Shown here: piece by piece, positions 1 through 64,000 of the stretch
Layout of the letters: each line of letters starts with the position of its first letter
Numbering within the stretch: position 1 is the stretch's first letter
Source: Acidobacteriota bacterium
GTDB taxonomy: Bacteria; Acidobacteriota; UBA6911
Direction: 5' to 3'
Assembly: GCA_016929335.1 (NCBI GenBank)
Contig: JAFGIY010000065.1
Span: forward strand, 62,001 to 126,000
Length of the DNA: 64,000 nt
The notes under the pieces: model-generated
What the model was told of the DNA's origin: nothing
Databases searched by the model: none
What the model saw: the letters and a program-made list of their open reading frames with translations, nothing else
Program-made: the position numbers and the translations under genes

Positions 1-7
1 GGTCCTG

Positions 8-922
8 ATGCGTTATCCGGGTAAATTCCTGCGCATTTGCCAGGGATCCGGAGCTGAGATTTGCTGCAATATTTTGATCGTAAGCTACGCGTGGAACTGT
101 CACCTGGAGTGCAGCTATTGCGTGCTGCAATCCTATTTGAGCAGCGGTGCACTCGTTGTCTGTACGAATTTTGAGGATCTGTTGAGGGACATAGCGGATA
201 CGCTTAAGCAGTCGCCGGACCGCACATTCAGAATCGGAACCGGTGAGCTGGCCGATTCTCTCGCGCTGGATCACATAACCTGCTTTTCGCAGAAGATAGT
301 GCCTTTCTTTGCCTCCCTCCCAAATGGGATTCTCGAGCTTAAGACAAAGTCCGATCAGGTCTCGAATTTGAGAAATTTGGATCATGGCGGACATACGATC
401 GTATCCTGGTCGATGAATTCCCGGGAAATCTGCTGTACAGAGGAATCGAAGGCTGCCTCTTTCGAAGAACGGTTGGATGCGGCGCGCCGTTGCCAGGAAT
501 GGGGCTATCGAATTGGATTTCACTTCGATCCCATCATTTATTATGAAGGATGGGAGACGGGGTACCGGGATGCTATAAGGGATATCTTCAATGTGATCGA
601 TCCGGATAATGTGGCATGGATCAGCCTGGGAGCCCTTCGTTTTACGCCTCATTTGCGCGAAATGGCACGCAAGCGCTTCCCGGAATCCAGGGTGCCTTGT
701 GGCGAGTTCGTTCCCGGGCATCATGGGAAGCTGCGCTATTTCCGTCCAATCCGCGAAGAGATGTACCGCAAGATGAGGGCCTGGATCCGTTCGGCGGCGC
801 CCCATGTGTTTGTTTATCTGTGCATGGAAAGCCGTGTAGTCTGGGAGAACAGCTTCGGCGAGGCGCCCCAAAATGCATCCCAGCTTGCCCAAAAAATGAA
901 TGACCTGTTCCGCAGCCGTTAA
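8..922 (+). CDS. SPL-family radical SAM protein (5' end probably outside window)
   Basis: Radical SAM protein related to spore photoproduct lyase (COG1533-type). The cluster-binding CX3CX2C motif is C31-H-L-E-C35-S-Y-C38, followed by the family's VLQSYL stretch. The C-terminal YLCMESRVVWENSFG matches the conserved end of SPL-family proteins. Family members would use a [4Fe-4S] cluster and S-adenosylmethionine; classical SPL repairs the spore thymine dimer, but this non-spore homologue's substrate is unknown. The ATG at 8 begins only about 30 residues before the cluster motif, the frame is open back to base 2, and homologues have a longer N-terminus, so the true start is probably upstream of the window. 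A weak hairpin follows the stop. Confidence 0.8.
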   Translation: MRYPGKFLRICQGSGAEICCNILIVSYAWNCHLECSYCVLQSYLSSGALVVCTNFEDLLRDIADTLKQSPDRTFRIGTGELADSLALDHITCFSQKIVPFFASLPNGILELKTKSDQVSNLRNLDHGGHTIVSWSMNSREICCTEESKAASFEERLDAARRCQEWGYRIGFHFDPIIYYEGWETGYRDAIRDIFNVIDPDNVAWISLGALRFTPHLREMARKRFPESRVPCGEFVPGHHGKLRYFRPIREEMYRKMRAWIRSAAPHVFVYLCMESRVVWENSFGEAPQNASQLAQKMNDLFRSR

Positions 923-931
923 CCGCACCTC

Positions 932-963
932 TAACCCGATTTATTCATAAATAAAGCGGGTTA
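932..963 (+). terminator. weak hairpin after radical SAM gene
   Basis: TAACCCG (932-938) pairs with CGGGTTA (957-963), with an inner TTTAT/ATAAA pairing. No T-run follows, so it is only a candidate transcription end or mRNA-stabilising hairpin. Confidence 0.3.
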
Positions 964-1101
964 AGCGCCATAAACTTTAGAAAAGGCATAATTTCTAGAG
1001 AATATTTGTCCCCCCTGCGTCGATAAGAGTTGCTGAGACATTTAAAGGCATCTCTCTATCAGAAGAGAGAATTGGAATTAGGGGCTTGGACGCTGATCGT
1101 T

Positions 1102-2256
1102 ATGTCCACCGTTAGAAGTTTACAAGAGGATCCGCAGCAGCTTTCTGTCGGTCCGGTTTTTCACCCTGCGCGCATTCTGATTGTTGATGATGAAGCAATT
1201 GTGAGAGATGTCCTCGCGCGCAAGCTCGTAAGCCTCGGCCATGCATGCGAAAGCTGTGAAAACGGCATGGAGGCGCTCGAGCTTTTGGCGTCCGGGAAAT
1301 TTGACCTCGTTCTGGCAGATGTGCTGATATCTGAAATACAGGGGACAACTCTCCTCAAAGAGGCTTTGAGAATCAGCCCGGACATTGCAGTAATTCTGGT
1401 AACATCCGTCGTTGACATTGGGGTGGCGGTGGATTCCCTGAAGGACGGCGCCTACGACTTTATAACCAAGCCATTCAGCCTGGAGGAGGTTTCCATCAGT
1501 GTTTCGCGGGCACTTGAGAAGCGCCGGTTGCTGCTGGAGAACCAGAATTATCAGCGTACGCTGGTGGAAAGAGTCGCCAGCCGCACGGGTCAGTTAAAAG
1601 AGGCGCTGGGAGTACTCGAGCATACCTATCATTCCACCCTTGTTGCCCTAAGCAAAGCATTGGACAGCCGCGATGCCGATTCCGATGGCCATTCGCTCCG
1701 AGTCACGGTTTATGCCACGAAGCTGGCCCGCCAGCTTGGTATGAGCGAAGCACAAACAAAAACGATTGAGCGGGGAGTATTGCTGCATGATATCGGGAAA
1801 ATCGGAATTCCGGATGCATTGTTGAGGAAACGGGAGAAACTGAATCCGAGTGAATGGCAGTTGATGCAGAGGCATCCTGAAATCGGCTACAGGATACTTT
1901 CAAGCATTAAATTTTTAAAAGGTGCGGCGCAGTTGGTGCTGCATCATCATGAGCAATTTGACGGAAATGGCTATCCACAAAAATTGAAGGGCTCCGAAAT
2001 AGACTCCGGAGCACGGGTTTTTGCCATTGCCGATGCATTGGATGACCTTACCTCGGATCGGCCATTCCAATCTGCCATTAGTTTTGAAGCTGCCATCCGG
2101 AAAATCGAGAATATGTCCGGAGCTCAGCTGGATCCGGCCTATGTGCAGGAGTTTCTGAAGATTCCGGTCTCAAGCTGGAAGACAACTCGCGAGGAAGTCG
2201 CGGCCACCACAAGACGCTCCGACTTTCTGCGCAGGGCATCCGGAAAACAGAAATAG
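1102..2256 (+). CDS. Response regulator with HD-GYP cyclic-di-GMP phosphodiesterase domain
   Basis: RpfG-type output protein. Residues 24-145 form a receiver domain with acidic pocket D29/D30, phospho-acceptor D73, switch T101 and K123 (TKPF). A helical linker (about 130-190) leads to an HD-GYP domain with HD at 229-230 (LLHDIGK) and HHHEQFDGNGYP at 281-292. Phosphorylation would control hydrolysis of cyclic di-GMP. No sensor kinase is adjacent. The open frame extends to a TTG at 1030, but the ATG at 1102 already leaves 23 residues before the receiver, so it is preferred; neither start has a strong ribosome-binding site. Confidence 0.88.
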   Translation: MSTVRSLQEDPQQLSVGPVFHPARILIVDDEAIVRDVLARKLVSLGHACESCENGMEALELLASGKFDLVLADVLISEIQGTTLLKEALRISPDIAVILVTSVVDIGVAVDSLKDGAYDFITKPFSLEEVSISVSRALEKRRLLLENQNYQRTLVERVASRTGQLKEALGVLEHTYHSTLVALSKALDSRDADSDGHSLRVTVYATKLARQLGMSEAQTKTIERGVLLHDIGKIGIPDALLRKREKLNPSEWQLMQRHPEIGYRILSSIKFLKGAAQLVLHHHEQFDGNGYPQKLKGSEIDSGARVFAIADALDDLTSDRPFQSAISFEAAIRKIENMSGAQLDPAYVQEFLKIPVSSWKTTREEVAATTRRSDFLRRASGKQK

Positions 2257-2264
2257 CAGCGATT

Positions 2265-2296
2265 GAAGGCAGGAATAGCGTATTCCTCCGGCCTTC
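2265..2296 (+). terminator. hairpin after HD-GYP regulator
   Basis: GAAGGC (2265-2270) pairs with GCCTTC (2291-2296), and AGGAATA (2271-2277) with TATTCCT (2281-2287) around a GCG loop. Together they make a 13-bp stem with a 3-nt bulge just after the stop codon. The downstream T content is modest, so termination strength is uncertain. Confidence 0.45.
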
Positions 2297-2557
2297 AGAT
2301 TTCAGCTCTCTTGCCCGTTGCATTTGATCTCACCTTTTTCACAAGCCAAAATCTCGCCGCAAATAGCAAAGAAGCCACATATTAAAATTCTCTTTGGTCC
2401 CCAGAATATTGAGTGCTGAAAGCTGAAGACTGACAGCGCGCGGCCTCCAGGAGCTATCAAAAATTTGGCTGCAGCCCGGAGCCGCGCCTGGGGCGAAAGG
2501 GCATTTGTAAAATCGATATGTCATTATTATAAGGAATCATGGATAAGGTCGGCATAT
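2297..2557. other. leader region upstream of copper ATPase
   Basis: No gene is seen. It includes a degenerate intergenic segment near 2411-2436 (CTGAAAGCTGAAGAC type). A sigma-70-like promoter lies at its 3' end. A TTG-initiated extension of the ATPase frame to 2465 starts upstream of that promoter and is judged noncoding. Confidence 0.5.
2505..2533 (+). promoter_or_regulatory. candidate sigma-70 promoter for the copper ATPase
   Basis: TTGTAA (2505-2510) and TATAAG (2528-2533) are separated by 17 nt, about 25 nt before the chosen ATG at 2558. No MerR- or CsoR-type operator was recognised with confidence. Confidence 0.4.
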
Positions 2558-4999
2558 ATGAATAACAGGCTCCATGTGTTTGAGGATGTGAAGACCACCG
2601 CAAAGGATCCGGTTTGCGGCATGCAATTTGCTCCTGAAAAGGCGGCCGGGAAACTGGAATACGCAGGGGAAATATACTATTTCTGCAACAAGTCATGCCT
2701 TGAAAAGTTTCGGCTGGATCCGGAAAAATACCTTGCCCCGGAGAAGCCGTCGCCGATGATCACTGCAGCCCGGGCTCCGACAAATGCAGCTGCAGTTCAG
2801 TATACATGCCCGATGGATCCGGAGGTTCGCGCGGACAGCCCCGGCGCATGTCCCAAATGCGGCATGGCACTGGAATCTCTGACGATCGAACCGGTACGCA
2901 GCACCGGGTATGTCTGCCCAATGCATCCGGAAATTTTCAGCAATGCTCCGGGCATCTGCTCTGCTTGTGGCATGGATTTGGAGCCTCAGGTTTCAGATTT
3001 TGGCGAAGAGCAAAGTCCTGAGCTCATTTCGATGAAACGCAGATTCTGGATCTGCCTCCTGCTGACATTGCCCGTGCTTTTGATCGCCATGAGCGAAATG
3101 GCATTCAAATACCGACTGGCCGGCGGAGTCTGGATACAGCTCGCTTTATCAACGCCGGTGGTGCTGTGGGGTGGCTGGCAGTTTTTTCAGCGCGGTTGGG
3201 CGTCGATTTTAAATCGCAGTCTGAATATGTTTACCCTGATTGCGGTCGGGACAGGTACAGCCTACATTTACAGCGCTTTTGCAGCCATGTTTCCCAACCT
3301 GTTGCCGGAGTCCTTTCGCGGCCATCATGGCACACCCGAAGTTTACTTCGAAGCTTCCGCTGTCATCATTACGCTGGTTCTCCTGGGTCAGGTGCTTGAG
3401 CTGCGTGCTCGCAGCCGGACAGGCAGTGCCATCCGCGATTTGCTCGGATTAGCTCCCAAAACGGCTCGCGTTGTTGATCAGAACGGAATTGAAAGAGACA
3501 TTCCACTTGATGCCGTCAAACCGGGAGACAATTTGCGCGTACGGCCGGGCGAGAAGGTACCTGTGGACGGCATGATTCTGGAGGGAGACAGCTCCCTCGA
3601 CGAATCCATGGTGACGGGCGAGTCCATGCCTGTAGAAAAATCGATAGGGGATAGAGTTACGGGAGGAACCGTAAACGGTAATGGCAGCTTCATTATGAGG
3701 GCGGAAAGAGTAGGCAGTGATACTCTCCTGTCACAAATCGTGCGCATGGTTGGCGAGGCCCAGAGAAGCAGAGCTCCCATCCAACGGCTGGCGGACAGGG
3801 TATCGTCTTACTTTGTTCCTGCAATAATCCTTTTGTCCATTATCACCTTTGCTGTTTGGGGAATTGCAGGCCCAGAGCCGAAGATGGCTTTTGCGCTGGT
3901 TAATGCCGTCGCTGTTCTTATTGTAGCTTGTCCCTGCGCTTTGGGTCTGGCGACACCAATGTCGGTTATGGTGGGCACGGGGAGAGGAGCAAAAGCAGGA
4001 ATACTGATTAAAAATGCGGAAGCTCTTGAGCTGCTGGAGAAGGTCGATACGCTGGTCGTTGATAAGACAGGTACGCTTACGGAAGGAAAGCCCCGGCTTA
4101 TATCCGTTGAAGTCGCCGAAGGAAGGTCCAAGTCGGAATTGCTCCGTTTCGCCGCAAGCTTGGAGCAGGGGAGTGAACATGTTCTTGCCGCAGCCATTAC
4201 ATCAGCGGCGGCAGAACGCGGTCTTCGGTTGTCCAAGGTGAGTGAATTCCGTTCCATAACCGGCAAAGGGATTTCAGGCGTTGTGGACGGCCACGCCGTT
4301 GCTGTCGGGAATCGTTTTCTTCTCGAAGAACTCGCCATAGATGGAGGAAGCCTGATCCAGCCTGCGGAAAACCTGCGCAGCGAAGGGCAGACGGTAATGT
4401 TTGTTTTAATCGACCGCCTTCCTGCCGGATTATTGTGTGTTTCCGATCCTGTCAAGCAATCGGCCGAGGATGCGGTTCAGCACCTTCACCGCCAGGGCAT
4501 CCGTCTGGTCATGCTGACTGGGGACAGCAAAACCACGGCGGAAATCGTGGCTCGTCGGCTGCGAATCGATGAGGTAGAAGCCGAGGTGTCGCCCGGCAGA
4601 AAAGGTGAAGTGATTAAGCAGCTGCAGGCGCAGGGCAGGATTGTGGCTATGGCAGGTGATGGAATTAATGATGCCCCTGCGCTGGCTCAGGCGCACGTAG
4701 GCATAGCGATGGGAACCGGCGCCGATGTGGCAATCCAGAGCTCCGATATTACTCTGGTCAAAGGCGACCTGCGCGGAGTTGTGCGGGCACGCAGGCTCAG
4801 CCGGAATACCATGCGAAATATACGGGAGAATCTCTTTTTTGCTTTTATCTATAATGCATTGGGAGTGCCTATCGCCGGCGGCCTGCTCTATCCGTTCATC
4901 GGGTTGCTGCTGAATCCAATGATAGCCAGCGCTGCCATGACATTCAGTTCGGTTTCGGTAATAACGAATGCCCTTCGTCTGAGGAAACTGGAACTGTGA
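2558..4999 (+). CDS. copA: Copper-translocating P-type ATPase with N-terminal YHS and twin HMBD domains
   Basis: P1B-1 ATPase expected to export Cu(I) across the inner membrane. Order: YHS metal-binding domain (about residues 15-55, KDPVCGM...YYFCNKSC), two heavy-metal-binding repeats (YTCPMDPE...CGM and YVCPMHPE...CGM, about 85-150), then the membrane ATPase core. Visible motifs are the actuator TGES, the ion-binding CPCALG, phosphorylation [16 protein letters not shown] and [17 protein letters not shown] in the seventh core helix and [11 protein letters not shown] in the last fit Cu(I) transporters. There is no CXXC HMA domain. The nucleotide-domain SEHPLA motif reads SEHVLA. The ATG at 2558 is preferred over the TTG at 2465 because a promoter lies between them. 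Confidence 0.92.
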
Positions 5000-5168
5000 T
5001 TCAAGATTCGAAATTCGAGATCAAATGGAACGGAGCTTTTTTGGATTTCGATTCTATTCCTCCAATGCTTCCCGGACATAAACGCTTTGCTACCTCTCGG
5101 CACGGCAGAAGTACGGTGTGACCAAGATTTATTCCTCCGCTTCTCGAAAGCTGGGATACACTTTCTCT

Positions 5169-6365
5169 ATGAACCGGACAATCCTTCACGTAGACATGGA
5201 TGCTTTTTATGCTGCCGTGGAACAGAGGGACCACCCGGAGTTTAAAGGGAAACCGGTTATTGTCGGATCCGATCCGAAGGGCGGCAAAGGTCGCGGAATC
5301 GTCGCGACCTGTTCTTATGAAGCCAGAAAGTTCGGGGTCCATTCTGCACAGCCGATATCTCAGGCGTGGAAACTGTGTCCTCAGGGCGTTTATGTCAGGC
5401 CCGATATGGAAAAGTACGGCAGGGTATCAAACCAGGTGATGCGAATACTGCTGGAGTTTACGGACATGCTGGAGCAGGTCAGCATAGATGAGGCATTCCT
5501 GGATGTAACGGGGAGCGCTGCCCTTTTTGGCTTCGGCGAAGAGATTGCCCGGAAGATAAAGCGCAGAATACTGGAAGAACTGAAACTGACTGCTTCTGTG
5601 GGCGTTGCGCAAAACAAATTTATTGCCAAGGTAGCCTCCGATCTCAAAAAGCCGGATGGCCTGGTTGTGGTCGAGCCTGGACGCGAAAAGGAGTTCCTGG
5701 ACCCTTTGCCCATCGGACGTCTGTGGGGAGTTGGGCCGAAGATGGAAAGTCAGCTGAAAAGAATGGGATTGGAGAGTATTGGGCAACTCGCGAATCTGTC
5801 GCATTCCGATATGGTCGCTCGATTAGGGAAAAATGGAGCACACATATGGCAGCTTGCACAGGGATTCGATGATCGCCCTGTTTTGCCGGAAGAGGGTATC
5901 AAATCGATCAGCCATGAAATTACTTTCGAGCAGGATACATGTGACTTCGCCCTGCTGGAGGCGACTCTCCTTGAATTGAGCGAAAAGGTCGCTCATCGAC
6001 TTCGCTCACAGGGAGTCCGGGCTCGGTCTGTCACCATTAAATTTCGAGAAGCCGATTTCTCAACTTATACTCGCCGAATATCGACGCCCAGCTCAGTTAA
6101 TACTACGGAGGCAATTTACCCGCTGGCGCGGAAACTTCTGAGGTCACTGATCCGCGATGGTGTTCCGGTACGGCTTATCGGCGTAAGTGCCGGAAATCTG
6201 GAAGCCGAAACCGGGGGCAGGCAGATGATCCTCCTTGACCAACCTCCTCAAAAAGACCGCAAGCTTGCCGCCGCGCTGGACGATATTTCACAGCGCTTCG
6301 GAGACCATGCCGTGATCCGCGCCACCCTGGTGCCCCAAAAAGCAAATAAGGGCCGATTACAATAG
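5169..6365 (+). CDS. dinB: DNA polymerase IV (Y-family)
   Basis: Error-prone translesion polymerase, 398 residues from the ATG at 5169. The N-terminal MNRTILHVDMDAFYAAVEQR carries the first catalytic aspartates (HVDMD). SIDEAFLDVTG carries the second acidic pair, about 100 residues in. ASVGVAQNKFIAKVASDLKKP and the helix-hairpin-helix GRLWGVGPKMESQLKRMG follow, then a little-finger domain. A GTG at 5118 in the same frame would add 17 residues not found in the family. It stands alone; no clear LexA box was identified upstream. The upstream intergenic has the TTCGAAATTCGA microrepeat at about 5005-5020. Confidence 0.93.
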   Translation: MNRTILHVDMDAFYAAVEQRDHPEFKGKPVIVGSDPKGGKGRGIVATCSYEARKFGVHSAQPISQAWKLCPQGVYVRPDMEKYGRVSNQVMRILLEFTDMLEQVSIDEAFLDVTGSAALFGFGEEIARKIKRRILEELKLTASVGVAQNKFIAKVASDLKKPDGLVVVEPGREKEFLDPLPIGRLWGVGPKMESQLKRMGLESIGQLANLSHSDMVARLGKNGAHIWQLAQGFDDRPVLPEEGIKSISHEITFEQDTCDFALLEATLLELSEKVAHRLRSQGVRARSVTIKFREADFSTYTRRISTPSSVNTTEAIYPLARKLLRSLIRDGVPVRLIGVSAGNLEAETGGRQMILLDQPPQKDRKLAAALDDISQRFGDHAVIRATLVPQKANKGRLQ

Positions 6366-6606
6366 ATGCCAAAAAATATGTTTGTTGAATTCGCCATGGC
6401 GTCTGGCAAATGCGGGAGCGCCTTTTAATGGCTCGATCCTAAGAGCATTCGTGCCTTTGAGTCTTGGTGCACCTGGAAACGCAGATCTATTACAGGATCC
6501 AGAGGCTCCAAGCCTTAAAGACTTCATCAAATTGGAGGCCATCTTTTCCCGCGCAACCGATTGGCGCAGATGTTATTATCCATATCTTAACTACGGGAGT
6601 AGATTG

Positions 6607-7935
6607 ATGTTTAGGACAATCCTGATCGGATTCTTTCTTCTGCAGGCTGCCGCCGCTTTTGCCGACGACAATGCCTTTTTTGCTGCAAGGCGCGAAGCGC
6701 TGATGAAGAAGATGGAAGGTGCAGTCGCGATCCTGCAGGGCGCTCCCGATACCCGATCATATGCCACATTCCGACAGGACAATAATTTTTATTATCTGAC
6801 CGGGGTTGAGGTGCCCAACGCGCTTCTTCTTTTGGATGCTTCTCGACGTCATTCCATTCTTTTTTTACCGGGTCTGAATGAAGAAGCCGAGCGCTGGGAC
6901 GGTCCTCGTCTTGTACCGGGCCCTGAAGCACAACGCCGGACCGGTGTAGACGAAGTCCTGGAGTTGTCCCGGTTTGAAACGGAGCTTGAAAAGCGCAAGA
7001 ATGATCTCAGGATTCTGTATATCCCCTTCTCGCCCCTTGAGACCGCAGCTACCAGCCGGGACAGAGCTCTGCAGCATGATTCAGCGCAACAGAACGATCC
7101 ATGGGATGGCCGGCCAAGCCGGGAATCAGCATTCGAGAAAAACCTGCAGGCAAAGCTGGGTTCATCGCTAATCATCAGGAATTTATCTCCATTTCTGGAT
7201 GAAATGAGGCGAGTTAAGGATGCTCAGGAGATTGAAAGACTGCGTGTTGCCGGGCGAATCGCGGCGCTGGGACTCAAAGAGGCTATCCGTTCTGCCGTGC
7301 CGGGCATGTTTGAATACCAGCTCGCAGCGCTGGCGGAATTCATCTTTTCCTGGCATGGCGCATCCGGGCCTGCGTTTTATCCGATAGTCGGATCCGGACC
7401 CAATTCATGCATTTTTCACTATAGTCAGAACCGGCGGAAGATGATGGAAGGTGAGATTGTGGTAATGGATATCGGCGCTGACTTCCGATACTACCAGTCG
7501 GATATTACCCGCACTTTCCCAATATCAGGCAAGTTCAGTGAAGAGCAAGCCAGGTTCTATCGGATTGTTCTTGAAGCTCAAAAAGCGGCTTTGGAAAAAG
7601 TGCGCCCGGGCGCCAGTTTTCACGTTCTGAGTAAAGCCGTGGATGATGTGCTGGAACGTTACGGCTATGCCAGGTACATGACACATGGGGTAGGCCACTA
7701 TGTAGGCATGTCTAATCACGATGTCGGATATCTGGAGGTGTTTGAACCAGGAGCTGTCATCGCCGTTGAGCCCGGCGTGTATCTGCCGGAGAAAAACCTG
7801 GGGATTCGCATTGAAGACACCGTCCTTGTAACCAAAGATGGTTACGAAATACTGTCAAATGCCGTGCCGAAGGAAGTTATCGATATTGAGAATCTTATGT
7901 CCGAAAAAGGCATCACGGAAGCAATCAGGCAATAA
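6607..7935 (+). CDS. Exported Xaa-Pro aminopeptidase (M24B)
   Basis: Dinuclear-metal aminopeptidase removing N-terminal residues before proline. Residues 1-19 form a signal peptide ending AAAAFA, so it acts outside the cytoplasm. An AMP_N domain (about 22-170) precedes the pita-bread domain. The five metal ligands are visible: D288 (VVMDIGAD), D299 (QSDITRTF), H364 (HGVGHYVG), E388 (VEPGVY) and E403 (RIEDTVLV). The ATG at 6607 is chosen because GGGAG sits 7 nt upstream and it starts exactly at the signal peptide; the open frame extends to 6382, but that part shows no coding character. It lies just before the histidine genes, with no obvious functional link. Confidence 0.88.
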   Translation: MFRTILIGFFLLQAAAAFADDNAFFAARREALMKKMEGAVAILQGAPDTRSYATFRQDNNFYYLTGVEVPNALLLLDASRRHSILFLPGLNEEAERWDGPRLVPGPEAQRRTGVDEVLELSRFETELEKRKNDLRILYIPFSPLETAATSRDRALQHDSAQQNDPWDGRPSRESAFEKNLQAKLGSSLIIRNLSPFLDEMRRVKDAQEIERLRVAGRIAALGLKEAIRSAVPGMFEYQLAALAEFIFSWHGASGPAFYPIVGSGPNSCIFHYSQNRRKMMEGEIVVMDIGADFRYYQSDITRTFPISGKFSEEQARFYRIVLEAQKAALEKVRPGASFHVLSKAVDDVLERYGYARYMTHGVGHYVGMSNHDVGYLEVFEPGAVIAVEPGVYLPEKNLGIRIEDTVLVTKDGYEILSNAVPKEVIDIENLMSEKGITEAIRQ

Positions 7936-7984
7936 AGAACGAATCCGAATCGTCAATCGTAAATCGTAAATCCAGGGTGCTGAC

Positions 7985-9295
7985 ATGGTTCGTATATTCC
8001 AAGAAAAAGATAAGAAAAAACTCTTCGACTGTCTGGAGGGCAGAAAGATTCTGGAGTCGAGCGAAATTGCGGGTCCGGTGCGTCAAATTGTGTCTCAGGT
8101 CCGAAGGGAAGGGGATCGGGCGCTCCTGAAGTTCACAGAGCAATTCGACAAGGTCAGGCTGAAAGCGCATCAACTGCGTGTGCGTTTTCAAGATTTGAAG
8201 GCGGCTGCTAAACGAGCGGATCCGGCCCTGGTGCGGGATCTTGAAAAAGCGATGTTTAACATCTATGCCTACCATAAACGTCAAGTGCAGAAATCCTGGG
8301 AATTCAGCAGGCGTGGTGTGGTTTTGGGACAGCGAGTCCTTCCGCTGGATAGTGTCGGGGTCTATGTGCCGGGCGGGCGAGCCGCTTATCCCTCATCGGT
8401 TTTAATGAATATTATTCCGGCCAAAATTGCCGGGGTGCCTCGTCTCGTTGTGGTAACGCCTCCGGGGACGTTTCAACAGCACCCCTTGATTGCGGCAGCT
8501 TTATATGAACTCAATGCTACCGAGATATACCTGGTCGGGGGGGCGCAAGCCATTGCGGCGCTGGCGTATGGCACAGCGACAATTCCCCGGGTGGACAAGA
8601 TTGTCGGGCCCGGAAATGCTTATGTTACGGCAGCAAAGCGGGAGGTTTTCGGCCAGGTGGACATCGACATGATTGCGGGGCCCAGCGAGGTGGTTATCCT
8701 TGCCAGCGCAGAATCCAATCCCCGCTTTATTGCGGCAGATATGCTTTCACAGGCGGAGCACGATGAAGCCGCCTGCTCGATCTGCTTCACTGATTCAATG
8801 CCACATGCCCTGCTGGTACAACGGGAACTGGAGCTTCAGCTCAAATCGCTTCCGAGAAAGGAAATTGCTCGAAAATCTCTGGATAGTTACGGCGCTATAG
8901 TAGTAATGGAAAGCTATGTCGAATCCGCTCAATGGATCAACGAAATTGCGCCGGAGCACCTCGAAATATTTTCGAGCATTCCCAAATCGGCAATCAACAG
9001 AATCAGGAATGCCGGATCCATTTTTTATGGAGACTATACGCCGGAGGCGGTCGGAGATTACTTTGCGGGCAGCAATCATGTCCTTCCAACCGGAGGAACG
9101 GCGCGCTTTTTCTCGCCGCTTGGCGTCTACCATTTCCAGCGCAAGACAGGCATCATAAAGTATACCAGGGAAGAGTTGTCGCGAACCTGGAAGTCCATCG
9201 ATGCGCTGGCGCGTTCCGAGGGTTTCGATGCGCACGCAAGATCCGTTTCGATCCGGCAGCAATCCAAGAAGTCATCATCGCGTAAGGAAAAGTAG
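7985..9295 (+). CDS. hisD: Histidinol dehydrogenase
   Basis: Last enzyme of histidine synthesis: oxidises L-histidinol to L-histidine with two NAD+ and a zinc ion. 436 residues, normal length. Family blocks seen: GVYVPGGRAAYPSSVLMNI, VGPGNAYVTAAKREVFG, IAGPSEVVI, the zinc/catalytic QAEHDEAA, EHLEI, and GDYTPEAVGDYFAGSNHVLPT. AGGG lies 7 nt before the ATG. It opens the his run and is 2 nt from hisC, implying co-transcription. The lead region carries ATCGTAAATCGTAAATC direct repeats rather than a clear promoter, and no his leader peptide with a histidine run was found. Confidence 0.96.
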   Translation: MVRIFQEKDKKKLFDCLEGRKILESSEIAGPVRQIVSQVRREGDRALLKFTEQFDKVRLKAHQLRVRFQDLKAAAKRADPALVRDLEKAMFNIYAYHKRQVQKSWEFSRRGVVLGQRVLPLDSVGVYVPGGRAAYPSSVLMNIIPAKIAGVPRLVVVTPPGTFQQHPLIAAALYELNATEIYLVGGAQAIAALAYGTATIPRVDKIVGPGNAYVTAAKREVFGQVDIDMIAGPSEVVILASAESNPRFIAADMLSQAEHDEAACSICFTDSMPHALLVQRELELQLKSLPRKEIARKSLDSYGAIVVMESYVESAQWINEIAPEHLEIFSSIPKSAINRIRNAGSIFYGDYTPEAVGDYFAGSNHVLPTGGTARFFSPLGVYHFQRKTGIIKYTREELSRTWKSIDALARSEGFDAHARSVSIRQQSKKSSSRKEK

Positions 9296-9297
9296 CT

Positions 9298-10374
9298 GTG
9301 AAAAGAACCTCTCCCCTATATGGTGTAAAGTCCCAGGTTATAAAGGTGCCTGCCTACACGCTGCGCGCTTTCGAGGCGGACGTTAAACTCAACCAGAACG
9401 AGAATCCCTTCGATTTTCCCGAAGACCTTAAAGACGAGATTTTCCGGCGTTACCGGGAGCGCCAGTGGTCGCGCTATCCGGATTTTGTGCCGGATTCTCT
9501 CCGTCAGCAGCTGGCGGATTTTGTCGGCTGGCAAAGGGAAGGCGTGCTGGTTGGCAATGGCTCCAATGAACTTCTTCAATCCACTCTCATGGTTCTGGTA
9601 AAGAGCCGGACGCGAGTTGCCATCCCTTCGCCGACTTTTACCGTTTACGGACTGATTTCGACTGTTTTGGGCGCCAGGATTGTCCATATTCCGCTGAATC
9701 CGGATATGAGCTATAACGCAAACGATCTCATATCAAAATCGCAGGAATCCGGTGCAAGCGTTATTATCATCAATACGCCGAACAATCCTACAGGATCGGT
9801 ACTGAGTGAAGATGGACTTGAAGAAATCCTCAAACGGTTTTCCGGTTTCGTCCTATTGGATGAGGCATACTATGAGTTCTGGGGACATAGCGGGCTTCGG
9901 GTCCTCAAAGACTATCCGCGGTTGATCATCACAAGAACCTTTTCAAAAGCAATGGGTATGGCCGGCCTGAGAGTTGGATATCTGCTGGCTCATCCAGAGC
10001 TGGCGACTCAGATTTCCAAGGCGAAGCTCCCCTATAATGTCAATCAGTTCAGTCTTACCGCCGCCGAAGTCGCATTGGAAAACATTGACCGGTTCCGTCC
10101 GCCTATTGAGGCTGTCCTCAAGGAGAGAGACCGCCTCTACAGAGAACTCGCTGGGATTCCCGGAGTGAAGGTTTATCCGTCGGAAGCAAATTTCTTCCTC
10201 GTCGAAGTTCCGGTTGTGCCGCGAGTTCTTTTTGATGAGCTGTATGAACGGGGAATCCTTATCCGTGATGTATCGTCGTATCCGATGCTTTCGAAGTGCT
10301 TGCGAATAAGTATAGGGACACAAGAAGAAAACGACCGATTATTGTCTGCGCTGCGCGCCAGCCTGACGAAATAG
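9298..10374 (+). CDS. hisC: Histidinol-phosphate aminotransferase
   Basis: PLP-dependent transamination of imidazole acetol-phosphate to histidinol phosphate. 358 residues, GTG start 2 nt after hisD. Fold-type I motifs: KLNQNENPFDFP at the N-terminus, NTPNNPTG, DEAYYEF with the PLP-nitrogen aspartate, TFSKAMGMAGLRVGY with the Schiff-base lysine, and the C-terminal LRISIGTQEEN. Start choice follows operon spacing. Confidence 0.95.
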   Translation: MKRTSPLYGVKSQVIKVPAYTLRAFEADVKLNQNENPFDFPEDLKDEIFRRYRERQWSRYPDFVPDSLRQQLADFVGWQREGVLVGNGSNELLQSTLMVLVKSRTRVAIPSPTFTVYGLISTVLGARIVHIPLNPDMSYNANDLISKSQESGASVIIINTPNNPTGSVLSEDGLEEILKRFSGFVLLDEAYYEFWGHSGLRVLKDYPRLIITRTFSKAMGMAGLRVGYLLAHPELATQISKAKLPYNVNQFSLTAAEVALENIDRFRPPIEAVLKERDRLYRELAGIPGVKVYPSEANFFLVEVPVVPRVLFDELYERGILIRDVSSYPMLSKCLRISIGTQEENDRLLSALRASLTK

Positions 10375-10406
10375 CCGGCAGGCGCCCGAAGCGCGAGAGA
10401 ATCCAG

Positions 10407-10997
10407 ATGAATGAAAGAAAAGCAGATATAAGCCGAGAAACAAACGAAACCAAAATTGCCATCACCCTGAATCTTGACGGAAACGGGCTGAGCAACGTGA
10501 AAACCGGAGTGGAGTTTCTGGATCACATGCTTAACCTTTTTGCGAAGCATGGACTCTTCGATCTGGATATTTCCTGCGAGGGGGATCTGGGGGTTGATGC
10601 TCATCATTCTGTCGAGGATATAGGCATATGTCTGGGGCTGGCCTTTGAAAAGGCTCTCGGTGACAAAAAGGGACTGGTTCGGTTCGCGCATTCGTATTTT
10701 CCCATGGATGAAACTCTGGCCCGCGTGGTTGCCGATCTCTCAGGCAGACCGTACCTGATTTACAGCGCGAAAATAGAGCGCGAACGCGTCGGCAGCCTGG
10801 ATGCGGAGCTCATTGAAGAATTCTGGAAAGCCTTTGTCGCTCACGGACGGATCAATCTTCATATAGAGCTGCTATATGGACGCAACACGCACCACATATT
10901 TGAAGCCATTTTCAAAGCAGCCGCCCGCGCACTGTGTCTGGCAACCCGTATCGATCCCCGCGTCGAAGGAGTGCCGTCCACCAAGGGAGTAATTTAG
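10407..10997 (+). CDS. hisB: Imidazoleglycerol-phosphate dehydratase
   Basis: Dehydrates imidazole glycerol phosphate. 196 residues with the two metal-binding HHxxE repeats, DAHHSVEDIG and NTHHIFEAIFKA, plus the ETLARVVADLSGRP block. It is monofunctional, with no histidinol-phosphatase domain. The ATG at 10407 follows GAGAGA and starts immediately before RETNET(K)I, where the family begins; the frame is open back to 10296 inside hisC, but that extension is the hisC tail read in another frame. One nucleotide separates it from hisH. Confidence 0.95.
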   Translation: MNERKADISRETNETKIAITLNLDGNGLSNVKTGVEFLDHMLNLFAKHGLFDLDISCEGDLGVDAHHSVEDIGICLGLAFEKALGDKKGLVRFAHSYFPMDETLARVVADLSGRPYLIYSAKIERERVGSLDAELIEEFWKAFVAHGRINLHIELLYGRNTHHIFEAIFKAAARALCLATRIDPRVEGVPSTKGVI

Positions 10998-10998
10998 A

Positions 10999-11622
10999 TT
11001 GGCGGATAACCTTGAAACGGTAATTATCGATTATGGGATGGGCAACCTCCGAAGTGTGGAGAAAGCCCTGGAAGCTGTGGGTGGCAGGCCGGCAATCAGG
11101 CAGGATCCGGATGCCATCCGAGCGGCGGAACGATTAATTCTCCCGGGTGTCGGAGCATTTGGCGATGCCATGAATAATCTGCGGCAGAGCGGCCTGGATG
11201 AGGCGATTTGCGGCGCCGTGCGCGAAGGGAAACCACTCCTCGGTCTTTGCCTCGGACTGCAATTGCTTTTTACTCAAAGCGAGGAGTTCGGAAGCCATGC
11301 CGGTTTGAACCTGATACCCGGAAGGGTTTTGAAATTTAATGAGCCCGGATTGCGTGTCCCTCATGTCGGGTGGAACCAGATCGAAGGCGCGCGCCCGAAT
11401 CCCCTGCTTATGAGTATTCCGGAGGGGAGCTATTTTTATTTTGTACATTCCTTTTATGTGGAGCCGGAGGATTGCGAGGATGTTCTTTGCTGGACCAGCT
11501 ATGGCCGCCGCTTTTGTTCCATTGCCTGCAGAAAGAATGTCTGGGGGGCTCAATTCCATCCTGAGAAGAGCCAGGATGTCGGGAAGAGATTGCTGCGTAA
11601 TTTCTTGTCCATTCAGCAGTAA
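10999..11622 (+). CDS. hisH: Imidazole glycerol phosphate synthase, glutaminase subunit
   Basis: Class I glutamine amidotransferase that supplies ammonia to HisF. 207 residues. VIIDYGMGNLRSVEKAL marks the N-terminus, LPGVGAFGDAM follows, the nucleophile cysteine is in LLGLCLGLQLLF, and the His/Glu of the triad are in AQFHPEKSQ. The start is a TTG with GGGAG 9 nt upstream, 1 nt after the hisB stop, so translational coupling is likely. A 123-nt spacer with a perfect inverted repeat separates it from hisA. Confidence 0.94.
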   Translation: MADNLETVIIDYGMGNLRSVEKALEAVGGRPAIRQDPDAIRAAERLILPGVGAFGDAMNNLRQSGLDEAICGAVREGKPLLGLCLGLQLLFTQSEEFGSHAGLNLIPGRVLKFNEPGLRVPHVGWNQIEGARPNPLLMSIPEGSYFYFVHSFYVEPEDCEDVLCWTSYGRRFCSIACRKNVWGAQFHPEKSQDVGKRLLRNFLSIQQ

Positions 11623-11638
11623 GCCAGGAGTCAAAGGC

Positions 11639-11721
11639 AGAGGAAGGGGTAGAGGGGTAAAGGGAATAAGGAACTCATATCGAGATGCAGTTTTCCCCTT
11701 TACCCCTCTACCCCTTCCTCT
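11639..11721. repeat. Perfect 26-bp inverted repeat inside the his operon
   Basis: The arms at 11639-11664 and 11696-11721 are exact reverse complements around a 31-nt loop. The left arm is all-purine except for two T residues and contains GG, GGGG, GGGG and GGG runs; the right arm is its pyrimidine complement. No T-run follows on the + strand. It sits between hisH and hisA, 24 nt before the hisA start. Confidence 0.92.
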
Positions 11722-11745
11722 ACCCCTCAAACCGGAGTAACGGGT

Positions 11746-12513
11746 ATGTCGCAAGAATTCGAACTGATACCGGCCGTGGACCTGAAGGGAGGCAAGTGTG
11801 TGCGGCTGCAGGAAGGCATTGCCTCTCGATCTACCGAGTATAGCAGCGATCCGCTGTCAATGGCGCTTCATTGGGAAGCGCAGGGCGCTGCACGCCTTCA
11901 TCTGGTAGATCTTGACGGGGCTTTTTCGGGTCGCACGGCACACCTTGAGATTGCGAAATCGATTTTTCGGGCATTGAAAATTCCGGTTCAATTCGGAGGA
12001 GGACTTCGAACTCTGGAGCAGATACAGGCAATCCTGGATCTGGGAGCTGAGAGGGCTATCTTAGGGACGGTTGCCGTGGATCATCCCGAAATTGTTGAGG
12101 AGGCCGTACACCGCTTCCCTCATTCTGTGGTTGTTGGAATTGATGCGCGCAACGGAAAGGTCGCGCTACGAGGATGGGTTGAGCAGACGGAACTAACCGG
12201 TACTGAGTTGGCGCAGCGCATGAAAGACCTTGGGGTTGAGCGGATTATTTATACCGATGTTGCCAGGGATGGAATGCTCAGTGGAGTAAACTACCAGGAG
12301 ACGGAATCACTCTGCCGCGAAGCGAAGATCAAGGTTATTGCCAGCGGTGGAGTTTCGAGCGTGAAGGACATCCGGGCGCTGTGGGAAAGGCGCGCTTGCG
12401 GAATTGAGGGAGTAATCCTCGGGCGATCGCTATATGATCGGAAAATCGATTTTGCCGAATTGCGGGTGAAGATGCTTTCCTGGGAGGGGAGCACACAGGA
12501 TTCTGCGATCTGA
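11746..12513 (+). CDS. hisA: ProFAR isomerase
   Basis: (beta/alpha)8 enzyme converting ProFAR to PRFAR. 255 residues. [15 protein letters not shown] carries the N-terminal catalytic Asp, VQFGGGLRT and [16 protein letters not shown] follow, and [13 protein letters not shown] carries the second catalytic Asp. The C-terminal phosphate loops ASGGVSS and GVILGRSLY are intact. GGAG 8 nt before the ATG marks the start. It reads on to hisF after 11 nt. Confidence 0.96.
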
Positions 12514-12524
12514 GACTGGAATGT

Positions 12525-13304
12525 ATGCTGGCCAAGAGAATCATACCGTGTTTGGATGTGTGCAACGGACGCGTGGTTAAAGGGACTCACTTTGTCCATT
12601 TAAGAGATGCCGGAGATCCGGTTGAAACAGCGGAGCGATACGACAACGAAAAGGCTGATGAACTCGTCTTTTTGGATATCACCGCATCTTCCGACCGCAG
12701 AGAGATAGTCGCCAGGATGGTACGGGCGGTTGCCGATCGTATATTCATTCCCTTTACGGTAGGCGGAGGATTGCGCACACTCGAAGACATACAGGCCATT
12801 CTCAGAGCAGGTGCCGATAAGGTATCTCTCAACACATCCGCTATCGAGAATCCCACTCTGATTGAGGAAGCCTCCAGGTTTTTCGGATCCCAGTGCATCA
12901 TCGTCGCCATCGACGCGCGCCGGGTTAAGCCGTGGGACCCGCAAAATCCGCGATGGGAAGTAACTACGCACGGCGGAAGAGTAACGCGGGCGCTCGAAGC
13001 CGTAACCTGGGCGAAGGAAGCGGCCGAGCGGGGAGCGGGAGAAATCCTGCTGACCTCCATGGATCGGGACGGAACACAGGCCGGCTATGATAATTTGCTC
13101 AACAGCAGAGTGTCCGAAAGAGTTGAGATCCCTGTAATTGCTTCCGGCGGTTGCGGATCACTGCAGCATTTGGCGGATGCTTTCATCGAAGGGAAAGCGA
13201 GTGCTGCTCTGGCGGCATCCATTTTTCATTTCGGACATCACACCATTACGGAGGCTAAAAGGTTCCTCAGCGAGCGCGGGATTCCTATGAGGCTGACGGA
13301 ATAA
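12525..13304 (+). CDS. hisF: Imidazole glycerol phosphate synthase, cyclase subunit
   Basis: Partner of HisH; closes the imidazole ring to give IGP and AICAR. 259 residues. [16 protein letters not shown] holds the catalytic Asp11-equivalent, [12 protein letters not shown] follows, IVAIDARR the second Asp, then [17 protein letters not shown] and the phosphate-binding [11 protein letters not shown] and [11 protein letters not shown]. Length and motifs are standard. ATG 11 nt after hisA. Confidence 0.96.
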
Positions 13305-13339
13305 ATCAAAAACATCAACAGCGCATAAGAGAACAGGTT

Positions 13340-13666
13340 ATGAAGAAGATTGAAGAGCTTAAATGGGGGCCGAGCGGATTGATTCCCGCAGTGGTGCAGG
13401 ACGCGACTACAGGCGAAGTTCTTACAGTGGCATATGTAAACCGGGAGAGCCTGGCGAAGACCCTGGAACTGAAAGAAACTGTTTTTTTCAGCCGGAGCCG
13501 GCAGTGCCTCTGGCACAAAGGCGAAACTTCGGGCAATACTCAGACTGTCGTTGGTATCAAGACCGACTGCGATCAGGATGCAATCGTTATGCTCGTCCAC
13601 CCAAAAGGGCCCGCATGTCACACAGGCGCCCGCTCCTGTTTCTTCGAGGAAGTGGAAGGTATCTAA
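13340..13666 (+). CDS. hisI: Phosphoribosyl-AMP cyclohydrolase (stand-alone)
   Basis: Opens the adenine ring of PR-AMP. 108 residues covering only the cyclohydrolase domain: [30 protein letters not shown], the metal-binding DCDQDA, and [13 protein letters not shown]. There is no fused HisE pyrophosphatase and hisE does not follow, so that step must be encoded elsewhere. It is the last gene of the his run, 35 nt after hisF. Confidence 0.95.
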
Positions 13667-13746
13667 AACCAAAACGCAAGGATCTTGCATCTTGAAGAAT
13701 TCTTGCTTTTCATTATTCCCAAAAGTAAGCTCGGGAGAGTATTCAC

Positions 13747-13920
13747 CCGCATTTCTCACAGGGTTTCGTAGCGAGGCGGCGCAGACGGGCATGGATGCAA
13801 GGCGCGCGATGGTCGGATTCCGCAGTCGTACTCGACAGTACGTCGAGGAATCCGACCGAGCGCAACGCGGCAGACATGCCCGGATCCGCCGCCGCGCTAG
13901 ATACTCTGTGAGAAATGCGG
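13747..13920. repeat. 174-bp nested palindromic element
   Basis: Ends are perfect 15-bp inverted repeats (13747-13761 and 13906-13920). Inside are TAGCG/CGCTA, GGCGGCG...CGGGCATG against CATGCCCG...CGCCGCC, GGTCGGATTCC/GGAATCCGACC, and a central CGTAC/GTACG pair. The whole unit can fold into one long hairpin. It has no reading frame of note. It ends 4 nt before the AAGGAGG of the next gene. It resembles a non-autonomous palindromic repeat; only one copy was seen here. Confidence 0.85.
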
Positions 13921-13936
13921 ATTAAGGAGGATTGCT

Positions 13937-14419
13937 ATGAAGAAGTCTCTTCTGGTGTCCCTTTCCTTTCTGGCTGTTGCCCTGGGAATTTCATGGGCGC
14001 AATTCAAAAATATTCCTTTCTCGCCAAAACCGGTCTCCAGAGAAATCATGGAAGCAAACAAAAAGGCGGCTCTGGAATTTTATGACCTGGCAATCAATAA
14101 AAAGGATTATGAGGCGGCGTCGAAATATATCGGAGCTGATTACATTCAGCATAATCCGTTGGTCGGTGACGGCAAGGACGGGTTTAAGGCATTCCTTGCG
14201 ATGCTGAAGAGGGATTTCCCGCAGTCCCATAGCGAAGTAAAGCGCGTTTTCGCAGATGGGGATTATGTCATTATTCACGTGCATTCAATCCGCGTGCCCG
14301 GTGCGAGAGGCCGGGCAATTTTCGATTGCTTCCGATTTGACAACGGAAAGGTTGTAGAGCATTGGGATACAATTCAGGATATTCCGGAAAAGTCCGCTAA
14401 CACGAATGGGATGTTCTAG
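13937..14419 (+). CDS. Exported SnoaL-like / NTF2-superfamily protein
   Basis: 160 residues. A signal peptide (MKKSLLVSLSFLAVALGISWAQ) precedes a SnoaL-like cone fold: AALEFYDLAINKKDYEAASKYI, YIQHNPLVGDGKDGF, VIIHVHSIR, and the C-terminal VEHWDTIQDIPE. Family members include polyketide cyclases and many uncharacterised hydrolase-like proteins; the substrate cannot be read from sequence. A very strong AAGGAGG precedes the ATG, directly after the palindromic element, so the element would form part of its 5' UTR if transcription starts upstream. Confidence 0.8.
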   Translation: MKKSLLVSLSFLAVALGISWAQFKNIPFSPKPVSREIMEANKKAALEFYDLAINKKDYEAASKYIGADYIQHNPLVGDGKDGFKAFLAMLKRDFPQSHSEVKRVFADGDYVIIHVHSIRVPGARGRAIFDCFRFDNGKVVEHWDTIQDIPEKSANTNGMF

Positions 14420-14527
14420 CCGACAGCTCGTCTCATGGAGCGGGTTGAATCCCTTTGCTGAAAAGTATTTACATGCACCCGGATGTGCGCCTCGTGCATG
14501 AGGTGCTGTGGCGAGCCACTATTTGGC

Positions 14528-14536
14528 TGATATAAT
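14528..14536 (+). promoter_or_regulatory. extended -10 promoter for glgC
   Basis: TGATATAAT fits TGN-TATAAT, about 20 nt before the glgC ATG, implying a short leader. No good -35 was found. A CATGCAC/GTGCATG inverted repeat (14472-14478, 14494-14500) lies just upstream and could be an operator or the end of the preceding transcript. Confidence 0.45.
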
Positions 14537-14555
14537 CGATTCATTAGGAGCCAAT

Positions 14556-15812
14556 ATGCGGGATGTAATGGGAATTGTTTTGGGCGGAGGTCAGGGGCAG
14601 CGTTTGTTTCCACTCACCAAATTCCGAAGCAAGCCTGCCGTTCCACTGGGAGGCAAGTATCGCCTGATCGACATCCCGATCAGCAACTGCCTGAACTCGC
14701 AGATTAACAGGATTTTTGTTCTGACTCAGTTCAATTCGGCGTCGCTCAACAAACATATAGTTCAGACCTATAAGTTCGACATGTTTAATGGCGGATTCGT
14801 GGATATCCTGGCCGCAGAACAGACTCCGGACAATACGAGCTGGTTTGAGGGGACAGCAGACGCTGTTCGAAAGAGCATTAAGCACCTGTTGCCGTACAGA
14901 GATGTAAAATATGTCATCATTCTTTCCGGAGACCAGCTCTACCAGATGAATCTTCGCCGGGTAATTGATTTTCACATTAAGAACAATGCAGACATCACTG
15001 TGGCTGCTTCTCCGGTTGCTGCCGAGTCGACTTCCGGCTTAGGGATCATGAAGATCCAAAATGATGGACGAATCATCACATTCAGAGAAAAACCGAATCC
15101 GGAAGATTTGCCTGAACTGCGCTATGCGGATCGATCAGATGGCCTTGAATATCTGGCCAACATGGGGATTTATGTTTTTCGCAAGCAGTTCCTTGTGGAT
15201 CTATTGACGGAATCAACGGCAATTGATTTCGGCAAGGAGCTTATTCCCCAGGCAGTCCATAAATATAAACTGTCGGCGTACATATTTGAGGGATATTGGG
15301 AAGACATCGGGAATATACGTTCGTTTTATGATGCCAATCTTGCTCTCACGGAAATTACGCCGAAGTTTAACTTCTACGATGCGGAGATGCCCATTTATAC
15401 CCACCCCAGAAATCTGCCGGGATCGAAACTGAACAACTGCAATGTTCATCAATCGATCATTTCAGAAGGTTGCATCCTTACCGGATCCGATATCAAGCAT
15501 TCCATTGTCGGTGTTCGAAGCCGGATTGGAAACGGCACGACGATCAAGCATTCGATCATCATGGGGATAGACCGCTTCGAAACCTCTGCGCAACTGGAGG
15601 AGAATGCGGCGAATAAGGCGCCGCATATCGGAATTGGAAATCACTGCACGATCATCAATGCTATTATCGATAAGGACGTCCGGATCGGCGACAATGTCTC
15701 GATTATCAATGCTCATAACCTGCAGGAAAGAGACGACGAAAACTACTGCATCCGGGACGGAATCATCGTCATTCCGAAAGACGCCTGGATCCGCAGCGGA
15801 ACGGTGATCTGA
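14556..15812 (+). CDS. glgC: Glucose-1-phosphate adenylyltransferase
   Basis: Makes ADP-glucose for glycogen. 418 residues from the ATG at 14556. The nucleotidyltransferase loop GIVLGGGQGQRLFPLT, KPAVPLGGKYRLIDIPISNC, EGTADAVR, SGDQLYQM and ANMGIYVF are followed by a left-handed beta-helix C-terminus. AGGAG lies 5 nt before this ATG; an in-frame GTG at 14508 would lie upstream of the apparent promoter. No other glycogen genes are adjacent. Confidence 0.93.
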   Translation: MRDVMGIVLGGGQGQRLFPLTKFRSKPAVPLGGKYRLIDIPISNCLNSQINRIFVLTQFNSASLNKHIVQTYKFDMFNGGFVDILAAEQTPDNTSWFEGTADAVRKSIKHLLPYRDVKYVIILSGDQLYQMNLRRVIDFHIKNNADITVAASPVAAESTSGLGIMKIQNDGRIITFREKPNPEDLPELRYADRSDGLEYLANMGIYVFRKQFLVDLLTESTAIDFGKELIPQAVHKYKLSAYIFEGYWEDIGNIRSFYDANLALTEITPKFNFYDAEMPIYTHPRNLPGSKLNNCNVHQSIISEGCILTGSDIKHSIVGVRSRIGNGTTIKHSIIMGIDRFETSAQLEENAANKAPHIGIGNHCTIINAIIDKDVRIGDNVSIINAHNLQERDDENYCIRDGIIVIPKDAWIRSGTVI

Positions 15813-15822
15813 GATTAGGATA

Positions 15823-16713
15823 ATGAAGGAACTGCTGGCAGGCGCGCATATGTCCATCGCCGGAGGCATGCACAAAGCCTTCGAACGCGGCAAGCGGGTC
15901 CGCTGTAAAACCATTCAGATTTTCCTTAAAAACAGCAATCAGTGGAAAGCGAAGCCTCTGACGGAGGAAGCCAGGATCCTCTTTCAGAAATCGATGAGAG
16001 AAAGCGATATCCATCCTGTTCTGGCTCATGCCGGCTATCTGATCAACCTGGCATCGCCGGATCGATCGCTCTATGAGAAGTCTCTCCGCGCATTTGTCGA
16101 GGAACTGAGGCGTGCCAATTTCCTGGGAGTCCCTTATCTCGTTCTTCATCCGGGAGCTCATGTCGGGGAAGGAGCCGAGTCGGGCATTGCCCGGGTGGCC
16201 AATGCCCTGACTTGTGCGCTGGATCAGGTCGAGCCGCCGGTTATGGTTCTGCTTGAAAATACGGCGGGCCAGGGCAGCAGCCTGGGTTCCCGATTTGAGG
16301 AGTTTGCTTCTATTCTTGAACGAATAGGGAACCCGGGCCGGGTCGGTTTTTGCCTGGATACGTGTCACGCTTTTGCGGCAGGGTATGATATTCGCACGGC
16401 AGATGGTTATGAAAAGACTATGAGAGAGTTTGACCGTCTCATCGGCATCGAGAAAATACTGGCTTTTCACGTAAATGACAGCAGCAAAGATCTCGGTTGC
16501 CGCGTGGATCGCCACTGCCACATCGGCAAAGGATTTCTGGGCCTTCAGGCATTTCGTTTGCTGGTTAACGATGCCCGATTCGCAGCCGTTCCGAAAATCC
16601 TCGAAACCCCCAAAGGCAAAGATCTTCAGGAAGATAGACGCAACCTCGCCACGCTTCGGTCTCTGCTTGATTCGAAATTCAGGATTCGAAGTTCGAAACC
16701 AAACCGCAGATAA
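15823..16713 (+). CDS. nfo: Endonuclease IV (AP endonuclease)
   Basis: Tri-zinc TIM-barrel enzyme cutting DNA at abasic sites. Family motifs are complete: GAHMSIAGG, LAHAGYLINLASP, LVLHPGAHVG, LLENTAGQGSSLGS, GFCLDTCHAFAAGYD, FHVNDSSKDLGCRVDRHCHIGKG and ILETPKGK. 296 residues, slightly long: the last 14 residues (from DSKFRIRSS) are encoded by the TTCGAAATTCGA-type repeat at 16669-16762, so the C-terminus looks extended by repeat sequence. It is convergent with the permease gene 8 nt away. Confidence 0.94.
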   Translation: MKELLAGAHMSIAGGMHKAFERGKRVRCKTIQIFLKNSNQWKAKPLTEEARILFQKSMRESDIHPVLAHAGYLINLASPDRSLYEKSLRAFVEELRRANFLGVPYLVLHPGAHVGEGAESGIARVANALTCALDQVEPPVMVLLENTAGQGSSLGSRFEEFASILERIGNPGRVGFCLDTCHAFAAGYDIRTADGYEKTMREFDRLIGIEKILAFHVNDSSKDLGCRVDRHCHIGKGFLGLQAFRLLVNDARFAAVPKILETPKGKDLQEDRRNLATLRSLLDSKFRIRSSKPNRR

Positions 16714-16762
16714 AAGCCTCGTCAATTGGATTTTCGAATTTCGAATCTCGAATTTCGAATCC
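16669..16762. repeat. TTCGAAATTCGA microrepeat cluster at a convergent gene junction
   Basis: Two blocks, 16669-16701 and 16730-16762, are built of degenerate GATTCGAAATTCGAA units that are largely self-complementary. They supply the last codons of nfo on + and of the permease on -. Similar units occur near 5005-5020, 33912-33923 and 36160-36183. Confidence 0.75.
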
Positions 16763-18227
16763 TGCTGTGCCGATATCCGTACAGGAAGTACACGGCAAGT
16801 CCAATGGCAAGCCATAAGCCGAAACGTTCCCATGCTTGTTCAGGCAATCCCTTCATAATAAAAATACAGGCAGCGGCGCTTGAGAGAGACACAGGCCAGA
16901 CAAAGGGAACCCTGAAAGGCCTCGGGCGATGAGGATCCTTATATCGGAGCACCAGGACTCCTATGGATACCAGTGCGAACGCGAAAAGAGTCCCGATATT
17001 TGTCAGATCATATGTTTCGGCGGCATCCCCGATCAGAGCCGCGAGAGCCACAACAATTCCTGTGATGAGCGTTGTGACATAGGGGATGCGATGAACAGGA
17101 TCGACGCGTGCGGCCCACTTTGGCAAAAGCCCATCGCGCGCCATGGCGAAGAATATGCGCGGCTGGCCGTATTGAAAAACCAATAGAACCGCCGACATCG
17201 AAATGGCGGCTCCTAACGCCACAATCCAGCTTACGCGTGCATATCCGGATATTTCCAGTGCGCGCGCCAAAGGATCCGCGACCGCCAGTTCACGGTAGGG
17301 AACCATTCCGGTCAACACCGCGCCCACAATGATATAGATGACAGTACAGACAGCGAGTCCGCCGAGAATTCCGATCGGCAGGTTTTTCTGAGGATTACGT
17401 GTTTCCTCCGCGGCGGTCGAAATAGCGTCAAACCCGATATAGGCGAAAAATACAATGGCCGCTCCCTGATGGATGCCGGCAAAGCCGTTGGGCATGAATG
17501 GGTGGTAATTCTTTGCTTCAAGATGCGTCAATCCCGCCACAATAAAAAGCCCGAGGGCAATCAACTTGATCCCGACCATTACGTTGTTGGCTGTTGCGCT
17601 TTCACGTGCGCCGCGCAACAACAGCCAGGTAATAATCATGACGATTCCAAAAGCCGGAAGATTGATCAGAATGGGAACCCCAAACAGCCGAGGTGCTGTC
17701 GCCAGGAGATTGTGAATATGGGGATCCGGGCTGAGCAAAGCCGTACGATAGCCCGTCGTTATCCAGAGCGGCAAATCGATGCCGGATCCTCGGAGAAGCG
17801 TATTGAAATAATCCGCCCACGAGATGGCAACGGCTACATTTCCTACGGCATATTCAAGAATAAGGTCCCAGCCGATAATCCATGCCACCAGTTCGCCGAG
17901 CGTTGCATAGGAATATGCGTATGCGCTGCCTGCCTGCGGAATCATGGATGCCAGTTCTGCATAACATAATCCGGCAAGCGCACAGGCGACTCCGAGCAGC
18001 AGAAAGGAGAACACCAGCGCCGGCCCCGCACCCGTCCGAATCACGTTCCCGGCCGCATCCATTTGGCCCGCCGCGGCTGTTCCGATTGCGCCGAAGATGC
18101 CGGCTCCGATCACCGCACCGATCGACAGCATGATGAGATCCCCTGCTCCGAGCGTCCGTTTCAGGGAATGGGGAGACTCGCCTCCGGTCATCAGATCCGA
18201 AATGGTTTTTCTTTGGAACAGCTGCAC
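16722..18227 (-). CDS. APC-family amino-acid permease
   Basis: Inner-membrane transporter of about 12 helices, 501 residues, closest in look to cationic amino-acid/YhdG-type permeases. SIGAVIGAGIFGAIGTAA is the helix-1 substrate signature, ALAGLCYAELASMIPQAGSAYAY the helix-3 block, and FFAYIGFDAISTAAEETRNPQKNLPIGI the consensus after helix 6. Substrate is not assignable. The start is a GTG at 18227; an in-frame ATG at 18191 is an alternative. The C-terminal tail (RIRNSRFEIRKSN) comes from the microrepeat shared with nfo. Confidence 0.85.
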   Translation of the reverse strand: MQLFQRKTISDLMTGGESPHSLKRTLGAGDLIMLSIGAVIGAGIFGAIGTAAAGQMDAAGNVIRTGAGPALVFSFLLLGVACALAGLCYAELASMIPQAGSAYAYSYATLGELVAWIIGWDLILEYAVGNVAVAISWADYFNTLLRGSGIDLPLWITTGYRTALLSPDPHIHNLLATAPRLFGVPILINLPAFGIVMIITWLLLRGARESATANNVMVGIKLIALGLFIVAGLTHLEAKNYHPFMPNGFAGIHQGAAIVFFAYIGFDAISTAAEETRNPQKNLPIGILGGLAVCTVIYIIVGAVLTGMVPYRELAVADPLARALEISGYARVSWIVALGAAISMSAVLLVFQYGQPRIFFAMARDGLLPKWAARVDPVHRIPYVTTLITGIVVALAALIGDAAETYDLTNIGTLFAFALVSIGVLVLRYKDPHRPRPFRVPFVWPVSLSSAAACIFIMKGLPEQAWERFGLWLAIGLAVYFLYGYRHSRIRNSRFEIRKSN

Positions 18228-18246
18228 GGTTTGCCGTCTCTCAGTC

Positions 18247-20538
18247 TCAAAGAGCTTTCAATTTAGCATATCTTTCGATTAAGGATTTCTTTCCTACACG
18301 GCTGAATGCAACGACCAGCTTGATATCATTTCCTGTTCTCTCCCGGCTGAGAACAATCCCTTCACCAAACTGCTCATGGCGCACTCTCATTCCGGCTTTG
18401 AACACGGGCCCGGCGGATGCGCCGGATCCGGCTGCCTCGGATGCGCGTTCTTTTTGCTGAAGGTATGCCTTGAGCTCGGCAATTGTCTTTGGCTGCGGGA
18501 GCTCTTCTTCGCGGATCTTCGCCTGATATCCTTTGTGCTTCGAGATTTCCTCATATCGGGCGCCCGCTTCGTGAAAATAGCTTCGATGCTGCGGCCTTTG
18601 ATCAAAATAGTCAGGCTCATCAAGTCCCTCGATCAAATCCTGCGGCATCTCCTTCAGGAATCTTGACATTTTGGAGGCGAAACCGGCCTCTGGTCCATAA
18701 TTCTTTCGGAAAGGCGTCCAGGTAATAAAGAGCTTGCGTTTCGCCCGGGTTATCCCGACATAACAAAGACGCCGTTCTTCCTCGATATCCTCGTTGGAAT
18801 CCATCGATTGCGAATGGGGAAACAGCCCTTCTTCCATTCCGGCCAGAAAGACCACATCGAATTCCAGCCCTTTCGCGCTGTGCAGAGTCATAAGTGCAAC
18901 ACGTGCATTGGGATCAAGGTGATCCAGCTCGGATGCAAGAGACGCACGGTCGAGAAAATCGGCAATGGTCTCGCCTCGCTCTTCGGATTCGGCAGCAGCA
19001 CGAATCAACTCGTCGATATTCGCCATACGATTTTCTGCTTCTGTCGCAGTTTCCTGTTTCTGAAGCATTTCTCTGTATTGAGTATCATTCAGAACAGCCT
19101 CGAGCAGTTGGGCGATCGAGCTGGATTCCTGAATGGCCGTCCATTTATCCACAAGTTCCTGAAACCGCAGCAGCGGCCGGGAAAATCTGCGGGAGACTTG
19201 AGGATCCCGGGCTTTTTCGCGCAGCACCTGCAGGATAGGGAGATTCCGGTTCAGAGCGGCTTCGGTGAGCATATCGATGGCGGCATTGCCGATGCCTCTC
19301 GGGGGTGTATTTATGATTCGGAGAAGCGCGACGTCATCCTCCGGATTAAAAACGATGCGGAGATAGGCGAGAAGATCCTTTACTTCCATTCTGCTGAAGA
19401 AGGCAACGCTCCCTACAACGGCATAGGGAATTCCTTTCTCGGTTAGAGCATCTTCAAAATTCCGGGAGAGGAAATTGGCCCGATACAGGACAGCTACATG
19501 ACAGTCGGGATTCTCCAGGAGAACCTCTCTTATGCGGGATGCAACCCAACCGGCTTCTTCACGGGCAGATTTTTCACAATGGCAGGTGATAATATCGCCG
19601 CTGTCATTCTCGGTCCAGAGAGTCTTTCCTTTGCGTTCAGTATTATTTTCGACTACGGCTCCCGCAATGCGCAGAATGTTCTGACTGGAGCGGTAGTTCT
19701 GTTCCAACTTGATAATTCGCGCGCCCGGAAAGTCCTTTTCGAACTTCAGGATGTTCTGGATGTCTGCGCCACGGAATTTATAGATGGACTGGTCTTCGTC
19801 TCCTACAACGAACAGGTTTTTGTGGACAGATGTGAGAAGCCGCAACAATTCATATTGGGGCCGGTTGGTATCCTGGTATTCGTCTACCAGTATGTATTTG
19901 TACCAGTCGCCGTAGTATTTCCTCGCTTCCGGCACTTTCCGGAGCAGGTCCACCGATTTCAGAAGCAGATCGTCGAAATCCAGCGAGTTGGATTGCTGCA
20001 GCCGCGCATTGTACTGTCCATAAATGTGTTGCACGTCGTCTGCGATCTGCGAAGGAAATCGTGCGGTGTATTGATCCGGGGATACTCCGTGATTTTTTGC
20101 ATAACTGATCCGGCTGATAACCTCGCGGGGAGAAATATCCAAGTCGGGATTTTTCTCTTCATCCAGAATCTGCCGGATCAAGCGCTTCTGGTCGTCCGTG
20201 TCATAAATCGAGAAGTCACGTTTGTATCCGATATGAGGGATTTCTCTGCGCAGAAGGCGCACGCAAAAGGAATGAAAGGTTGAGATCAACGGTTCGGCGC
20301 TGCGCGAGACGCCGACAATCTTCTGGACTCTTTCGCGCATCTCCCTGGCCGCTTTATTCGTAAATGTAACCGCCAGTATATTCTCGGGGCGGGCGGCCAT
20401 ATTGCCGATCAAATAAGCGATTCTGTGCGCAATGACACGAGTTTTACCGCTGCCGGCTCCTGCGAGAACCAGTGCCGGCCCCTGCCCATGCTCCACCGCT
20501 ATTCGCTGTTGAGGATTTAATCCAGCCAAAATATCCAT
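18247..20538 (-). CDS. pcrA: UvrD/PcrA-type DNA helicase
   Basis: Superfamily 1A 3'-5' helicase for repair and replication restart. 763 residues. LNPQQRIAVEHG (Q motif), GAGSGKT Walker A at 27-33, TFTNKAAREM (Ia), DEYQDTN (II), GDEDQSIYKFRGA (III), LEQNYRSSQ (IV), LMTLHSAKGLEFD (V) and RLCYVGITRAKRKL (VI) are all present. The C-terminus ends in a Tudor-like domain (MRVRHEQFGEGIVL...), as in PcrA. The ATG at 20538 is preferred over a TTG 3 codons upstream; GGTGAT lies upstream of it. Confidence 0.93.
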   Translation of the reverse strand: MDILAGLNPQQRIAVEHGQGPALVLAGAGSGKTRVIAHRIAYLIGNMAARPENILAVTFTNKAAREMRERVQKIVGVSRSAEPLISTFHSFCVRLLRREIPHIGYKRDFSIYDTDDQKRLIRQILDEEKNPDLDISPREVISRISYAKNHGVSPDQYTARFPSQIADDVQHIYGQYNARLQQSNSLDFDDLLLKSVDLLRKVPEARKYYGDWYKYILVDEYQDTNRPQYELLRLLTSVHKNLFVVGDEDQSIYKFRGADIQNILKFEKDFPGARIIKLEQNYRSSQNILRIAGAVVENNTERKGKTLWTENDSGDIITCHCEKSAREEAGWVASRIREVLLENPDCHVAVLYRANFLSRNFEDALTEKGIPYAVVGSVAFFSRMEVKDLLAYLRIVFNPEDDVALLRIINTPPRGIGNAAIDMLTEAALNRNLPILQVLREKARDPQVSRRFSRPLLRFQELVDKWTAIQESSSIAQLLEAVLNDTQYREMLQKQETATEAENRMANIDELIRAAAESEERGETIADFLDRASLASELDHLDPNARVALMTLHSAKGLEFDVVFLAGMEEGLFPHSQSMDSNEDIEEERRLCYVGITRAKRKLFITWTPFRKNYGPEAGFASKMSRFLKEMPQDLIEGLDEPDYFDQRPQHRSYFHEAGARYEEISKHKGYQAKIREEELPQPKTIAELKAYLQQKERASEAAGSGASAGPVFKAGMRVRHEQFGEGIVLSRERTGNDIKLVVAFSRVGKKSLIERYAKLKAL

Positions 20539-20959
20539 ATATGACAAATCACCACAGATACAAAAGTTTTACAAAGAGCCGGGCCGCCGGTTTCATCCAA
20601 TCAACGACATTATTCCGAGGCTTTGCGCCGGCGATCGCCCTCGATAAAATGTGCGTTCGAATCCCTGTTTGATGCCGTAATTATCAGCTTCTGCGCTTCG
20701 TTCAAGGCATATTCAGTCTGCCTGAATCCGGAGGATAAAATCCCCATCGAGGATTCTACACGTAATTGATTCATTGTGAAATCGGCGATGAAATTTTGGA
20801 GGAATGTTTTATTCCTTTCTTGACAGCACGCCTGAAAACAAGCTAGTGATAATCTGCACTCTCTACGAAATACCGCTGTTATCAAAGAAACGTTCATTGC
20901 GGGAGATCCCGCATGCAGATATTTGAAAACCATGCTCTACGATTTTTAAGGAGATAGCT
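20539..20959. other. 421-bp divergent intergenic between pcrA and bamA
   Basis: No supported gene. It holds a small hairpin AGGAAT/ATTCCT (20800-20816), a consensus -35 TTGACA (20820-20825) with a weak TAGTGA (20844-20849) 18 nt on or GATAAT (20848-20853) 22 nt on, and a perfect palindrome at 20898-20913. This is the likely control region of the catabolic block. Confidence 0.6.
20898..20913. promoter_or_regulatory. palindromic candidate operator before bamA
   Basis: TGCGGGAGATCCCGCA is a perfect 7+2+7 palindrome 46 nt before the bamA ATG and about 45 nt after the possible -10. The location suits a repressor or activator site; the binding protein is unknown. Confidence 0.4.
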
Positions 20960-22105
20960 ATGGGACTTGATTGGATGCCGAGAGAACACGGTAAAAAGGA
21001 TCATTATCGATTTGGCTCGGAACACTGGGGGACGGAAGCCCCCTGTGTTGTATATGAGAAGAAGCCTTTAAAAGATCCTAAGGGGAATGTCGTTCCCGGA
21101 CTTTTTGTGTCCTGGATCAGGCTCAATAATCCTGCTCAATATAATTCCTACACGACGGAGATGGTAAAAGGAGTCATTGCCGGGTTTGAAAATTCCTCTG
21201 TGGACCGGGAAGTGGTCGCGACGGTTTTTACGGGAACCGGAGCCAATGCCTTCTGTACGGGGGGCAATACCAAGGAATATTCGGAATATTACAGCAAGCG
21301 GCCCGAGGAATACGGGGCCTATATGGAACTCTTCAACAACATGGTGGATTCCATCCTGATGTGCAAGAAACCGGTTATCTGCCGCGTTAACGGCATGAGA
21401 GTCGCCGGAGGACAGGAAATCGGACTGGCTTGCGATATTGCAATTTCGTCGGACCTTGCAATATTTGGGCAGGCCGGTCCGAGACACGGATCCGCTCCCG
21501 TGGGCGGCGCTTCCGATTTCCTGCCCTGGTATCTCACCGCAGAAGATGCCATGTGGAACTGCATTAGCTGCGAAATGTGGAGCGCCTATAAAATGAAAGC
21601 CAAGAACCTTGTATCCAAAGTGGTTCCGGTGCTGAAAGATGAAAATGGGAAATGGGTGCGCAATCCGCAGGTCATCACCGATGCCTTTGTGCAGGATGGA
21701 GAAATTGTCTATGGCGAATATAAGACCGGCGATGAATTTAAGAAAGCCAGGGCATGGGTAAGCGACAAACTGAAAAACAACGACTACGATCTTTCGCTTC
21801 TTGATGCCGAGATCGACAAGACTGTGTGGACCTTTGCAAACCTTTTTCCGGGCTGCCTGATGATGTCGATTGACGGAGTACGGAACAAGAAGAAATTTTT
21901 CTGGGATCAAATGAAAAATCCAAACCGGCACTGGCTGGCTGCCAATATGATGGGCGAAGCCTTCCTGGGTTTCGGAGCTTTCAATACAAAGAAAATTACG
22001 AGCCTCGATACGGTTGATTTTCTCAAATATCGCCAACTCGTGGCCGAGGGGGCTCTTGTGGATGATGATTTTATGGATAAAGTAATGGCGAAACCGAAGC
22101 AATAG
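20960..22105 (+). CDS. bamA: 6-oxocyclohex-1-ene-1-carbonyl-CoA hydrolase
   Basis: Ring-opening hydrolase of the anaerobic benzoyl-CoA pathway. It adds water and hydrolytically cleaves 6-oxocyclohex-1-ene-1-carbonyl-CoA to 3-hydroxypimeloyl-CoA. Enoyl-CoA hydratase superfamily, but with the long BamA form (381 residues) and its typical segments: LDWMPREHG, FVSWIRLNNPAQYNSYTTEM, TGTGANAFCTGGNTKEYSEYY, VNGMRVAGGQEIGLACD and FGQAGPRHGSAPVGGASDFL. AAGGAG lies 6 nt before the ATG. It leads the catabolic block; a 104-nt spacer separates it from the dehydrogenase gene. Confidence 0.95.
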   Translation: MGLDWMPREHGKKDHYRFGSEHWGTEAPCVVYEKKPLKDPKGNVVPGLFVSWIRLNNPAQYNSYTTEMVKGVIAGFENSSVDREVVATVFTGTGANAFCTGGNTKEYSEYYSKRPEEYGAYMELFNNMVDSILMCKKPVICRVNGMRVAGGQEIGLACDIAISSDLAIFGQAGPRHGSAPVGGASDFLPWYLTAEDAMWNCISCEMWSAYKMKAKNLVSKVVPVLKDENGKWVRNPQVITDAFVQDGEIVYGEYKTGDEFKKARAWVSDKLKNNDYDLSLLDAEIDKTVWTFANLFPGCLMMSIDGVRNKKKFFWDQMKNPNRHWLAANMMGEAFLGFGAFNTKKITSLDTVDFLKYRQLVAEGALVDDDFMDKVMAKPKQ

Positions 22106-22162
22106 AAATTTCGGTCGTTGTTCATCGGCAACACTTAATTTGCCGTGTTGTCGATTCTGATT

Positions 22163-22183
22163 TTTATAGCTGTCATCTATAAA
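22163..22183. promoter_or_regulatory. inverted repeat before bamQ
   Basis: TTTATAG (22163-22169) and CTATAAA (22177-22183) form a 7-bp inverted repeat with a 7-nt loop, 26 nt before the start codon. It may be a hairpin or operator between bamA and the next gene. Confidence 0.3.
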
Positions 22184-22209
22184 CCAAAAATTTATGAAAT
22201 GGAGAGGTT

Positions 22210-23259
22210 ATGGCCGTCACTGCTCAAGCATATGTTCTGGAGTCTCCGAAGGCTCCGTTAGTACGCAAGCCCTTGCAGGTGCCCACTCCCGGAGCAACAG
22301 AAGCCATCGTGGAGGTAATTGCGTGTGGCCTGTGTCACACGGATCTGGGCTATGCAGATGGGTCCGTTCCGACGAAAAAGGGCATCCCTATCGTCCTTGG
22401 ACACGAAGGCGTCGGACGCGTCGTTGAAGCCGGAAAGGATTATGAATCTCTCGTCGGCAGCACCGTTCTGGTGCCGGCAGTCCTTCCCTGCGGAGAATGT
22501 CCATTCTGCCTGGCGGGGCGAGGGAATGCATGCCCGAATCAAAAAATGCCGGGTAACGATATCGATGGAGCATTTTCGACTCACTTCCTGGTACCTGCCC
22601 GCCCGCTGATCAAGATAGGCGCTTCATCCAATGTTGCGGCGCTTTCGGTCGTGGCTGACGCAGTGTCCACCGCGTATCAGGCTATCCTTCGAGCCAATGT
22701 CACCGCCGGCGATGCGGTAGTTGTTGTCGGGTCCGGCGGAGTGGGAAGTTTTGTTGTCCAGATTGCCAATGCACTGGGCGCCCGCGTACTTGCCTGTGAT
22801 ATCGTTGAGGAGCGCCTGAAACTTATTTCGGATTATGGAGCTTCACAAACCATAAACCTGACAAACCTGGATCCGAAAGAACTCCGCAAACAGGTCCGAG
22901 CGTTTGCCAAAGGCGTGCCTACGCTGAAATATAAGATTTTTGAATGCAGCGGAAGCGCACCGGGTCAGACTACGGCCTATGGATTGCTGGAACGCGGAGC
23001 CACGATGATGCAGGTGGGATACACTCCGAACAAGATCGATGTGCGGCTTTCGAACCTCATGGCATTTGATGCCACGCTGCACGGCACCTGGGGTTGTCCT
23101 CCCGAGGTATATCCGGGAGTCCTGCGTATGATCGAGGAAGGCAAAGTGAAACTGGGTCCTTTCATTGCTTATGGGCCGATGTCCAAGGTGAATGACTATC
23201 TTGCGGATATGGCTGCGCACAAGCTTGAAAAGCGCATGGTGATGGATCCACTCACCTAG
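22210..23259 (+). CDS. bamQ: 6-hydroxycyclohex-1-ene-1-carbonyl-CoA dehydrogenase
   Basis: Zinc-dependent MDR alcohol dehydrogenase that oxidises the 6-hydroxy compound to the 6-oxo substrate of BamA, with NAD+. 349 residues. Catalytic zinc: C42-H43 and H65-E66 (LGHEGVGRVVEAG). Structural zinc: C94, C97, C100 and C108. Rossmann VVVGSGGVGSFVVQIANALGA follows. C-terminal GATMMQVGYTPNKIDVRLSNLMAFDATLHGTWGCPPE is characteristic of this subfamily. GGAGAGG precedes the ATG. The assignment rests on family resemblance plus the bamA/bamR neighbours. Confidence 0.9.
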   Translation: MAVTAQAYVLESPKAPLVRKPLQVPTPGATEAIVEVIACGLCHTDLGYADGSVPTKKGIPIVLGHEGVGRVVEAGKDYESLVGSTVLVPAVLPCGECPFCLAGRGNACPNQKMPGNDIDGAFSTHFLVPARPLIKIGASSNVAALSVVADAVSTAYQAILRANVTAGDAVVVVGSGGVGSFVVQIANALGARVLACDIVEERLKLISDYGASQTINLTNLDPKELRKQVRAFAKGVPTLKYKIFECSGSAPGQTTAYGLLERGATMMQVGYTPNKIDVRLSNLMAFDATLHGTWGCPPEVYPGVLRMIEEGKVKLGPFIAYGPMSKVNDYLADMAAHKLEKRMVMDPLT

Positions 23260-23366
23260 GAGTCGCCGGTTTCCGTTTCCCGGCCCGCAGTTTAAATGCC
23301 TGAATTTTGTTGGAGAACCGGGAACTGGAAATACGGAACCGGGAACTTCATACGAAAGGAGTTAAT

Positions 23367-24161
23367 ATGGCTGCAGAATCAACTTCCCCAATCGTGGATG
23401 TGACTCTCCTCGAAGATGAGACGCTGCTTCGGCTGGTACTGAACCGTCCCAAGGGGAATGTCCTTACGCTGGAAATGATGAATGCGATTTCCGACGCGCT
23501 GCGAGCAAATGTCCATAATCCACATTTGCGATTAGTATTCATTCGCGGCGCCGGAAGTCATTTTTCTTTTGGGGCATCCGTTGAGGAACATACAAAGGAG
23601 AAGGCCCCCTCGATGCTGGCCGGCTTTCATGCAATGATCCGTCAGGTCGCCGGCTATCCCGTGCCGATAGCTGCCCTGATTGAAGGATCATGCCTGGGCG
23701 GTGCATTCGAGCTTATCCTTGCATGTCATTTCGTGTTTGCGGCTCCGAACGCCACTCTGGGCTGTCCCGAAATCAAACTTGGAGTCTTTCCACCGGTGCT
23801 TGCCGCTATAGGAGCTCACCGTTTGGGCGGTCCGCTGGCCGAAAACCTCGTTATGACGGGGGCAACAATAGATACCGCGGCTGCTGAAAAAGCCGGCCTC
23901 GTTTCAGCAATTTTCGCCAGTGGCAATAGCGAGGAGGAGTTGGTGGAATGGTATCGCAAAAACCTCCGCCCGCTTTCGGCATCCGCAATACGCCAGGGAA
24001 ATCGCGTAGCGCGTATCGGCTCCGGCCTTCTAACGGCGCTGGATGAGCCGCTGGCCAGAATTGAGCGGCAGTATGTCGACGAGGTGCTTGCCAGCAACGA
24101 CGGCAATGAAGGGATTACGGCCTTCATTGAACGCCGTAAGCCAGTTTGGAAGGATTCCTAG
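23367..24161 (+). CDS. bamR: Cyclohexa-1,5-diene-1-carbonyl-CoA hydratase
   Basis: Crotonase-family enzyme adding water to the dienoyl-CoA made by benzoyl-CoA reductase, giving the 6-hydroxy intermediate for BamQ. 264 residues. LRLVLNRPKGNVLTLEMM, oxyanion-hole GAGSHFSFGASVEEH and EGSCLGGAFELILACHFVFAA are seen. AAAGGAG is 6 nt before the ATG at 23367. The frame is open back to 23307, but that stretch is a GGAACCGGGAACT-type microrepeat and is not counted. A strong terminator follows. Confidence 0.9.
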   Translation: MAAESTSPIVDVTLLEDETLLRLVLNRPKGNVLTLEMMNAISDALRANVHNPHLRLVFIRGAGSHFSFGASVEEHTKEKAPSMLAGFHAMIRQVAGYPVPIAALIEGSCLGGAFELILACHFVFAAPNATLGCPEIKLGVFPPVLAAIGAHRLGGPLAENLVMTGATIDTAAAEKAGLVSAIFASGNSEEELVEWYRKNLRPLSASAIRQGNRVARIGSGLLTALDEPLARIERQYVDEVLASNDGNEGITAFIERRKPVWKDS

Positions 24162-24203
24162 GCGAGCATGCCGAATAGCCTCCACAATCAGATCCTGCCG
24201 GCG

Positions 24204-24259
24204 CCACAGGTTTCACGGATTTCGATGAAGTGAAATCCATGAAACCTGTGGCATTTTTT
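24204..24259 (+). terminator. Rho-independent terminator after bamR
   Basis: 20-nt arms at 24204-24223 and 24232-24251 pair with one mismatch around an 8-nt loop and are followed by CATTTTTT. It should end the bamA-bamQ-bamR transcript. Confidence 0.87.
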
Positions 24260-24671
24260 CTCTCTTTGTCCGTCTTGGGACTAATTTTGCCCCGTGGTTC
24301 AGAATTTTATTGACAGCTAGAATTTCAATCGACTACCGTAAGGGTAACCAATATCGGTTACCGTATAATGCGAGGGAGGGTAGAAACGCCCGGGCATTGT
24401 GAGTCTTTCGTTCGGTCCGCCTGAGTTTTGTATGGAGGCGTAGGCGGAAATGCTGAGTTTGATTCCCTTGAAGAGTGCTATTGGTGCAAGGGCGATTATC
24501 CATTTGCCCTGAAGCGCACAAACGTATTTGCGCGCTTTGACGCGTGGTTCTTCAGAGTAGCTTTTTTTGCCGAATGCGGATATAAGTGGAGCATAGTTTT
24601 TAGAAATCCCGATTTGAAGAATCATAACGCAGTGGTCCAACAATAAACTCCATTTTCCGGAGGGCAAAACA
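24260..24671. other. 412-bp intergenic before the SDR gene
   Basis: No recognisable gene. A 72-codon TTG-initiated frame (24428-24646, +) and a long minus frame that runs into the SDR gene lack family features or a ribosome-binding site. It contains the promoter/operator candidate at 24343-24369. Confidence 0.5.
24343..24369 (+). promoter_or_regulatory. palindrome abutting a TATAAT box
   Basis: GGTAACC (24343-24349) and GGTTACC (24356-24362) form an inverted repeat ending 1 nt before TATAAT (24364-24369). TACCGTA also occurs as a direct repeat here. A regulator bound there would sit over the promoter. The likely target is the SDR-thiolase genes, with a leader of about 300 nt. Confidence 0.4.
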
Positions 24672-25415
24672 GTGGAACTTGAAGGAAAAGTGGCGATCGT
24701 TACGGGGGCAAGTCTGGGAATCGGCAGTGCATGCGCACTGGACCTTGCCAAAAACGGCGCTAATGTCGCCATCAACTATCGCAAGCATGATGCGGAGGCG
24801 CGTGCAATTTGCGATCAAATCAATGCTATGGGAAGGCGCGGACTGGCGGTTCGTGCGGATGTGGCCAGTTTTCAGGATGCACAGGAAATGGTGGCTACCG
24901 TTGTGAAGGAATTTGGGCGCATCGATATTCTGGTAAACAATGCCGGGGTGAATCGTGATGCTGTGATTTGGAAAATGACGGAGCAGCAATGGGATGAAGC
25001 CCTGGACATCAATCTCAAGGGCTATTTCAACTATATTCGCGCGGTCGCCCCTTTGTTCAAGGAGCAGGGCAGCGGAAAGATCGTTAATGTAACGTCCATA
25101 AACGGCTTGCGCGGCAAATTCGGTCAGGCAAATTACACGGCCGCCAAGGCTGGAATCATCGGGCTGACAAAAACCGTGGCAAGGGAACTCGCAAAATCCA
25201 ACGTCAACTGCAATGCAGTTGCGCCCGGCCTGATTGAAACCGACATGGTCAGGCAGGCTCCCGATGATGTCCGGCAGAAGGCGCTTGCCGAAATTGTTCT
25301 TGGAAGGATGGGACAGCCGGAGGAGGTTGCCTGGTTAGTGACTTTCCTGTGCACCGAAAAAGCCCGTCATGTGACGGGAGAGGTAATCAAAGTGGATGGG
25401 GGGCAGTATATCTGA
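24672..25415 (+). CDS. SDR-family 3-oxoacyl/3-hydroxyacyl reductase (FabG-like)
   Basis: NAD(P)-dependent short-chain dehydrogenase, 247 residues. TGASLGIG cofactor loop (11-18), NNAG at 89-92, catalytic N114, S142, Y155 and K159, and C-terminal GEVIKVDGGQYI. GTG start with GGAGG 8 nt upstream. It looks like FabG, but it is next to a thiolase and a CoA-transferase rather than fatty-acid synthesis genes. A 3-hydroxyacyl-CoA dehydrogenase role (3-hydroxypimeloyl-CoA, or a BbsCD-like substrate) is therefore inferred. Confidence 0.82.
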   Translation: MELEGKVAIVTGASLGIGSACALDLAKNGANVAINYRKHDAEARAICDQINAMGRRGLAVRADVASFQDAQEMVATVVKEFGRIDILVNNAGVNRDAVIWKMTEQQWDEALDINLKGYFNYIRAVAPLFKEQGSGKIVNVTSINGLRGKFGQANYTAAKAGIIGLTKTVARELAKSNVNCNAVAPGLIETDMVRQAPDDVRQKALAEIVLGRMGQPEEVAWLVTFLCTEKARHVTGEVIKVDGGQYI

Positions 25416-25443
25416 TCCGATATAGCCCTTAAACAATTGCAAA

Positions 25444-25467
25444 ACGCCTGCAAGGTGCGTGATTTTT
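25444..25467 (+). terminator. weak terminator candidate after SDR gene
   Basis: ACGCC (25444-25448) pairs with GG-T-GCGT ending at 25460 with one bulge, followed by GATTTTT. It could attenuate read-through into the thiolase gene. Confidence 0.33.
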
Positions 25468-25533
25468 GGAATGATGAAGGCAATTTGCTAATGAACGCAA
25501 ATGAAGGTTGTCTCGAATAGGGGGAGGTAATCC

Positions 25534-26703
25534 ATGGGCAGAGTGGCTATTATCGGTGTAGGCCAGACACCGTTTGTTCGGGGCTATCCCGGATCCATCA
25601 GGGAACTGGCTTTTGAAGGTTTTAAAGATTGCATGGCCGATGCGCAGATAGCCATCAAGGATATTGACGCATCAGTAGTCTGTTCCGCTCCCGAATATGA
25701 TAAACAGCGGTCACCATCCGGAGTATTTGCAGAATATCTCGGTCTTACGCCTCAGCCGACATTTTACGTCGAAAGCCTTTGTTCTTCGAGCAGTACCGGG
25801 GTGAAGCTGGCCTATGCAATGATCAAGTCCGGTCTGCATGATATTGTGGCCGTCATAGGTTTTCAGAAAATGTCGGAAATCTCTTCGGCGGAATCCCAGG
25901 AAAGAATGGGACGCGGTACGGACGTTCAATGGGAAAGCCCTTTTGGGACAATGATGCCGGCCTATTATGCGATGTTTGCCAAGGCTCATATGGAGAAATA
26001 TGGCACAACGCTGGAAGACCTGGCGCTCATACGGGTTAAGGCATCGACGTACGGTCAGGTCAATGATAAGGCCGTTTATCGGAAAGCTGTGACACTGGAC
26101 ATGTTTTCCGATCCTCAGAATCCAATGTCAGGACCCGTGGCAAGCCCTCTCAGGGTTGGCGACTGCTGTGCCAATGCTGACGGATGCTCCTGCCTCATTC
26201 TGGCCAGCGAAGAAAAGGCAAAAGCGCTATGCAGGAAGCCGGTCTGGATACTTGGGATCGGCGCCGCATCTGCGCCCGTGAACATGGCCGGCAGAAAGGT
26301 ATTCACCGGACTGGATGTGGCGGATATTGCCAGCAAGCAGGCCTATAAAATGGCAGGGATTACACCCAAAAACATCAATGTCGCGGAGGTCCACGATTGC
26401 TTTACGATCGCAGAAATGATGGCCTATGAAGGTCTGGGCTTTGCCAAACCGGGTGAAGGCAAAGACCTCATCCAAAGCAAAGAAACCTACAAGGAAGGAA
26501 GCATTCCCGTTAATGTCGATGGAGGCCTGCTTTCCAAAGGGCACCCGATCGGCGCCACCGGCGGTTCGCAGATCCGGACCATTGTGCTGCAGCTGAGGGG
26601 AGAGGCCGGAGACATACAGGTCAAAAATCCGGAGATCGGTCTGGTCCATAACATCGGCGGTGTGGGCCTTTATGCAAACATCACCATTCTCGGGAGGGCG
26701 TAA
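25534..26703 (+). CDS. SCP2-type thiolase (BbsB-like acetyl-CoA acetyltransferase family)
   Basis: 389 residues. The nucleophile C83 lies in VESLCSSSSTGVKLAY; His residues lie in VAEVHDCFTIAEMMAYE and in SKGHPIGATGGSQ. The usual C-terminal CxG is replaced by LVHNIGGVGLYAN, as in lipid-transfer/SCP2-type thiolases. It would cleave a 3-oxoacyl-CoA with CoA. GGGGGAGG precedes the ATG. The stop is 1 nt from the DUF35 gene; such pairs form one enzyme complex, as in benzoylsuccinyl-CoA thiolase BbsAB. Possible substrates are 3-oxopimeloyl-CoA or an aryl-substituted 3-oxoacyl-CoA. Confidence 0.88.
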   Translation: MGRVAIIGVGQTPFVRGYPGSIRELAFEGFKDCMADAQIAIKDIDASVVCSAPEYDKQRSPSGVFAEYLGLTPQPTFYVESLCSSSSTGVKLAYAMIKSGLHDIVAVIGFQKMSEISSAESQERMGRGTDVQWESPFGTMMPAYYAMFAKAHMEKYGTTLEDLALIRVKASTYGQVNDKAVYRKAVTLDMFSDPQNPMSGPVASPLRVGDCCANADGCSCLILASEEKAKALCRKPVWILGIGAASAPVNMAGRKVFTGLDVADIASKQAYKMAGITPKNINVAEVHDCFTIAEMMAYEGLGFAKPGEGKDLIQSKETYKEGSIPVNVDGGLLSKGHPIGATGGSQIRTIVLQLRGEAGDIQVKNPEIGLVHNIGGVGLYANITILGRA

Positions 26704-26704
26704 C

Positions 26705-27136
26705 ATGGCCAAAAAGGAAGTCGACGATCGATTCAAAAAATTCGGCACTGTGAGTTTCACGGCTATAACGAAGACAAACGATTTCGTCGGGCATCTGGAA
26801 CAGGGCAAAATCATGGGGACCAAATGCAAAAAATGCGGCCTTCAGTTTTTCCCTCCGAGAGCGGACTGCTATCAGTGCCTAGCCAGCGATATGGAATGGT
26901 TTGAAGTCGGTGGCGCGGGCAAGCTTATGGCGTATAGCAAACTTCAATATGGCCCGATGGGTTTCGAAGGGGATCTTCCATATTGCATAGCCGTTTTGGA
27001 TTACGGCAATTTTAAAGTCTTCGGCAGAATCGCCAAAGATATTCCGGACGAAGAAATCCACATAGGCATGGAAATGAAAGCGGTGGCAAACAAGTTGCCG
27101 AACGACCAATTGAATTACGTTTTTCAAAAGGCTTAG
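26705..27136 (+). CDS. DUF35 OB-fold / zinc-ribbon thiolase partner (BbsA-like)
   Basis: 143 residues. A rubredoxin-like zinc ribbon with CKKCG and CYQC pairs (about residues 39-57) is followed by an OB-fold (GKLMAYSKLQYGPMGFEGD...PYCIAVLDYGNFKVFGRI). These proteins bind SCP2-type thiolases and are thought to admit acyl-CoA to the active site. The ATG at 26705 has GGGAGGG overlapping the thiolase 3' end; the upstream extension to 26660 is thiolase code in another frame. Confidence 0.88.
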   Translation: MAKKEVDDRFKKFGTVSFTAITKTNDFVGHLEQGKIMGTKCKKCGLQFFPPRADCYQCLASDMEWFEVGGAGKLMAYSKLQYGPMGFEGDLPYCIAVLDYGNFKVFGRIAKDIPDEEIHIGMEMKAVANKLPNDQLNYVFQKA

Positions 27137-27181
27137 CGGACGGCGTACTAGCGCTGTCTTGTAGATTAACCATTGATGGGT

Positions 27182-27209
27182 GGAGGACGAACCTGAAGGT
27201 TCGTCCTCC
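27182..27209. repeat. perfect 28-bp palindrome touching the CoA-transferase start
   Basis: 13-nt arms (27182-27194 and 27197-27209) around GA are exact complements. The left arm begins GGAGGA, which looks like a Shine-Dalgarno sequence, and the right arm ends TCCTCC, the anti-SD sequence. The ATG at 27212 follows by 2 nt. No T-run follows. Confidence 0.92.
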
Positions 27210-27211
27210 CA

Positions 27212-28417
27212 ATGAGATTTTGCATGGAAGGTTTATTAGCCGGTATACGCGTCCTGGACCTCTCCCGAGTTTTGGCCGGTCCTTACTGCTCTATGATGCT
27301 GGGAGACCTCGGCGCCGACATCATCAAGATCGAGCGCCCCGGCATTGGCGATGAAACAAGGCATTGGGGCCCGCCTTTCGCCGCGCCGGGCGAAAGCGCC
27401 TATTTCCTTTGCGTAAACCGCAACAAACGAAGCATCACCGTCGACCTGAAAAAGCCTGCCGGTATTGAAATCATCAAAGCTTTGGTGGGCAAGTGCGACG
27501 TTGTCCTTGAGAATTTTGCTCCCGGCACGATGGAGGATCTGGGTCTCGGCTATGAAATTCTGCGCTCTATTCATCCTGGGATCATTTACTGTTCTATAAC
27601 CGGCTATGGTCCCGATGGACCCTTCAGCCGTCGCGCCGGCTACGATCTGGCGGTCTCGGCTTTTGGAGGCCTTATGGGCATTACGGGCGAGCCGGACGGT
27701 CCGCCCGTCAAGGTCGGTGTCGCCATTACCGATGTTGCCACGGGGCTTTCAGCGCAAGGCGCTATCTGCGCCGCACTCTATGCGAGGGAAAAGACAGGGC
27801 AGGGACAGCGTATTGATCTGTCTCTGCTGGAAACTCAAGTCTCGGCTCTGGTGAATATAGCAAGTTCCTATCTGATATCCGGTGAGATCCCCAAAAGATG
27901 GGGAACCGCCCATGAGACCATCGTTCCCTATCAGGGATTTGAGACTAAAGACAAGTATGTGATTGTGGCGGTTGGCAACGATCAGCTTTGGAACCGGTTC
28001 TGCAAGGTTATAGGCAAGCCCGAGTTGGCCGAGGATCCGCGCTTTAAAACGAATCCGCTCCGGGTTCAAAACCGCAAAGAATGCATAGGAATCCTTGCCC
28101 CGATAATGAAAACGCGTCAGCGGGACGAGTGGGTGAAACTGCTGAACGATGAGGCAATCCCCTGTGCTCCCATCAATACCATGGATGAGGTTTTCCAGAA
28201 TCCTCAAGTCCTTCATCGCAATATGCTTGCGGAAGTGGACCATCCTAAGGCCGGAAAAATCAAGCTGGTCGGGATTCCGGTTAAGTATTCCGAAGCCAAA
28301 GCGGCTATTCGCCGGCCTCCTCCTCTTCTGGGAGAACACACGCGCGAGATACTCAGGGAAGTTCTGGGATGCGATGATAATCGCATTGAGGAATTAAGGT
28401 CTGCGGGAGTGATATAA
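27212..28417 (+). CDS. Class III (CaiB/BaiF) CoA-transferase
   Basis: 401 residues. GIRVLDLSRVLAGPYCSMMLGDLGADIIKIE is the family N-terminus (in two halves of the active-site groove); D174 in AITDVATG matches the catalytic aspartate that forms acyl-CoA anhydrides. SITGYGPDGP and TGEPDGPPVK are also typical. It would move CoA between acids; the substrate is unknown. Toluene degraders use a BbsEF pair of this family for benzylsuccinate, while here there is a single subunit. An in-frame ATG at 27224 (MEGLLAGIR) is an equally good start. A perfect palindrome abuts the 5' end. Confidence 0.88.
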   Translation: MRFCMEGLLAGIRVLDLSRVLAGPYCSMMLGDLGADIIKIERPGIGDETRHWGPPFAAPGESAYFLCVNRNKRSITVDLKKPAGIEIIKALVGKCDVVLENFAPGTMEDLGLGYEILRSIHPGIIYCSITGYGPDGPFSRRAGYDLAVSAFGGLMGITGEPDGPPVKVGVAITDVATGLSAQGAICAALYAREKTGQGQRIDLSLLETQVSALVNIASSYLISGEIPKRWGTAHETIVPYQGFETKDKYVIVAVGNDQLWNRFCKVIGKPELAEDPRFKTNPLRVQNRKECIGILAPIMKTRQRDEWVKLLNDEAIPCAPINTMDEVFQNPQVLHRNMLAEVDHPKAGKIKLVGIPVKYSEAKAAIRRPPPLLGEHTREILREVLGCDDNRIEELRSAGVI

Positions 28418-28489
28418 ACAATGCACTTGCTCCGGATTCCAGCGGGATATGCTGTCGGCAGTCTGATGTTTCGACATCAATCTGCCGGA

Positions 28490-29113
28490 TCAAAGCTTGC
28501 CCAGCCGGAGCTCCCTGCGCAGAAGCGCATTCATAGAAGTGAAATCCCCCACTTCCTTATGGAATGCTGCCGCATCGGATATTGTTCTTTCCGTTATGTA
28601 TCGGTTGATGCGCCATTTCAACTCAAACGGCAGCGGCCGGTCTTCAACAGTGTCCAGGACGAGATGTTCCGGATCGCCGTAGATCGGGAAACGCCGGGCA
28701 ACCATGCGAGCTGCCTCCGGTTCGGACACGCCGTTGCTTTGAACAAGATTCTCAAACAGCAATATGCGGTTCATTTCGTCGACTCTGCATATCATGCGAC
28801 GTTCCAGATCATGCATGTTCCACCACAGGGCGATATCCTTGTCGGTAACGCCCTCGGCTCTCTTGGGAGCGAAGGCGTTTCTGACTTTTTCATCGCTCTG
28901 TTCTCGTTCCAGAAGAATATCGCCGAACGATTCAGGGAAGCGATCGGTGCCTTCCCTTTGTGCCGCTTCTTTCTGTTCCTGCGCCAAAGCTTTGAAAATT
29001 TCGCGCGCAGCTTCTTCAGGCATGCTCATGGATTCCTGAAAAAGAGAGACATACTGCGGTTCCAACCGCTTTTCAATTTCCGCCCAATCGGGCTTTTTCG
29101 CCGGGTCGTTCAA
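28490..29113 (-). CDS. Conserved-looking hypothetical protein, helical and charged
   Basis: 207 residues, no family recognised. It is rich in Glu, Lys, Arg and Ala with amphipathic helices (for example AAREIFKALAQEQKEAAQRE), no signal peptide, no membrane helix and no cysteine cluster. The one aromatic-rich segment is near ALWWNMHDLERRM. TTG start with GAGGA 7 nt upstream; an in-frame ATG lies at codon 29. The opposite-strand frame here is longer but has Cys/His/Phe-rich shadow composition. It sits antiparallel between the CoA-transferase and the molybdoenzyme genes. Confidence 0.62.
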   Translation of the reverse strand: MNDPAKKPDWAEIEKRLEPQYVSLFQESMSMPEEAAREIFKALAQEQKEAAQREGTDRFPESFGDILLEREQSDEKVRNAFAPKRAEGVTDKDIALWWNMHDLERRMICRVDEMNRILLFENLVQSNGVSEPEAARMVARRFPIYGDPEHLVLDTVEDRPLPFELKWRINRYITERTISDAAAFHKEVGDFTSMNALLRRELRLGKL

Positions 29114-29255
29114 TGGATGATCCTCACGATGCCTAAAAGTTATGGGGCTTCAAGTCCCATCAAGAAACTATGCGTAACTGTCCGACCTGCGCAAGGACAA
29201 AATTGTAGGCGGCATTCGGTTCGCAGGCTGATGCTTTCTCTTGCTTCTTTCGTTA

Positions 29256-29284
29256 TTGACGCCCCAAGTCGGCGCTTTTATAAT
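29256..29284 (+). promoter_or_regulatory. near-consensus sigma-70 promoter for the molybdoenzyme operon
   Basis: TTGACG (29256-29261), 17-nt spacer, TATAAT (29279-29284). The expected transcript start near 29291 gives a leader of about 95 nt to the ATG at 29387. It is the best-looking housekeeping promoter in the window. Confidence 0.68.
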
Positions 29285-29386
29285 CGCGCCACAACCAGTG
29301 GACACTTTATCTGGGGTGTCGAATTGCTCCAACAATCCTTTGCAGGAACTCAAACCAGTTTCGCAATTCAAGGAAAGGAATTTTAG

Positions 29387-32059
29387 ATGGCTGTTACCAA
29401 TACATCCAAAGTCCAGGAAGATGTCTGGATCCCCACCTGTTGCGGTGATTGCTATTGCATGTGCGGAATCAAGGTCCGACGTCAGAACGGCGTTGTGACG
29501 GAGATAGAGGGGAATCCGGATGCTCCGACGGGACGCGGCAAAATCTGTGTCAAGGGTCTGGCGGCGCCACAGCTTCTATATGACCCGTACCGGTTGAACT
29601 ACCCTCTGAAGCGAACCAATCCACAGAAAGGCATCGGAGTAGATCCCAAGTTTGTGCGCATTTCCTGGGAAGAGGCTCTCGATACCATAATCAAGAAACT
29701 GAAAGCTTGTCAGGAAAAGGATCCGCGAGGCGTATATTTTCAGGCCACGACCACGCAGGCGTCCGAGATTCGATTCGGAGTCATCGGATTCATGAAGGCT
29801 TTCGGAACGCCAAATTACTGGGTGTCCGGCGGAGGTCTTCATTGCGGCAACGGCGCTCATTTCATGAACGGCATCATGCATGTTGCCTGGTCTATCATCC
29901 CTGATTTTGCGCACTGCAATCTTCCCTTGAATTTCGGCTGTTCCAAAGGTCATGGCGCCGGGCATGTCGCAGTCCAGAACGCAACTCAAGCCGCCGACGC
30001 TCGTGCCCGTGGGTCCAGAACAATCACTTTCGATCCGATGCAGAGCGCACAGGCTTCCAAAGCCCATGAATGGGTTCCGCTCCGTGTCGGCACGGACGGT
30101 GCGCTGGCCCTGGGACTGGTGAATGTTCTGTTGAATGAGCTCGGAGTCTGGGATGACGAATATCTGAAATATAAAACCAATGGTCCTTATTTGGTCCGTC
30201 CCTCGGATGGCCGGTACATGCGGGACAAATCAACCGGCAAGCCCGTTGTATGGGATCTGGTGGATAAGTGTCCCAAGGTTCACAATGATCCGTCGGTGAC
30301 CCGTGTTCAGTATGAGGATCAGGCCCATGATGTTGCTTTGTTGGGCACTTACGAGGTCGATGGCGTAAAATGCCGTCCTGGTTTCGAACTGCTCAAGGAG
30401 CACGTGAAAAGATATACTCCGGAGTATGTGGAAAAGATCACCTGGGTGCCTGCGGCTACCATCCGCCGCATAGCCAAAGAAATTGTCGATAATGTGGAAA
30501 TCGGCTCCATTGTCACCATCCAGACGGATCAGGGCCCGAAAAAGATACCGAAACGGCCGATTGCAGCCCACTTTTTCCGGGGGGCTCAAGGCCATGTCAA
30601 TTCGGGATGGACCTGCCTTTCCATAGACATGATCAATCACATGGTCGGAGCGGCTGACACTTACGGTTCCGCACTCGGTTTGGGCGCGGCAGTCGGCGAC
30701 GGGTACAAACCGACCGGGAAGCCGTATCAGATCCCATACCCCGATGAAGACGGCCTGCTTGTCTGCAAGGCCTGGGTCTATGATCACGTGCCATATCCGC
30801 TGCGCGTACCCAAGCCTCCAACCCGGCTTGATCTGCACGATATGTTTCCTACCTCGATCTACAATGCATTTACCATTACGAGCCCCCGTTGGTTTGAGCT
30901 GCTGGATCAGTTCAAAATCCCCTACAAGCCGGACATCATGATTAATTTCGGATCCAATTCAGTCATGACCATGGGGAATTCCGAGATTGTGACCGAGAAC
31001 TTTCTGAAGAAGTTCAATTTCATCCTTTCGTTCCAGCTTTATGTCACGGAGTTTGAGGAAGCGGTAGCCGATATTGTTCTGCCGGACACCTGTTTCCTCG
31101 AACGCTACACTCCTGCAGTGAGTTTCCCATCCACTTTCTCGCACCCGACGGGTGAAGATGATTGGGGTTGGACAATCCGACAGCCGGTGATTGAGCCGAT
31201 GTATGAACGGCGGGATTTCAACGTAGTCATGATGGATATATGCAAGCGGCTCGGCATTCTCCACAAGTATTACAAAGGATTAAACGATGCCGTCGTCATG
31301 CGTTACGGCGGAGCCATGAGCGAGGAATACAAACTCTGCGAGGACGGCAGTGTCGAGCATTCGTGGGAAGAAGTCTGCGACCGGCTTCTTAAAGACAGGT
31401 TCGGTCCGGAGCACGGGCTTGAGCATGTCCGCAAAAAGGGCGTGTTCACATGGCCGAAACGCAAGGAAGACGTATACTGGAAATGGTTTAATCCCTCAAG
31501 AGTGCCGGTATATTTCGAATACTTCATCGATGCCGGAGAAAAAATATCCAAATTGTGGAATCAGTTCGACGGGAAAAAGTTCTTTGATTTGGATTGGTCG
31601 GTATTCAAACCGCTCCCGGATTGGTATCCCTGTCCGACTCATACGGAGAAAAACGAGGAATTTGACATGTATGCGTTTTATTGGCGCGCTGTCATGCATT
31701 GCAATTCCATGACTCAGCAGATCCCCTGGCTGGACGAAATATCCCAGGAAGATCCCTTTGTCTACGGCGTCCAGGTTCATCAAAAAATTGCCGGGGAAAA
31801 AGGGATCAAAGATGGCGATAGAATCTGGCTCGAAAATCCCGAAGGCAAACGCATCAAGGGCTGGGCCGCGCTTACAGACGGGATAGAGCCGCACCACCTG
31901 GCTATCGCCGCTATATCCGGTCATTGGGGGGAATTTACTCCGATTGCCAAAGGCAAGGGAGCATTTTTCAATGATCTTGTCATGATGGACAAATCGCACA
32001 CGGATCCCCTGACTTTAAACCAGGATATCTGTTGCCGCGTGAAGATATACAAGGCGTAA
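29387..32059 (+). CDS. Molybdopterin oxidoreductase large subunit (PadB-like)
   Basis: 890-residue DMSO-reductase-family catalytic subunit with bis-guanine-dinucleotide molybdenum cofactor. The N-terminal [4Fe-4S] site is C19-x2-C22-x3-C26 and C54. C153 in GGGLHCGNGAH is the probable Mo ligand. There is no Tat signal before the cluster (MAVTNTSKVQEDVW), so the protein should stay in the cytoplasm, unlike PsrA/PhsA-type relatives. Size, lack of export signal and FeS/NrfD partners match phenylacetyl-CoA:acceptor oxidoreductase PadB, which oxidises a CoA thioester. The exact substrate here is inferred from the neighbouring CoA-ester genes. AGGAA lies 6 nt before the ATG. Confidence 0.85.
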   Translation: MAVTNTSKVQEDVWIPTCCGDCYCMCGIKVRRQNGVVTEIEGNPDAPTGRGKICVKGLAAPQLLYDPYRLNYPLKRTNPQKGIGVDPKFVRISWEEALDTIIKKLKACQEKDPRGVYFQATTTQASEIRFGVIGFMKAFGTPNYWVSGGGLHCGNGAHFMNGIMHVAWSIIPDFAHCNLPLNFGCSKGHGAGHVAVQNATQAADARARGSRTITFDPMQSAQASKAHEWVPLRVGTDGALALGLVNVLLNELGVWDDEYLKYKTNGPYLVRPSDGRYMRDKSTGKPVVWDLVDKCPKVHNDPSVTRVQYEDQAHDVALLGTYEVDGVKCRPGFELLKEHVKRYTPEYVEKITWVPAATIRRIAKEIVDNVEIGSIVTIQTDQGPKKIPKRPIAAHFFRGAQGHVNSGWTCLSIDMINHMVGAADTYGSALGLGAAVGDGYKPTGKPYQIPYPDEDGLLVCKAWVYDHVPYPLRVPKPPTRLDLHDMFPTSIYNAFTITSPRWFELLDQFKIPYKPDIMINFGSNSVMTMGNSEIVTENFLKKFNFILSFQLYVTEFEEAVADIVLPDTCFLERYTPAVSFPSTFSHPTGEDDWGWTIRQPVIEPMYERRDFNVVMMDICKRLGILHKYYKGLNDAVVMRYGGAMSEEYKLCEDGSVEHSWEEVCDRLLKDRFGPEHGLEHVRKKGVFTWPKRKEDVYWKWFNPSRVPVYFEYFIDAGEKISKLWNQFDGKKFFDLDWSVFKPLPDWYPCPTHTEKNEEFDMYAFYWRAVMHCNSMTQQIPWLDEISQEDPFVYGVQVHQKIAGEKGIKDGDRIWLENPEGKRIKGWAALTDGIEPHHLAIAAISGHWGEFTPIAKGKGAFFNDLVMMDKSHTDPLTLNQDICCRVKIYKA

Positions 32060-32123
32060 GGAGAGACAGAGGACCCGTGAACGCATCGCTGCTGGCACTG
32101 GTCAATTTAAACTGGAGTGGAAT

Positions 32124-32750
32124 ATGGCACGTTACGGAATGGTAATAGACCTGAAAAGATGCTACGGCTGCTATGCCTGCGTGCTGGCATGCAAAGTAGA
32201 GAACCGGACGCCGCCCGGCGTATTCTGGAGCCGGATTCTGAAAGGCGAAATGGGCGTTTTCCCCAACACAGTCCGGCAGGCGCTGCCGGTGCTGTGTATG
32301 CAATGCGAGCAGCCGGACTGCTTGAAAGTATGTCCTACAGGCGCGACGTATCAGACAGAAGATAAAATCGTGCGTATAGACAAGGACAAATGCATTGGCT
32401 GCAAATACTGCATGATGGCATGCCCTTACGGCGCGCGCTATTCAGTACGGGAATGGGAAAGCTATTTCCCGGAAGGGCTTCCTCTCAGCCCGTACGAAGA
32501 GCACTGCAAGCAGGTGTGGGAAGAGAAATCCGGGACCGGAGTGTCGACGAAGTGTGATTTCTGCATCGACAGGCGCGCGCAGGGGAAAGAACCGGCCTGC
32601 GTGCAGGCCTGTCCAGCCAAAGCGCGGGTTTTTGGCGATCTTGACGACCCGAACAGCGAGATATCGTATCTGATCAAGACAAAACGCGGTTTTGTCTTGC
32701 GGCCTGAGGTCGGTACCGAGCCCAAAGTATATTATCTGCCTCCGAGGTAG
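32124..32750 (+). CDS. Four-cluster ferredoxin subunit (PadC / DmsB / PsrB type)
   Basis: 208 residues carrying electrons between the Mo subunit and the membrane subunit. Four cysteine groups are visible: CYGCYACVLAC near 12-22, CMQCEQPDCLKVCP, CIGCKYCMMACP, and CDFCIDRRAQGKEPACVQACP, enough for four [4Fe-4S] clusters. No signal peptide, consistent with a cytoplasmic complex. TGGAG 7 nt before the ATG. Spacers are 64 nt from the Mo gene and 51 nt to the membrane subunit. Confidence 0.9.
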   Translation: MARYGMVIDLKRCYGCYACVLACKVENRTPPGVFWSRILKGEMGVFPNTVRQALPVLCMQCEQPDCLKVCPTGATYQTEDKIVRIDKDKCIGCKYCMMACPYGARYSVREWESYFPEGLPLSPYEEHCKQVWEEKSGTGVSTKCDFCIDRRAQGKEPACVQACPAKARVFGDLDDPNSEISYLIKTKRGFVLRPEVGTEPKVYYLPPR

Positions 32751-32801
32751 GTTTCATTGCGGCTCCCGGAAAACAGACAAAGTTGCGGATAGGAGAATTC
32801 T

Positions 32802-33746
32802 ATGGGATCAGCAAAAATGGAAGGCCAGGTTCAGGTAGAGTGGCGCTGGCTAATCGCCGCATATCTCTTTCTCGCCGGTGTCGGCGGCGGGGCTTACCTG
32901 GCCGGTGTCATAGCCGACTTTGCCGGCGGCGCGGAATGGACAACCGTATCAAAGATCGGAGTGTTTCTGGGTATGCCCTGTGTTCTCATAGGCTGCCTGT
33001 TTCTGCTTGCGGATCTGGGCACACCGATCAATTCCTGGAGGGTCTGGATGAAGCCGAAGACCTCCTGGATAGCACGGGGAACAATCATCATTGTTCTTTT
33101 CATGATCTTTGCCGCCATACAAACCGCCTTTTGGATCTGGCCTTTCCCCGGATCAATTGAGAACGCCCGTGGCGTTATAGCCATCCTGGGTGCTGTTTTC
33201 GGATTTCTCACGGTGATTTATACGGGGCTTTTACTCGGATACAGCCAGCCCATTGCCCTATGGAGAACAGCGCTCCTGCCGGTGCTGTTCTTCGTTTCAG
33301 CCATGTCGACAGGAATAATGGCGATCATCCTGGCCGGCCTCTTCTTGGGAGTTGCGGAAAATTATCTCGCTCTCCTGGCTAAGATCGATGCCGCTATTCT
33401 GGTTCTCGAGTTGTTTGTTCTGGTCGTCTTCATTTACAACGCTTACAGAACAATCGAATCGAGATTCTCGGCCAAGCGAATTCTTTCGGGACCCGTCGCA
33501 CCGGCTTTCTGGCTGGGCGTTATTGCGTGCGGACTGGTCATCCCGTTTCTCCTGGATTTGCTGGCAGGACACGGGAGTGCGGCCGCTGTTGCCTCGATTC
33601 TGGGCCTGTTCGGTGGGCTTTGCCTCCGGTTTTCGATATTGGCGGCCGGGACACTCGACCCCTTAACAGCGGGCGGATTCGAATTTGCGAGGATCGACCG
33701 GCCGAAAGATCCAATGCCTGCAATAGGGAAACTGCCGCCAAGCTAA
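32802..33746 (+). CDS. NrfD/PsrC-type membrane anchor (PadD-like)
   Basis: 314-residue integral membrane subunit of about eight helices. It starts with the NrfD signature YLFLAGVGGGAYLAG (about 25-40); DLGTPINSWRVWMKPKTSWIARG and FFVSAMSTGIMAIILAG follow. It should pass electrons to quinone. AGGAG 5 nt before the ATG. It ends the three-gene operon in front of a large terminator. Confidence 0.9.
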   Translation: MGSAKMEGQVQVEWRWLIAAYLFLAGVGGGAYLAGVIADFAGGAEWTTVSKIGVFLGMPCVLIGCLFLLADLGTPINSWRVWMKPKTSWIARGTIIIVLFMIFAAIQTAFWIWPFPGSIENARGVIAILGAVFGFLTVIYTGLLLGYSQPIALWRTALLPVLFFVSAMSTGIMAIILAGLFLGVAENYLALLAKIDAAILVLELFVLVVFIYNAYRTIESRFSAKRILSGPVAPAFWLGVIACGLVIPFLLDLLAGHGSAAAVASILGLFGGLCLRFSILAAGTLDPLTAGGFEFARIDRPKDPMPAIGKLPPS

Positions 33747-33773
33747 TCCTCTGACTTGGGATTTGATTTTTTG

Positions 33774-33847
33774 AGGGACGCTTCCCGATTTCTCGCGGGC
33801 CGGCAAACGGCCTAGACAAAAGCGAGAGAGGGGATCGTCCCTTTTTT
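33774..33847 (+). terminator. large branched terminator after the molybdoenzyme operon
   Basis: AGGGACG (33774-33780) pairs with CGTCCCT (33836-33842), TCTCGC (33791-33796) with GCGAGA (33822-33827), and GGCCG (33798-33802) with CGGCC (33808-33812). A run of six T (33842-33847) follows. Confidence 0.82.
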
Positions 33848-33883
33848 CGCGATGTACTTTTTATATTTTGGTGTCTCGAGTTC

Positions 33884-33892
33884 TGCTATAGT
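33884..33892 (+). promoter_or_regulatory. extended -10 candidate for the acyl-CoA synthetase
   Basis: TGCTATAGT fits TGN-TATAGT. A start near 33899 would make the TTG/ATG codons at 33898-33903 leaderless and favours the GTG at 33982. Confidence 0.35.
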
Positions 33893-33981
33893 TCTGTTTG
33901 ATGCCAGGTAAGATTCGGAATTCAAAACCCCCCATTTTTAAGCCGGTAAGTCCACAGGATCAATTCAAAGGAATCATTAAA

Positions 33982-36135
33982 GTGACTAAAGCAGAACAAC
34001 TTAAGACAATATTTGCTCCCCGTTCGGTTGCCGTCATTGGTGCTTCTGCCAAACAGCAGAGCCTTGGCCGCGCGGTTTTTGCCAACCTGCTTTTCGCGGG
34101 CTATAGCGGCTGCGTTTACCCGGTCAATACAAAAGCCAAAAGCGTTCTGGGTGTGCGCGCGTATCCCTCTGTCCTGGATATCCCGGATGAAGTGGACCTG
34201 GCGGTTGTTCTGGTTCCCGCAGGCATGGTTCCGAACGTTCTGAAGGATGCAGGACGCAAAGGGTGTAAAGGCGCAATTGTAATCACCGCAGGTTTCAAGG
34301 AGATAGGCAGGCAGGGCGCAGAATTGGAGCAGCAGCTGCGCGAAGTCGCGCAGAGCCACGGCATGGCGGTTATCGGGCCGAACTGTTTCGGCGTCATCAA
34401 TACCGATCCGTCCGTCTCGCTCAATGCGACCTTTTCCCGGAGCTTTCCTCTGATGGGAAAGATCGCCTTTATCTCGCAGAGCGGTGCGGTCGGCGTGGCT
34501 GCGCTGGAATACGCTGCCGGGCGAAAGATCGGATTTTCCAAATTCGTATCAATAGGAAATAAGGTGGATATACACGAGAATCACCTGCTGGAAGCGCTGG
34601 CCGAGGATCCGATGACCGATGTGATTCTCCTGTATGTGGAGGATCTGGAAAATCCCAAGGAATTCATCAACCTGGCAAGGAAAATTTCGGAAAAAAAGCC
34701 TATTCTCGCAGTCAAATCCGGGCGGACTTCAGAAGGAGCGAAAGCGGCCGCGTCTCATACCGGTGCTCTTTCCGGATCCGATGACGTGTATGATACGCTC
34801 TTTGCCCAATGCGGGGTTCTTCGTGTGGAGACGCTTGAAGAGCTGTTTCGTTTTGGGATTGCATTCGCCAATCAACCGCTGCCTCGAGGCCGCAGAGTGG
34901 CAATTGTAACCAACGCAGGCGGACCGGGAATTATGGCGACTGATGCCGCCGTGCGGCATGGCCTGGAACTTGCTGTCCTGACACCCAAATCGATATCGAT
35001 CCTTCAAGCCAATCTCCCTCCGACCGTCAGCCTGAACAATCCGGTGGATCTGGTCGGAGATGCCGACGAAATCCGTTACCAGCTGGCGATGCAGGCGGTG
35101 CTGGCGGATGACAACGTGGACAGCGTCGTCGCTATCTGCGTTCCTCAGATGCTGACTAATCTGGAAGCCACGTCCAAAATGATCGCGCAGCAGGTGAAGT
35201 TTTCTGATAAGCCGGTCTCTGCAGTTTACATGGCAACGGGAGATATCGAAAGCTCGCTGAAAATTCTGGAAGACGCCCAGATTCCCAGCTACCGGTTCCC
35301 GGAGGATGCAGCACGCGCTCTGGGAGCCATGTCCCGCTACGTTCTTTGGAGGAAGCGACCGCGCACGGAGGTAGTTCATTTTGACGATGTCCAACCCGAC
35401 ACGGTGCGCAAAATCATTGCAAAGGCAAAAAGCGAAGGGCGGCGATTCCTGCCGGAACCGGAGGCGCACGCCGTTCTGAGCGCATATGGATTGCCGATGT
35501 CCCGCTCGATTCATGCTCAAAACGAAACCGAGGCGGTCCATGCCGCGAAGCAGATCGGTTTTCCTGTCGTCATGAAAATTATTTCTCCGCAGATTGTGCA
35601 TAAGGTGGATGTGGGCGGTGTCCGGCTGAACCTGCAGTCTGAGGCGGATGTTAAGTCGGCATACGCTGACCTGATTCAGCGCGTAAAAACGGCCCAGCCG
35701 GGCGCAGAAATCTGGGGCGTTCTGATTCAGGAAATGGTTCGCGGCGGTAAGGAGACAATCCTGGGCATGAAGCGCGATCCGCATTTTGGCGCTCTGCTGA
35801 TGTTCGGTCTGGGGGGTATCTATGTGGAAGTCTTTAAAGATGTTGTTTTCCGCATCGCGCCCATCCGGGAACTCGGCGCGCGCCACATGATTGAACGGAT
35901 CAAAGGGATCAAACTCCTCAAGGGATTCCGGGGCGAGCCTCCGTCTGATGTTGATGCCATTGCCCAATCTCTGATGCGCCTTTCTCAACTGGTAACCGAA
36001 TTCCCCGAGATCGAAGAAATGGACATCAATCCCTTGATTGTCCTCCCGGCCGGGTCCGGCGCAAGAGTGGTCGATGCACGCATCCTCATAGAAGCGAATG
36101 AACATCCCACCGCGGAGTTCAAGGACCCGGCATAA
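33982..36135 (+). CDS. ADP-forming acyl-CoA synthetase (fused alpha-beta)
   Basis: Interconverts acyl-CoA + ADP + Pi with acid + CoA + ATP; in fermentative or syntrophic metabolism it usually yields ATP. 717 residues from the GTG at 33982. The N-terminal CoA-binding half has SVAVIGASAKQQSLG and the phospho-histidine segment AAASHTGALSGSDDVYD. The C-terminal ATP-grasp half has HAVLSAYGLP, PVVMKIISPQIVHKVDVGGV and MDINPLIV. AAAGGA precedes the GTG. The 28 extra codons back to 33898 contain microrepeat-like sequence and are judged untranslated. The acyl substrate is unknown; acetyl-, glutaryl- or aryl-acetyl-CoA would fit the cluster. Confidence 0.88.
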   Translation: MTKAEQLKTIFAPRSVAVIGASAKQQSLGRAVFANLLFAGYSGCVYPVNTKAKSVLGVRAYPSVLDIPDEVDLAVVLVPAGMVPNVLKDAGRKGCKGAIVITAGFKEIGRQGAELEQQLREVAQSHGMAVIGPNCFGVINTDPSVSLNATFSRSFPLMGKIAFISQSGAVGVAALEYAAGRKIGFSKFVSIGNKVDIHENHLLEALAEDPMTDVILLYVEDLENPKEFINLARKISEKKPILAVKSGRTSEGAKAAASHTGALSGSDDVYDTLFAQCGVLRVETLEELFRFGIAFANQPLPRGRRVAIVTNAGGPGIMATDAAVRHGLELAVLTPKSISILQANLPPTVSLNNPVDLVGDADEIRYQLAMQAVLADDNVDSVVAICVPQMLTNLEATSKMIAQQVKFSDKPVSAVYMATGDIESSLKILEDAQIPSYRFPEDAARALGAMSRYVLWRKRPRTEVVHFDDVQPDTVRKIIAKAKSEGRRFLPEPEAHAVLSAYGLPMSRSIHAQNETEAVHAAKQIGFPVVMKIISPQIVHKVDVGGVRLNLQSEADVKSAYADLIQRVKTAQPGAEIWGVLIQEMVRGGKETILGMKRDPHFGALLMFGLGGIYVEVFKDVVFRIAPIRELGARHMIERIKGIKLLKGFRGEPPSDVDAIAQSLMRLSQLVTEFPEIEEMDINPLIVLPAGSGARVVDARILIEANEHPTAEFKDPA

Positions 36136-36200
36136 ATACTGATTCGAGGATTGTGCTTGTTTTCGAATTCCGAATTTCAATTCCCATGAGGAGCAGTTCT

Positions 36201-36764
36201 ATGAAAAAAGATACAACGCGAAGAGGCTTTGTGAAAAACATTGCTGTCGGCGGGGCCGCTGTGGCGTCGGCGGGCTCTCTCCTTCATTGGACAGCGAACG
36301 CCAGTCCGCTTTTGCAGCATGTATCCGCCGAGACTTCGGACGGCAAGACAAAATACGGGAAATGCCTTGTAAAATTGCCGATCCGAAAAATGGGAGAATC
36401 TTCCATGTTTTCAGCGGGTGCCGATATCCTCAATGGCTTCCCGTGCAACATTATTTATGCGTTTGGACTCAGAGTCGGGCAACTGGGCATGTCGACGGAA
36501 CCGCATGTCCATGATCATGATGAAGTCATTTATTTCATCGGATCCGATCCGAAAAACATCGGTGATTTGGGCGCGGAAGTTAATTTTAAGATAGGCTCTA
36601 AGGGGCAGGAAGAGGATCACATCTTCTCAGTTCCAACGGCCGTCGTGATTCCCAAAGGAATATGGCATTGCCCAATGGAGACGCTGAAATTTGAAAAGCC
36701 GTTCCTGTGCATGGCGGTGTCGCTGACGGAAAAATACGAGTTTCACTACACCGACAAAAAGTAG
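36201..36764 (+). CDS. Tat-exported cupin-domain protein
   Basis: 187 residues. A twin-arginine signal (DTTRRGFVKNIAVGGAAVASAGS) is followed by a small beta-barrel with cupin metal motif EPHVHDHDEVIYFIG and a late WHCPME. Such proteins bind Fe, Mn or Zn and may be oxygenases, isomerases or binding proteins. The ATG at 36201 has GAGGAG 7 nt upstream and starts right at the Tat signal; the open frame to 36153 is microrepeat sequence. It lies 65 nt after the acyl-CoA synthetase, so a link to the catabolic block is possible but unproven. Confidence 0.8.
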   Translation: MKKDTTRRGFVKNIAVGGAAVASAGSLLHWTANASPLLQHVSAETSDGKTKYGKCLVKLPIRKMGESSMFSAGADILNGFPCNIIYAFGLRVGQLGMSTEPHVHDHDEVIYFIGSDPKNIGDLGAEVNFKIGSKGQEEDHIFSVPTAVVIPKGIWHCPMETLKFEKPFLCMAVSLTEKYEFHYTDKK

Positions 36765-36827
36765 CCACAGGCTTGCGCGCTTTCCCTGCCGTCTCAAGCA
36801 GGCCTTGTCAAAAACATTTAGCCGCTT

Positions 36828-36895
36828 ATCTTCACGGACTCTCACGGATAAAGTTTTTTATCTGTGAAAATCGGCGGAAATTCGCGGTTAAATTA
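36828..36895. repeat. ATCCGTG-family imperfect palindrome
   Basis: Interrupted inverted repeats built from TCACGGAT/ATCTGTGA with flanking GCCGC and GCGG blocks. Related units lie at 39061-39135 and 46250-46316. Confidence 0.5.
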
Positions 36896-36919
36896 TCTTC
36901 CCTGAAACAGCGAAAACTG

Positions 36920-36947
36920 TTGGGAAATCAGGCACCTATGGTAAAAT
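36920..36947 (+). promoter_or_regulatory. candidate promoter for panB
   Basis: TTGGGA (36920-36925), 16-nt spacer, TAAAAT (36942-36947), about 35 nt before the panB ATG. Confidence 0.35.
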
Positions 36948-36981
36948 CGCGGCTTTCATTCGCGAAGCGAAGGAGCATGCC

Positions 36982-37839
36982 ATGATCGATGCAAAAGTAA
37001 AAATCACCCTGCCGTATTTATTCGAGAAGGTACAACGTGGCGAGCCTATCACCTGGCTGACTTGTTACGATTTCCCTACAGCCTGCCTGCAGGAACAGGC
37101 CGGCATTGAGATGATTCTGGTGGGTGACAGCCTGGGTATGACAATGCTGGGTTACGATTCCACGCTGCCGGTTAAGATGGATGACATGATCCGTCATGCC
37201 TGCGCGGTTCGAAAAGGCGCTCCGAATGTTTTTCTTGTCGGAGATATGCCCTATATGTCCTATCAGCCCAGCAATGAAATTGCCGTGCTTAATGCAGGAC
37301 GCTTCATGGCTGAAGCCGGATGCGATGCCATCAAGCTGGAAGGTGGAGTGGCTATGGCGCCTCGCGTCAGGGCTATCACGGATGCCGGTATACCCACTAT
37401 AGGGCATTTGGGGTTGACTCCGCAGTCCGTAGCGGCGCTGGGAGGTTTTAAGCTGCAGGGCAAATCGGCGGCGCTGGCCAAAACAATCGCCGACGATGCA
37501 AAAGCCATCGAAAAGGCGGGAGCCTTTGCGATTCTGCTGGAGCTCGTTCCCGACCGACTCTGCAAAATCATTATGGAACGCGCCGAGAATTGCATCATCA
37601 TGGGACTTGGTTCCGGACCTCATGCTCATGGGCAATTGCTCATCTATCACGATATGTTCGGCCTCTATCCAAAATTTAAGCCGAAAATGGCTAAGATGTT
37701 TGGTAACGCCGGCGAAGTCATTCTCAACGGGCTGAAAAGCTATCATGACGAAGTTAAAGCCAAAGCCTTCCCTGCCCGCGAGAACTGGTTCGGCATGCAG
37801 GATACGGAATTTGATGCGCTGAAGAAACTGCTCGGTTGA
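36982..37839 (+). CDS. panB: 3-methyl-2-oxobutanoate hydroxymethyltransferase
   Basis: First step of pantothenate synthesis, adding a hydroxymethyl from methylene-tetrahydrofolate to alpha-ketoisovalerate. 285 residues, slightly longer than the E. coli enzyme. TCYDFPTACL, ILVGDSLGMTMLGYDSTLPV with metal-binding Asp, VGDMPYMSYQ, IKLEGG, GHLGLTPQSVAALGGFKLQGK, and catalytic Glu in LLELVPDRL are visible. panC and panD are absent from the window. Confidence 0.93.
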   Translation: MIDAKVKITLPYLFEKVQRGEPITWLTCYDFPTACLQEQAGIEMILVGDSLGMTMLGYDSTLPVKMDDMIRHACAVRKGAPNVFLVGDMPYMSYQPSNEIAVLNAGRFMAEAGCDAIKLEGGVAMAPRVRAITDAGIPTIGHLGLTPQSVAALGGFKLQGKSAALAKTIADDAKAIEKAGAFAILLELVPDRLCKIIMERAENCIIMGLGSGPHAHGQLLIYHDMFGLYPKFKPKMAKMFGNAGEVILNGLKSYHDEVKAKAFPARENWFGMQDTEFDALKKLLG

Positions 37840-37894
37840 GACCAGCCTCAGCAAGTATTAATGGCCTTTATCCCCTTATTACCAAGGAGTCCGC

Positions 37895-39055
37895 ATGGGA
37901 TACGCTCAACGCACCCGTCACCTCGCGCCTGAGGGAGCCTACCAGGTATTGGCCAAAGCCGGCCGGCTGGAGGCTGCCGGGAAGGAAATCATACACTTCG
38001 AGATCGGGCAGCCGGACTACGAAACATTCAGCAATGTCAGCCTGGCCGGGATCAAGGCCATCAGCGAAGGGAAGACACGCTACACCGATCCTGCGGGAAT
38101 CTTGCCTTTGAGGGAAGCCATCGCCGAGGATGCCGGCAGACGGCGCGGAATAAAGATACATCCGGAAGAGGTTGTTGTCAGTCCCGGCGGGAAGCCGAAT
38201 CTTTTCTTCCCGACACTGGCGCTCATCGAGCCTGGCGATGAAGTCATCTATCCGAATCCGGGATTCCCGACTTATGAGGCAATGATTGGAGTCGCGGGCG
38301 GCGTCCCTGTTCCGGTACCGCTTCTGGAAGCCAATAGCTTTTCGTTCGATCTGGAAGCTTTCGACAAGCTCATCAATCAGCGCACAAAGCTCATCATATT
38401 GAACTCTCCAAGCAATCCAACCGGAGGTGTAATTCCGGCCGTCGATCTGGAGCATATTGCGCGGCAGGCGCAGAGATTCGACTGCTGGATCATGTCGGAT
38501 GAAATCTATGCCCGCATAGCCTATGACGGATTGCAGGTCTCATCCATTGCTTCTCTGCCCGGCATGAAGGAAAGAACCATCATCGTGGACGGATTCTCCA
38601 AAACCTATTCCATGACGGGCTGGCGGCTGGGCTACGGCATCATGCCTGAAAAGCTCGCGGGATGCGTCGGCCTGCTCCTCACTCATTCGCTGGGATCCAC
38701 GGCGCATTTTTCCCAGTTTGCCGGATTGGAGGCCGTAATCGGACCGCAAACCATGGTGGAAACCATGGTGACAGAATATCAGCGTCGGCGCGATGTCATT
38801 GTCGCGGGATTGAATGCCATTCCGGGCATCACCTGTCAAATGCCGCAGGGTGCGTTCTATGCCTTCCCGAATATCACGGGTACAGGAATGAAGTCCGGCG
38901 ATCTGGCCAACCTGATTCTAGACAAGGCCGGGGTTGCCTTGCTGCCCGGTTCCTGTTTCGGTGAGTACGGAGAGGGTTATCTGCGCCTGTCCTATGCCAC
39001 ATCGATTCCAACGATAGAAAAGGGACTTGCCCGCATCCGTTCTGTTCTTGGATGA
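37895..39055 (+). CDS. Class I/II pyridoxal-phosphate aminotransferase (AspC/AlaT-like)
   Basis: 386 residues. FEIGQPDYETF at the N-terminus, SPSNPTGG, SDEIYARIAYD with the PLP-pyridine aspartate, and DGFSKTYSMTGWRLGYG with the Schiff-base lysine are the fold-type I motifs; LRLSYATSIPTIEKGLARI closes the protein. It is in the aspartate-aminotransferase superfamily; the amino donor is not assignable. AAGGAG is 7 nt upstream of the ATG, 55 nt after panB. Confidence 0.88.
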   Translation: MGYAQRTRHLAPEGAYQVLAKAGRLEAAGKEIIHFEIGQPDYETFSNVSLAGIKAISEGKTRYTDPAGILPLREAIAEDAGRRRGIKIHPEEVVVSPGGKPNLFFPTLALIEPGDEVIYPNPGFPTYEAMIGVAGGVPVPVPLLEANSFSFDLEAFDKLINQRTKLIILNSPSNPTGGVIPAVDLEHIARQAQRFDCWIMSDEIYARIAYDGLQVSSIASLPGMKERTIIVDGFSKTYSMTGWRLGYGIMPEKLAGCVGLLLTHSLGSTAHFSQFAGLEAVIGPQTMVETMVTEYQRRRDVIVAGLNAIPGITCQMPQGAFYAFPNITGTGMKSGDLANLILDKAGVALLPGSCFGEYGEGYLRLSYATSIPTIEKGLARIRSVLG

Positions 39056-39060
39056 AATCA

Positions 39061-39135
39061 ACCGCGGATATGCACGGATTCACACGGGAAATTCAATGCT
39101 CTATCCGTGCGCATTGGTGGAAATCCGTGGTTAAT
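39061..39135. repeat. ATCCGTG-family imperfect palindrome between convergent genes
   Basis: ACCGCGGAT...GCACGGAT on the left mirrors ATCCGTGCGCAT...AATCCGTGGTTAAT on the right with gaps. It lies between the aminotransferase (+) and sulfatase (-) and may end both transcripts. Confidence 0.55.
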
Positions 39136-40960
39136 CGCCCGGATCAGAATGGAAGAAATCCCTGATCAGGTGCATGTATTCCCCTACATCATGGATTTCC
39201 GGTGATTGCTCGTCCGGATCGATTCCCAGGTTATAAACCTTGACGTTTCTGCCGAGCACATCGAAAAGAAATTTTTCCGGATAGCGGACCGCAGAGATGA
39301 ATCCTCCGCCATATGGTTGAACGGATATTTTTGTTTTTTGAGGAGGCAACAGCTGCCGCGTCGGCGAGGACAACATCCATGGCGCGAATGACTCCCCAAG
39401 CAGGCGCGTGTGATCCGTTCCCAGCAGTTCCAGAACAGTAGGATAAATGTCCATCTGACTGAACCGTTCATGGACGGTTGCTCCTGCCGCAAATTTATCC
39501 TTTTGGGGATAGGGGGGGACAAAAAGGAAGGGAATAAGGAAATTTTCTTCATATGCGCCGCGTTCGTTATAAATATTATCCTTGTGTCTCATGATCGGCC
39601 ACGCGTGATCGCTCACAACTACCAGAGAGCCGCGATGTGCGTAATGCTTTATAAAGAGGTCATAGAACTGCCCGAAATATGCATCCTGTACGAAAGTCGT
39701 GTTCGAAAGATGCTCATTAAACTTCTTCGGATCAGGAAAAGGCACCTTGTCCCGCAGCGCATCGTCCAGAACATGAAAGGGGGTATGATTCGTTGCGCCT
39801 GTATCAATAAAGACAAAGAGCTTTTGGCCGGAATAGTTTTTCAGCAGGTATTCATGGATTCGCCTAAAATAGACATCTTCGCGGTACCCCCAGTCGAACT
39901 TTGCGTCCGCCGGTTGCACAATATCGTCCGCCAGAACCTCCTCGAATCCTATGGACTCGGCGAAGCGCATAATTCTGACATTGCGGCTCCCGCCAAAAAA
40001 ATAGAGGGGATGATAGCCCAGCGCCTTGAATATCCTTGGAAGGCAATTGAGTTCTTTCAGAACGCTGGATGGATATTCATCCACCATATCAAGTGTGATA
40101 CTTGGGGCTATTCCGCAGAGAACGCACTCATAGCCGCGTAAACTTTGAATCGAATTGGCATAGAACTTTGGAAACAGGATGCCGTTCAATGAGGCGCGCA
40201 GCAACTGCGGGGTGATATTGGGATTCACCAGGAAACCGTTCAGACTCTCCTGTTTGATGAAAAAGACCACTTCGCCCATCTTCGAAGGATCCATAGCCCC
40301 GTTGGGCTTTGGCGCGTTGGAGCGGAGTTCTGCAACGTGTTTTCTGTAAAGCTCCGTATAATCATTCCGGAGACGGCGGTCACTGAAAAAACTTGCATAG
40401 AGGAAACCTGCGGCGGATCCCCGGATATTGCGAATCGTGGCCAGCTGGCAAAAGGCGCTGAACAGGAAGGGGATCAAGAGAAAAAGCCATGTTTTGCGTG
40501 GCATTTTCCCGAGGCCATAGACCACCGGAGAGAAGGCCGGCTTCTGAAAAAGGGTGAAAGCCGCGATGGACAGGATGACCACGGGAAACCAGGGGGCGAA
40601 TAGTTTCCATAATGTGGGAAGGGCATCGGCCGTGTTGTACCAAAAAAAGTAAAAGTCAAAATCTATCTTTCGTACGGATTTATAAATCGCAAGAAATGCC
40701 GCGAAATGGAAGCAGAGCGCACCTAAAATCAAAAGGAGGATCTCAACTGCGCGGTTTGCATGAAGAGGGCGAATGGATCGGAAAGCCGCATAGAGAATTG
40801 GCGGGACAAGCATGATCCAGAGTGTGTCGACGAACAACAGGAGTGTCTCTATCCGGAAGAACGGAGTATCGGCAACAAACGTATCGATTTCCAGCCCGCA
40901 ATAGCTGCCGAAAAGAGCAAGGTAGAGGATCGGTAACCACAAGCGGATTTTGTATGACAT
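39131..40960 (-). CDS. LtaS-like membrane sulfatase / phosphoglycerol transferase
   Basis: 609 residues. Four or five N-terminal membrane helices (about 1-190) carry an extracytoplasmic alkaline-phosphatase-superfamily domain. VVFFIKQESLNGF, then NSIQSLRGYECVLCG at the place of the LtaS catalytic Thr, FIDTGATNHTPFHV and VVSDHAWPIMRH (metal-binding D-H) are visible. LtaS relatives transfer glycerol-phosphate or modify polysaccharides and lipids. It is last in a five-gene minus-strand envelope run and convergent with the aminotransferase. Substrate unknown. Confidence 0.8.
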   Translation of the reverse strand: MSYKIRLWLPILYLALFGSYCGLEIDTFVADTPFFRIETLLLFVDTLWIMLVPPILYAAFRSIRPLHANRAVEILLLILGALCFHFAAFLAIYKSVRKIDFDFYFFWYNTADALPTLWKLFAPWFPVVILSIAAFTLFQKPAFSPVVYGLGKMPRKTWLFLLIPFLFSAFCQLATIRNIRGSAAGFLYASFFSDRRLRNDYTELYRKHVAELRSNAPKPNGAMDPSKMGEVVFFIKQESLNGFLVNPNITPQLLRASLNGILFPKFYANSIQSLRGYECVLCGIAPSITLDMVDEYPSSVLKELNCLPRIFKALGYHPLYFFGGSRNVRIMRFAESIGFEEVLADDIVQPADAKFDWGYREDVYFRRIHEYLLKNYSGQKLFVFIDTGATNHTPFHVLDDALRDKVPFPDPKKFNEHLSNTTFVQDAYFGQFYDLFIKHYAHRGSLVVVSDHAWPIMRHKDNIYNERGAYEENFLIPFLFVPPYPQKDKFAAGATVHERFSQMDIYPTVLELLGTDHTRLLGESFAPWMLSSPTRQLLPPQKTKISVQPYGGGFISAVRYPEKFLFDVLGRNVKVYNLGIDPDEQSPEIHDVGEYMHLIRDFFHSDPGD

Positions 40961-41008
40961 ATTGGTGTCGATTATTCCCCCTGCTTCCTGCGGGTGAATT
41001 CGGTTGAA

Positions 41009-41755
41009 TCAGCGCGGCTGCCTCTGACTGCCCGATTTGTGCCAATCCAGACGGAACTTCCAGATGCGCCAGACCGCTTCCAGAGCAATGGCCGAAGACA
41101 TTTTGCTTGTTCCTGCCCGGCGTTCTGTAAATGTAATGGGGAATTCAATGTGTTTGTAACCGTGCCTGTCCGCCAGATATTTAAGCTCTATCTGAAAGCT
41201 GTACCCGTCGCTTCGGAGCGAATCCAATTTGACGGCTCGCAACAGTTCGCTCGACCATCCATTGAATCCGCCGGTGAAATCGGAAAAATTCGATCCAAGT
41301 ATGAAGCGGGAATAAACACTGGCAAATTTTGAAAGAAATTTTCTGCCCAGCCCCCAATTGAGAGTGCCTCCGCCTTTTACATAACGTGAAGCGACTACAA
41401 AATCAAAGTCACAGGCAAATTTAAGCATTGTTTTGATATCTGCCGGATTATGGCTCCAATCCGCATCCATTTGAATGACAAAGTCGTATCCCCCGTCAAT
41501 TCCCCACTTGAACCCGTATACATAGGCGCTGCCAAGTCCGAGTTTTGCAGGCCGGGTGTGCAGGTCTATTCGATCCGGAAAATTATTCTCCTTGAGCTCC
41601 AGTACAGCGTCTCCGGTATGGTCCGGGCTGTTATCGTCCACAACCAAAACATGAAGACGCTCATCAGTATGAAGGACTTCCGGTATGAGATGAGAAATGT
41701 TCACACGCTCGTTGTAAGTCGGGATTATGACCAAAGGCTTTAAAGGATATTGCAT
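41009..41755 (-). CDS. Polyprenol-phosphate sugar synthase (GT2, dolichol-P-mannose synthase-like)
   Basis: 248 residues. VIIPTYNERVNISHLIPEVL, VVDDNSPDHTGD, VIQMDADWSHNPADI (metal-binding DxD-like) and SRYVKGGGTLNWGLGRKFLSKFASVYSRFILG match bacterial DPM1-type enzymes. It would charge undecaprenyl phosphate with a single sugar for glycan or protein modification outside the membrane. No C-terminal membrane domain, as in the short DPM1 form. 48 nt from the sulfatase gene and 41 nt from the permease gene. Confidence 0.88.
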   Translation of the reverse strand: MQYPLKPLVIIPTYNERVNISHLIPEVLHTDERLHVLVVDDNSPDHTGDAVLELKENNFPDRIDLHTRPAKLGLGSAYVYGFKWGIDGGYDFVIQMDADWSHNPADIKTMLKFACDFDFVVASRYVKGGGTLNWGLGRKFLSKFASVYSRFILGSNFSDFTGGFNGWSSELLRAVKLDSLRSDGYSFQIELKYLADRHGYKHIEFPITFTERRAGTSKMSSAIALEAVWRIWKFRLDWHKSGSQRQPR

Positions 41756-41796
41756 GTGCTGACCGTTATGGAGATCCCGTACTCATCGGGATGGTG

Positions 41797-43011
41797 TCAT
41801 TCGTATCTTAGCGCCTCAACCGGATTCATACGCGAGGCTCTTAATGCCGGTATCATTCCAAAAATCAGTCCAACGAGCACGGTTACACCAAAACCAAGCA
41901 CAATGGCTATCGGAGGGACCTCGATCCGGATCGCGTCGGTAAAGAAGCGGATGGAGTAGGGGACTGCTACGCCCAGAAGAATGCCGACCAGCCCGCCTCC
42001 ACCGCTGAGAATCAGGGCTTCCGCAAGAAATTCCGCCAGCAGTACCCTGCGGTAGGCGCCGATGGCTTTCTTAATGCCGATTTCTCTGGTCCTCTCAGTG
42101 ACGGTTATGAGCATAACGTTCATGATACCGATTCCACTGGCGATCAGTGAAATGGCGGCAATCACCAGGAGCACCACGGTGAGGCCCATACTGATTTTGC
42201 CGGCAGCCCTCAGAATCGCGGCGAGATTATCCACCTTGTAAAAAGCCTGGTTCCGGTGCCGGCGAACCAGGAGATTCATTGTTTCGGTTTTTATTCTGTC
42301 CACATCATTCAGGCTTTCCGCAGATATGTATATCTGGTCGAGGCTGTCGTTCTGTTTGAAATTACGCATGACGGTGAGCGGAATGATCGCACTATAGTCC
42401 GTTACTTCCATTTGGCCGAATGAGCTGACCCGTTCGCGGAAGACGCCGATGATGTTAAAACGGATACCGTAGAGATTGATGTAGCCTTTATAAAAAGGAT
42501 CCTGTTTCAGCTTTTGAGCAAAAAGCTCGGTTATCAGGCAGACCTTATTGCGAAATCTCAGGTCGTTCTCGGTGATGAAACTTCCATGAACAACCTCAAG
42601 ATTGCGGACCAGCCGATATTCCGGAGTGGTCCCGATCAAAGAGATGGTGCGTGTTAATCCCTCGATTTTAATCGCGGGATGGCTTGTGGCAATCGGCGCC
42701 GCATTCCGGATCCCGCTGATTTCGTTCAGTATGGCTTTCAGGTCATCGGAATTGATTCTGTCGGCAAGTGTTCTGATTCCGGCAGCGGTATCGGCCGATT
42801 CGTTGTAAGCGTATATCAGATTGGTGCCTATTCCCCGGATCTGCTCCAGCGTATAAGTCCTGCCGCTGATCCCGGCGATCACAACCAAAACGAGCGAAGC
42901 CGTGCCAATGACCATGCTCAGCGAAGTCAATACGGCTCGAACCCAATTGCGGAGCAAAGCCTGATTGGCTGTCCGAAGAATTTCCGTGATTGGCAGTTTG
43001 TATTTCATCAT
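41797..43011 (-). CDS. MacB-type ABC transporter permease
   Basis: 404 residues. One N-terminal helix (SLSMVIGTASLVLVVIAGIS), a large periplasmic domain (about 60-270), then three helices containing SGIGIMNVMLITVTERTREIGIKKAIGA, the classic FtsX/MacB coupling segment, ending ASRMNPVEALRYE. It acts with an ATPase and the adjacent HlyD-type adaptor, but no ATP-binding gene is next to it. The start at 43011 (MMKYKLP) is chosen; the frame continues to 43092 without family resemblance. Confidence 0.87.
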   Translation of the reverse strand: MMKYKLPITEILRTANQALLRNWVRAVLTSLSMVIGTASLVLVVIAGISGRTYTLEQIRGIGTNLIYAYNESADTAAGIRTLADRINSDDLKAILNEISGIRNAAPIATSHPAIKIEGLTRTISLIGTTPEYRLVRNLEVVHGSFITENDLRFRNKVCLITELFAQKLKQDPFYKGYINLYGIRFNIIGVFRERVSSFGQMEVTDYSAIIPLTVMRNFKQNDSLDQIYISAESLNDVDRIKTETMNLLVRRHRNQAFYKVDNLAAILRAAGKISMGLTVVLLVIAAISLIASGIGIMNVMLITVTERTREIGIKKAIGAYRRVLLAEFLAEALILSGGGGLVGILLGVAVPYSIRFFTDAIRIEVPPIAIVLGFGVTVLVGLIFGMIPALRASRMNPVEALRYE

Positions 43012-43099
43012 TAAAGCAAGTGAGACTCCAACGTTTGCCTGGATTGCGCAGGCCCGTTGGTTTCCCTGCAAGATCCGTGCAATCCGGGGCACTATCAGC

Positions 43100-44311
43100 C
43101 TAGGAACCGGTATCGGCTTCGCCGGGATTCAAAACTATCGAATCTCCTTCATCAATGCCCTGCAGGATTTCAATTTCTTCGGAGGTAAAGAGTCCCAGAT
43201 TCACAGGTTTTGCTTTCGTTCCAGTGCCCTCCAATAAAAGCACCGCGGGCTTTCCTTCATCATTAAAAACGGCGCTCCTCGGAACGATCAAAACGTTTGC
43301 CTTAAAATCCGTCGCTATTTCAACTTTGACGTTTAGGTTCGGGATCAGTCCATTCGGCCCTTTATCAATAGAGCACAACACATAGCCTATGGAGCGATTA
43401 TTCATCGCCACAACTTGTTCCGCCGGCGTTTGTACAGCGCCGCTCCATTGTTGATCCGGCATTCCGTCCCATTCAATCAGCACCGATTGTCCCTTTCGAA
43501 TGCGACCCAGGTCCGGTTCATCCACATAGGCGCGAAGCCTTATCTTGCCGGGCTCGTAAATCTGGGCAAGCGTCTGGCCCCTTGTAACATACGATCCCGG
43601 TTTTACGGAAAGCGAATAGATCAATCCGTTCTCCGGCGCCACAATGGATTCCAACTGCAATTGCCGTTCCAGCAGCGAAACCTGTTTGGCTAGTTCACTG
43701 ACTTTATCCTGTTCCCATTGCTTTTCCTCTGTGGAATAGCGCATCTGCAAATCCTGCTTCTTTTGTCTGAGCGCATTCAGTTGAAGCTGCAATATGTCGC
43801 GCTGCTTCCGCATGGCTTCCACTGTCGCTCGAGGAGTGGCCTGTTTTGCCAAAAGAGATTCCTCCAATTGCAGATCCTTTTCTTGCTGCTCCAACTGCAA
43901 CTCCCGTTCTGCAATGGATGCATCCAGCGCAGCCACTTCTTCTTTTAGCGGCCCTCCCAGAATTGCCTGAGCTTGACGCCTGGCTTGCAGCAAGGCCGCT
44001 TTCGCTTCCGCAAGTGAGGTTCTGAGTTCCCGCGATTCCAGTCGAATCAGCAGCTGTCCTTCCGCAATTTCCGATCCTTCCTGCTTCTGAACGCCTGCGA
44101 CGAACGCATCAATGGGAGCATAGATTTCGCTGGGACTGATAGGTTCGATAATGCCGTTGGTGCTGATCGCAACCTTTATATCGCGGCGGACGGCCTTGGC
44201 CGTATTAAACGGTGGAGAATCCGAGCGGTTGCTCAGCCCGGAATAGACCAGATAAGCTGCAAGTAGAATCAAAACGAAAAGCGCGATTAAGAATCCATAT
44301 TTTCGAGCCAT
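43100..44311 (-). CDS. HlyD/MacA-type periplasmic adaptor protein
   Basis: 403 residues. N-terminal membrane anchor (FLIALFVLILLAAYLVYSG), a barrel-sandwich half (IEPISPSEIYAPIDAFVAGV), a long coiled coil (about 110-210, rich in Gln/Leu/Glu), then the second lipoyl half VAPENGLIYSLSVKPGSYVTRGQ and a beta-barrel. It bridges the inner-membrane permease and an outer-membrane channel. Gene order places it directly before the MacB-type permease, 88 nt apart. Confidence 0.87.
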   Translation of the reverse strand: MARKYGFLIALFVLILLAAYLVYSGLSNRSDSPPFNTAKAVRRDIKVAISTNGIIEPISPSEIYAPIDAFVAGVQKQEGSEIAEGQLLIRLESRELRTSLAEAKAALLQARRQAQAILGGPLKEEVAALDASIAERELQLEQQEKDLQLEESLLAKQATPRATVEAMRKQRDILQLQLNALRQKKQDLQMRYSTEEKQWEQDKVSELAKQVSLLERQLQLESIVAPENGLIYSLSVKPGSYVTRGQTLAQIYEPGKIRLRAYVDEPDLGRIRKGQSVLIEWDGMPDQQWSGAVQTPAEQVVAMNNRSIGYVLCSIDKGPNGLIPNLNVKVEIATDFKANVLIVPRSAVFNDEGKPAVLLLEGTGTKAKPVNLGLFTSEEIEILQGIDEGDSIVLNPGEADTGS

Positions 44312-44448
44312 AAGTATCCCGGAACTCAGAAAGTGTGCTTACATCTGAAATTCAATAGCGTTGCAGCGAACGTGTGGCATAAATCTCCGGCAAGCCCGGC
44401 CTCCAAAAGGCAGGCTGCCAAACGGCGAAAGGCCCGCCACACTCCGGA

Positions 44449-46230
44449 TTATTTTTTCAGCTTTTCCTTCAGCTGCTTGACTTCCGGTCTTGATTCCAGC
44501 TTGGGATCGATCTCAAGCGCACGTTGCAGTGCGACTTCCGAAGCAAGCTTATTGCCCATAGCTTCGCTTAAAACGGCAAAATGCAAATGCATCTCAGGAT
44601 TTCCGGGTGCCGATCGGACCGCATCTTCAAGAAGCTTGGCGGCCTTTTCATTCTGTCCCGCCAGGTAGTAGATCCATCCCAGAGTGTCGGAAACCGTAGG
44701 ATTTCCTTTGGCCAAACCATATGCTTTTTCTGCTAATGGGAGCGCTTCCTCAATATTATTTTTTCTGACGGCTAAAGCGTAAGCCAAATTATTCAGCACT
44801 GCGGGATTATCGGGCAAAAGCTGCTGAAGCCTTCTGTAGCGACCAATAGCTTTGTCATATTCCTGAGCGACCTCATAGAGCGAAGCCAGAACAAAATGCG
44901 CGTCCGGCAACCGGTCGTCGCGCGCGATCGCCTCCTCGAGCGATTGGCGTGCTCCCGCCTGATCTTGTTTGGCGAGACGCGCCTCGGAACGCAACATCAG
45001 CCGAATGGTGTCCGGATGAATCCCTGCTTTCCTATAGGCCGTCACGGAGATAGCCCGGAGCCGGCGTGTGCCGAAATATGCGGGGAACTCCGTATCTGGA
45101 TCGATCCCTTTGTCAATTTCCTGTGCCGTGAGAGATCTGGTGCGAAACGGTGCGCACAGGGGGTCTCCCACAACTATGGTTTGCCAGCTCAAGTAGGGCA
45201 TTGCAAGATAGTAGGACTCGATCAAATTTAAGCCGGACAGATATGCCGGGAACAGAATATTGGGCCGAACGGTGCCCTCAAGGTAAGGCTCCGATACATG
45301 AGCCGATATTCCGGTTGCGCCTTCGCGTATCAAGTCAGCCGCCAGCGATTGAGAATTGCCCGAATCGGCAGGAGCTTGCGCAGCCAAAGATTCCTTGAAT
45401 GTTCGGCCATCGGTGCTTACAAACATACCTGCCAGCGCTCCCGGCATAAACTCGAAGTCGAAGCGACGTATCCGGATTTCGGGATCGTTGGAGCCCCAGG
45501 AGTAGTAGCCCAGAACCTTCTTTGTCCCGGTTATAACCTTTTTGGTATTGTCGAAGATGGTGCGATCGCTGAAACCCGCTTTTGCCAGCAAATCTGCTGC
45601 TTCCTCGAGCCAGATATCTCCCTTCTCGTCGCTTGATCCCTTGCCGTCCAGTACTATCGATCCCTCTTTGGCTGGAGCAAATCCGCGATCGATCAGTCCT
45701 CGGATATCGGTATTGTCGTATCCATCCAGACGGCTGACCAGGTAAATATCGCAATCCGCGTGGCTGAATTGCCTCGCTTGTGCAGGCGGTGCATTGCCCA
45801 GAAAATACGGATTGTTCACCTGGCCGGCCGGCGGGATCGCCTGTCCTGCCATCTTTCTATATAAAAGCGTCAATTCCGAATCCACGCTGGCTGCAGTCCC
45901 ATCCTTCCCCGGGGTGCCCGTTATGCGAAGCGGAATGCCCTTTGTCAATACGATGTAGAGAATGCGATCCTGCGCAAAATTGCGTGACAACCAGAGCCTG
46001 ACCGGCAGCTCGATTTGCCGTTCGAAATCCTGCCGGGAGATGCTATCATCCACAGTGATCTTGATCCGGAGAATATTCGATTGGGGTATGCCGCGCTTTT
46101 GCGCATAATACATCCCGACTTCCATTGACGTTGGGCTTGCCTCATTGAGAACCAGAAGCACGTTCTCTGCCGTTTGAGCAAATAACGGCACCGCAAACAA
46201 TGGGAGCAGAAGAACTAGACGGATAATCAT
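44449..46230 (-). CDS. TIGR03790-family exported protein with C-terminal TPRs
   Basis: 593 residues. Signal peptide MIIRLVLLLPLFAVPLFA, then the TIGR03790 domain (about 22-370): ENVLLVLNEASPTSMEVGMYYA, IPQSNILRI, LYIVLTKGIPLRITGTPG, SVDSELTLLY, YLVSRLDGYD and YYSWGSNDPEIRIRR. About four TPR motifs fill residues 410-590. The family is of unknown function and occurs in Acidobacteria and other Gram-negatives. It opens the minus-strand envelope run and is divergent from the ATPase gene at 46336. Confidence 0.83.
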   Translation of the reverse strand: MIIRLVLLLPLFAVPLFAQTAENVLLVLNEASPTSMEVGMYYAQKRGIPQSNILRIKITVDDSISRQDFERQIELPVRLWLSRNFAQDRILYIVLTKGIPLRITGTPGKDGTAASVDSELTLLYRKMAGQAIPPAGQVNNPYFLGNAPPAQARQFSHADCDIYLVSRLDGYDNTDIRGLIDRGFAPAKEGSIVLDGKGSSDEKGDIWLEEAADLLAKAGFSDRTIFDNTKKVITGTKKVLGYYSWGSNDPEIRIRRFDFEFMPGALAGMFVSTDGRTFKESLAAQAPADSGNSQSLAADLIREGATGISAHVSEPYLEGTVRPNILFPAYLSGLNLIESYYLAMPYLSWQTIVVGDPLCAPFRTRSLTAQEIDKGIDPDTEFPAYFGTRRLRAISVTAYRKAGIHPDTIRLMLRSEARLAKQDQAGARQSLEEAIARDDRLPDAHFVLASLYEVAQEYDKAIGRYRRLQQLLPDNPAVLNNLAYALAVRKNNIEEALPLAEKAYGLAKGNPTVSDTLGWIYYLAGQNEKAAKLLEDAVRSAPGNPEMHLHFAVLSEAMGNKLASEVALQRALEIDPKLESRPEVKQLKEKLKK

Positions 46231-46249
46231 TCAGCGATCATATCATCGC

Positions 46250-46316
46250 ATGCATGGATTTCACAAATCTCACGAAGAATAAATTTGAATAATCTGCGAA
46301 ATCCATGGATGCTTTG
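46250..46316. repeat. ATCCGTG-family imperfect palindrome in a divergent promoter region
   Basis: GCATGGATTTCACAAAT on the left mirrors ATAATCTGCGAAATCCATGGATGC on the right, in the 105 bp between two divergent genes. Confidence 0.5.
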
Positions 46317-46335
46317 ATGCCGATAAGATACTTCT

Positions 46336-47331
46336 ATGTATGAGAAATTTTACGGTTTGAGAGAACCCGCCTTTAACCTTACTCCGGATCCCACCTTCCT
46401 CTTCCTCAACAAACGGAGCAAGGATGCCCTGGATCAGATCCTTTACGGTATCGAGCGCCGGGAAGGTTTCGCCGTCATTGTCGGGGATATAGGGACCGGC
46501 AAGACGACAATGTGCTGGGCACTTCTGGAAAGACTTGCGCGGAAGGATATCCGCACCGCCATGATTCAGAATCCAATGCTTTCCGAACTGGATATCCTGA
46601 GGTCGATTTTGCAGGACTTTGGCGTTCGTCCTAAAAGAAAGCAGCCGTCCCTGGATTTTGATGGGCTTGGAGATGAAACGAAGGAAATCTTCGATGCCGA
46701 CTGGATGGAGGGGATGAGCAAGAAACAGCTTCTGGACCGGCTGAATATGTTCCTCGCAGAACGGGCTCAGGAAAACGTTTTTAGCGTCCTGATCGTGGAT
46801 GAAGCGCAGAATGTCTCAACGACGCTGCTCGAGCAATTACGACTTCTGTCAAACCTGGAAACGGCGAAAAAAAAGCTGATTCAAATCATTTTTGTAGGGC
46901 AGCTGGAACTGAACCAAAAACTCAAGGCTCTGTCCATGCGCCAGCTGAATCAGAGGATTTCTGTTCGTTTTGAAACCAAAACCCTTTCAAGGGAGGATAC
47001 GGAACGCTATATCCGTCATCGGCTGGCTGTGGCCGGCGGCGCGCCGAGACTGCGCTTCGGATCGGGAACCTTCCGGGCTGTCTGGCGGTATTCCAGGGGG
47101 TATCCTCGAATGATTAACCTGATTTGCGATCGCGCGTTGTTGGCCGGTTATGCAGAGCGTGCAGCCGTAATTACCCCAAGGTTGGTCCGGAAAGGAGCCT
47201 TGGCATTAAAAGGTCTGGAAGATGCCGGGCCGAAACTCTCTCAAGGCTGGTTTCGTCGTTTGATGCCCTTCCTCATACCTGCGGTTTTTTTGCTTTCCGT
47301 TCTCCTATTTGCCCTCTCCAAAAGCAATTAA
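46336..47331 (+). CDS. ExeA/XrtA-associated AAA ATPase with C-terminal membrane helix
   Basis: 331 residues. MYEKFYGLREPAFNLTPDP is the shared start of ExeA-type and PEP-CTERM-associated ATPases. Walker A GDIGTGKT (50-57), Walker B SVLIVDEAQN, sensor-like LRLLSNLET, and a lid with RGYPRMINLICDRALLAGY follow. One helix near 310-328 anchors the C-terminus. In exosortase genomes this protein belongs to the EPS export cluster. It begins the PEP-CTERM region here. Confidence 0.85.
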   Translation: MYEKFYGLREPAFNLTPDPTFLFLNKRSKDALDQILYGIERREGFAVIVGDIGTGKTTMCWALLERLARKDIRTAMIQNPMLSELDILRSILQDFGVRPKRKQPSLDFDGLGDETKEIFDADWMEGMSKKQLLDRLNMFLAERAQENVFSVLIVDEAQNVSTTLLEQLRLLSNLETAKKKLIQIIFVGQLELNQKLKALSMRQLNQRISVRFETKTLSREDTERYIRHRLAVAGGAPRLRFGSGTFRAVWRYSRGYPRMINLICDRALLAGYAERAAVITPRLVRKGALALKGLEDAGPKLSQGWFRRLMPFLIPAVFLLSVLLFALSKSN

Positions 47332-47444
47332 CTCCTTTAAAAATACCTTTACATAAGCACAATATGTAGTGTAATAATTAGCTGTACATACAAGATAGCT
47401 TTAGTGCCCCAGTATCAGATCAAGATTTTTGGATTGATGTAACC

Positions 47445-47921
47445 ATGCAGCTGCCGATTGGTCCCGATCCGAAGTCTGATGCAAGGTTTAGGCTTGGAAG
47501 TCGTGTTGACTTCGATCATAGGGGCGCTACCCTGTCCATTGAATCCCAACTAAAGCTGCGAGAGCTATACAACTATATTGAAGTTTATCAGGCTGTTTTG
47601 CGCGAAATTAAAACAGACCTGTTTCTTTTCGAATCCAATTCCGAGAATGTCGCCAGTCTGCAAAGAGCATCCGAAATGCTTGAAGAATTCTGTATAGAAG
47701 CGGACAGCTGGGGATTCAATTCGCTTTATGAGATTGGTTTAAGCTTGCAGATGCTGCTTATCAATTCACAAAACCGCATTCAGAACGGTGTTTTCTGGGA
47801 TACTTTGAAGAGGGGATTGGCGATGTTGTCGGATCTTCTGGAACAATGTGAAATCGATTTCCGCTGGAGACTTGCAGTCGCCGACATGCTTGATTCCCTC
47901 AACCAGGTATCGCGCAACTGA
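47445..47921 (+). CDS. Hypothetical helical protein
   Basis: 158 residues, no family recognised. After a polar N-terminus (1-30) it is all-helical: SIESQLKLRELYNYIEVYQAVLREIK in two halves, then an ASEMLEEFCIEADSWGF region and LKRGLAMLSDLLEQCEIDFRWR. The helix pattern recalls a four-helix histidine-phosphotransfer (Hpt) bundle, but the HxxKG phospho-site is absent. It lies 113 nt after the ATPase, same strand. No good ribosome-binding site before the ATG. Confidence 0.6.
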   Translation: MQLPIGPDPKSDARFRLGSRVDFDHRGATLSIESQLKLRELYNYIEVYQAVLREIKTDLFLFESNSENVASLQRASEMLEEFCIEADSWGFNSLYEIGLSLQMLLINSQNRIQNGVFWDTLKRGLAMLSDLLEQCEIDFRWRLAVADMLDSLNQVSRN

Positions 47922-48037
47922 AGTTTCCTTCCTGTTTAGCCTCCTTATTCCAGATAGCGGATATTCCTCCTGTAGTGAAATGGACACGTCTCGCCGGAGC
48001 ATGTGATCGCATAAATAGCGGTTTTGCGGGCAGCTTC

Positions 48038-48060
48038 CAGTGTCGAGATATTTTACACTG
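48038..48060. promoter_or_regulatory. candidate upstream activator site for the sigma-54 promoter
   Basis: CAGTGT (48038-48043) and ACACTG (48055-48060) flank CGAGATATTTT. The site lies about 140 nt upstream of the -24 element, a usual enhancer distance for an NtrC-type activator such as PrsR. Confidence 0.4.
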
Positions 48061-48198
48061 TCCCCGCAAATTGGAAAATTCCTTTACAACATTAGCATTC
48101 AATTATTGAGCGGGCTTCATGAAATACCGGCAGCTAAACCATTAATTTATAAAGGGATATAATGGAGGCGAGCCCTTTTTTACAGGTTAGGGCTTTCG

Positions 48199-48212
48199 GG
48201 ACTCTTTATTGC
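48199..48212 (+). promoter_or_regulatory. sigma-54-type -24/-12 promoter of PEP-CTERM gene
   Basis: GG at 48199-48200 and GC at 48211-48212 are exactly 10 nt apart in CGGGACTCTTTATTGCTT, close to the TGGCAC-N5-TTGCW pattern. The start site would fall near 48224, about 24 nt before the ATG at 48248. Confidence 0.55.
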
Positions 48213-48247
48213 TTGTATATTTATGTCATATGCTTCAGGAGGATTTC

Positions 48248-48925
48248 ATGAAGTCATTTATACAGATTATTTGCCTATGTGGACTGCTGGCGGGTTTCTC
48301 GACGCCTGTTTTTGCCGACACCCTTACTTTCAATGACAGCTGGAGCGGCAGCGAATATATAGATGTTGCCAACGGTCAGCCAAAGTGGTGGAGCCCCAAA
48401 TTTGATTTTCCCGATGCGGATACAAAGCCCACGAGTACTTATCCCCAGGGTATTTTTGAGTATGATGAGTACTATCTGGATAATCTCGTGTCCTTTACTA
48501 TTACCGTAAAAGGCCATAACGACAATGATAGCCAGTCAATTGACTTTTTCCTGGATTTTAATGGCGACCATACTTATTGGTTTAACAGCTATCAATCGGA
48601 TAAAGGCAAGATCGGCGGACATAATGTGGCAAATAGCGTTCCTTTCACCCTGGTGCTGGACATAAAGAACCAGGACCTGTTGTATGCAAAGAATTCCGAT
48701 CCTTTAGTGGACGTGGGCAATCTTGAGTATGTTACTGCTGCATCATTTGCCGGGAGAGATGCCTTTTACCTTGGAATCGGGTGCCATTTTTATCTCGACA
48801 ATATTTATGTGGATGTGACTGTAAATAAGCCAAGCGAACTTCCGCCTGTGCCGGAGCCGGCTACGATATTTTTGATAGGATCCTGCCTAATAGGATTAGC
48901 TGCCTGGAGATTAAAGAAAAACTAA
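48248..48925 (+). CDS. PEP-CTERM sorted exported protein
   Basis: 225 residues. Signal peptide MKSFIQIICLCGLLAGFSTPVFA; the mature part is acidic, Asp/Asn/Tyr-rich and beta-like (TLTFNDSWSGSEYIDVANG). The tail PVPEPATIFLIGSCLIGLAAW then RLKKN is a complete exosortase signal: VPEP, one helix, basic end. It would be cut and attached at the surface or released into the extracellular matrix by the exosortase at 62801-63661. The ATG at 48248 follows AGGAGG; an upstream frame to 48209 starts before the apparent transcript start. Confidence 0.9.
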   Translation: MKSFIQIICLCGLLAGFSTPVFADTLTFNDSWSGSEYIDVANGQPKWWSPKFDFPDADTKPTSTYPQGIFEYDEYYLDNLVSFTITVKGHNDNDSQSIDFFLDFNGDHTYWFNSYQSDKGKIGGHNVANSVPFTLVLDIKNQDLLYAKNSDPLVDVGNLEYVTAASFAGRDAFYLGIGCHFYLDNIYVDVTVNKPSELPPVPEPATIFLIGSCLIGLAAWRLKKN

Positions 48926-48958
48926 CTGGCAATTGAGCGCCGAAATAATAGTAAAATA

Positions 48959-48986
48959 AGAGCCGCTTTCGGGCGGCTCTTTTTTT
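48959..48986 (+). terminator. Rho-independent terminator
   Basis: AGAGCCGC (48959-48966) pairs with GCGGCTCT (48973-48980) and is followed by seven T. It ends the PEP-CTERM transcript. Confidence 0.92.
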
Positions 48987-49088
48987 ATTTGTGCAAACCA
49001 TAGCCGGGCTCAAAAAAGTTTCTTATTTCAATGCTTTTGCCGATAAAGTTTGTGGCCCCATACGGCCCCTTATAGAAAGGACTGGCGC

Positions 49089-50375
49089 ATGAAAATAGCG
49101 GTTGTGGGACTTGGTTACGTTGGATTGCCTCTATCCCTGCAGTTTGCTCGTGCCGGCGTCAACGTGTTGGGATTGGATGTGGATAAGCAGAAAGTGGACG
49201 CCCTCAATGCCGGCAGGAGTTATATCAAGCACATTGAATCCGCGGATATCGAGAAGGCGGTAAATGAGGGGAATTTCAAGGCATCTATTGATTTTTCCAG
49301 AATCAAGGAAGCCGAGGCCGTCATTATCTGTGTGCCGACACCGCTGAACAAAAACCGCGAACCCGATATCAGCTATATCGTCGATACGGGCAAATCCGTC
49401 GCCCCCCATATGGCGAAAGGATGTCTGGTTGTTCTTGAATCGACTACCTATCCCGGCACCACCGACGAAGATTTGCGTGAAGTATTGGAATCAGGATCCG
49501 GCATGAAGGCCGGCAAAGATTTTTATCTGGCATTTTCGCCGGAAAGGGAAGATCCGGGAAATCCGGACAGTCAGGTGGCGCTGATTCCCAAGGTAGTCGG
49601 AGGATACTCGCCTGAATGCCTGAAGAGAGCCTTAGATCTCTACGGCAAAGCGATCAAGACAATCGTTCCGGTCTCTTCCTGCCGCGCGGCCGAAGCCACG
49701 AAGCTTCTGGAAAACACTTTTCGGAGTGTCAATATCGCTCTCGTAAATGAATTGAAAATAGTTTATGGTGCGATGGGTATTGATGTCTGGGAAGTCATTA
49801 ATTCCGCAAAAACAAAACCTTTCGGTTTCATGCCTTTTTACCCCGGTCCGGGCCTTGGCGGACACTGCATCCCGATCGACCCCTTTTATCTGACCTGGAA
49901 GGCAAGGGAGTACGGGCAGCACACACGCTTTATTGAGCTGGCCGGCGAGATAAACACATCCATGCCGGAGTATGTGGTAAACCGGGTTGCCGAGGCATTA
50001 AACTCCAGGCGCAAAGCATTGAACGGATCGTCGGTAGCGGTTTTGGGGATTGCGTATAAGGCAAACGTGGATGACGATCGTGAATCTCCCAGCTATGTGC
50101 TGATGGATCTGCTTAAGAAGCGCGGCGCAGAGGTAAGCTATTACGATCCTTACATCCCTGTGATACGGCCGTCGCGCGAACACAGTCACTGGGCCGGGAC
50201 AAAGTCGATACCCTGGTCCAAAGAAACCTTGCGCAAGTTTGACGTAGTGCTTATTTCCACAAACCATGAGGCAGTGAACTATCAGGAATTGGCGGATTCG
50301 GCGGACTGCATCGTGGATACGCGCAACGCGATGGCGGGAATCAAAGCCCGTCCCGGCCAGGTCTGGAAAGCTTAA
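49089..50375 (+). CDS. UDP-N-acetylhexosamine dehydrogenase (WbpA/WecC type)
   Basis: 428 residues. NAD-dependent four-electron oxidation of UDP-GlcNAc or UDP-ManNAc to the uronate, feeding exopolysaccharide synthesis. AVVGLGYVGLPLSLQFA Rossmann loop, CVPTPLNKNREPD, LESTTYPGTT, catalytic Cys in GPGLGGHCIPIDPFYLTWKA, and AYKANVDDDRESPS. AGGA precedes the ATG at 49089; 13 further codons upstream are not conserved-looking. The substrate sugar is not settled by sequence, though the HCIPIDPFYLTWKA segment is common in UDP-GlcNAc dehydrogenases. Confidence 0.88.
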   Translation: MKIAVVGLGYVGLPLSLQFARAGVNVLGLDVDKQKVDALNAGRSYIKHIESADIEKAVNEGNFKASIDFSRIKEAEAVIICVPTPLNKNREPDISYIVDTGKSVAPHMAKGCLVVLESTTYPGTTDEDLREVLESGSGMKAGKDFYLAFSPEREDPGNPDSQVALIPKVVGGYSPECLKRALDLYGKAIKTIVPVSSCRAAEATKLLENTFRSVNIALVNELKIVYGAMGIDVWEVINSAKTKPFGFMPFYPGPGLGGHCIPIDPFYLTWKAREYGQHTRFIELAGEINTSMPEYVVNRVAEALNSRRKALNGSSVAVLGIAYKANVDDDRESPSYVLMDLLKKRGAEVSYYDPYIPVIRPSREHSHWAGTKSIPWSKETLRKFDVVLISTNHEAVNYQELADSADCIVDTRNAMAGIKARPGQVWKA

Positions 50376-50427
50376 AAAACGGCCACGGATTGCACGGTTT
50401 TTATCTTTTCGCCGCCGCAATCCCTGG

Positions 50428-51807
50428 CTAGAAGTGCTTCAGCGGCGGGCGGCCGAGCGGATAGACATTAAAGCCGATTTCAAAGAGCCGCTCGTGGTCC
50501 AGGATATTGCGTCCGTCGAACAGAAACGCCGGCTTCTCCATGTATTTGTAAATCTTTTCCCAGTCCAGAGAGCGATAGAGGGCCCACTCGGTCATGATAG
50601 CGATGGCATGTGCCCCTTGTGCCGCTTTATAGGGATCTTCCAGGAAATCCGCGTCGGATCCTGATCCCGCGAGGTCTATGCGCGCATTATCGAGCGCTTT
50701 GGGATCCGTTATTGCTACATGAGATTTTTCTTCCAGAAGCTTTCGCGCGATATGGATGGCGGGGGATTCCCGTGTGTCGCTTGTGTCTGCCTTGAATGCA
50801 AAGCCGAACAGCGCAATGCGCTTCCCAACAATGGTATTGAACATCTCGCGTATTATCATGCGGACAAAGCGCGCTTCCTGGAATTCATTCATCTGCAGGA
50901 CGGATTCCCAGTAACGGGCAACCTCGTTGAGGCCATAGGATTCGGAAATGTACACCAGATTCAGGATGTCTTTTTTAAAGCAGGATCCGCCAAATCCGAC
51001 ACTGGCGTTGAGGAAGCGGCTGCCGACCCGCGAGTCCATGCCGACGGCACGAGCGACTTCCTGGACATTTGCATCGGTTTTTTCGCAAAGCGCTGAGATG
51101 CTGTTGATGGAAGAGATCCGCTGCGCCAGGAAAGCGTTTGCCACCAGCTTGGAAAGCTCGGCACTCCAGATATTGCTGGTAAGAATCTTTTCTCTCGGCA
51201 CCCAGTTGGCGTAGATCTCGACGATTTCCTGCCTTGCGCGGAGTCCTTCCGGAGTCTCACGAGAACCGATCAGAACTCTATCCGGTTCCAGCAGGTCCTG
51301 TATGGCTGAACCTTCCGCCAGAAATTCAGGATTTGAGATCACTTCGAAACGGATCTTTTTCCCGTTGGCATTGAGGATGTTTTCCATTGTCTGGGCTGTT
51401 TTGACGGGCAGGGTGCTTTTCTCGATTACGATCTTGGAGGATTTGGATTCACGCAGAATCTCACGCGCCACTTTTTCCCAATATTGAAGATCTGCCGCCT
51501 TGCCTGCGCCTTCACCGAAGGTTTTGGTCGGAGTATTCACCGATACAAAAATGATCTCCGACTCCCGGATCGCAGTGCTGATATCCGTGGAGAAGAACAG
51601 ATTCCGTCCCCGCGCCGCTTTCACGACTTCCAGGAGCCCCGGTTCATAAATAGGCAGCTGATCGGTCTGCCACGCCTTAATCCGGGCTTCGCTGACATCG
51701 ACTACGTCCACCTTGTATTGGGGGCACTTCATTGCGATAACGGCCATCGTTGGCCCGCCTACATATCCTGCGCCGATACATGCGATTTTTTTTGAGAACA
51801 TAGTCAT
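50428..51807 (-). CDS. UDP-glucose 6-dehydrogenase of the animal/plant type
   Basis: 459 residues, longer than typical bacterial Ugd. ACIGAGYVGGPTMAVIA, LPIYEPGLLEV, RNLFFSTDI, FVSVNTPTKTFGEGAGKAADL and catalytic Cys in GFGGSCFKKDILNLVYI are features of eukaryotic UGDH. It makes UDP-glucuronate for glycan synthesis. GAGGAG precedes the ATG at 51807. It faces the other nucleotide-sugar dehydrogenase tail to tail, 52 nt apart. Confidence 0.92.
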   Translation of the reverse strand: MTMFSKKIACIGAGYVGGPTMAVIAMKCPQYKVDVVDVSEARIKAWQTDQLPIYEPGLLEVVKAARGRNLFFSTDISTAIRESEIIFVSVNTPTKTFGEGAGKAADLQYWEKVAREILRESKSSKIVIEKSTLPVKTAQTMENILNANGKKIRFEVISNPEFLAEGSAIQDLLEPDRVLIGSRETPEGLRARQEIVEIYANWVPREKILTSNIWSAELSKLVANAFLAQRISSINSISALCEKTDANVQEVARAVGMDSRVGSRFLNASVGFGGSCFKKDILNLVYISESYGLNEVARYWESVLQMNEFQEARFVRMIIREMFNTIVGKRIALFGFAFKADTSDTRESPAIHIARKLLEEKSHVAITDPKALDNARIDLAGSGSDADFLEDPYKAAQGAHAIAIMTEWALYRSLDWEKIYKYMEKPAFLFDGRNILDHERLFEIGFNVYPLGRPPLKHF

Positions 51808-52011
51808 GTCTTCTCCTCGGCATTCAAATCGGCCAAATTGCCTGTGTCCTTAGCAATTAGCGCTCCCGGTTCTGCAGTGAGGCATCCTGTTTCGACCTTT
51901 ATCAAACGGTGCGAAAACAGACGCGCAAGCCTGTATCTGGGAAACAGCATATTTTTTATAAATCTAAACACTTGCTGCCGATACAGTCTCAGACTAGACT
52001 TGGAATTTCCT

Positions 52012-52671
52012 ATGTTCAATAAGATATTTACTTCACCTGTTCTTGTTCGAGTCGTTCCGTTTGCTGCTTTTGCTGCGCTGACGCTGCTTCAGGGCCGGTT
52101 GGGAGATGCTTCTCAATATTGGATCTACGCCCTTAAAACAATTGTCGGCGCCTGGCTGCTCTGGCTGATGCGTCCATACATAAAAGAGCTGAAATGGGCT
52201 TTTTCCTGGGAGGCTGTGGTAGTCGGAGTGGCGGTTTTAGTGGCATGGATTGGGTTGGATGGTTACTACCCGATGTTTGCCGAGCGTTCAGGCAGTTTCA
52301 ATCCTGTTCGCACATTTGGGGATGGCAGTGCCATGGCTCTGATATGCATTGCCGTCCGGATCATCGGATCATCGTTGGTTGTTCCGCCGCTTGAAGAAAT
52401 ATTTTATCGCTCCTTTATTTATCGATATCTCATCAAATCCGACTTCATTCAGGTTCCGCTCAACCGCCTGGATTGGAAAGCATTCCTTATCGCGGGAGTA
52501 ATTTTTGGCATCGGCCATTATGAATGGCTGCCGGGAATTCTTTGTGCATTCGCATTCCAATGGCTTGTCCTGAAGAAGAACCGCCTGGGGGATGCGATCA
52601 CCGCCCATGCAATTACCAACTTCCTCCTGGGGATCTGGATCGTCGCCCGCGATGCTTATCACTTTTGGTAA
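52012..52671 (+). CDS. PEP-CTERM-associated CAAX-type membrane protease (CPBP family)
   Basis: 219 residues, about seven helices. The CPBP/Abi catalytic set is visible: EEIFYRSFIYRYL (EExxxR), FGIGHYEWLPG (second His) and DAITAHAITNFLLG (HxxxN). Length and context fit the CAAX-related protein of exosortase loci (TIGR03008). The role there is unknown; a membrane proteolysis step is assumed. The ATG at 52012 begins the first membrane segment; 58 upstream codons are not membrane-like. The 3' end overlaps the VanZ gene by 13 bp on the other strand. Confidence 0.83.
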   Translation: MFNKIFTSPVLVRVVPFAAFAALTLLQGRLGDASQYWIYALKTIVGAWLLWLMRPYIKELKWAFSWEAVVVGVAVLVAWIGLDGYYPMFAERSGSFNPVRTFGDGSAMALICIAVRIIGSSLVVPPLEEIFYRSFIYRYLIKSDFIQVPLNRLDWKAFLIAGVIFGIGHYEWLPGILCAFAFQWLVLKKNRLGDAITAHAITNFLLGIWIVARDAYHFW

Positions 52672-53897
52672 TCCTGTATGCCCATTCCGTTCTCAGCGGC
52701 GCTTATATTTGCTTTTGCCAAACCGCATCCCGCCCATGCGCCAATGGCCGCGATAACGACATCTGTAATCCCGGCAAAGCGTGCGGGAATAAAAATCTGA
52801 GTCGCCTCAATAGCACTTGCCAGCAAAGCAGCCCACAAAATGACCGCCCATCTTGGCCACAAGGCTGCGAGAAGCGCATAGCTCAATATTCCTGACAGGG
52901 CATCGTTCAGGGCTATCCCGGTCGTCTGATTGTAATACTCCACCAGCGGAATCCACTCGAAGCGTGACGGCCTGCCAAAATGGTATGGACCGAGCCCCTC
53001 AGCTATCAGAGCGATGTTCATCAGGACGAATCCAGTTATCGGTCGTGCGGCGCAGGGAATATACCGCACAGAGACAAAACCTCCGGCAACTCCTGCAATA
53101 TTCATGGCAAGATCCCGAACGGAAGGGGCATGGGATTCTACAAGCAGCTGAGCCGGTTCCAGCATGACGGGAAGAAGAAAGGCAAACAGGATGAGTTTCT
53201 TCTGCTTCCTTTTCATAGTCCCGGTCATTCCTCCGATCAGCATAAATTCGGCCATTAGAATCCATCCGCCATCAATAGGTATTCCCGATTCCCACGGGTT
53301 TGCCAATAGCGCTTTAATGCTTGATTTTATATGCGAGACATCCAGCCCAAAATCGAGGGGAAGGAGCATAGTTGTGGTCACTATGGCTGCCAGAATGAGG
53401 AAACCGGTCATCTGCTTGTCGAATAGAGAACCGGAAAGCAGATCAAGGATCTTCGATCCGCATACTGCTGCAATAAAGGCGCCCAGGAACATGCCTAAGC
53501 CGTTATTGAGGGCGTCGGTGATGCCTGAGAGCCGGGATGCAATTCCCAGCTGGACGATTTCTGACAGCAAACCCAACAGGAATCCACTAACGAACCATCC
53601 TGCAATCCTCAACCGGTTCCTTTTCTGCCCGAACCGGAGAAATCCGAAAAATCCCAGCGGGACGGTCAAAAGGACATTGCTTGCCATATCGGGCAGACTA
53701 TGAATCCGCCCGCGGGCGGTATCCCAATAGGGCACTCGGCCTGCGTTGCTCCAAGCCTCCGACAACCCCTGATAAGAAAGGTCAAAAGTGAATGGGAACA
53801 GCGTGCCGTAAAAGAAGAGCAAGAGAGATAAATAGAATCCAATTCTGCACAATCCAAACAATCGGTTTGGAAGCGCGTGATCTGTGGACATTCGCAT
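52659..53897 (-). CDS. Double VanZ-domain membrane protein
   Basis: 412 residues, about ten helices. Two VanZ-like units: residues 15-140 (FYGTLFPFTFD, SLPDMASNVLLTVPLGFFGF, LSEIVQLGIASRLSGITDALNNGLG) and about 285-405 (FEWIPLVEYYN, SAIEATQIFIPARFAGITDVVIAAIGAWAG). VanZ proteins are linked with envelope changes and occur in exosortase regions. No catalytic residues are established. An in-frame ATG two codons later is an alternative start. Confidence 0.82.
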   Translation of the reverse strand: MRMSTDHALPNRLFGLCRIGFYLSLLLFFYGTLFPFTFDLSYQGLSEAWSNAGRVPYWDTARGRIHSLPDMASNVLLTVPLGFFGFLRFGQKRNRLRIAGWFVSGFLLGLLSEIVQLGIASRLSGITDALNNGLGMFLGAFIAAVCGSKILDLLSGSLFDKQMTGFLILAAIVTTTMLLPLDFGLDVSHIKSSIKALLANPWESGIPIDGGWILMAEFMLIGGMTGTMKRKQKKLILFAFLLPVMLEPAQLLVESHAPSVRDLAMNIAGVAGGFVSVRYIPCAARPITGFVLMNIALIAEGLGPYHFGRPSRFEWIPLVEYYNQTTGIALNDALSGILSYALLAALWPRWAVILWAALLASAIEATQIFIPARFAGITDVVIAAIGAWAGCGLAKANISAAENGMGIQDYQK

Positions 53898-53965
53898 ATA
53901 TACAGATTACACAGATTATCCCTGATGTGGTTCTTTTTTGTGAAATATGAGAATGCACCCTGCAA

Positions 53966-53981
53966 TGTGATTACAGTCACA
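53966..53981. promoter_or_regulatory. CRP/FNR-like palindrome before the metalloprotease
   Basis: TGTGATTACAGTCACA matches TGTGA-N6-TCACA exactly. Its GTGA lies 103 nt before the ATG at 54070. A near copy sits at the same distance before the decayed paralogue. Confidence 0.5.
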
Positions 53982-54066
53982 TCAAGACGACACTTTCATC
54001 CGATAAGAATGATGGCGCTTAGCAGGTAGTCTGTGCGCTGAGAACTGATCCACATTTCAGGAGTGC

Positions 54067-56400
54067 ATGATGAAAGCCGGAAAAGCCCGATATTGGCTTA
54101 GTTTATCCGCAGTATTATGGCTGTTGGCAGGTCTGATCCCATTATTCGGTCAAACAGACAGAGCGGAGCGGAGAAAGCGGCCGTTCCCATCAATTCGACT
54201 GGCAGGACAGGTACGCAATGAAGCAGCCATCAGGGCGCTGGGTGATAAATTGCCGGCCGTGGCGGAGTGGTATGGGAAAACCCCCCGAGAAATGACAAGG
54301 CTCATCCGGAGGGATCGGAATTTGTGGGTTAGTCCAAGTGGGCGCCTCATGTATGCCTGCGAACTGGAAGTCCCCTTGGAAGCAGGCCCGGAGGCGGAAT
54401 CCGCGGTAGACCGCGACCATATTGCCAGCTATCCTCTGGATCAGACATTCAATCTGCACAGCCTTCCCGGCTCCAATACAGTTCTTTATCTGGATTTTAA
54501 CGGAGCTACGGTATCGGGCACCGCGTGGAATGCAGGCTACAACGGCGGAGCAGATATCGTTGCGGCGCCATTCGATCTGGATGCGAATCCCGCCACATTC
54601 AACACAACAGAACTGCAAAGGATCCAGAATATCTGGAAGAGGGTTGCAGAAGACTACTCGCCCTTCGACATAGATGTAACAACAGAGGAACCGGCTCCCG
54701 AAGCTCTCAACCGAAGCAGCAGCACCGATACAACATATGGAAACAGAGTGATAATTACGCCGACGAATTTCTATCCCAATGCAGGGGGAGTCTCCTACGT
54801 TGGAACCTTTAATGATATCGGAGACTATTACAAAATTTCCTGGGCTTTTTCCAACATGCTTGCCAATGGCGAAAAATATATCGCCGAAGCGTGTTCTCAT
54901 GAAAACGGGCACGCGGTTGGATTGCATCATCAAGGAGTGACCGGCGGCACTGCCTATTATCAGGGGCAGGGGGACTGGGCTCCGATCATGGGCAATTCAT
55001 ACTACAAGAATGTGACTCAGTGGGCTAAAGGAGAATATGCCGAGGCAAACAATACCGAAGATCAGCTTGAGGTGATGCGGAATTACGGTCTGGAATATTA
55101 TCCCGATGATCATGGCAACATCCCGGGAACAGCAACCACGCTTACGGGATCAACCACCCTTAGCGGATCCGGATTCATTGAACGGAACACCGACGTTGAT
55201 ATATTCAAATTCATAACCGGCGCGGGTTCCATTTCTCTTGGAGTCAATCCTTCACCGATCGGTCCAAATCTCAAGATCCTGGCTGAACTCCATGATAGCG
55301 GCGGGAATCTTATAGCTTCTTCGAGCCTCACCGATATGGGGGCAAGTATAAGCTCTACGGTTCCCGCCGGAACTTATTATTTGTCGATTTCCGGTGTCGG
55401 ATCCGGTGATCCTGTGTCCACCGGCTACTCGGATTATTGCAGCCTTGGGCAATATATTGTTACGGGCGCCATTGTTAATCCCGGATCCTCCATGCCTCCG
55501 ACTGCGGTTATCTCTGCCGCGCCCACATCCGGTGATGCTCCGCTGGCGGTCGCCTTTTCAGGCTCAGCTTCAACCGATGACGGAACGATTGCTTCCTATG
55601 TCTGGAATTTCGGCGACGGTTCGGATGTTTCCAGCGATCCGAATCCAAGCCATGTTTTTACCGCTGCAGGAGCATATTACGTAACGTTGACTGTTACCGA
55701 CAATGAAGGTTTAACGGGAAGCTCTTCAATCACGATAACTGTCAGGCGAGATGTTTATGTATATTCTATCGTATTGTCCTCCAGCAGCTCCACGACAGCT
55801 GTATCCGCGAGTGCTGTGGTGACAATAAAGGATAAGGCGGGGAATGCCGTCTCCGGAGCGAGCGTCACCGGTTCGTGGAGCGGCATCGTTCAGGGAACGG
55901 CGCCTGGCGCCACCAACGCATCGGGGGTGGTGAGTTTTTCATCTCCGCAATCTTCCGTGTCCGGGACATTCACTTTTACCGTAACCGGCGTATCGGCTTT
56001 GGGCTACACATATGATCCCCAGTTGAACAACCAGACCAGCGCATCGGTTGCAGTGAACCTGCTGCAAGAGCCGACGGATTCCACTCCCCCAACGATCAAC
56101 ATTGCTTATCCCGTGGCGGGATCTACTGTTTTGGGCAACATCAGCATTCGAGTCAATGTCTGGGATGATGTAAGCGTTACCAGAGTGGAGCTATATGTGG
56201 ACGGTCTGCTTAAGGCAGTATCGACTTCAGCGCCATTCACTACAAAATGGAATACCGTCAGGGCTGCTGCGGGAGAACACACACTTAGAGCCAAAGCATA
56301 CGACGCTGCGGGCAACACCTCCGTTTCGGCAGGCGTGACTGTCATTGTTCCGGAATCCGTCAAGCGTAAGACCACGGATAGAATTTTAAGGGTAAGATAA
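54067..56400 (+). CDS. Secreted metzincin-type metalloprotease with PKD and Ig-like domains
   Basis: 777 residues. Signal peptide to about residue 29 (LSAVLWLLAGLIPLFGQ). The zinc site is H278-E-x2-H282-x2-G285-x2-H288, the full HExxHxxGxxH metzincin motif, with a Met-turn at M308 (APIMGNS). A pre-peptidase-like beta domain (about 350-460), a PKD domain (about 478-560, YVWNFGDGSD), a Big-1-like repeat and a C-terminal Ig-like domain (PPTINIAYPVAGSTVLG, ending KAYDAAGNTS) follow. There is no PEP-CTERM tail, so it is probably released. AGGAG precedes two adjacent ATGs. Confidence 0.87.
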   Translation: MMKAGKARYWLSLSAVLWLLAGLIPLFGQTDRAERRKRPFPSIRLAGQVRNEAAIRALGDKLPAVAEWYGKTPREMTRLIRRDRNLWVSPSGRLMYACELEVPLEAGPEAESAVDRDHIASYPLDQTFNLHSLPGSNTVLYLDFNGATVSGTAWNAGYNGGADIVAAPFDLDANPATFNTTELQRIQNIWKRVAEDYSPFDIDVTTEEPAPEALNRSSSTDTTYGNRVIITPTNFYPNAGGVSYVGTFNDIGDYYKISWAFSNMLANGEKYIAEACSHENGHAVGLHHQGVTGGTAYYQGQGDWAPIMGNSYYKNVTQWAKGEYAEANNTEDQLEVMRNYGLEYYPDDHGNIPGTATTLTGSTTLSGSGFIERNTDVDIFKFITGAGSISLGVNPSPIGPNLKILAELHDSGGNLIASSSLTDMGASISSTVPAGTYYLSISGVGSGDPVSTGYSDYCSLGQYIVTGAIVNPGSSMPPTAVISAAPTSGDAPLAVAFSGSASTDDGTIASYVWNFGDGSDVSSDPNPSHVFTAAGAYYVTLTVTDNEGLTGSSSITITVRRDVYVYSIVLSSSSSTTAVSASAVVTIKDKAGNAVSGASVTGSWSGIVQGTAPGATNASGVVSFSSPQSSVSGTFTFTVTGVSALGYTYDPQLNNQTSASVAVNLLQEPTDSTPPTINIAYPVAGSTVLGNISIRVNVWDDVSVTRVELYVDGLLKAVSTSAPFTTKWNTVRAAAGEHTLRAKAYDAAGNTSVSAGVTVIVPESVKRKTTDRILRVR

Positions 56401-56431
56401 GCACAATCAATTGCCCGATTTATCTAAGCCG

Positions 56432-56475
56432 CCACAGATATCCATGAGAGTGCAAAGGATATCTGTGGCACTTTT
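56432..56475 (+). terminator. terminator after the metalloprotease
   Basis: CCACAGATATCC (56432-56443) pairs perfectly with GGATATCTGTGG (56457-56468), followed by CACTTTTGC. Confidence 0.75.
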
Positions 56476-56527
56476 GCTTCCCCCGATTAAAGCTGCCAAT
56501 CAAACCCACTACAAAAACATTCCGGGG

Positions 56528-56543
56528 CGTGACTTCAGTCACA
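56528..56543. promoter_or_regulatory. second CRP/FNR-like palindrome
   Basis: CGTGACTTCAGTCACA differs from the site at 53966 at 3 of 16 positions and keeps GTGA-N6-TCAC. It is 105 nt before the ATG at 56634. Confidence 0.42.
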
Positions 56544-56633
56544 CCGCCGCAGGAGTTCACGCCCGATGAGAAAGGTAAAGAGCTTCGGGCGATAGCTCTT
56601 ACAGATATGCTCGGCTATGATTTGGAGCGTAAT

Positions 56634-56925
56634 ATGAAAGCAAAAGGGAATCATTTTTTCACAAGGCTGTCTGCGGTTTTATGGTTGCTGGCTTGTATCG
56701 TAGCCCTGTTTGCATGAAAAAATGTTGCAGGCAAATCATTACCAGCGGCAGGCAGGGCTTTCTTCACTCAGCACTTTGATGCAGGCTCAGACCGCTGGAA
56801 ATAAATTCATGCAGCCTTTTGCGGCATGGAGAAAACAGAAGCATGAAGTGATAGCTTGCAGCGGCAACCAAATCATATGGATAAGTCCGAATAAGCGCCG
56901 CCACCGGATTGCTAATCAGCAATAA
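56634..56925 (+). pseudogene. decayed N-terminal fragment of a metalloprotease paralogue
   Basis: The ATG at 56634 (GGAG upstream) opens a 27-residue frame whose RLSAVLWLLACIVALFA matches the LSAVLWLLAGLIPLF signal peptide of the protease at 54067. It stops at 56717. A second frame, shifted by +1, continues to 56925 and contains NQIIWISPNKRR, which parallels the protease's DRNLWVSPSGRL at the matching distance. The order suggests a duplicated gene truncated after about 95 codons and frameshifted. A short secreted peptide gene remains possible. Confidence 0.55.
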
Positions 56926-56955
56926 AAAAGGCCCGGTTTTAAGCCGAGCCTTTTT
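56925..56955 (+). terminator. Rho-independent terminator
   Basis: AAAAAGGC (56925-56932) and CGG (56934-56936) pair with CCG (56944-56946) and GCCTTTTT (56948-56955), with one mismatch. Works in either direction. Confidence 0.87.
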
Positions 56956-57234
56956 CTACAGAGACCGGGTTCCCCTGCCATTGCCGGCGTATTATGCCGC
57001 CGATTCCGAATCCAATTAGTCCAATGCAGGAAGAATCATCCTTCAGATATCAGAAGATGACTATTATGTCCTGCAATCTGAGTTCTCGAATAATCATTTA
57101 GATCAGGCAGCTAATGTATGGAGATTGAGGGAAGCGGGAGATGCCGCAAAAAAAATGTCGCAGCTTCATTTTTAGCGAAATATAAGTGAGGCTCGCGAAA
57201 TATTAAGGCCAATGGACAGCAAAGGAGAATGACT
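56956..57234. other. intergenic before the second PEP-CTERM gene
   Basis: No intact gene. On the minus strand a 36-codon stretch (57049-56939) reads SCIGLIGFGIGGIIRRQWQ, like a PEP-CTERM membrane tail without its PEP motif. No convincing sigma-54 or sigma-70 promoter was found for the next gene. Confidence 0.45.
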
Positions 57235-57903
57235 ATGCGTAACATCGGTCTCGGCGTCTTTTTGTGTCTCGTTCTCTCCGCATATGTATATGGAGAATCG
57301 ATTTCCATCTGGAACTTTAATGATGCAGTATCCGGAACAACCGGAGGATTGTCTGAATTCCTTGTAGATCGTGGCAATGGAGTAATGACCAGCAGTTTCA
57401 TTTCAGCAAGTATCGGCAATACCACCGGCAGTAATTTGAACAGCCGTGATGGCGACCCTGCAGGACAGGCACTCCGCTTGAGTGGAAACGCGAATAATGG
57501 AGAAAACCTCACCTGGCTGGTCAATACAACAGGCTATGAAGAGATAGATGTCAGTTTTGCCACGCAGCGCACCAGCACCGGTTTTAGCGCCAACCAGTTT
57601 CAATACAGCTTTGACGCCGGAGTTACATGGCTGAATTTTGGAGACATTTTCATGCCCGGCACGGGTTTTGTTCTACAGGAATTTAATCTGAGCGCGATTC
57701 CCACTCTCAGTAACAATCCGTATGCAGGTTTTCGCATCGTGTTCGGAGGCGCATCCGGTTCCTCCGGGAACAATAGGATCGACAACCTCGTGGTTGCAGG
57801 AACACCATTCACTCCCCCGGTTTCAACGCCGGTACCGGAACCTTCAACAATTGCGTTGACCGGAATAGGCATTGCCGGGGTGCTCCTCACACGAATGAAA
57901 TAG
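57235..57903 (+). CDS. PEP-CTERM sorted exported protein
   Basis: 222 residues. Signal peptide MRNIGLGVFLCLVLSAYVYG, then a beta-rich domain (SISIWNFNDAVSGTTGG, LRLSGNANNGENLTWLVNT, FQYSFDAGVTWLNFGD, RIDNLVVAGTPF) and the sorting tail TPVPEPSTIALTGIGIAGVLL-TRMK. The ATG at 57235 is chosen because AAAGGAG is 7 nt away; an ATG at 57229 would be only 1 nt from it. Convergent with prsT, with a perfect hairpin between. Confidence 0.9.
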   Translation: MRNIGLGVFLCLVLSAYVYGESISIWNFNDAVSGTTGGLSEFLVDRGNGVMTSSFISASIGNTTGSNLNSRDGDPAGQALRLSGNANNGENLTWLVNTTGYEEIDVSFATQRTSTGFSANQFQYSFDAGVTWLNFGDIFMPGTGFVLQEFNLSAIPTLSNNPYAGFRIVFGGASGSSGNNRIDNLVVAGTPFTPPVSTPVPEPSTIALTGIGIAGVLLTRMK

Positions 57904-57947
57904 GCCAAGAGCAGATTCCATAAATCTCCAGAACAAAGGAGAATTCC

Positions 57948-57993
57948 CATCCGCCGCATTGTGCTCATGCTCGTGCCCGCAATGCGGCGGATG
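57948..57993. terminator. hairpin between convergent PEP-CTERM gene and prsT
   Basis: CATCCGCCGCATTG (57948-57961) and CAATGCGGCGGATG (57980-57993) are perfect complements. No T-run on either side, so it may stabilise mRNA ends or terminate weakly in both directions. Confidence 0.6.
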
Positions 57994-58014
57994 ACTATTT
58001 GGGGAAATTCGTGG

Positions 58015-61000
58015 CTATAGTCCTGAAAGGGCCTGCTTTGCCTGGTCCGCTCCAGGGAATGACGGATTAAGCTTCAGCGCTTCGCTGAGAGATGCTTTGG
58101 CAAGGGCATTGTCCCCGTTTTTCAAATAGGCCATTCCGAGATGGTATCGAGCTATGGCGTTCTTGGGATCTTTATTTACACAGTCGCTCAGCGAATCAAT
58201 CGCTGCTCTGTAAGAGCCTTTCTTATAGTAAATCCAGCCGAGGGTATCCAGAACCTGAGGAGCATCACGGAGCTGTTCTGATGCGGTTTGGGCCAGCTTA
58301 AGGGCTTCATTTAAATCGCCACCGGACTCCGCCAATATCCATGCCAGATTATTTGCCGCTATGGGCGATTTCGGATTGATTTTCAATGCTTCGCGATAGT
58401 GTGCCTTGGCTTTCTCCCGGTCGCTTATCGATTCGTAAAGAATAGCCAGAGTGATATGGGCTTGAATGGAGTTGGGATTCACCTTCAGTGCGTTCGAAAA
58501 TTCCTGAATGGCCTTATCCTGCGAATTTTGCGCTATGAAAAGCTGGCCGAGAAGGCTATAGGCGGTAAAGCTATTCTTGTCGATGGAAAGCGCTTTACGG
58601 AATAATTCTTCCGCCTTGGCATAATTGTTTTGAATGAAGTAAATCCGTCCCAGCGTTTCATAGGGTTCATTTTGATTCGGGAACTGTTTTATCTGTTGAT
58701 TGATCACCTGAATCGCCTTGTCCGGTTTGTTCTGGCTCATATACAAATTGGCTTGGGCGACTCCGAGTCTGTATTTGGCCTGTTGGTTTTCGGGCTGACG
58801 CTTAAGCACTGCCTCAAACTCGCTTACCGCACCACTGAAATCCCTTTTGCTTATGCGGGCGTTGCCCAGAATAAGCTGCAGGTCGTTCCGGGTTGGATCA
58901 ATCCGGAGCCCTTGCTGGGCATAGCGTATAGCGGCATCGGGGTCTCCTGAGGTCAGTTTCAGCTGCGCCAGTGAAAAATAAACTGGTAAATATCTGTCAT
59001 TGATTTTCAGGATTTCATTCCACTCCGCCTCACTCTGCTGCACCTTTTTGTCCAGGAGATAAGCCCTGCCCAGAAGATAACGGGCTTCCACGGAATCCCG
59101 GTTCGCATTGACAGCCGCCTGCAATTCCTTGATGGCTTCCGCCCGCTTATCCTGAGCCAGCAGGAATTCTCCCTTAATTATTCTTCCCTGCGGATCATTG
59201 CCTTGGATAATTTCATCGGCAAGAATCAAACCTTTATCGTAAACCTTTTGCCGCAGATATAGACCTGCTAACCGCTTCTTGAGCGTAAGATTTCCGGGAT
59301 TCCCGGCGATCAAGCTTTGATATCTCTGGATCCCTTTATCCGGTTTCCCGATTCCTGCATAGAAATCCGCCAGCACGATTTGCTGATTAACGTTCTTGGG
59401 ATCAAGTTCTGCGGCTTTTACAAAGGATTCTTCGGCTTTCGCAAGATCTTTCTGCGACAGATAAAGCATTCCCAGCAATTCATGCAGCTTTGGAACCGCC
59501 GGTCCGCTTGCGAGTTGCTGGTTGAGGCGCTGGATTGCCTTTTCGGGTTGCTTTTGCTCCAGCAGAGCCGCTGTGATTCCCGCCCATGCTTCCACGTTGC
59601 GCGAATCCTTGGCAATTATTTTGTCAAATTGGGCGGCTGCCTGAGCTGCTTTTTTCTGCGCAATATATGCCTGACCGAGACGCAGTATTCCGGTCAAGTT
59701 GTCGGGATCATTTTTTACCAACTGTTCCAGCTGCATAACGGCGTTCGAATAGTCCTTCTTGGCGCCATAGGCGCTTCCCAGGAGCAGTTGCGCGTCCTCC
59801 AGCTTAGGATTGATCTTCAAAGCCTGTTGCGCATGTTTGATGGCTTCATCCGGCTTGCCGGAATCCAGCTTGAGGCGGGCGAGCGCAATATAAGGCGGAG
59901 TAAACCTCCCCGAGTTTCTGATTGCCTCATTCCATTCCGCCTCTGCGCGCTGTAAATTCTTGGCTTGAAGCTGTGCGATGCCGAGATAGTATCGGGCAGC
60001 AGGCGAATCCGGCTCAATGTTGACGGCTTTCTGCAGCATGCTTGTCGCTTCGCCGGAGTTGTTTTGAGCCAAGAGAACTCTGCCCTTCAACATCAAACCT
60101 TGTGGGAGATCCGGATAGAGTTTCAGAAGATCTCCCACTACAGCATTGGCTTTGTCAAAAGATCGCTGCGCAAGATACAGGTTGCCTAGACTGATTGCGG
60201 CATCCGGATTGCCGGGAACGTCCTTCAGGATAGCTTGCAGCACTTCGATGCTCTTATCGGGTTGCCCGGTAGTCGAGAAAAATTCTGCAAGCGCCAGCCT
60301 CGGCGCGAGATTCTGGTTATTGATCGCTGCCGCATTCCTATAGGATTCCTCTGCCTTTGCCGGATTGCGCTGCATCAGATAGACCTGACCCAGGACTTGA
60401 TGCAAAACCGGATTGTCCGGATGAGCGGAAATGGCCTGGTTTACTCTTGCGACTGCTTTGCCCGGATTATTCGCTGTTGTATGAACGTTCGCAAGGGCAA
60501 GAAGGCTTTCAGCACTTTGCGGATCGGATTTTAGCGCTGCTTCAAACTGAGCTTCGGCCCTATCCGCCTTCCCCTGTTGTAAATAGAGAAGGCCAAGTCG
60601 GTAATGACCGGAAGGATTTCCTGGATTCCCTGCAACAAACGCCTCGATTTCCGGAGCTGCAAGAGCGTAGTTCCGCTGACTTGCGTAAGCGCTTCCGAGG
60701 ATCAGGCGGGCTTCCGCATTATTGGGATTCAAATTTAGCGCTTCCCTGGCGTAACCGATTGCCGAATCCGGATCTCCAGTGTCCAGTTTGACTTCGCCAA
60801 GCGCTATGTAAGCCTGGACAAGGGTCGGATTGATTCTGACGGCCGTGGCAAATTCTTTTTCAGCCTTAGCACTGCTTCGGGATTGGAGGTAAGCAATACC
60901 GAGAAAATAATGTGCTTCAGCCGAGCGAGGTCGGGACTTGACGCTTTTTTCAAGCGTCGCCACAGCCTCGGCCAGCTTCCGCTGCGACAGCAAAATCTTG

Positions 61001-62007
61001 CCCTTTACGAGGTGTGCATCGCCGTCTTTGGCATCTTGCTTCAGGATCTCATCGGCGATTTGCTCGGCTTTGTCGACCGCCCGCTGGTTGAGATAGAGAT
61101 TAGCCAATCGTTTTTTAACCAGGAGGAGATTCGGATGAGTCGCGAGCAATTCCTGACAGGTCTGAATTGCTTTTTCAATGCCTCCAGTCCCGGAATAGAA
61201 ATCGGAAAGAATGATGCCGAATCGCGTTTCCTGCGGATTTTTCTTCTTCAGATTCACATAAATCATCTCAGCGTCCGGAACCCGGTTGTTCAGCACGCAA
61301 TAGTATGCGTAGGAGAGGTTCGCATCGCGTGATTCGGGATCGATTTCAAGCGCAGCGCGGTATTGCTGATCGGCATCTTCCAGGCGTTTTGAAAGCAAAT
61401 AGAAATTGGCAAGGGCAAGCCGGGCTTCAACCGATCGCTGGTTCTGCTCCACTGCTTTTTTGAAAACCTCCTCAGCCTTTTGCGGGTTCAGTTTGCCCTC
61501 CTGGGTAGCGGCCAGAGGGTAATATGCGGGCAGAAGACGAGGCTCAAACTCAATTCCGCGCTTCAATGCGCCAATCGAATCATTGATGTCTATCTTCCCG
61601 GCAAGGCTGTTTCCAAGCAGTATCTGCGCCCGGATATTGCTCGTATCTCTGTTCAGGAGCAAGTTGGCTTTCTTGCCGGCATCTTCGAACTTGCGCTGGA
61701 GCAAAAGATAATTGCCTGCATCAAACTGTGCCTCGAGGTTATTGGGATCCAGTGTGGCGGCTTGCAGAATGGATTGCCCCCCCTCCTCGATTCCCCCCAT
61801 GGCAAGATAAGCAATGCCGAGTTCATAATGCGCCGCTGCAAATCTGGGATTGGCTTTCAGCGCATTTCTGAATTCGATCGCGGCTTCGTTATATTTTTTC
61901 TCGACCAGGAATTCTTTACCCCGCTGCAGATATTTCTCCGGGCTCCGCGAGCATCCGATCGTTGCGAGAATCCCAAGCACAAGTGCCAGGCAAATTGTTC
62001 TTTTCAT
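58015..62007 (-). CDS. prsT: PEP-CTERM system TPR lipoprotein PrsT, very long form
   Basis: 1330 residues. Lipoprotein signal MKRTICLALVLGILATIGC with lipobox cysteine at 19, then tetratricopeptide repeats almost end to end (for example KYNEAAIEFRNALKANP, and near the C-terminus AIARYHLGMAYLKNGDNALAKASL). PrsT accompanies exosortase/EpsI/PrsR loci and is thought to scaffold envelope or EPS assembly. Its length appears well above the usual PrsT size. It lies 152 bp after epsI on the same strand, probably with its own promoter. Confidence 0.9.
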   Translation of the reverse strand: MKRTICLALVLGILATIGCSRSPEKYLQRGKEFLVEKKYNEAAIEFRNALKANPRFAAAHYELGIAYLAMGGIEEGGQSILQAATLDPNNLEAQFDAGNYLLLQRKFEDAGKKANLLLNRDTSNIRAQILLGNSLAGKIDINDSIGALKRGIEFEPRLLPAYYPLAATQEGKLNPQKAEEVFKKAVEQNQRSVEARLALANFYLLSKRLEDADQQYRAALEIDPESRDANLSYAYYCVLNNRVPDAEMIYVNLKKKNPQETRFGIILSDFYSGTGGIEKAIQTCQELLATHPNLLLVKKRLANLYLNQRAVDKAEQIADEILKQDAKDGDAHLVKGKILLSQRKLAEAVATLEKSVKSRPRSAEAHYFLGIAYLQSRSSAKAEKEFATAVRINPTLVQAYIALGEVKLDTGDPDSAIGYAREALNLNPNNAEARLILGSAYASQRNYALAAPEIEAFVAGNPGNPSGHYRLGLLYLQQGKADRAEAQFEAALKSDPQSAESLLALANVHTTANNPGKAVARVNQAISAHPDNPVLHQVLGQVYLMQRNPAKAEESYRNAAAINNQNLAPRLALAEFFSTTGQPDKSIEVLQAILKDVPGNPDAAISLGNLYLAQRSFDKANAVVGDLLKLYPDLPQGLMLKGRVLLAQNNSGEATSMLQKAVNIEPDSPAARYYLGIAQLQAKNLQRAEAEWNEAIRNSGRFTPPYIALARLKLDSGKPDEAIKHAQQALKINPKLEDAQLLLGSAYGAKKDYSNAVMQLEQLVKNDPDNLTGILRLGQAYIAQKKAAQAAAQFDKIIAKDSRNVEAWAGITAALLEQKQPEKAIQRLNQQLASGPAVPKLHELLGMLYLSQKDLAKAEESFVKAAELDPKNVNQQIVLADFYAGIGKPDKGIQRYQSLIAGNPGNLTLKKRLAGLYLRQKVYDKGLILADEIIQGNDPQGRIIKGEFLLAQDKRAEAIKELQAAVNANRDSVEARYLLGRAYLLDKKVQQSEAEWNEILKINDRYLPVYFSLAQLKLTSGDPDAAIRYAQQGLRIDPTRNDLQLILGNARISKRDFSGAVSEFEAVLKRQPENQQAKYRLGVAQANLYMSQNKPDKAIQVINQQIKQFPNQNEPYETLGRIYFIQNNYAKAEELFRKALSIDKNSFTAYSLLGQLFIAQNSQDKAIQEFSNALKVNPNSIQAHITLAILYESISDREKAKAHYREALKINPKSPIAANNLAWILAESGGDLNEALKLAQTASEQLRDAPQVLDTLGWIYYKKGSYRAAIDSLSDCVNKDPKNAIARYHLGMAYLKNGDNALAKASLSEALKLNPSFPGADQAKQALSGL

Positions 62008-62061
62008 AGGACAGCCTTTTTGAAATGTGAAAATAATCCTTCAGTTTCGTGTTTTTTCTAC

Positions 62062-62094
62062 CCGGGCCGATGTCAGCCCGTCTGTGAGGCCCGG
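62062..62094 (-). promoter_or_regulatory. GC-rich hairpin in the prsT leader
   Basis: CCGGGCC (62062-62068) pairs with GGCCCGG (62088-62094), about 55-85 nt upstream of the prsT ATG. No T-run on the coding strand, so a leader structure or an epsI mRNA end is possible. Confidence 0.35.
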
Positions 62095-62159
62095 TGATAT
62101 ACTCATGCTGATTTGAATAGATCTCCTCCGGCCGCGCCGGGCAATCTGCGGCAGGCTTT

Positions 62160-62804
62160 TTATGACGGTAAAAAGCGTTCTAATAAGGGAAACAGGGCCT
62201 TTGCAAAATCTATTGCATACTCTTCGGCAAGCGCTTCGGATCCGGCATTCATGCTTTCCGCCGAACAGATGATCCGGACGAGAGCGGCATCCGTGCGGTT
62301 TTTGCGCATCGCATCGATCACCGTGTAAATTTTCCCCCAATATTCACTGGCAACAATCCGTCCGTGGCTCTGGTACCAATATAACACCACCTGTTTATCA
62401 AGACCTTTCACAATGACAATCCGGTTGACCTTGATAGAGGTGCTGTCATTGATGGAGATGGTTATATGGTTGCGCTTTGTAGGATTCCATCCGGCACCCG
62501 GCATGCAGTTCAACGGCGAATGAATTGTGTCTCCTTCCCGCTGGCTTTGATAAAAGCCGACATATAAATGAGCGTAAAACAAATCGGGGCTGGCGTAATA
62601 CCTGCTGACATAATCATCAACCCCCAGAACGTCCATTACTTTTGAGTCAATAACCGCTGATTGCTGCGCTGTCCAATTCCCAATCCTCAGCGGCATTTCC
62701 GATAGGGGTTCCCGTATCGGAGTGATTTCCGGTCTCGAGGCCCGCGCGACCCATGCAGCAGTCGCCAGCAGCACAAGGCATAAGAGAATTATGCGAATTT
62801 TCAT
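62160..62804 (-). CDS. epsI: EpsI-family exosortase-associated protein
   Basis: 214 residues. One N-terminal membrane segment (IRIILLCLVLLATAAWVA), then the EpsI domain: LRIGNWTAQQ, YYASPDLFYAHLYVGFYQSQREG, C100 in IHSPLNCMPGAGW, VLYWYQSHGR and EYWGKIYTVIDA. The ATG overlaps the exosortase stop as ATGA, showing translational coupling. In many bacteria this domain is fused to exosortase; here it is a separate chain. The upstream frame to 62855 lies inside the exosortase gene. Confidence 0.92.
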   Translation of the reverse strand: MKIRIILLCLVLLATAAWVARASRPEITPIREPLSEMPLRIGNWTAQQSAVIDSKVMDVLGVDDYVSRYYASPDLFYAHLYVGFYQSQREGDTIHSPLNCMPGAGWNPTKRNHITISINDSTSIKVNRIVIVKGLDKQVVLYWYQSHGRIVASEYWGKIYTVIDAMRKNRTDAALVRIICSAESMNAGSEALAEEYAIDFAKALFPLLERFLPS

Positions 62805-63661
62805 ATTTCCTCTTGAGATGCATCGTCTTCTCGCCGCTTTTTCGGCACGATCCATGCAATTATGCGGTACAGAATGAACATCATGATGAAGGCTGCGATA
62901 AAGATAATCCAGCCGGAAAAACTATGAAAAAATCCTTGAGCAGCTTCCGGGCCGTAGTAATGAGCAGCCAATCCGGTCCCTGCGACCCTGATCCCGTTGG
63001 CTGCTATCGCGATAGGAATGGTTCCCAGAACCAGGATTATGCGCACCCAGATACGGGAATCGGCAAAATAGCCGTACACAATTCCCAACGTCAGCAACGA
63101 GATGAGCGAACGAATGCCGCTGCAGGCCTCGGCAACCTCCAGGCTGGTATTGGCCAGATTTATCACATTTCCTTCACGCAGAACCGGAACCTGAAACGCC
63201 AGCAAGGCCAGTTCTCCAAAACGGGAAGCCAGAAGCTGGAGAGGAAAGGCTATCTGATTGAAGATGATGGCAGGTATGGGGATCATCAATAGCAGGAATG
63301 CGACAGGAAGCAAAAGGATTTTTAGGTGATTCCAGCCGTATAGAAACAAGAGGGATCCCGCTATCGTTCCAAGAATCGAAACGCGGGTCAGAAACAGCTC
63401 GGATCCCAGGATGCCGGCCATCAATAATGCCATGCTGCCCAGAACGATCGCGATGCCCCACGAATTGGGCTTTCGGGGAGCATCCTTCAGCTGTTTTCGG
63501 CGCTCCCATACAAAATAGAGAGCAATGGGTATGATCAAAAAACCATGAGAATAATTATCGTCGACATACCAATCCTTCACCAGCTTTGCGATTACGTGCT
63601 GGTATAAAAATGCAAAACTACCTGCAAGCAATATGAGTAATGCCGCAATCGATTTTTTCAT
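62801..63661 (-). CDS. Exosortase (XrtA-like, without fused EpsI)
   Basis: 286 residues, about eight helices. Transpeptidase-like sorting enzyme for PEP-CTERM proteins. Catalytic candidates: C180 in EVAEACSGIRSLISLL, R225 in ANGIRVAGTG and H246 in GFFHSFSGW. The early DWYVDDNYSHGFLIIPIALYFVW split matches the family start. Paired with epsI by a 4-base overlap and preceded by the prsR gene 28 nt away on the same strand. Confidence 0.93.
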   Translation of the reverse strand: MKKSIAALLILLAGSFAFLYQHVIAKLVKDWYVDDNYSHGFLIIPIALYFVWERRKQLKDAPRKPNSWGIAIVLGSMALLMAGILGSELFLTRVSILGTIAGSLLFLYGWNHLKILLLPVAFLLLMIPIPAIIFNQIAFPLQLLASRFGELALLAFQVPVLREGNVINLANTSLEVAEACSGIRSLISLLTLGIVYGYFADSRIWVRIILVLGTIPIAIAANGIRVAGTGLAAHYYGPEAAQGFFHSFSGWIIFIAAFIMMFILYRIIAWIVPKKRREDDASQEEI

Positions 63662-63689
63662 ATCTTTTGTGATATATGGCTGCGTTATT

Positions 63690-64000
63690 TTAAAGCCCGT
63701 ACCTCGACATCAGATCATAGAGAGTTGGCCTGCTGATTCCCAGCGCCTTTGCCGTCTTCGATATATTCCCATTGTTTTCGCGCAACGTACTTGCCAGTAT
63801 TTCGCGCTCCAGAGTTTCCTTTGCTTCCTTCAAAGTTGAACTGGCGTTGGGAATGCTCCCGTTTGGCGTCTCCAATTCAAGCTCGGCGGGGTTGATGGTA
63901 AGGCCATCCGCCAGCACAATAGCGCGCTTGACCCTATTCTGCAATTCACGAACATTTCCCGGCCAGCCATGTCTTCGGATGGCTTCGATCGCCGCTTTTG
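63690..64000 (-). CDS. prsR: PrsR-type sigma-54 response regulator, C-terminal part (cut by window edge)
   Basis: The frame is open to the window end. Visible: AAA+ C-terminal region with RRHGWPGNVRELQNRVKRAIVLADG, a linker, and a Fis-type helix-turn-helix NGNISKTAKALGISRPTLYDLMSRYGL in two adjoining parts. This is the end of an NtrC-class activator; PrsR is the member that controls PEP-CTERM genes with RpoN. The receiver and most of the ATPase domain lie outside. The sigma-54-type element at 48199 is a likely target. Confidence 0.88.
   Translation of the reverse strand, partial: KAAIEAIRRHGWPGNVRELQNRVKRAIVLADGLTINPAELELETPNGSIPNASSTLKEAKETLEREILASTLRENNGNISKTAKALGISRPTLYDLMSRYGL

Follow-up and report, generated by a model that had tools for sequence, protein, structure and literature searches.

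A predicted membrane-bound Mo/W oxidoreductase of the Pad kind accompanies genes for benzoyl-CoA degradation across about twelve bacterial phyla and may act on arylacetyl-CoA

Most of what is known about the anaerobic degradation of aromatic compounds comes from a small number of denitrifiers and iron- or sulfate-reducing bacteria in culture. The described system closest to the locus reported here is PadBCD of Thauera and Aromatoleum, the phenylacetyl-CoA:acceptor oxidoreductase, in which a Mo subunit, a four-cluster ferredoxin and a membrane anchor are combined in the absence of an export signal and the benzoyl-CoA pathway lies downstream. PsrABC and PhsABC also consist of a Mo subunit, a four-cluster ferredoxin and an NrfD-type anchor, with a Cys metal ligand and a Mo subunit that is exported by Tat, while the genes for the Mo subunit, ferredoxin and membrane anchor of SoeABC-like sulfite dehydrogenases likewise stand in a row and these enzymes have a cytoplasmic build too. 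Three ORFs at positions 29387 to 33746 of a 64,000-nucleotide stretch of DNA from an uncultured Acidobacteriota bacterium (hereafter the window), named B, C and D, share the PadBCD-type build (Table 1).

Table 1. Features of the B-C-D locus and its surroundings in the window.
Feature	Position	Strand	Basis
One of the oah/had pair	20960..22105	+	Above curated cut-off
One of the oah/had pair	22210..23259	+	Above curated cut-off
dch-like gene	23307..24161	+	Best model, below cut-off
SDR, probable 3-hydroxyacyl-CoA dehydrogenase	24672..25415	+	Family models
Thiolase	25534..26703	+	Pfam and family models
Small thiolase partner protein	26660..27136	+	No NCBIfam match
Family III CoA transferase	27212..28417	+	Pfam and family models
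207-aa gene, no assigned family	28490..29113	-	Locus comparison
Sigma-70-like promoter, TTGACG-17-TATAAT, 11/12 matches, 102 bases before B	29256..29284	+	Motif scan
B, Mo/W-bisMGD large subunit, 890 aa	29387..32059	+	Pfam domains, conserved cysteines, no Tat signal
C, four-cluster [4Fe-4S] ferredoxin subunit, 208 aa	32124..32750	+	Pfam, cluster cysteines
D, NrfD/PsrC-type membrane anchor, 314 aa	32802..33746	+	NrfD Pfam, 8 hydrophobic segments
Weak terminator-like hairpin after D, poor T tail	33822..33850	+	Hairpin scan
NDP(ADP)-forming acyl-CoA ligase, candidate activating enzyme	33898..36135	+	Pfam and curated models

A sequence-only reading of the window had described a Mo large subunit without a Tat signal, a four-cluster ferredoxin and an NrfD anchor, and Pfam matches, cysteines and hydrophobic segments bear this out. 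B contains Molybdopterin, Fe4S4 and dinucleotide-binding domains, and C19/C22/C26/C54, the predicted [4Fe-4S] site, together with C153, likely a metal ligand, do not vary among the 40 full-length B sequences; the structure model of B is poor at the active site, with a pLDDT below 50 at residues 147-172 and 186-198. The 16 cluster cysteines of C are invariant in 43 of 43 sequences, four shorter ones of the 47 having been left out of this count. No Tat-like motif occurs within the N-terminal 60 residues in 52 B and 47 C sequences (some of them N-terminally cut), and inspection of the 40 full-length B sequences showed that their N termini offer no space for one. The further proposal of one strong promoter and one terminator fared less evenly: the promoter is plausible from its close match to the consensus, although promoter-like sites overall occur at the level of shuffled sequence (7 versus 6.1), and the terminator is weak because of its poor T tail and because such hairpins are no commoner than in shuffles (7 versus 10.6).

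The benzoyl-CoA-type block that had been proposed to surround the complex is real. The products of oah and had score above the cut-offs of their curated models (534 versus 464 bits and 396 versus 339 bits, respectively), and dch is the best model for the dch-like gene at 206 bits, below its cut-off of 292. Contig C60 of the window's genome also encodes a protein with 78% identity to a BamB-like protein of another B-bearing genome, G001; the name BamB-like derives from gene order and family type, and no BamB model matched. The small thiolase partner protein is, we presume from inspection, of the DUF35 type; the names of HdrA-, NuoEFG-, TCA-, DASS-, MobA- and DUF35-like neighbors in this study were assigned by eye from N-terminal letters. 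The 207-aa gene was found in four Acidobacteriota loci, the window included, among the loci compared, and the idea that it encodes a chaperone was dropped; it had no Pfam match at E <= 10, and its model has a pLDDT of 54.

Close relatives of B travel with genes for anaerobic benzoyl-CoA degradation in about a dozen phyla. The B gene was detected at 51 loci, which represent about twelve phyla, and BamA/Oah or the class I reductase subunit BzdN was present in 43 of 49 B-bearing genomes (fragments counted), leaving six that have neither at the levels used. Among 396 genomes of the window's phylum, ten have a close B, and eight of these carry one of the two markers, compared with 36 of the 386 genomes that lack a close B (Fisher p = 4.8e-7, uncorrected for kinship). 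In G001, oah-had-dch, a class II-like reductase run, an SDR-thiolase pair, a CoA transferase and B-C-D form one stretch with B-C-D at its end, and at locus L150 BzdQ, BzdO and BzdN, all above cut-offs, lie about 4 kb from B-C-D. Other neighbors across the 51 loci include FdhD (17), KorAB within 10 kb (8), HBCR-alpha-like proteins (7; for the accompanying HBCR-like FAD subunit, XdhB is a better match than HBCR beta) and, within the fetched flanks of up to 10 kb, a family III CoA transferase (20). A KorB at least 48% identical to the protein at locus L034 occurs in 12 of 50 genomes. However, the close KorAB of genome G016 sits among TCA-type genes (isocitrate dehydrogenase- and aconitase-like, by eye), indicating that KorAB need not act on arylglyoxylates, and the idea of a 'dedicated' KorB as proof of such a role was dropped. 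At most other loci of the '72-84%' set, D shares only about 36-43% identity with the D of the window. Nevertheless, no exchange of D subunits between loci is shown, since unrooted trees of B, C and D (39 rows) give the same groups. The L053 locus, whose B is frame-shifted, forms a long branch in these trees.

The relationship of B to PadB was assessed with an operon-defined comparator, a protein encoded directly after padE, padG, padH and padI (all above curated cut-offs) and used here in place of the Thauera and Aromatoleum proteins that have been characterized biochemically. B and this PadB group together to the exclusion of PhsA, a SoeA-like protein (so labeled from its xsc context on an Azospirillum plasmid) and two paralogues, with support of 100/99, and the same clade has a support of 99 in another tree. 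Within the clade, B falls in a sister branch to PadB, outside the PadB subclade, and the two proteins are 32% identical. C153, G154 and H158 are kept in at least 95% of 49 B and PadB sequences (two distant ones excluded); the six outgroup sequences all lack both G154 and H158. In addition, 33 columns are fixed within both the window's clade (34 sequences) and the four-sequence PadB clade with different letters in each, many of them near the metal. No padB-annotated match was present among 40 matches listed of 414 to plasmid records, with identities of 24-30%. Neither B nor the operon-defined PadB is above the cut-off of any model in NCBIfam release 20, and neither 'padb' nor 'phenylacetyl' occurs in the main text of a survey that covered more than 47,000 superfamily homologues (PMC10100899). 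The B subfamily is also unnamed in titles and abstract openings among the matches listed from the open literature. From these comparisons, B-C-D is best read as a separate, new subfamily of the Pad kind that would be a distant relative of the phenylacetyl-CoA enzyme. Thus the Pad-like character suggested by the sequence-only reading held with respect to PadB kinship over PhsA and the SoeA-like protein, the cytoplasmic build and co-inheritance, and has to be qualified by the separate subfamily, the low identity to PadB and the altered residues near the Mo.

We lean toward B-C-D being a membrane-bound, cytoplasm-facing arylacetyl-CoA:quinone oxidoreductase that feeds benzoyl-CoA, with the arylacetyl-CoA substrate and the partner enzymes being predicted, and it is probably an overlooked entry step into anaerobic aromatic breakdown. 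An arylacetate would be converted to its CoA ester by the neighboring ADP-forming ligase or the family III CoA transferase. The Mo/W center of B, presumably held by Cys153 and probably a sulfido ligand inserted by FdhD, would then, by analogy with Pad, oxidize the alpha carbon until it reaches the 2-oxo level, the oxygen coming from water. Electrons would pass from the cluster of B through the four clusters of C, the motifs for all of which are present, to D, which may reduce menaquinone. A 2-oxoacid oxidoreductase, for which no enzyme was identified in the window's genome, would convert the arylglyoxylate to (hydroxy)benzoyl-CoA, and a candidate reductase encoded on another contig, followed by Dch, Had and Oah, whose genes are in the window, would carry the product further.

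A possible but unlikely alternative is that B-C-D works like Pad on another CoA ester of the benzoyl-CoA network, such as an alicyclic, dienoyl or dicarboxylic one. This would be consistent with the difference of the near-metal residues of B from those of PadB, with the CoA transferase, whose closest solved protein is succinate-hydroxymethylglutarate CoA transferase, with a DASS-type-looking transporter near B in 7 of 51 loci and with the co-occurrence of B with either class of reductase. It also fits the lack of a PadI equivalog in the window's genome (best match 70.6 bits, to the ferredoxin part, and 44 bits for the TPP part, versus a cut-off of 700), a result that upholds, for PadI as the subunit searched, the earlier remark that the phenylglyoxylate dehydrogenase genes are missing. 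PaaK was similarly absent from this genome at E <= 1e-100 and above its cut-off in none of 50 genomes. The PadI and PaaK results, like the low identity to PadB and the six genomes with neither BamA nor BzdN, count against the arylacetate reading. However, the genome already has candidates for the known steps that lead from benzoyl-CoA to the 3-oxoacyl-CoA, and the KorAB and HBCR-alpha-like proteins found close to B in other phyla are better explained by an arylacetate route. A bolder form, which we consider slightly less likely, is that B-C-D is part of the anaerobic aromatic network itself, as a membrane-bound Mo/W step that has so far escaped notice, oxidizes another aryl or alicyclic CoA ester with electrons conserved in quinone, is not a phenylacetyl-CoA enzyme, and accompanies both reductase classes as a module across about a dozen mostly uncultured phyla.

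It is improbable that B-C-D is a sulfur or arsenic oxyanion enzyme (of the PhsA/PsrA, SoeA, ArrA or TtrA type) that lies beside the aromatic block by chance. PhsA is the best NCBIfam model for B, the nearest solved structures are PsrA and ArrA, and a cytoplasmic build would also suit a SoeA-like enzyme. Nevertheless, B misses the cut-offs by far (PhsA, 215 versus 694 bits; ArrA, 120 versus 1600; TtrA, 38 versus 1750), so that by curated scores it does not belong to the tetrathionate or arsenate reductases, and the operon-defined PadB likewise matches PhsA best, at 224 bits. ArrA is the best Foldseek match of the B model but is only 20% identical in that alignment. The phylogeny of the 890-residue subunit, which had been proposed to include PsrA, ArrA and DmsA, parts B and PadB from PhsA (26% identical to B) and from the SoeA-like protein (28% identical, with an anchor annotated as DmsC/YnfH type), and the separation from ArrA, PsrA, TtrA and DmsA, whose sequences the tree does not include, is by curated scores only. 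Co-inheritance of B with benzoyl-CoA genes also argues against an oxyanion enzyme. Finally, it is likewise improbable that B-C-D passes electrons into or out of benzoyl-CoA reductase in a quinone-linked manner and is not a peripheral step, despite the position of B-C-D at the end of the class II-like stretch in G001 and near the class I genes at L150, given that 261 residues of B are invariant across 40 sequences, which suggests a substrate of its own, that a relative of B sits with padEGHI, and that 33 of 38 BamA-bearing genomes drawn from the phylum have no close B.

The phyla with B-bearing MAGs include Acidobacteriota, Planctomycetota, Zixibacteria, Gemmatimonadota, Myxococcota, Bacteroidota and Latescibacterota. 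If B-C-D does act on arylacetyl-CoA, the oxidation of arylacetates derived from phenylalanine, tyrosine or lignin would be a common entry into anaerobic aromatic degradation in uncultured bacteria, and B would be a marker gene for it that current annotation misses.

The operon encodes a Mo large subunit (B), a four-cluster ferredoxin subunit (C) and an NrfD-type membrane anchor (D). This three-part build, with a Mo subunit lacking a Tat signal, was read correctly from the sequence alone: Pfam domains and invariant cysteines bear it out, and a search of the B and C rows found no Tat-like motif. The genes are separated by 64 bases (B/C) and 51 bases (C/D). Five cysteines of B (C19, C22, C26, C54 and C153) are invariant in 40 full-length rows, and the 16 cluster cysteines of C in 43/43 rows. 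The metal of PsrA and ArrA is bound by their cysteine, and in the sequence alignment the cysteine region of both proteins falls at the position of B C153. The proposed strong promoter and terminator fared less well: the promoter-like site 5' of B is near-perfect, but the hairpin 3' of D is weak, and neither class of signal is commoner than in shuffles.

Features of the B-C-D locus and related loci. Positions refer to the window (G000 C105:62001-126000) unless a locus or contig is named.
Feature	Position	Strand	Description
oah	upstream of B-C-D		over curated cut-off
had	upstream of B-C-D		over curated cut-off
dch-like gene	upstream of B-C-D		dch is best model, but under cut-off
SDR, thiolase, small partner protein, family III CoA transferase	upstream of B-C-D
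dch-SDR interval	24161-24672		about 510 bases
207-aa gene	28490-29113	-	between CoA transferase and B
B	29387-32059	+	890 aa; Pfam molybdopterin oxidoreductase
C	32124-32750	+	208 aa; Pfam multi-cluster ferredoxin
D	32802-33746	+	314 aa; Pfam NrfD; 8 hydrophobic segments
NDP-forming acyl-CoA ligase	downstream of B-C-D
Prok-JAB (JAMM) protease-like gene	L009:14686-15216		near D
Ferredoxin-like gene	L150:14250-14705		about 150 aa
B match L152	G453 C1:224151
B match L153	G453 C1:1260437

Within the phylum of the genome carrying locus L055, a B homologue is present in 11 of 395 genomes (E <= 1e-60), and PadI was found in five of 203 genomes at E <= 1e-80 and over its cut-off in one, G221, where it lies directly upstream of the B homologue. 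In G221, padE, padG, padH and padI, each above its curated cut-off, are followed by the B homologue and then by an NrfD-type D; the ORF called between the last two is antisense, so that B and D are the subunits read here. We took this B homologue as an operon-defined PadB, distinct from the biochemically studied protein. Two further genomes (G209 and G226) have PadI-like proteins under cut-off and B homologues on other contigs. The window's B is 32% identical to the G221 PadB over 825 columns. In a careful tree of 29 rows (a second, quick tree had 58), B and PadB rows fall into a single clade (100/99) that leaves out PhsA, two paralogues and the one SoeA-like protein. Inside it, PadB branches with five relatives (98/95), and the remaining rows, including the window's clade, form the other branch with weaker support (80/77). 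The kinship with PadB suggested by the sequence-only reading therefore holds as a grouping apart from PhsA, but B stands on a separate branch from PadB. With L117 and L069 set aside, G154 and H158, which lie beside the metal cysteine, occur in at least 95% of the 49 B and PadB rows and in 0/6 outgroup rows. Comparison of the window's clade (34 rows) with the PadB clade (four rows) revealed 33 columns fixed with different residues, including 122, 145, 157, 168 and 169 as well as eight in the range 186-195.

When the pocket was checked for CoA ester room, the active-site stretches of the AlphaFold model of B (36 rows; mean pLDDT 69, pTM 0.78) were under pLDDT 50. Among the 50 Foldseek matches listed are ArrA, perchlorate reductase, ethylbenzene dehydrogenase, formate dehydrogenases, PsrA and acetylene hydratase; for this predicted structure, such matches indicate the superfamily fold only. 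A 42-row B profile matched six solved sequences at E <= 1e-40, PadB not among them, and phmmer found no solved relative of D at E <= 0.01.

Examination of 49 genomes with B (L046 and L059 left out) for markers of the anaerobic benzoyl-CoA pathway indicated BamA/Oah over cut-off in 29, partial or split matches in three more (G002, G008 and G018), and BzdN at 55% identity or above in 11 of the remaining 17 (in G023 as a fragment of 62 residues, in G029 cut). Thus, with fragments counted, 43 of the 49 carry BamA/Oah or BzdN; neither was found in G009, G020, G034, G037, G046 (34% match only) and G048. At L150, the distance from B-C-D to BzdN, BzdO and BzdQ, all over curated cut-offs, is about 4 kb or more. 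In a control sample of 396 genomes from the window's phylum, BamA is present in 38 (E <= 1e-90), BzdN in 8 (E <= 1e-80; identity as low as 42% in one), and B in 10 at 60% identity or above and in 15 at E <= 1e-60. A marker is present in 8/10 genomes with a close B versus 36/386 without (Fisher p = 4.8e-7); for BamA alone the figures are 5/10 versus 33/386 (p = 0.0011), and for BamA with any B 7/15 versus 31/381 (p = 1.6e-4), all uncorrected for kinship. The ten close-B genomes include four from the window's genus (its own genome among them) and two sharing another genus; within the window's genus, BamA occurs in 3/4 genomes with B versus 0/6 without (p = 0.033). The converse is weak, a close B being missing from 33 of 38 BamA genomes.

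The nearest relatives of the window's B, like the same-genus genomes, are MAGs labelled Acidobacteria. One of the latter, G001, has the window's gene order with extra genes interspersed, and the same UvrD-, GlgC- and HisF-type genes on the outer side. In place of the window's short dch-SDR interval, G001 carries a class II-like reductase run with a 668-aa aldehyde-ferredoxin-oxidoreductase-type subunit, a small FeS protein, a TfrB/HdrB-like protein, and HdrA- and NuoEFG-like genes; Bam names in this run rest on gene order and family type, without an equivalog model, and its absence from the window was judged against L122/L009. No benzoyl-CoA reductase gene was seen among the subset of window ORFs scanned; near the start of contig C60 of the same genome lies a protein 78% identical to the BamB-like protein of G001. 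The 207-aa gene is 71-77% identical across four Acidobacteriota loci, its overlapping plus-strand ORF only 44-49%; it has no Pfam match, and its product is predicted, at low confidence, to be helical.

One scan of genome contigs yielded 51 B loci, in MAGs labelled Acidobacteria, Phycisphaerae and other Planctomycetes, Myxococcota, Zixibacteria, Latescibacterota, Gemmatimonadota, Electryoneota, Tectomicrobia, Bacteroidetes, Eisenbacteria, Thermodesulfobacteriota and Actinomycetota, with 72-87% or 58-67% identity to the window's B (best segments). C is present in 46 loci and D in 42, most of the remainder ending inside the operon; L013 has neither by the same search. In most other close loci D is about 36-43% identical, versus 72-82% for B and C, reflecting a rate shift or an old exchange of the anchor; the trees showed no exchange. 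Two overlapping B matches in G453, about 1 Mb apart, perhaps come from misassembly. Neighbours, counted by tblastn in fetched flanks (<=10 kb, many contigs shorter; L044 and L051 are near copies), were CoA transferase III (20 loci), FdhD (17), KorA (9), KorB (8, all with KorA), MobA (8), HBCR-alpha-like (7) and a DASS-like transporter (7); FdhD and KorAB were named from family scans, MobA and the transporter by eye. With 942 and 852 bits, the HBCR-like alpha stays below the cut-off of 995, and XdhB is a better fit than HBCR for its FAD partner, so HBCR denotes likeness, not identification. In a Bacteroidota genome (L125, G036 C82) a second HBCR-like Mo hydroxylase, an acyl-CoA dehydrogenase and KorAB, assigned by eye, stand near its BamA and Had-like genes. 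The JAMM protease-like gene recurs near D in five loci (L009, L026, L010, L150 and L151) but had no match in the window; processing of a sulfur carrier used in cofactor synthesis is a possible role. The ferredoxin-like gene lies near the complex in six (L150, L151, L011, L012, L024 and L053).

The Pad route from phenylacetate to benzoyl-CoA is described as comprising PadJ, PadBCD and PadEFGHI (PMC5109826), and the pathway as including phenylglyoxylyl-CoA hydrolysis (PMC9765128). The phenylglyoxylate dehydrogenase genes noted as missing are indeed so for PadI: with a cut-off of 700 bits, the best match in the window's genome, in the ferredoxin part, scores 70.6, and those in the TPP part no more than 44. 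This genome also has no PaaK at E <= 1e-100 (4 of 50 genomes reach that value, 0 the curated cut-off), and both results speak for a complex acting on a substrate other than Pad's. Loci with KorAB near B-C-D belong to Planctomycetota, Latescibacterota and Bacteroidetes; in G016 the close KorAB stands with TCA-type genes, and in the window's genome all KorAB matches are distant (39% and 27%). Either the ADP-forming ligase or the CoA transferase could carry out the activation; among solved proteins, the transferase is closest to succinate-hydroxymethylglutarate CoA transferase. Given the parts, clade and co-inheritance observed, we lean slightly towards a Pad-type arylacetyl-CoA:quinone oxidoreductase of a separate, widespread subfamily, for which we infer the substrate, product, electron acceptor and partner enzymes.
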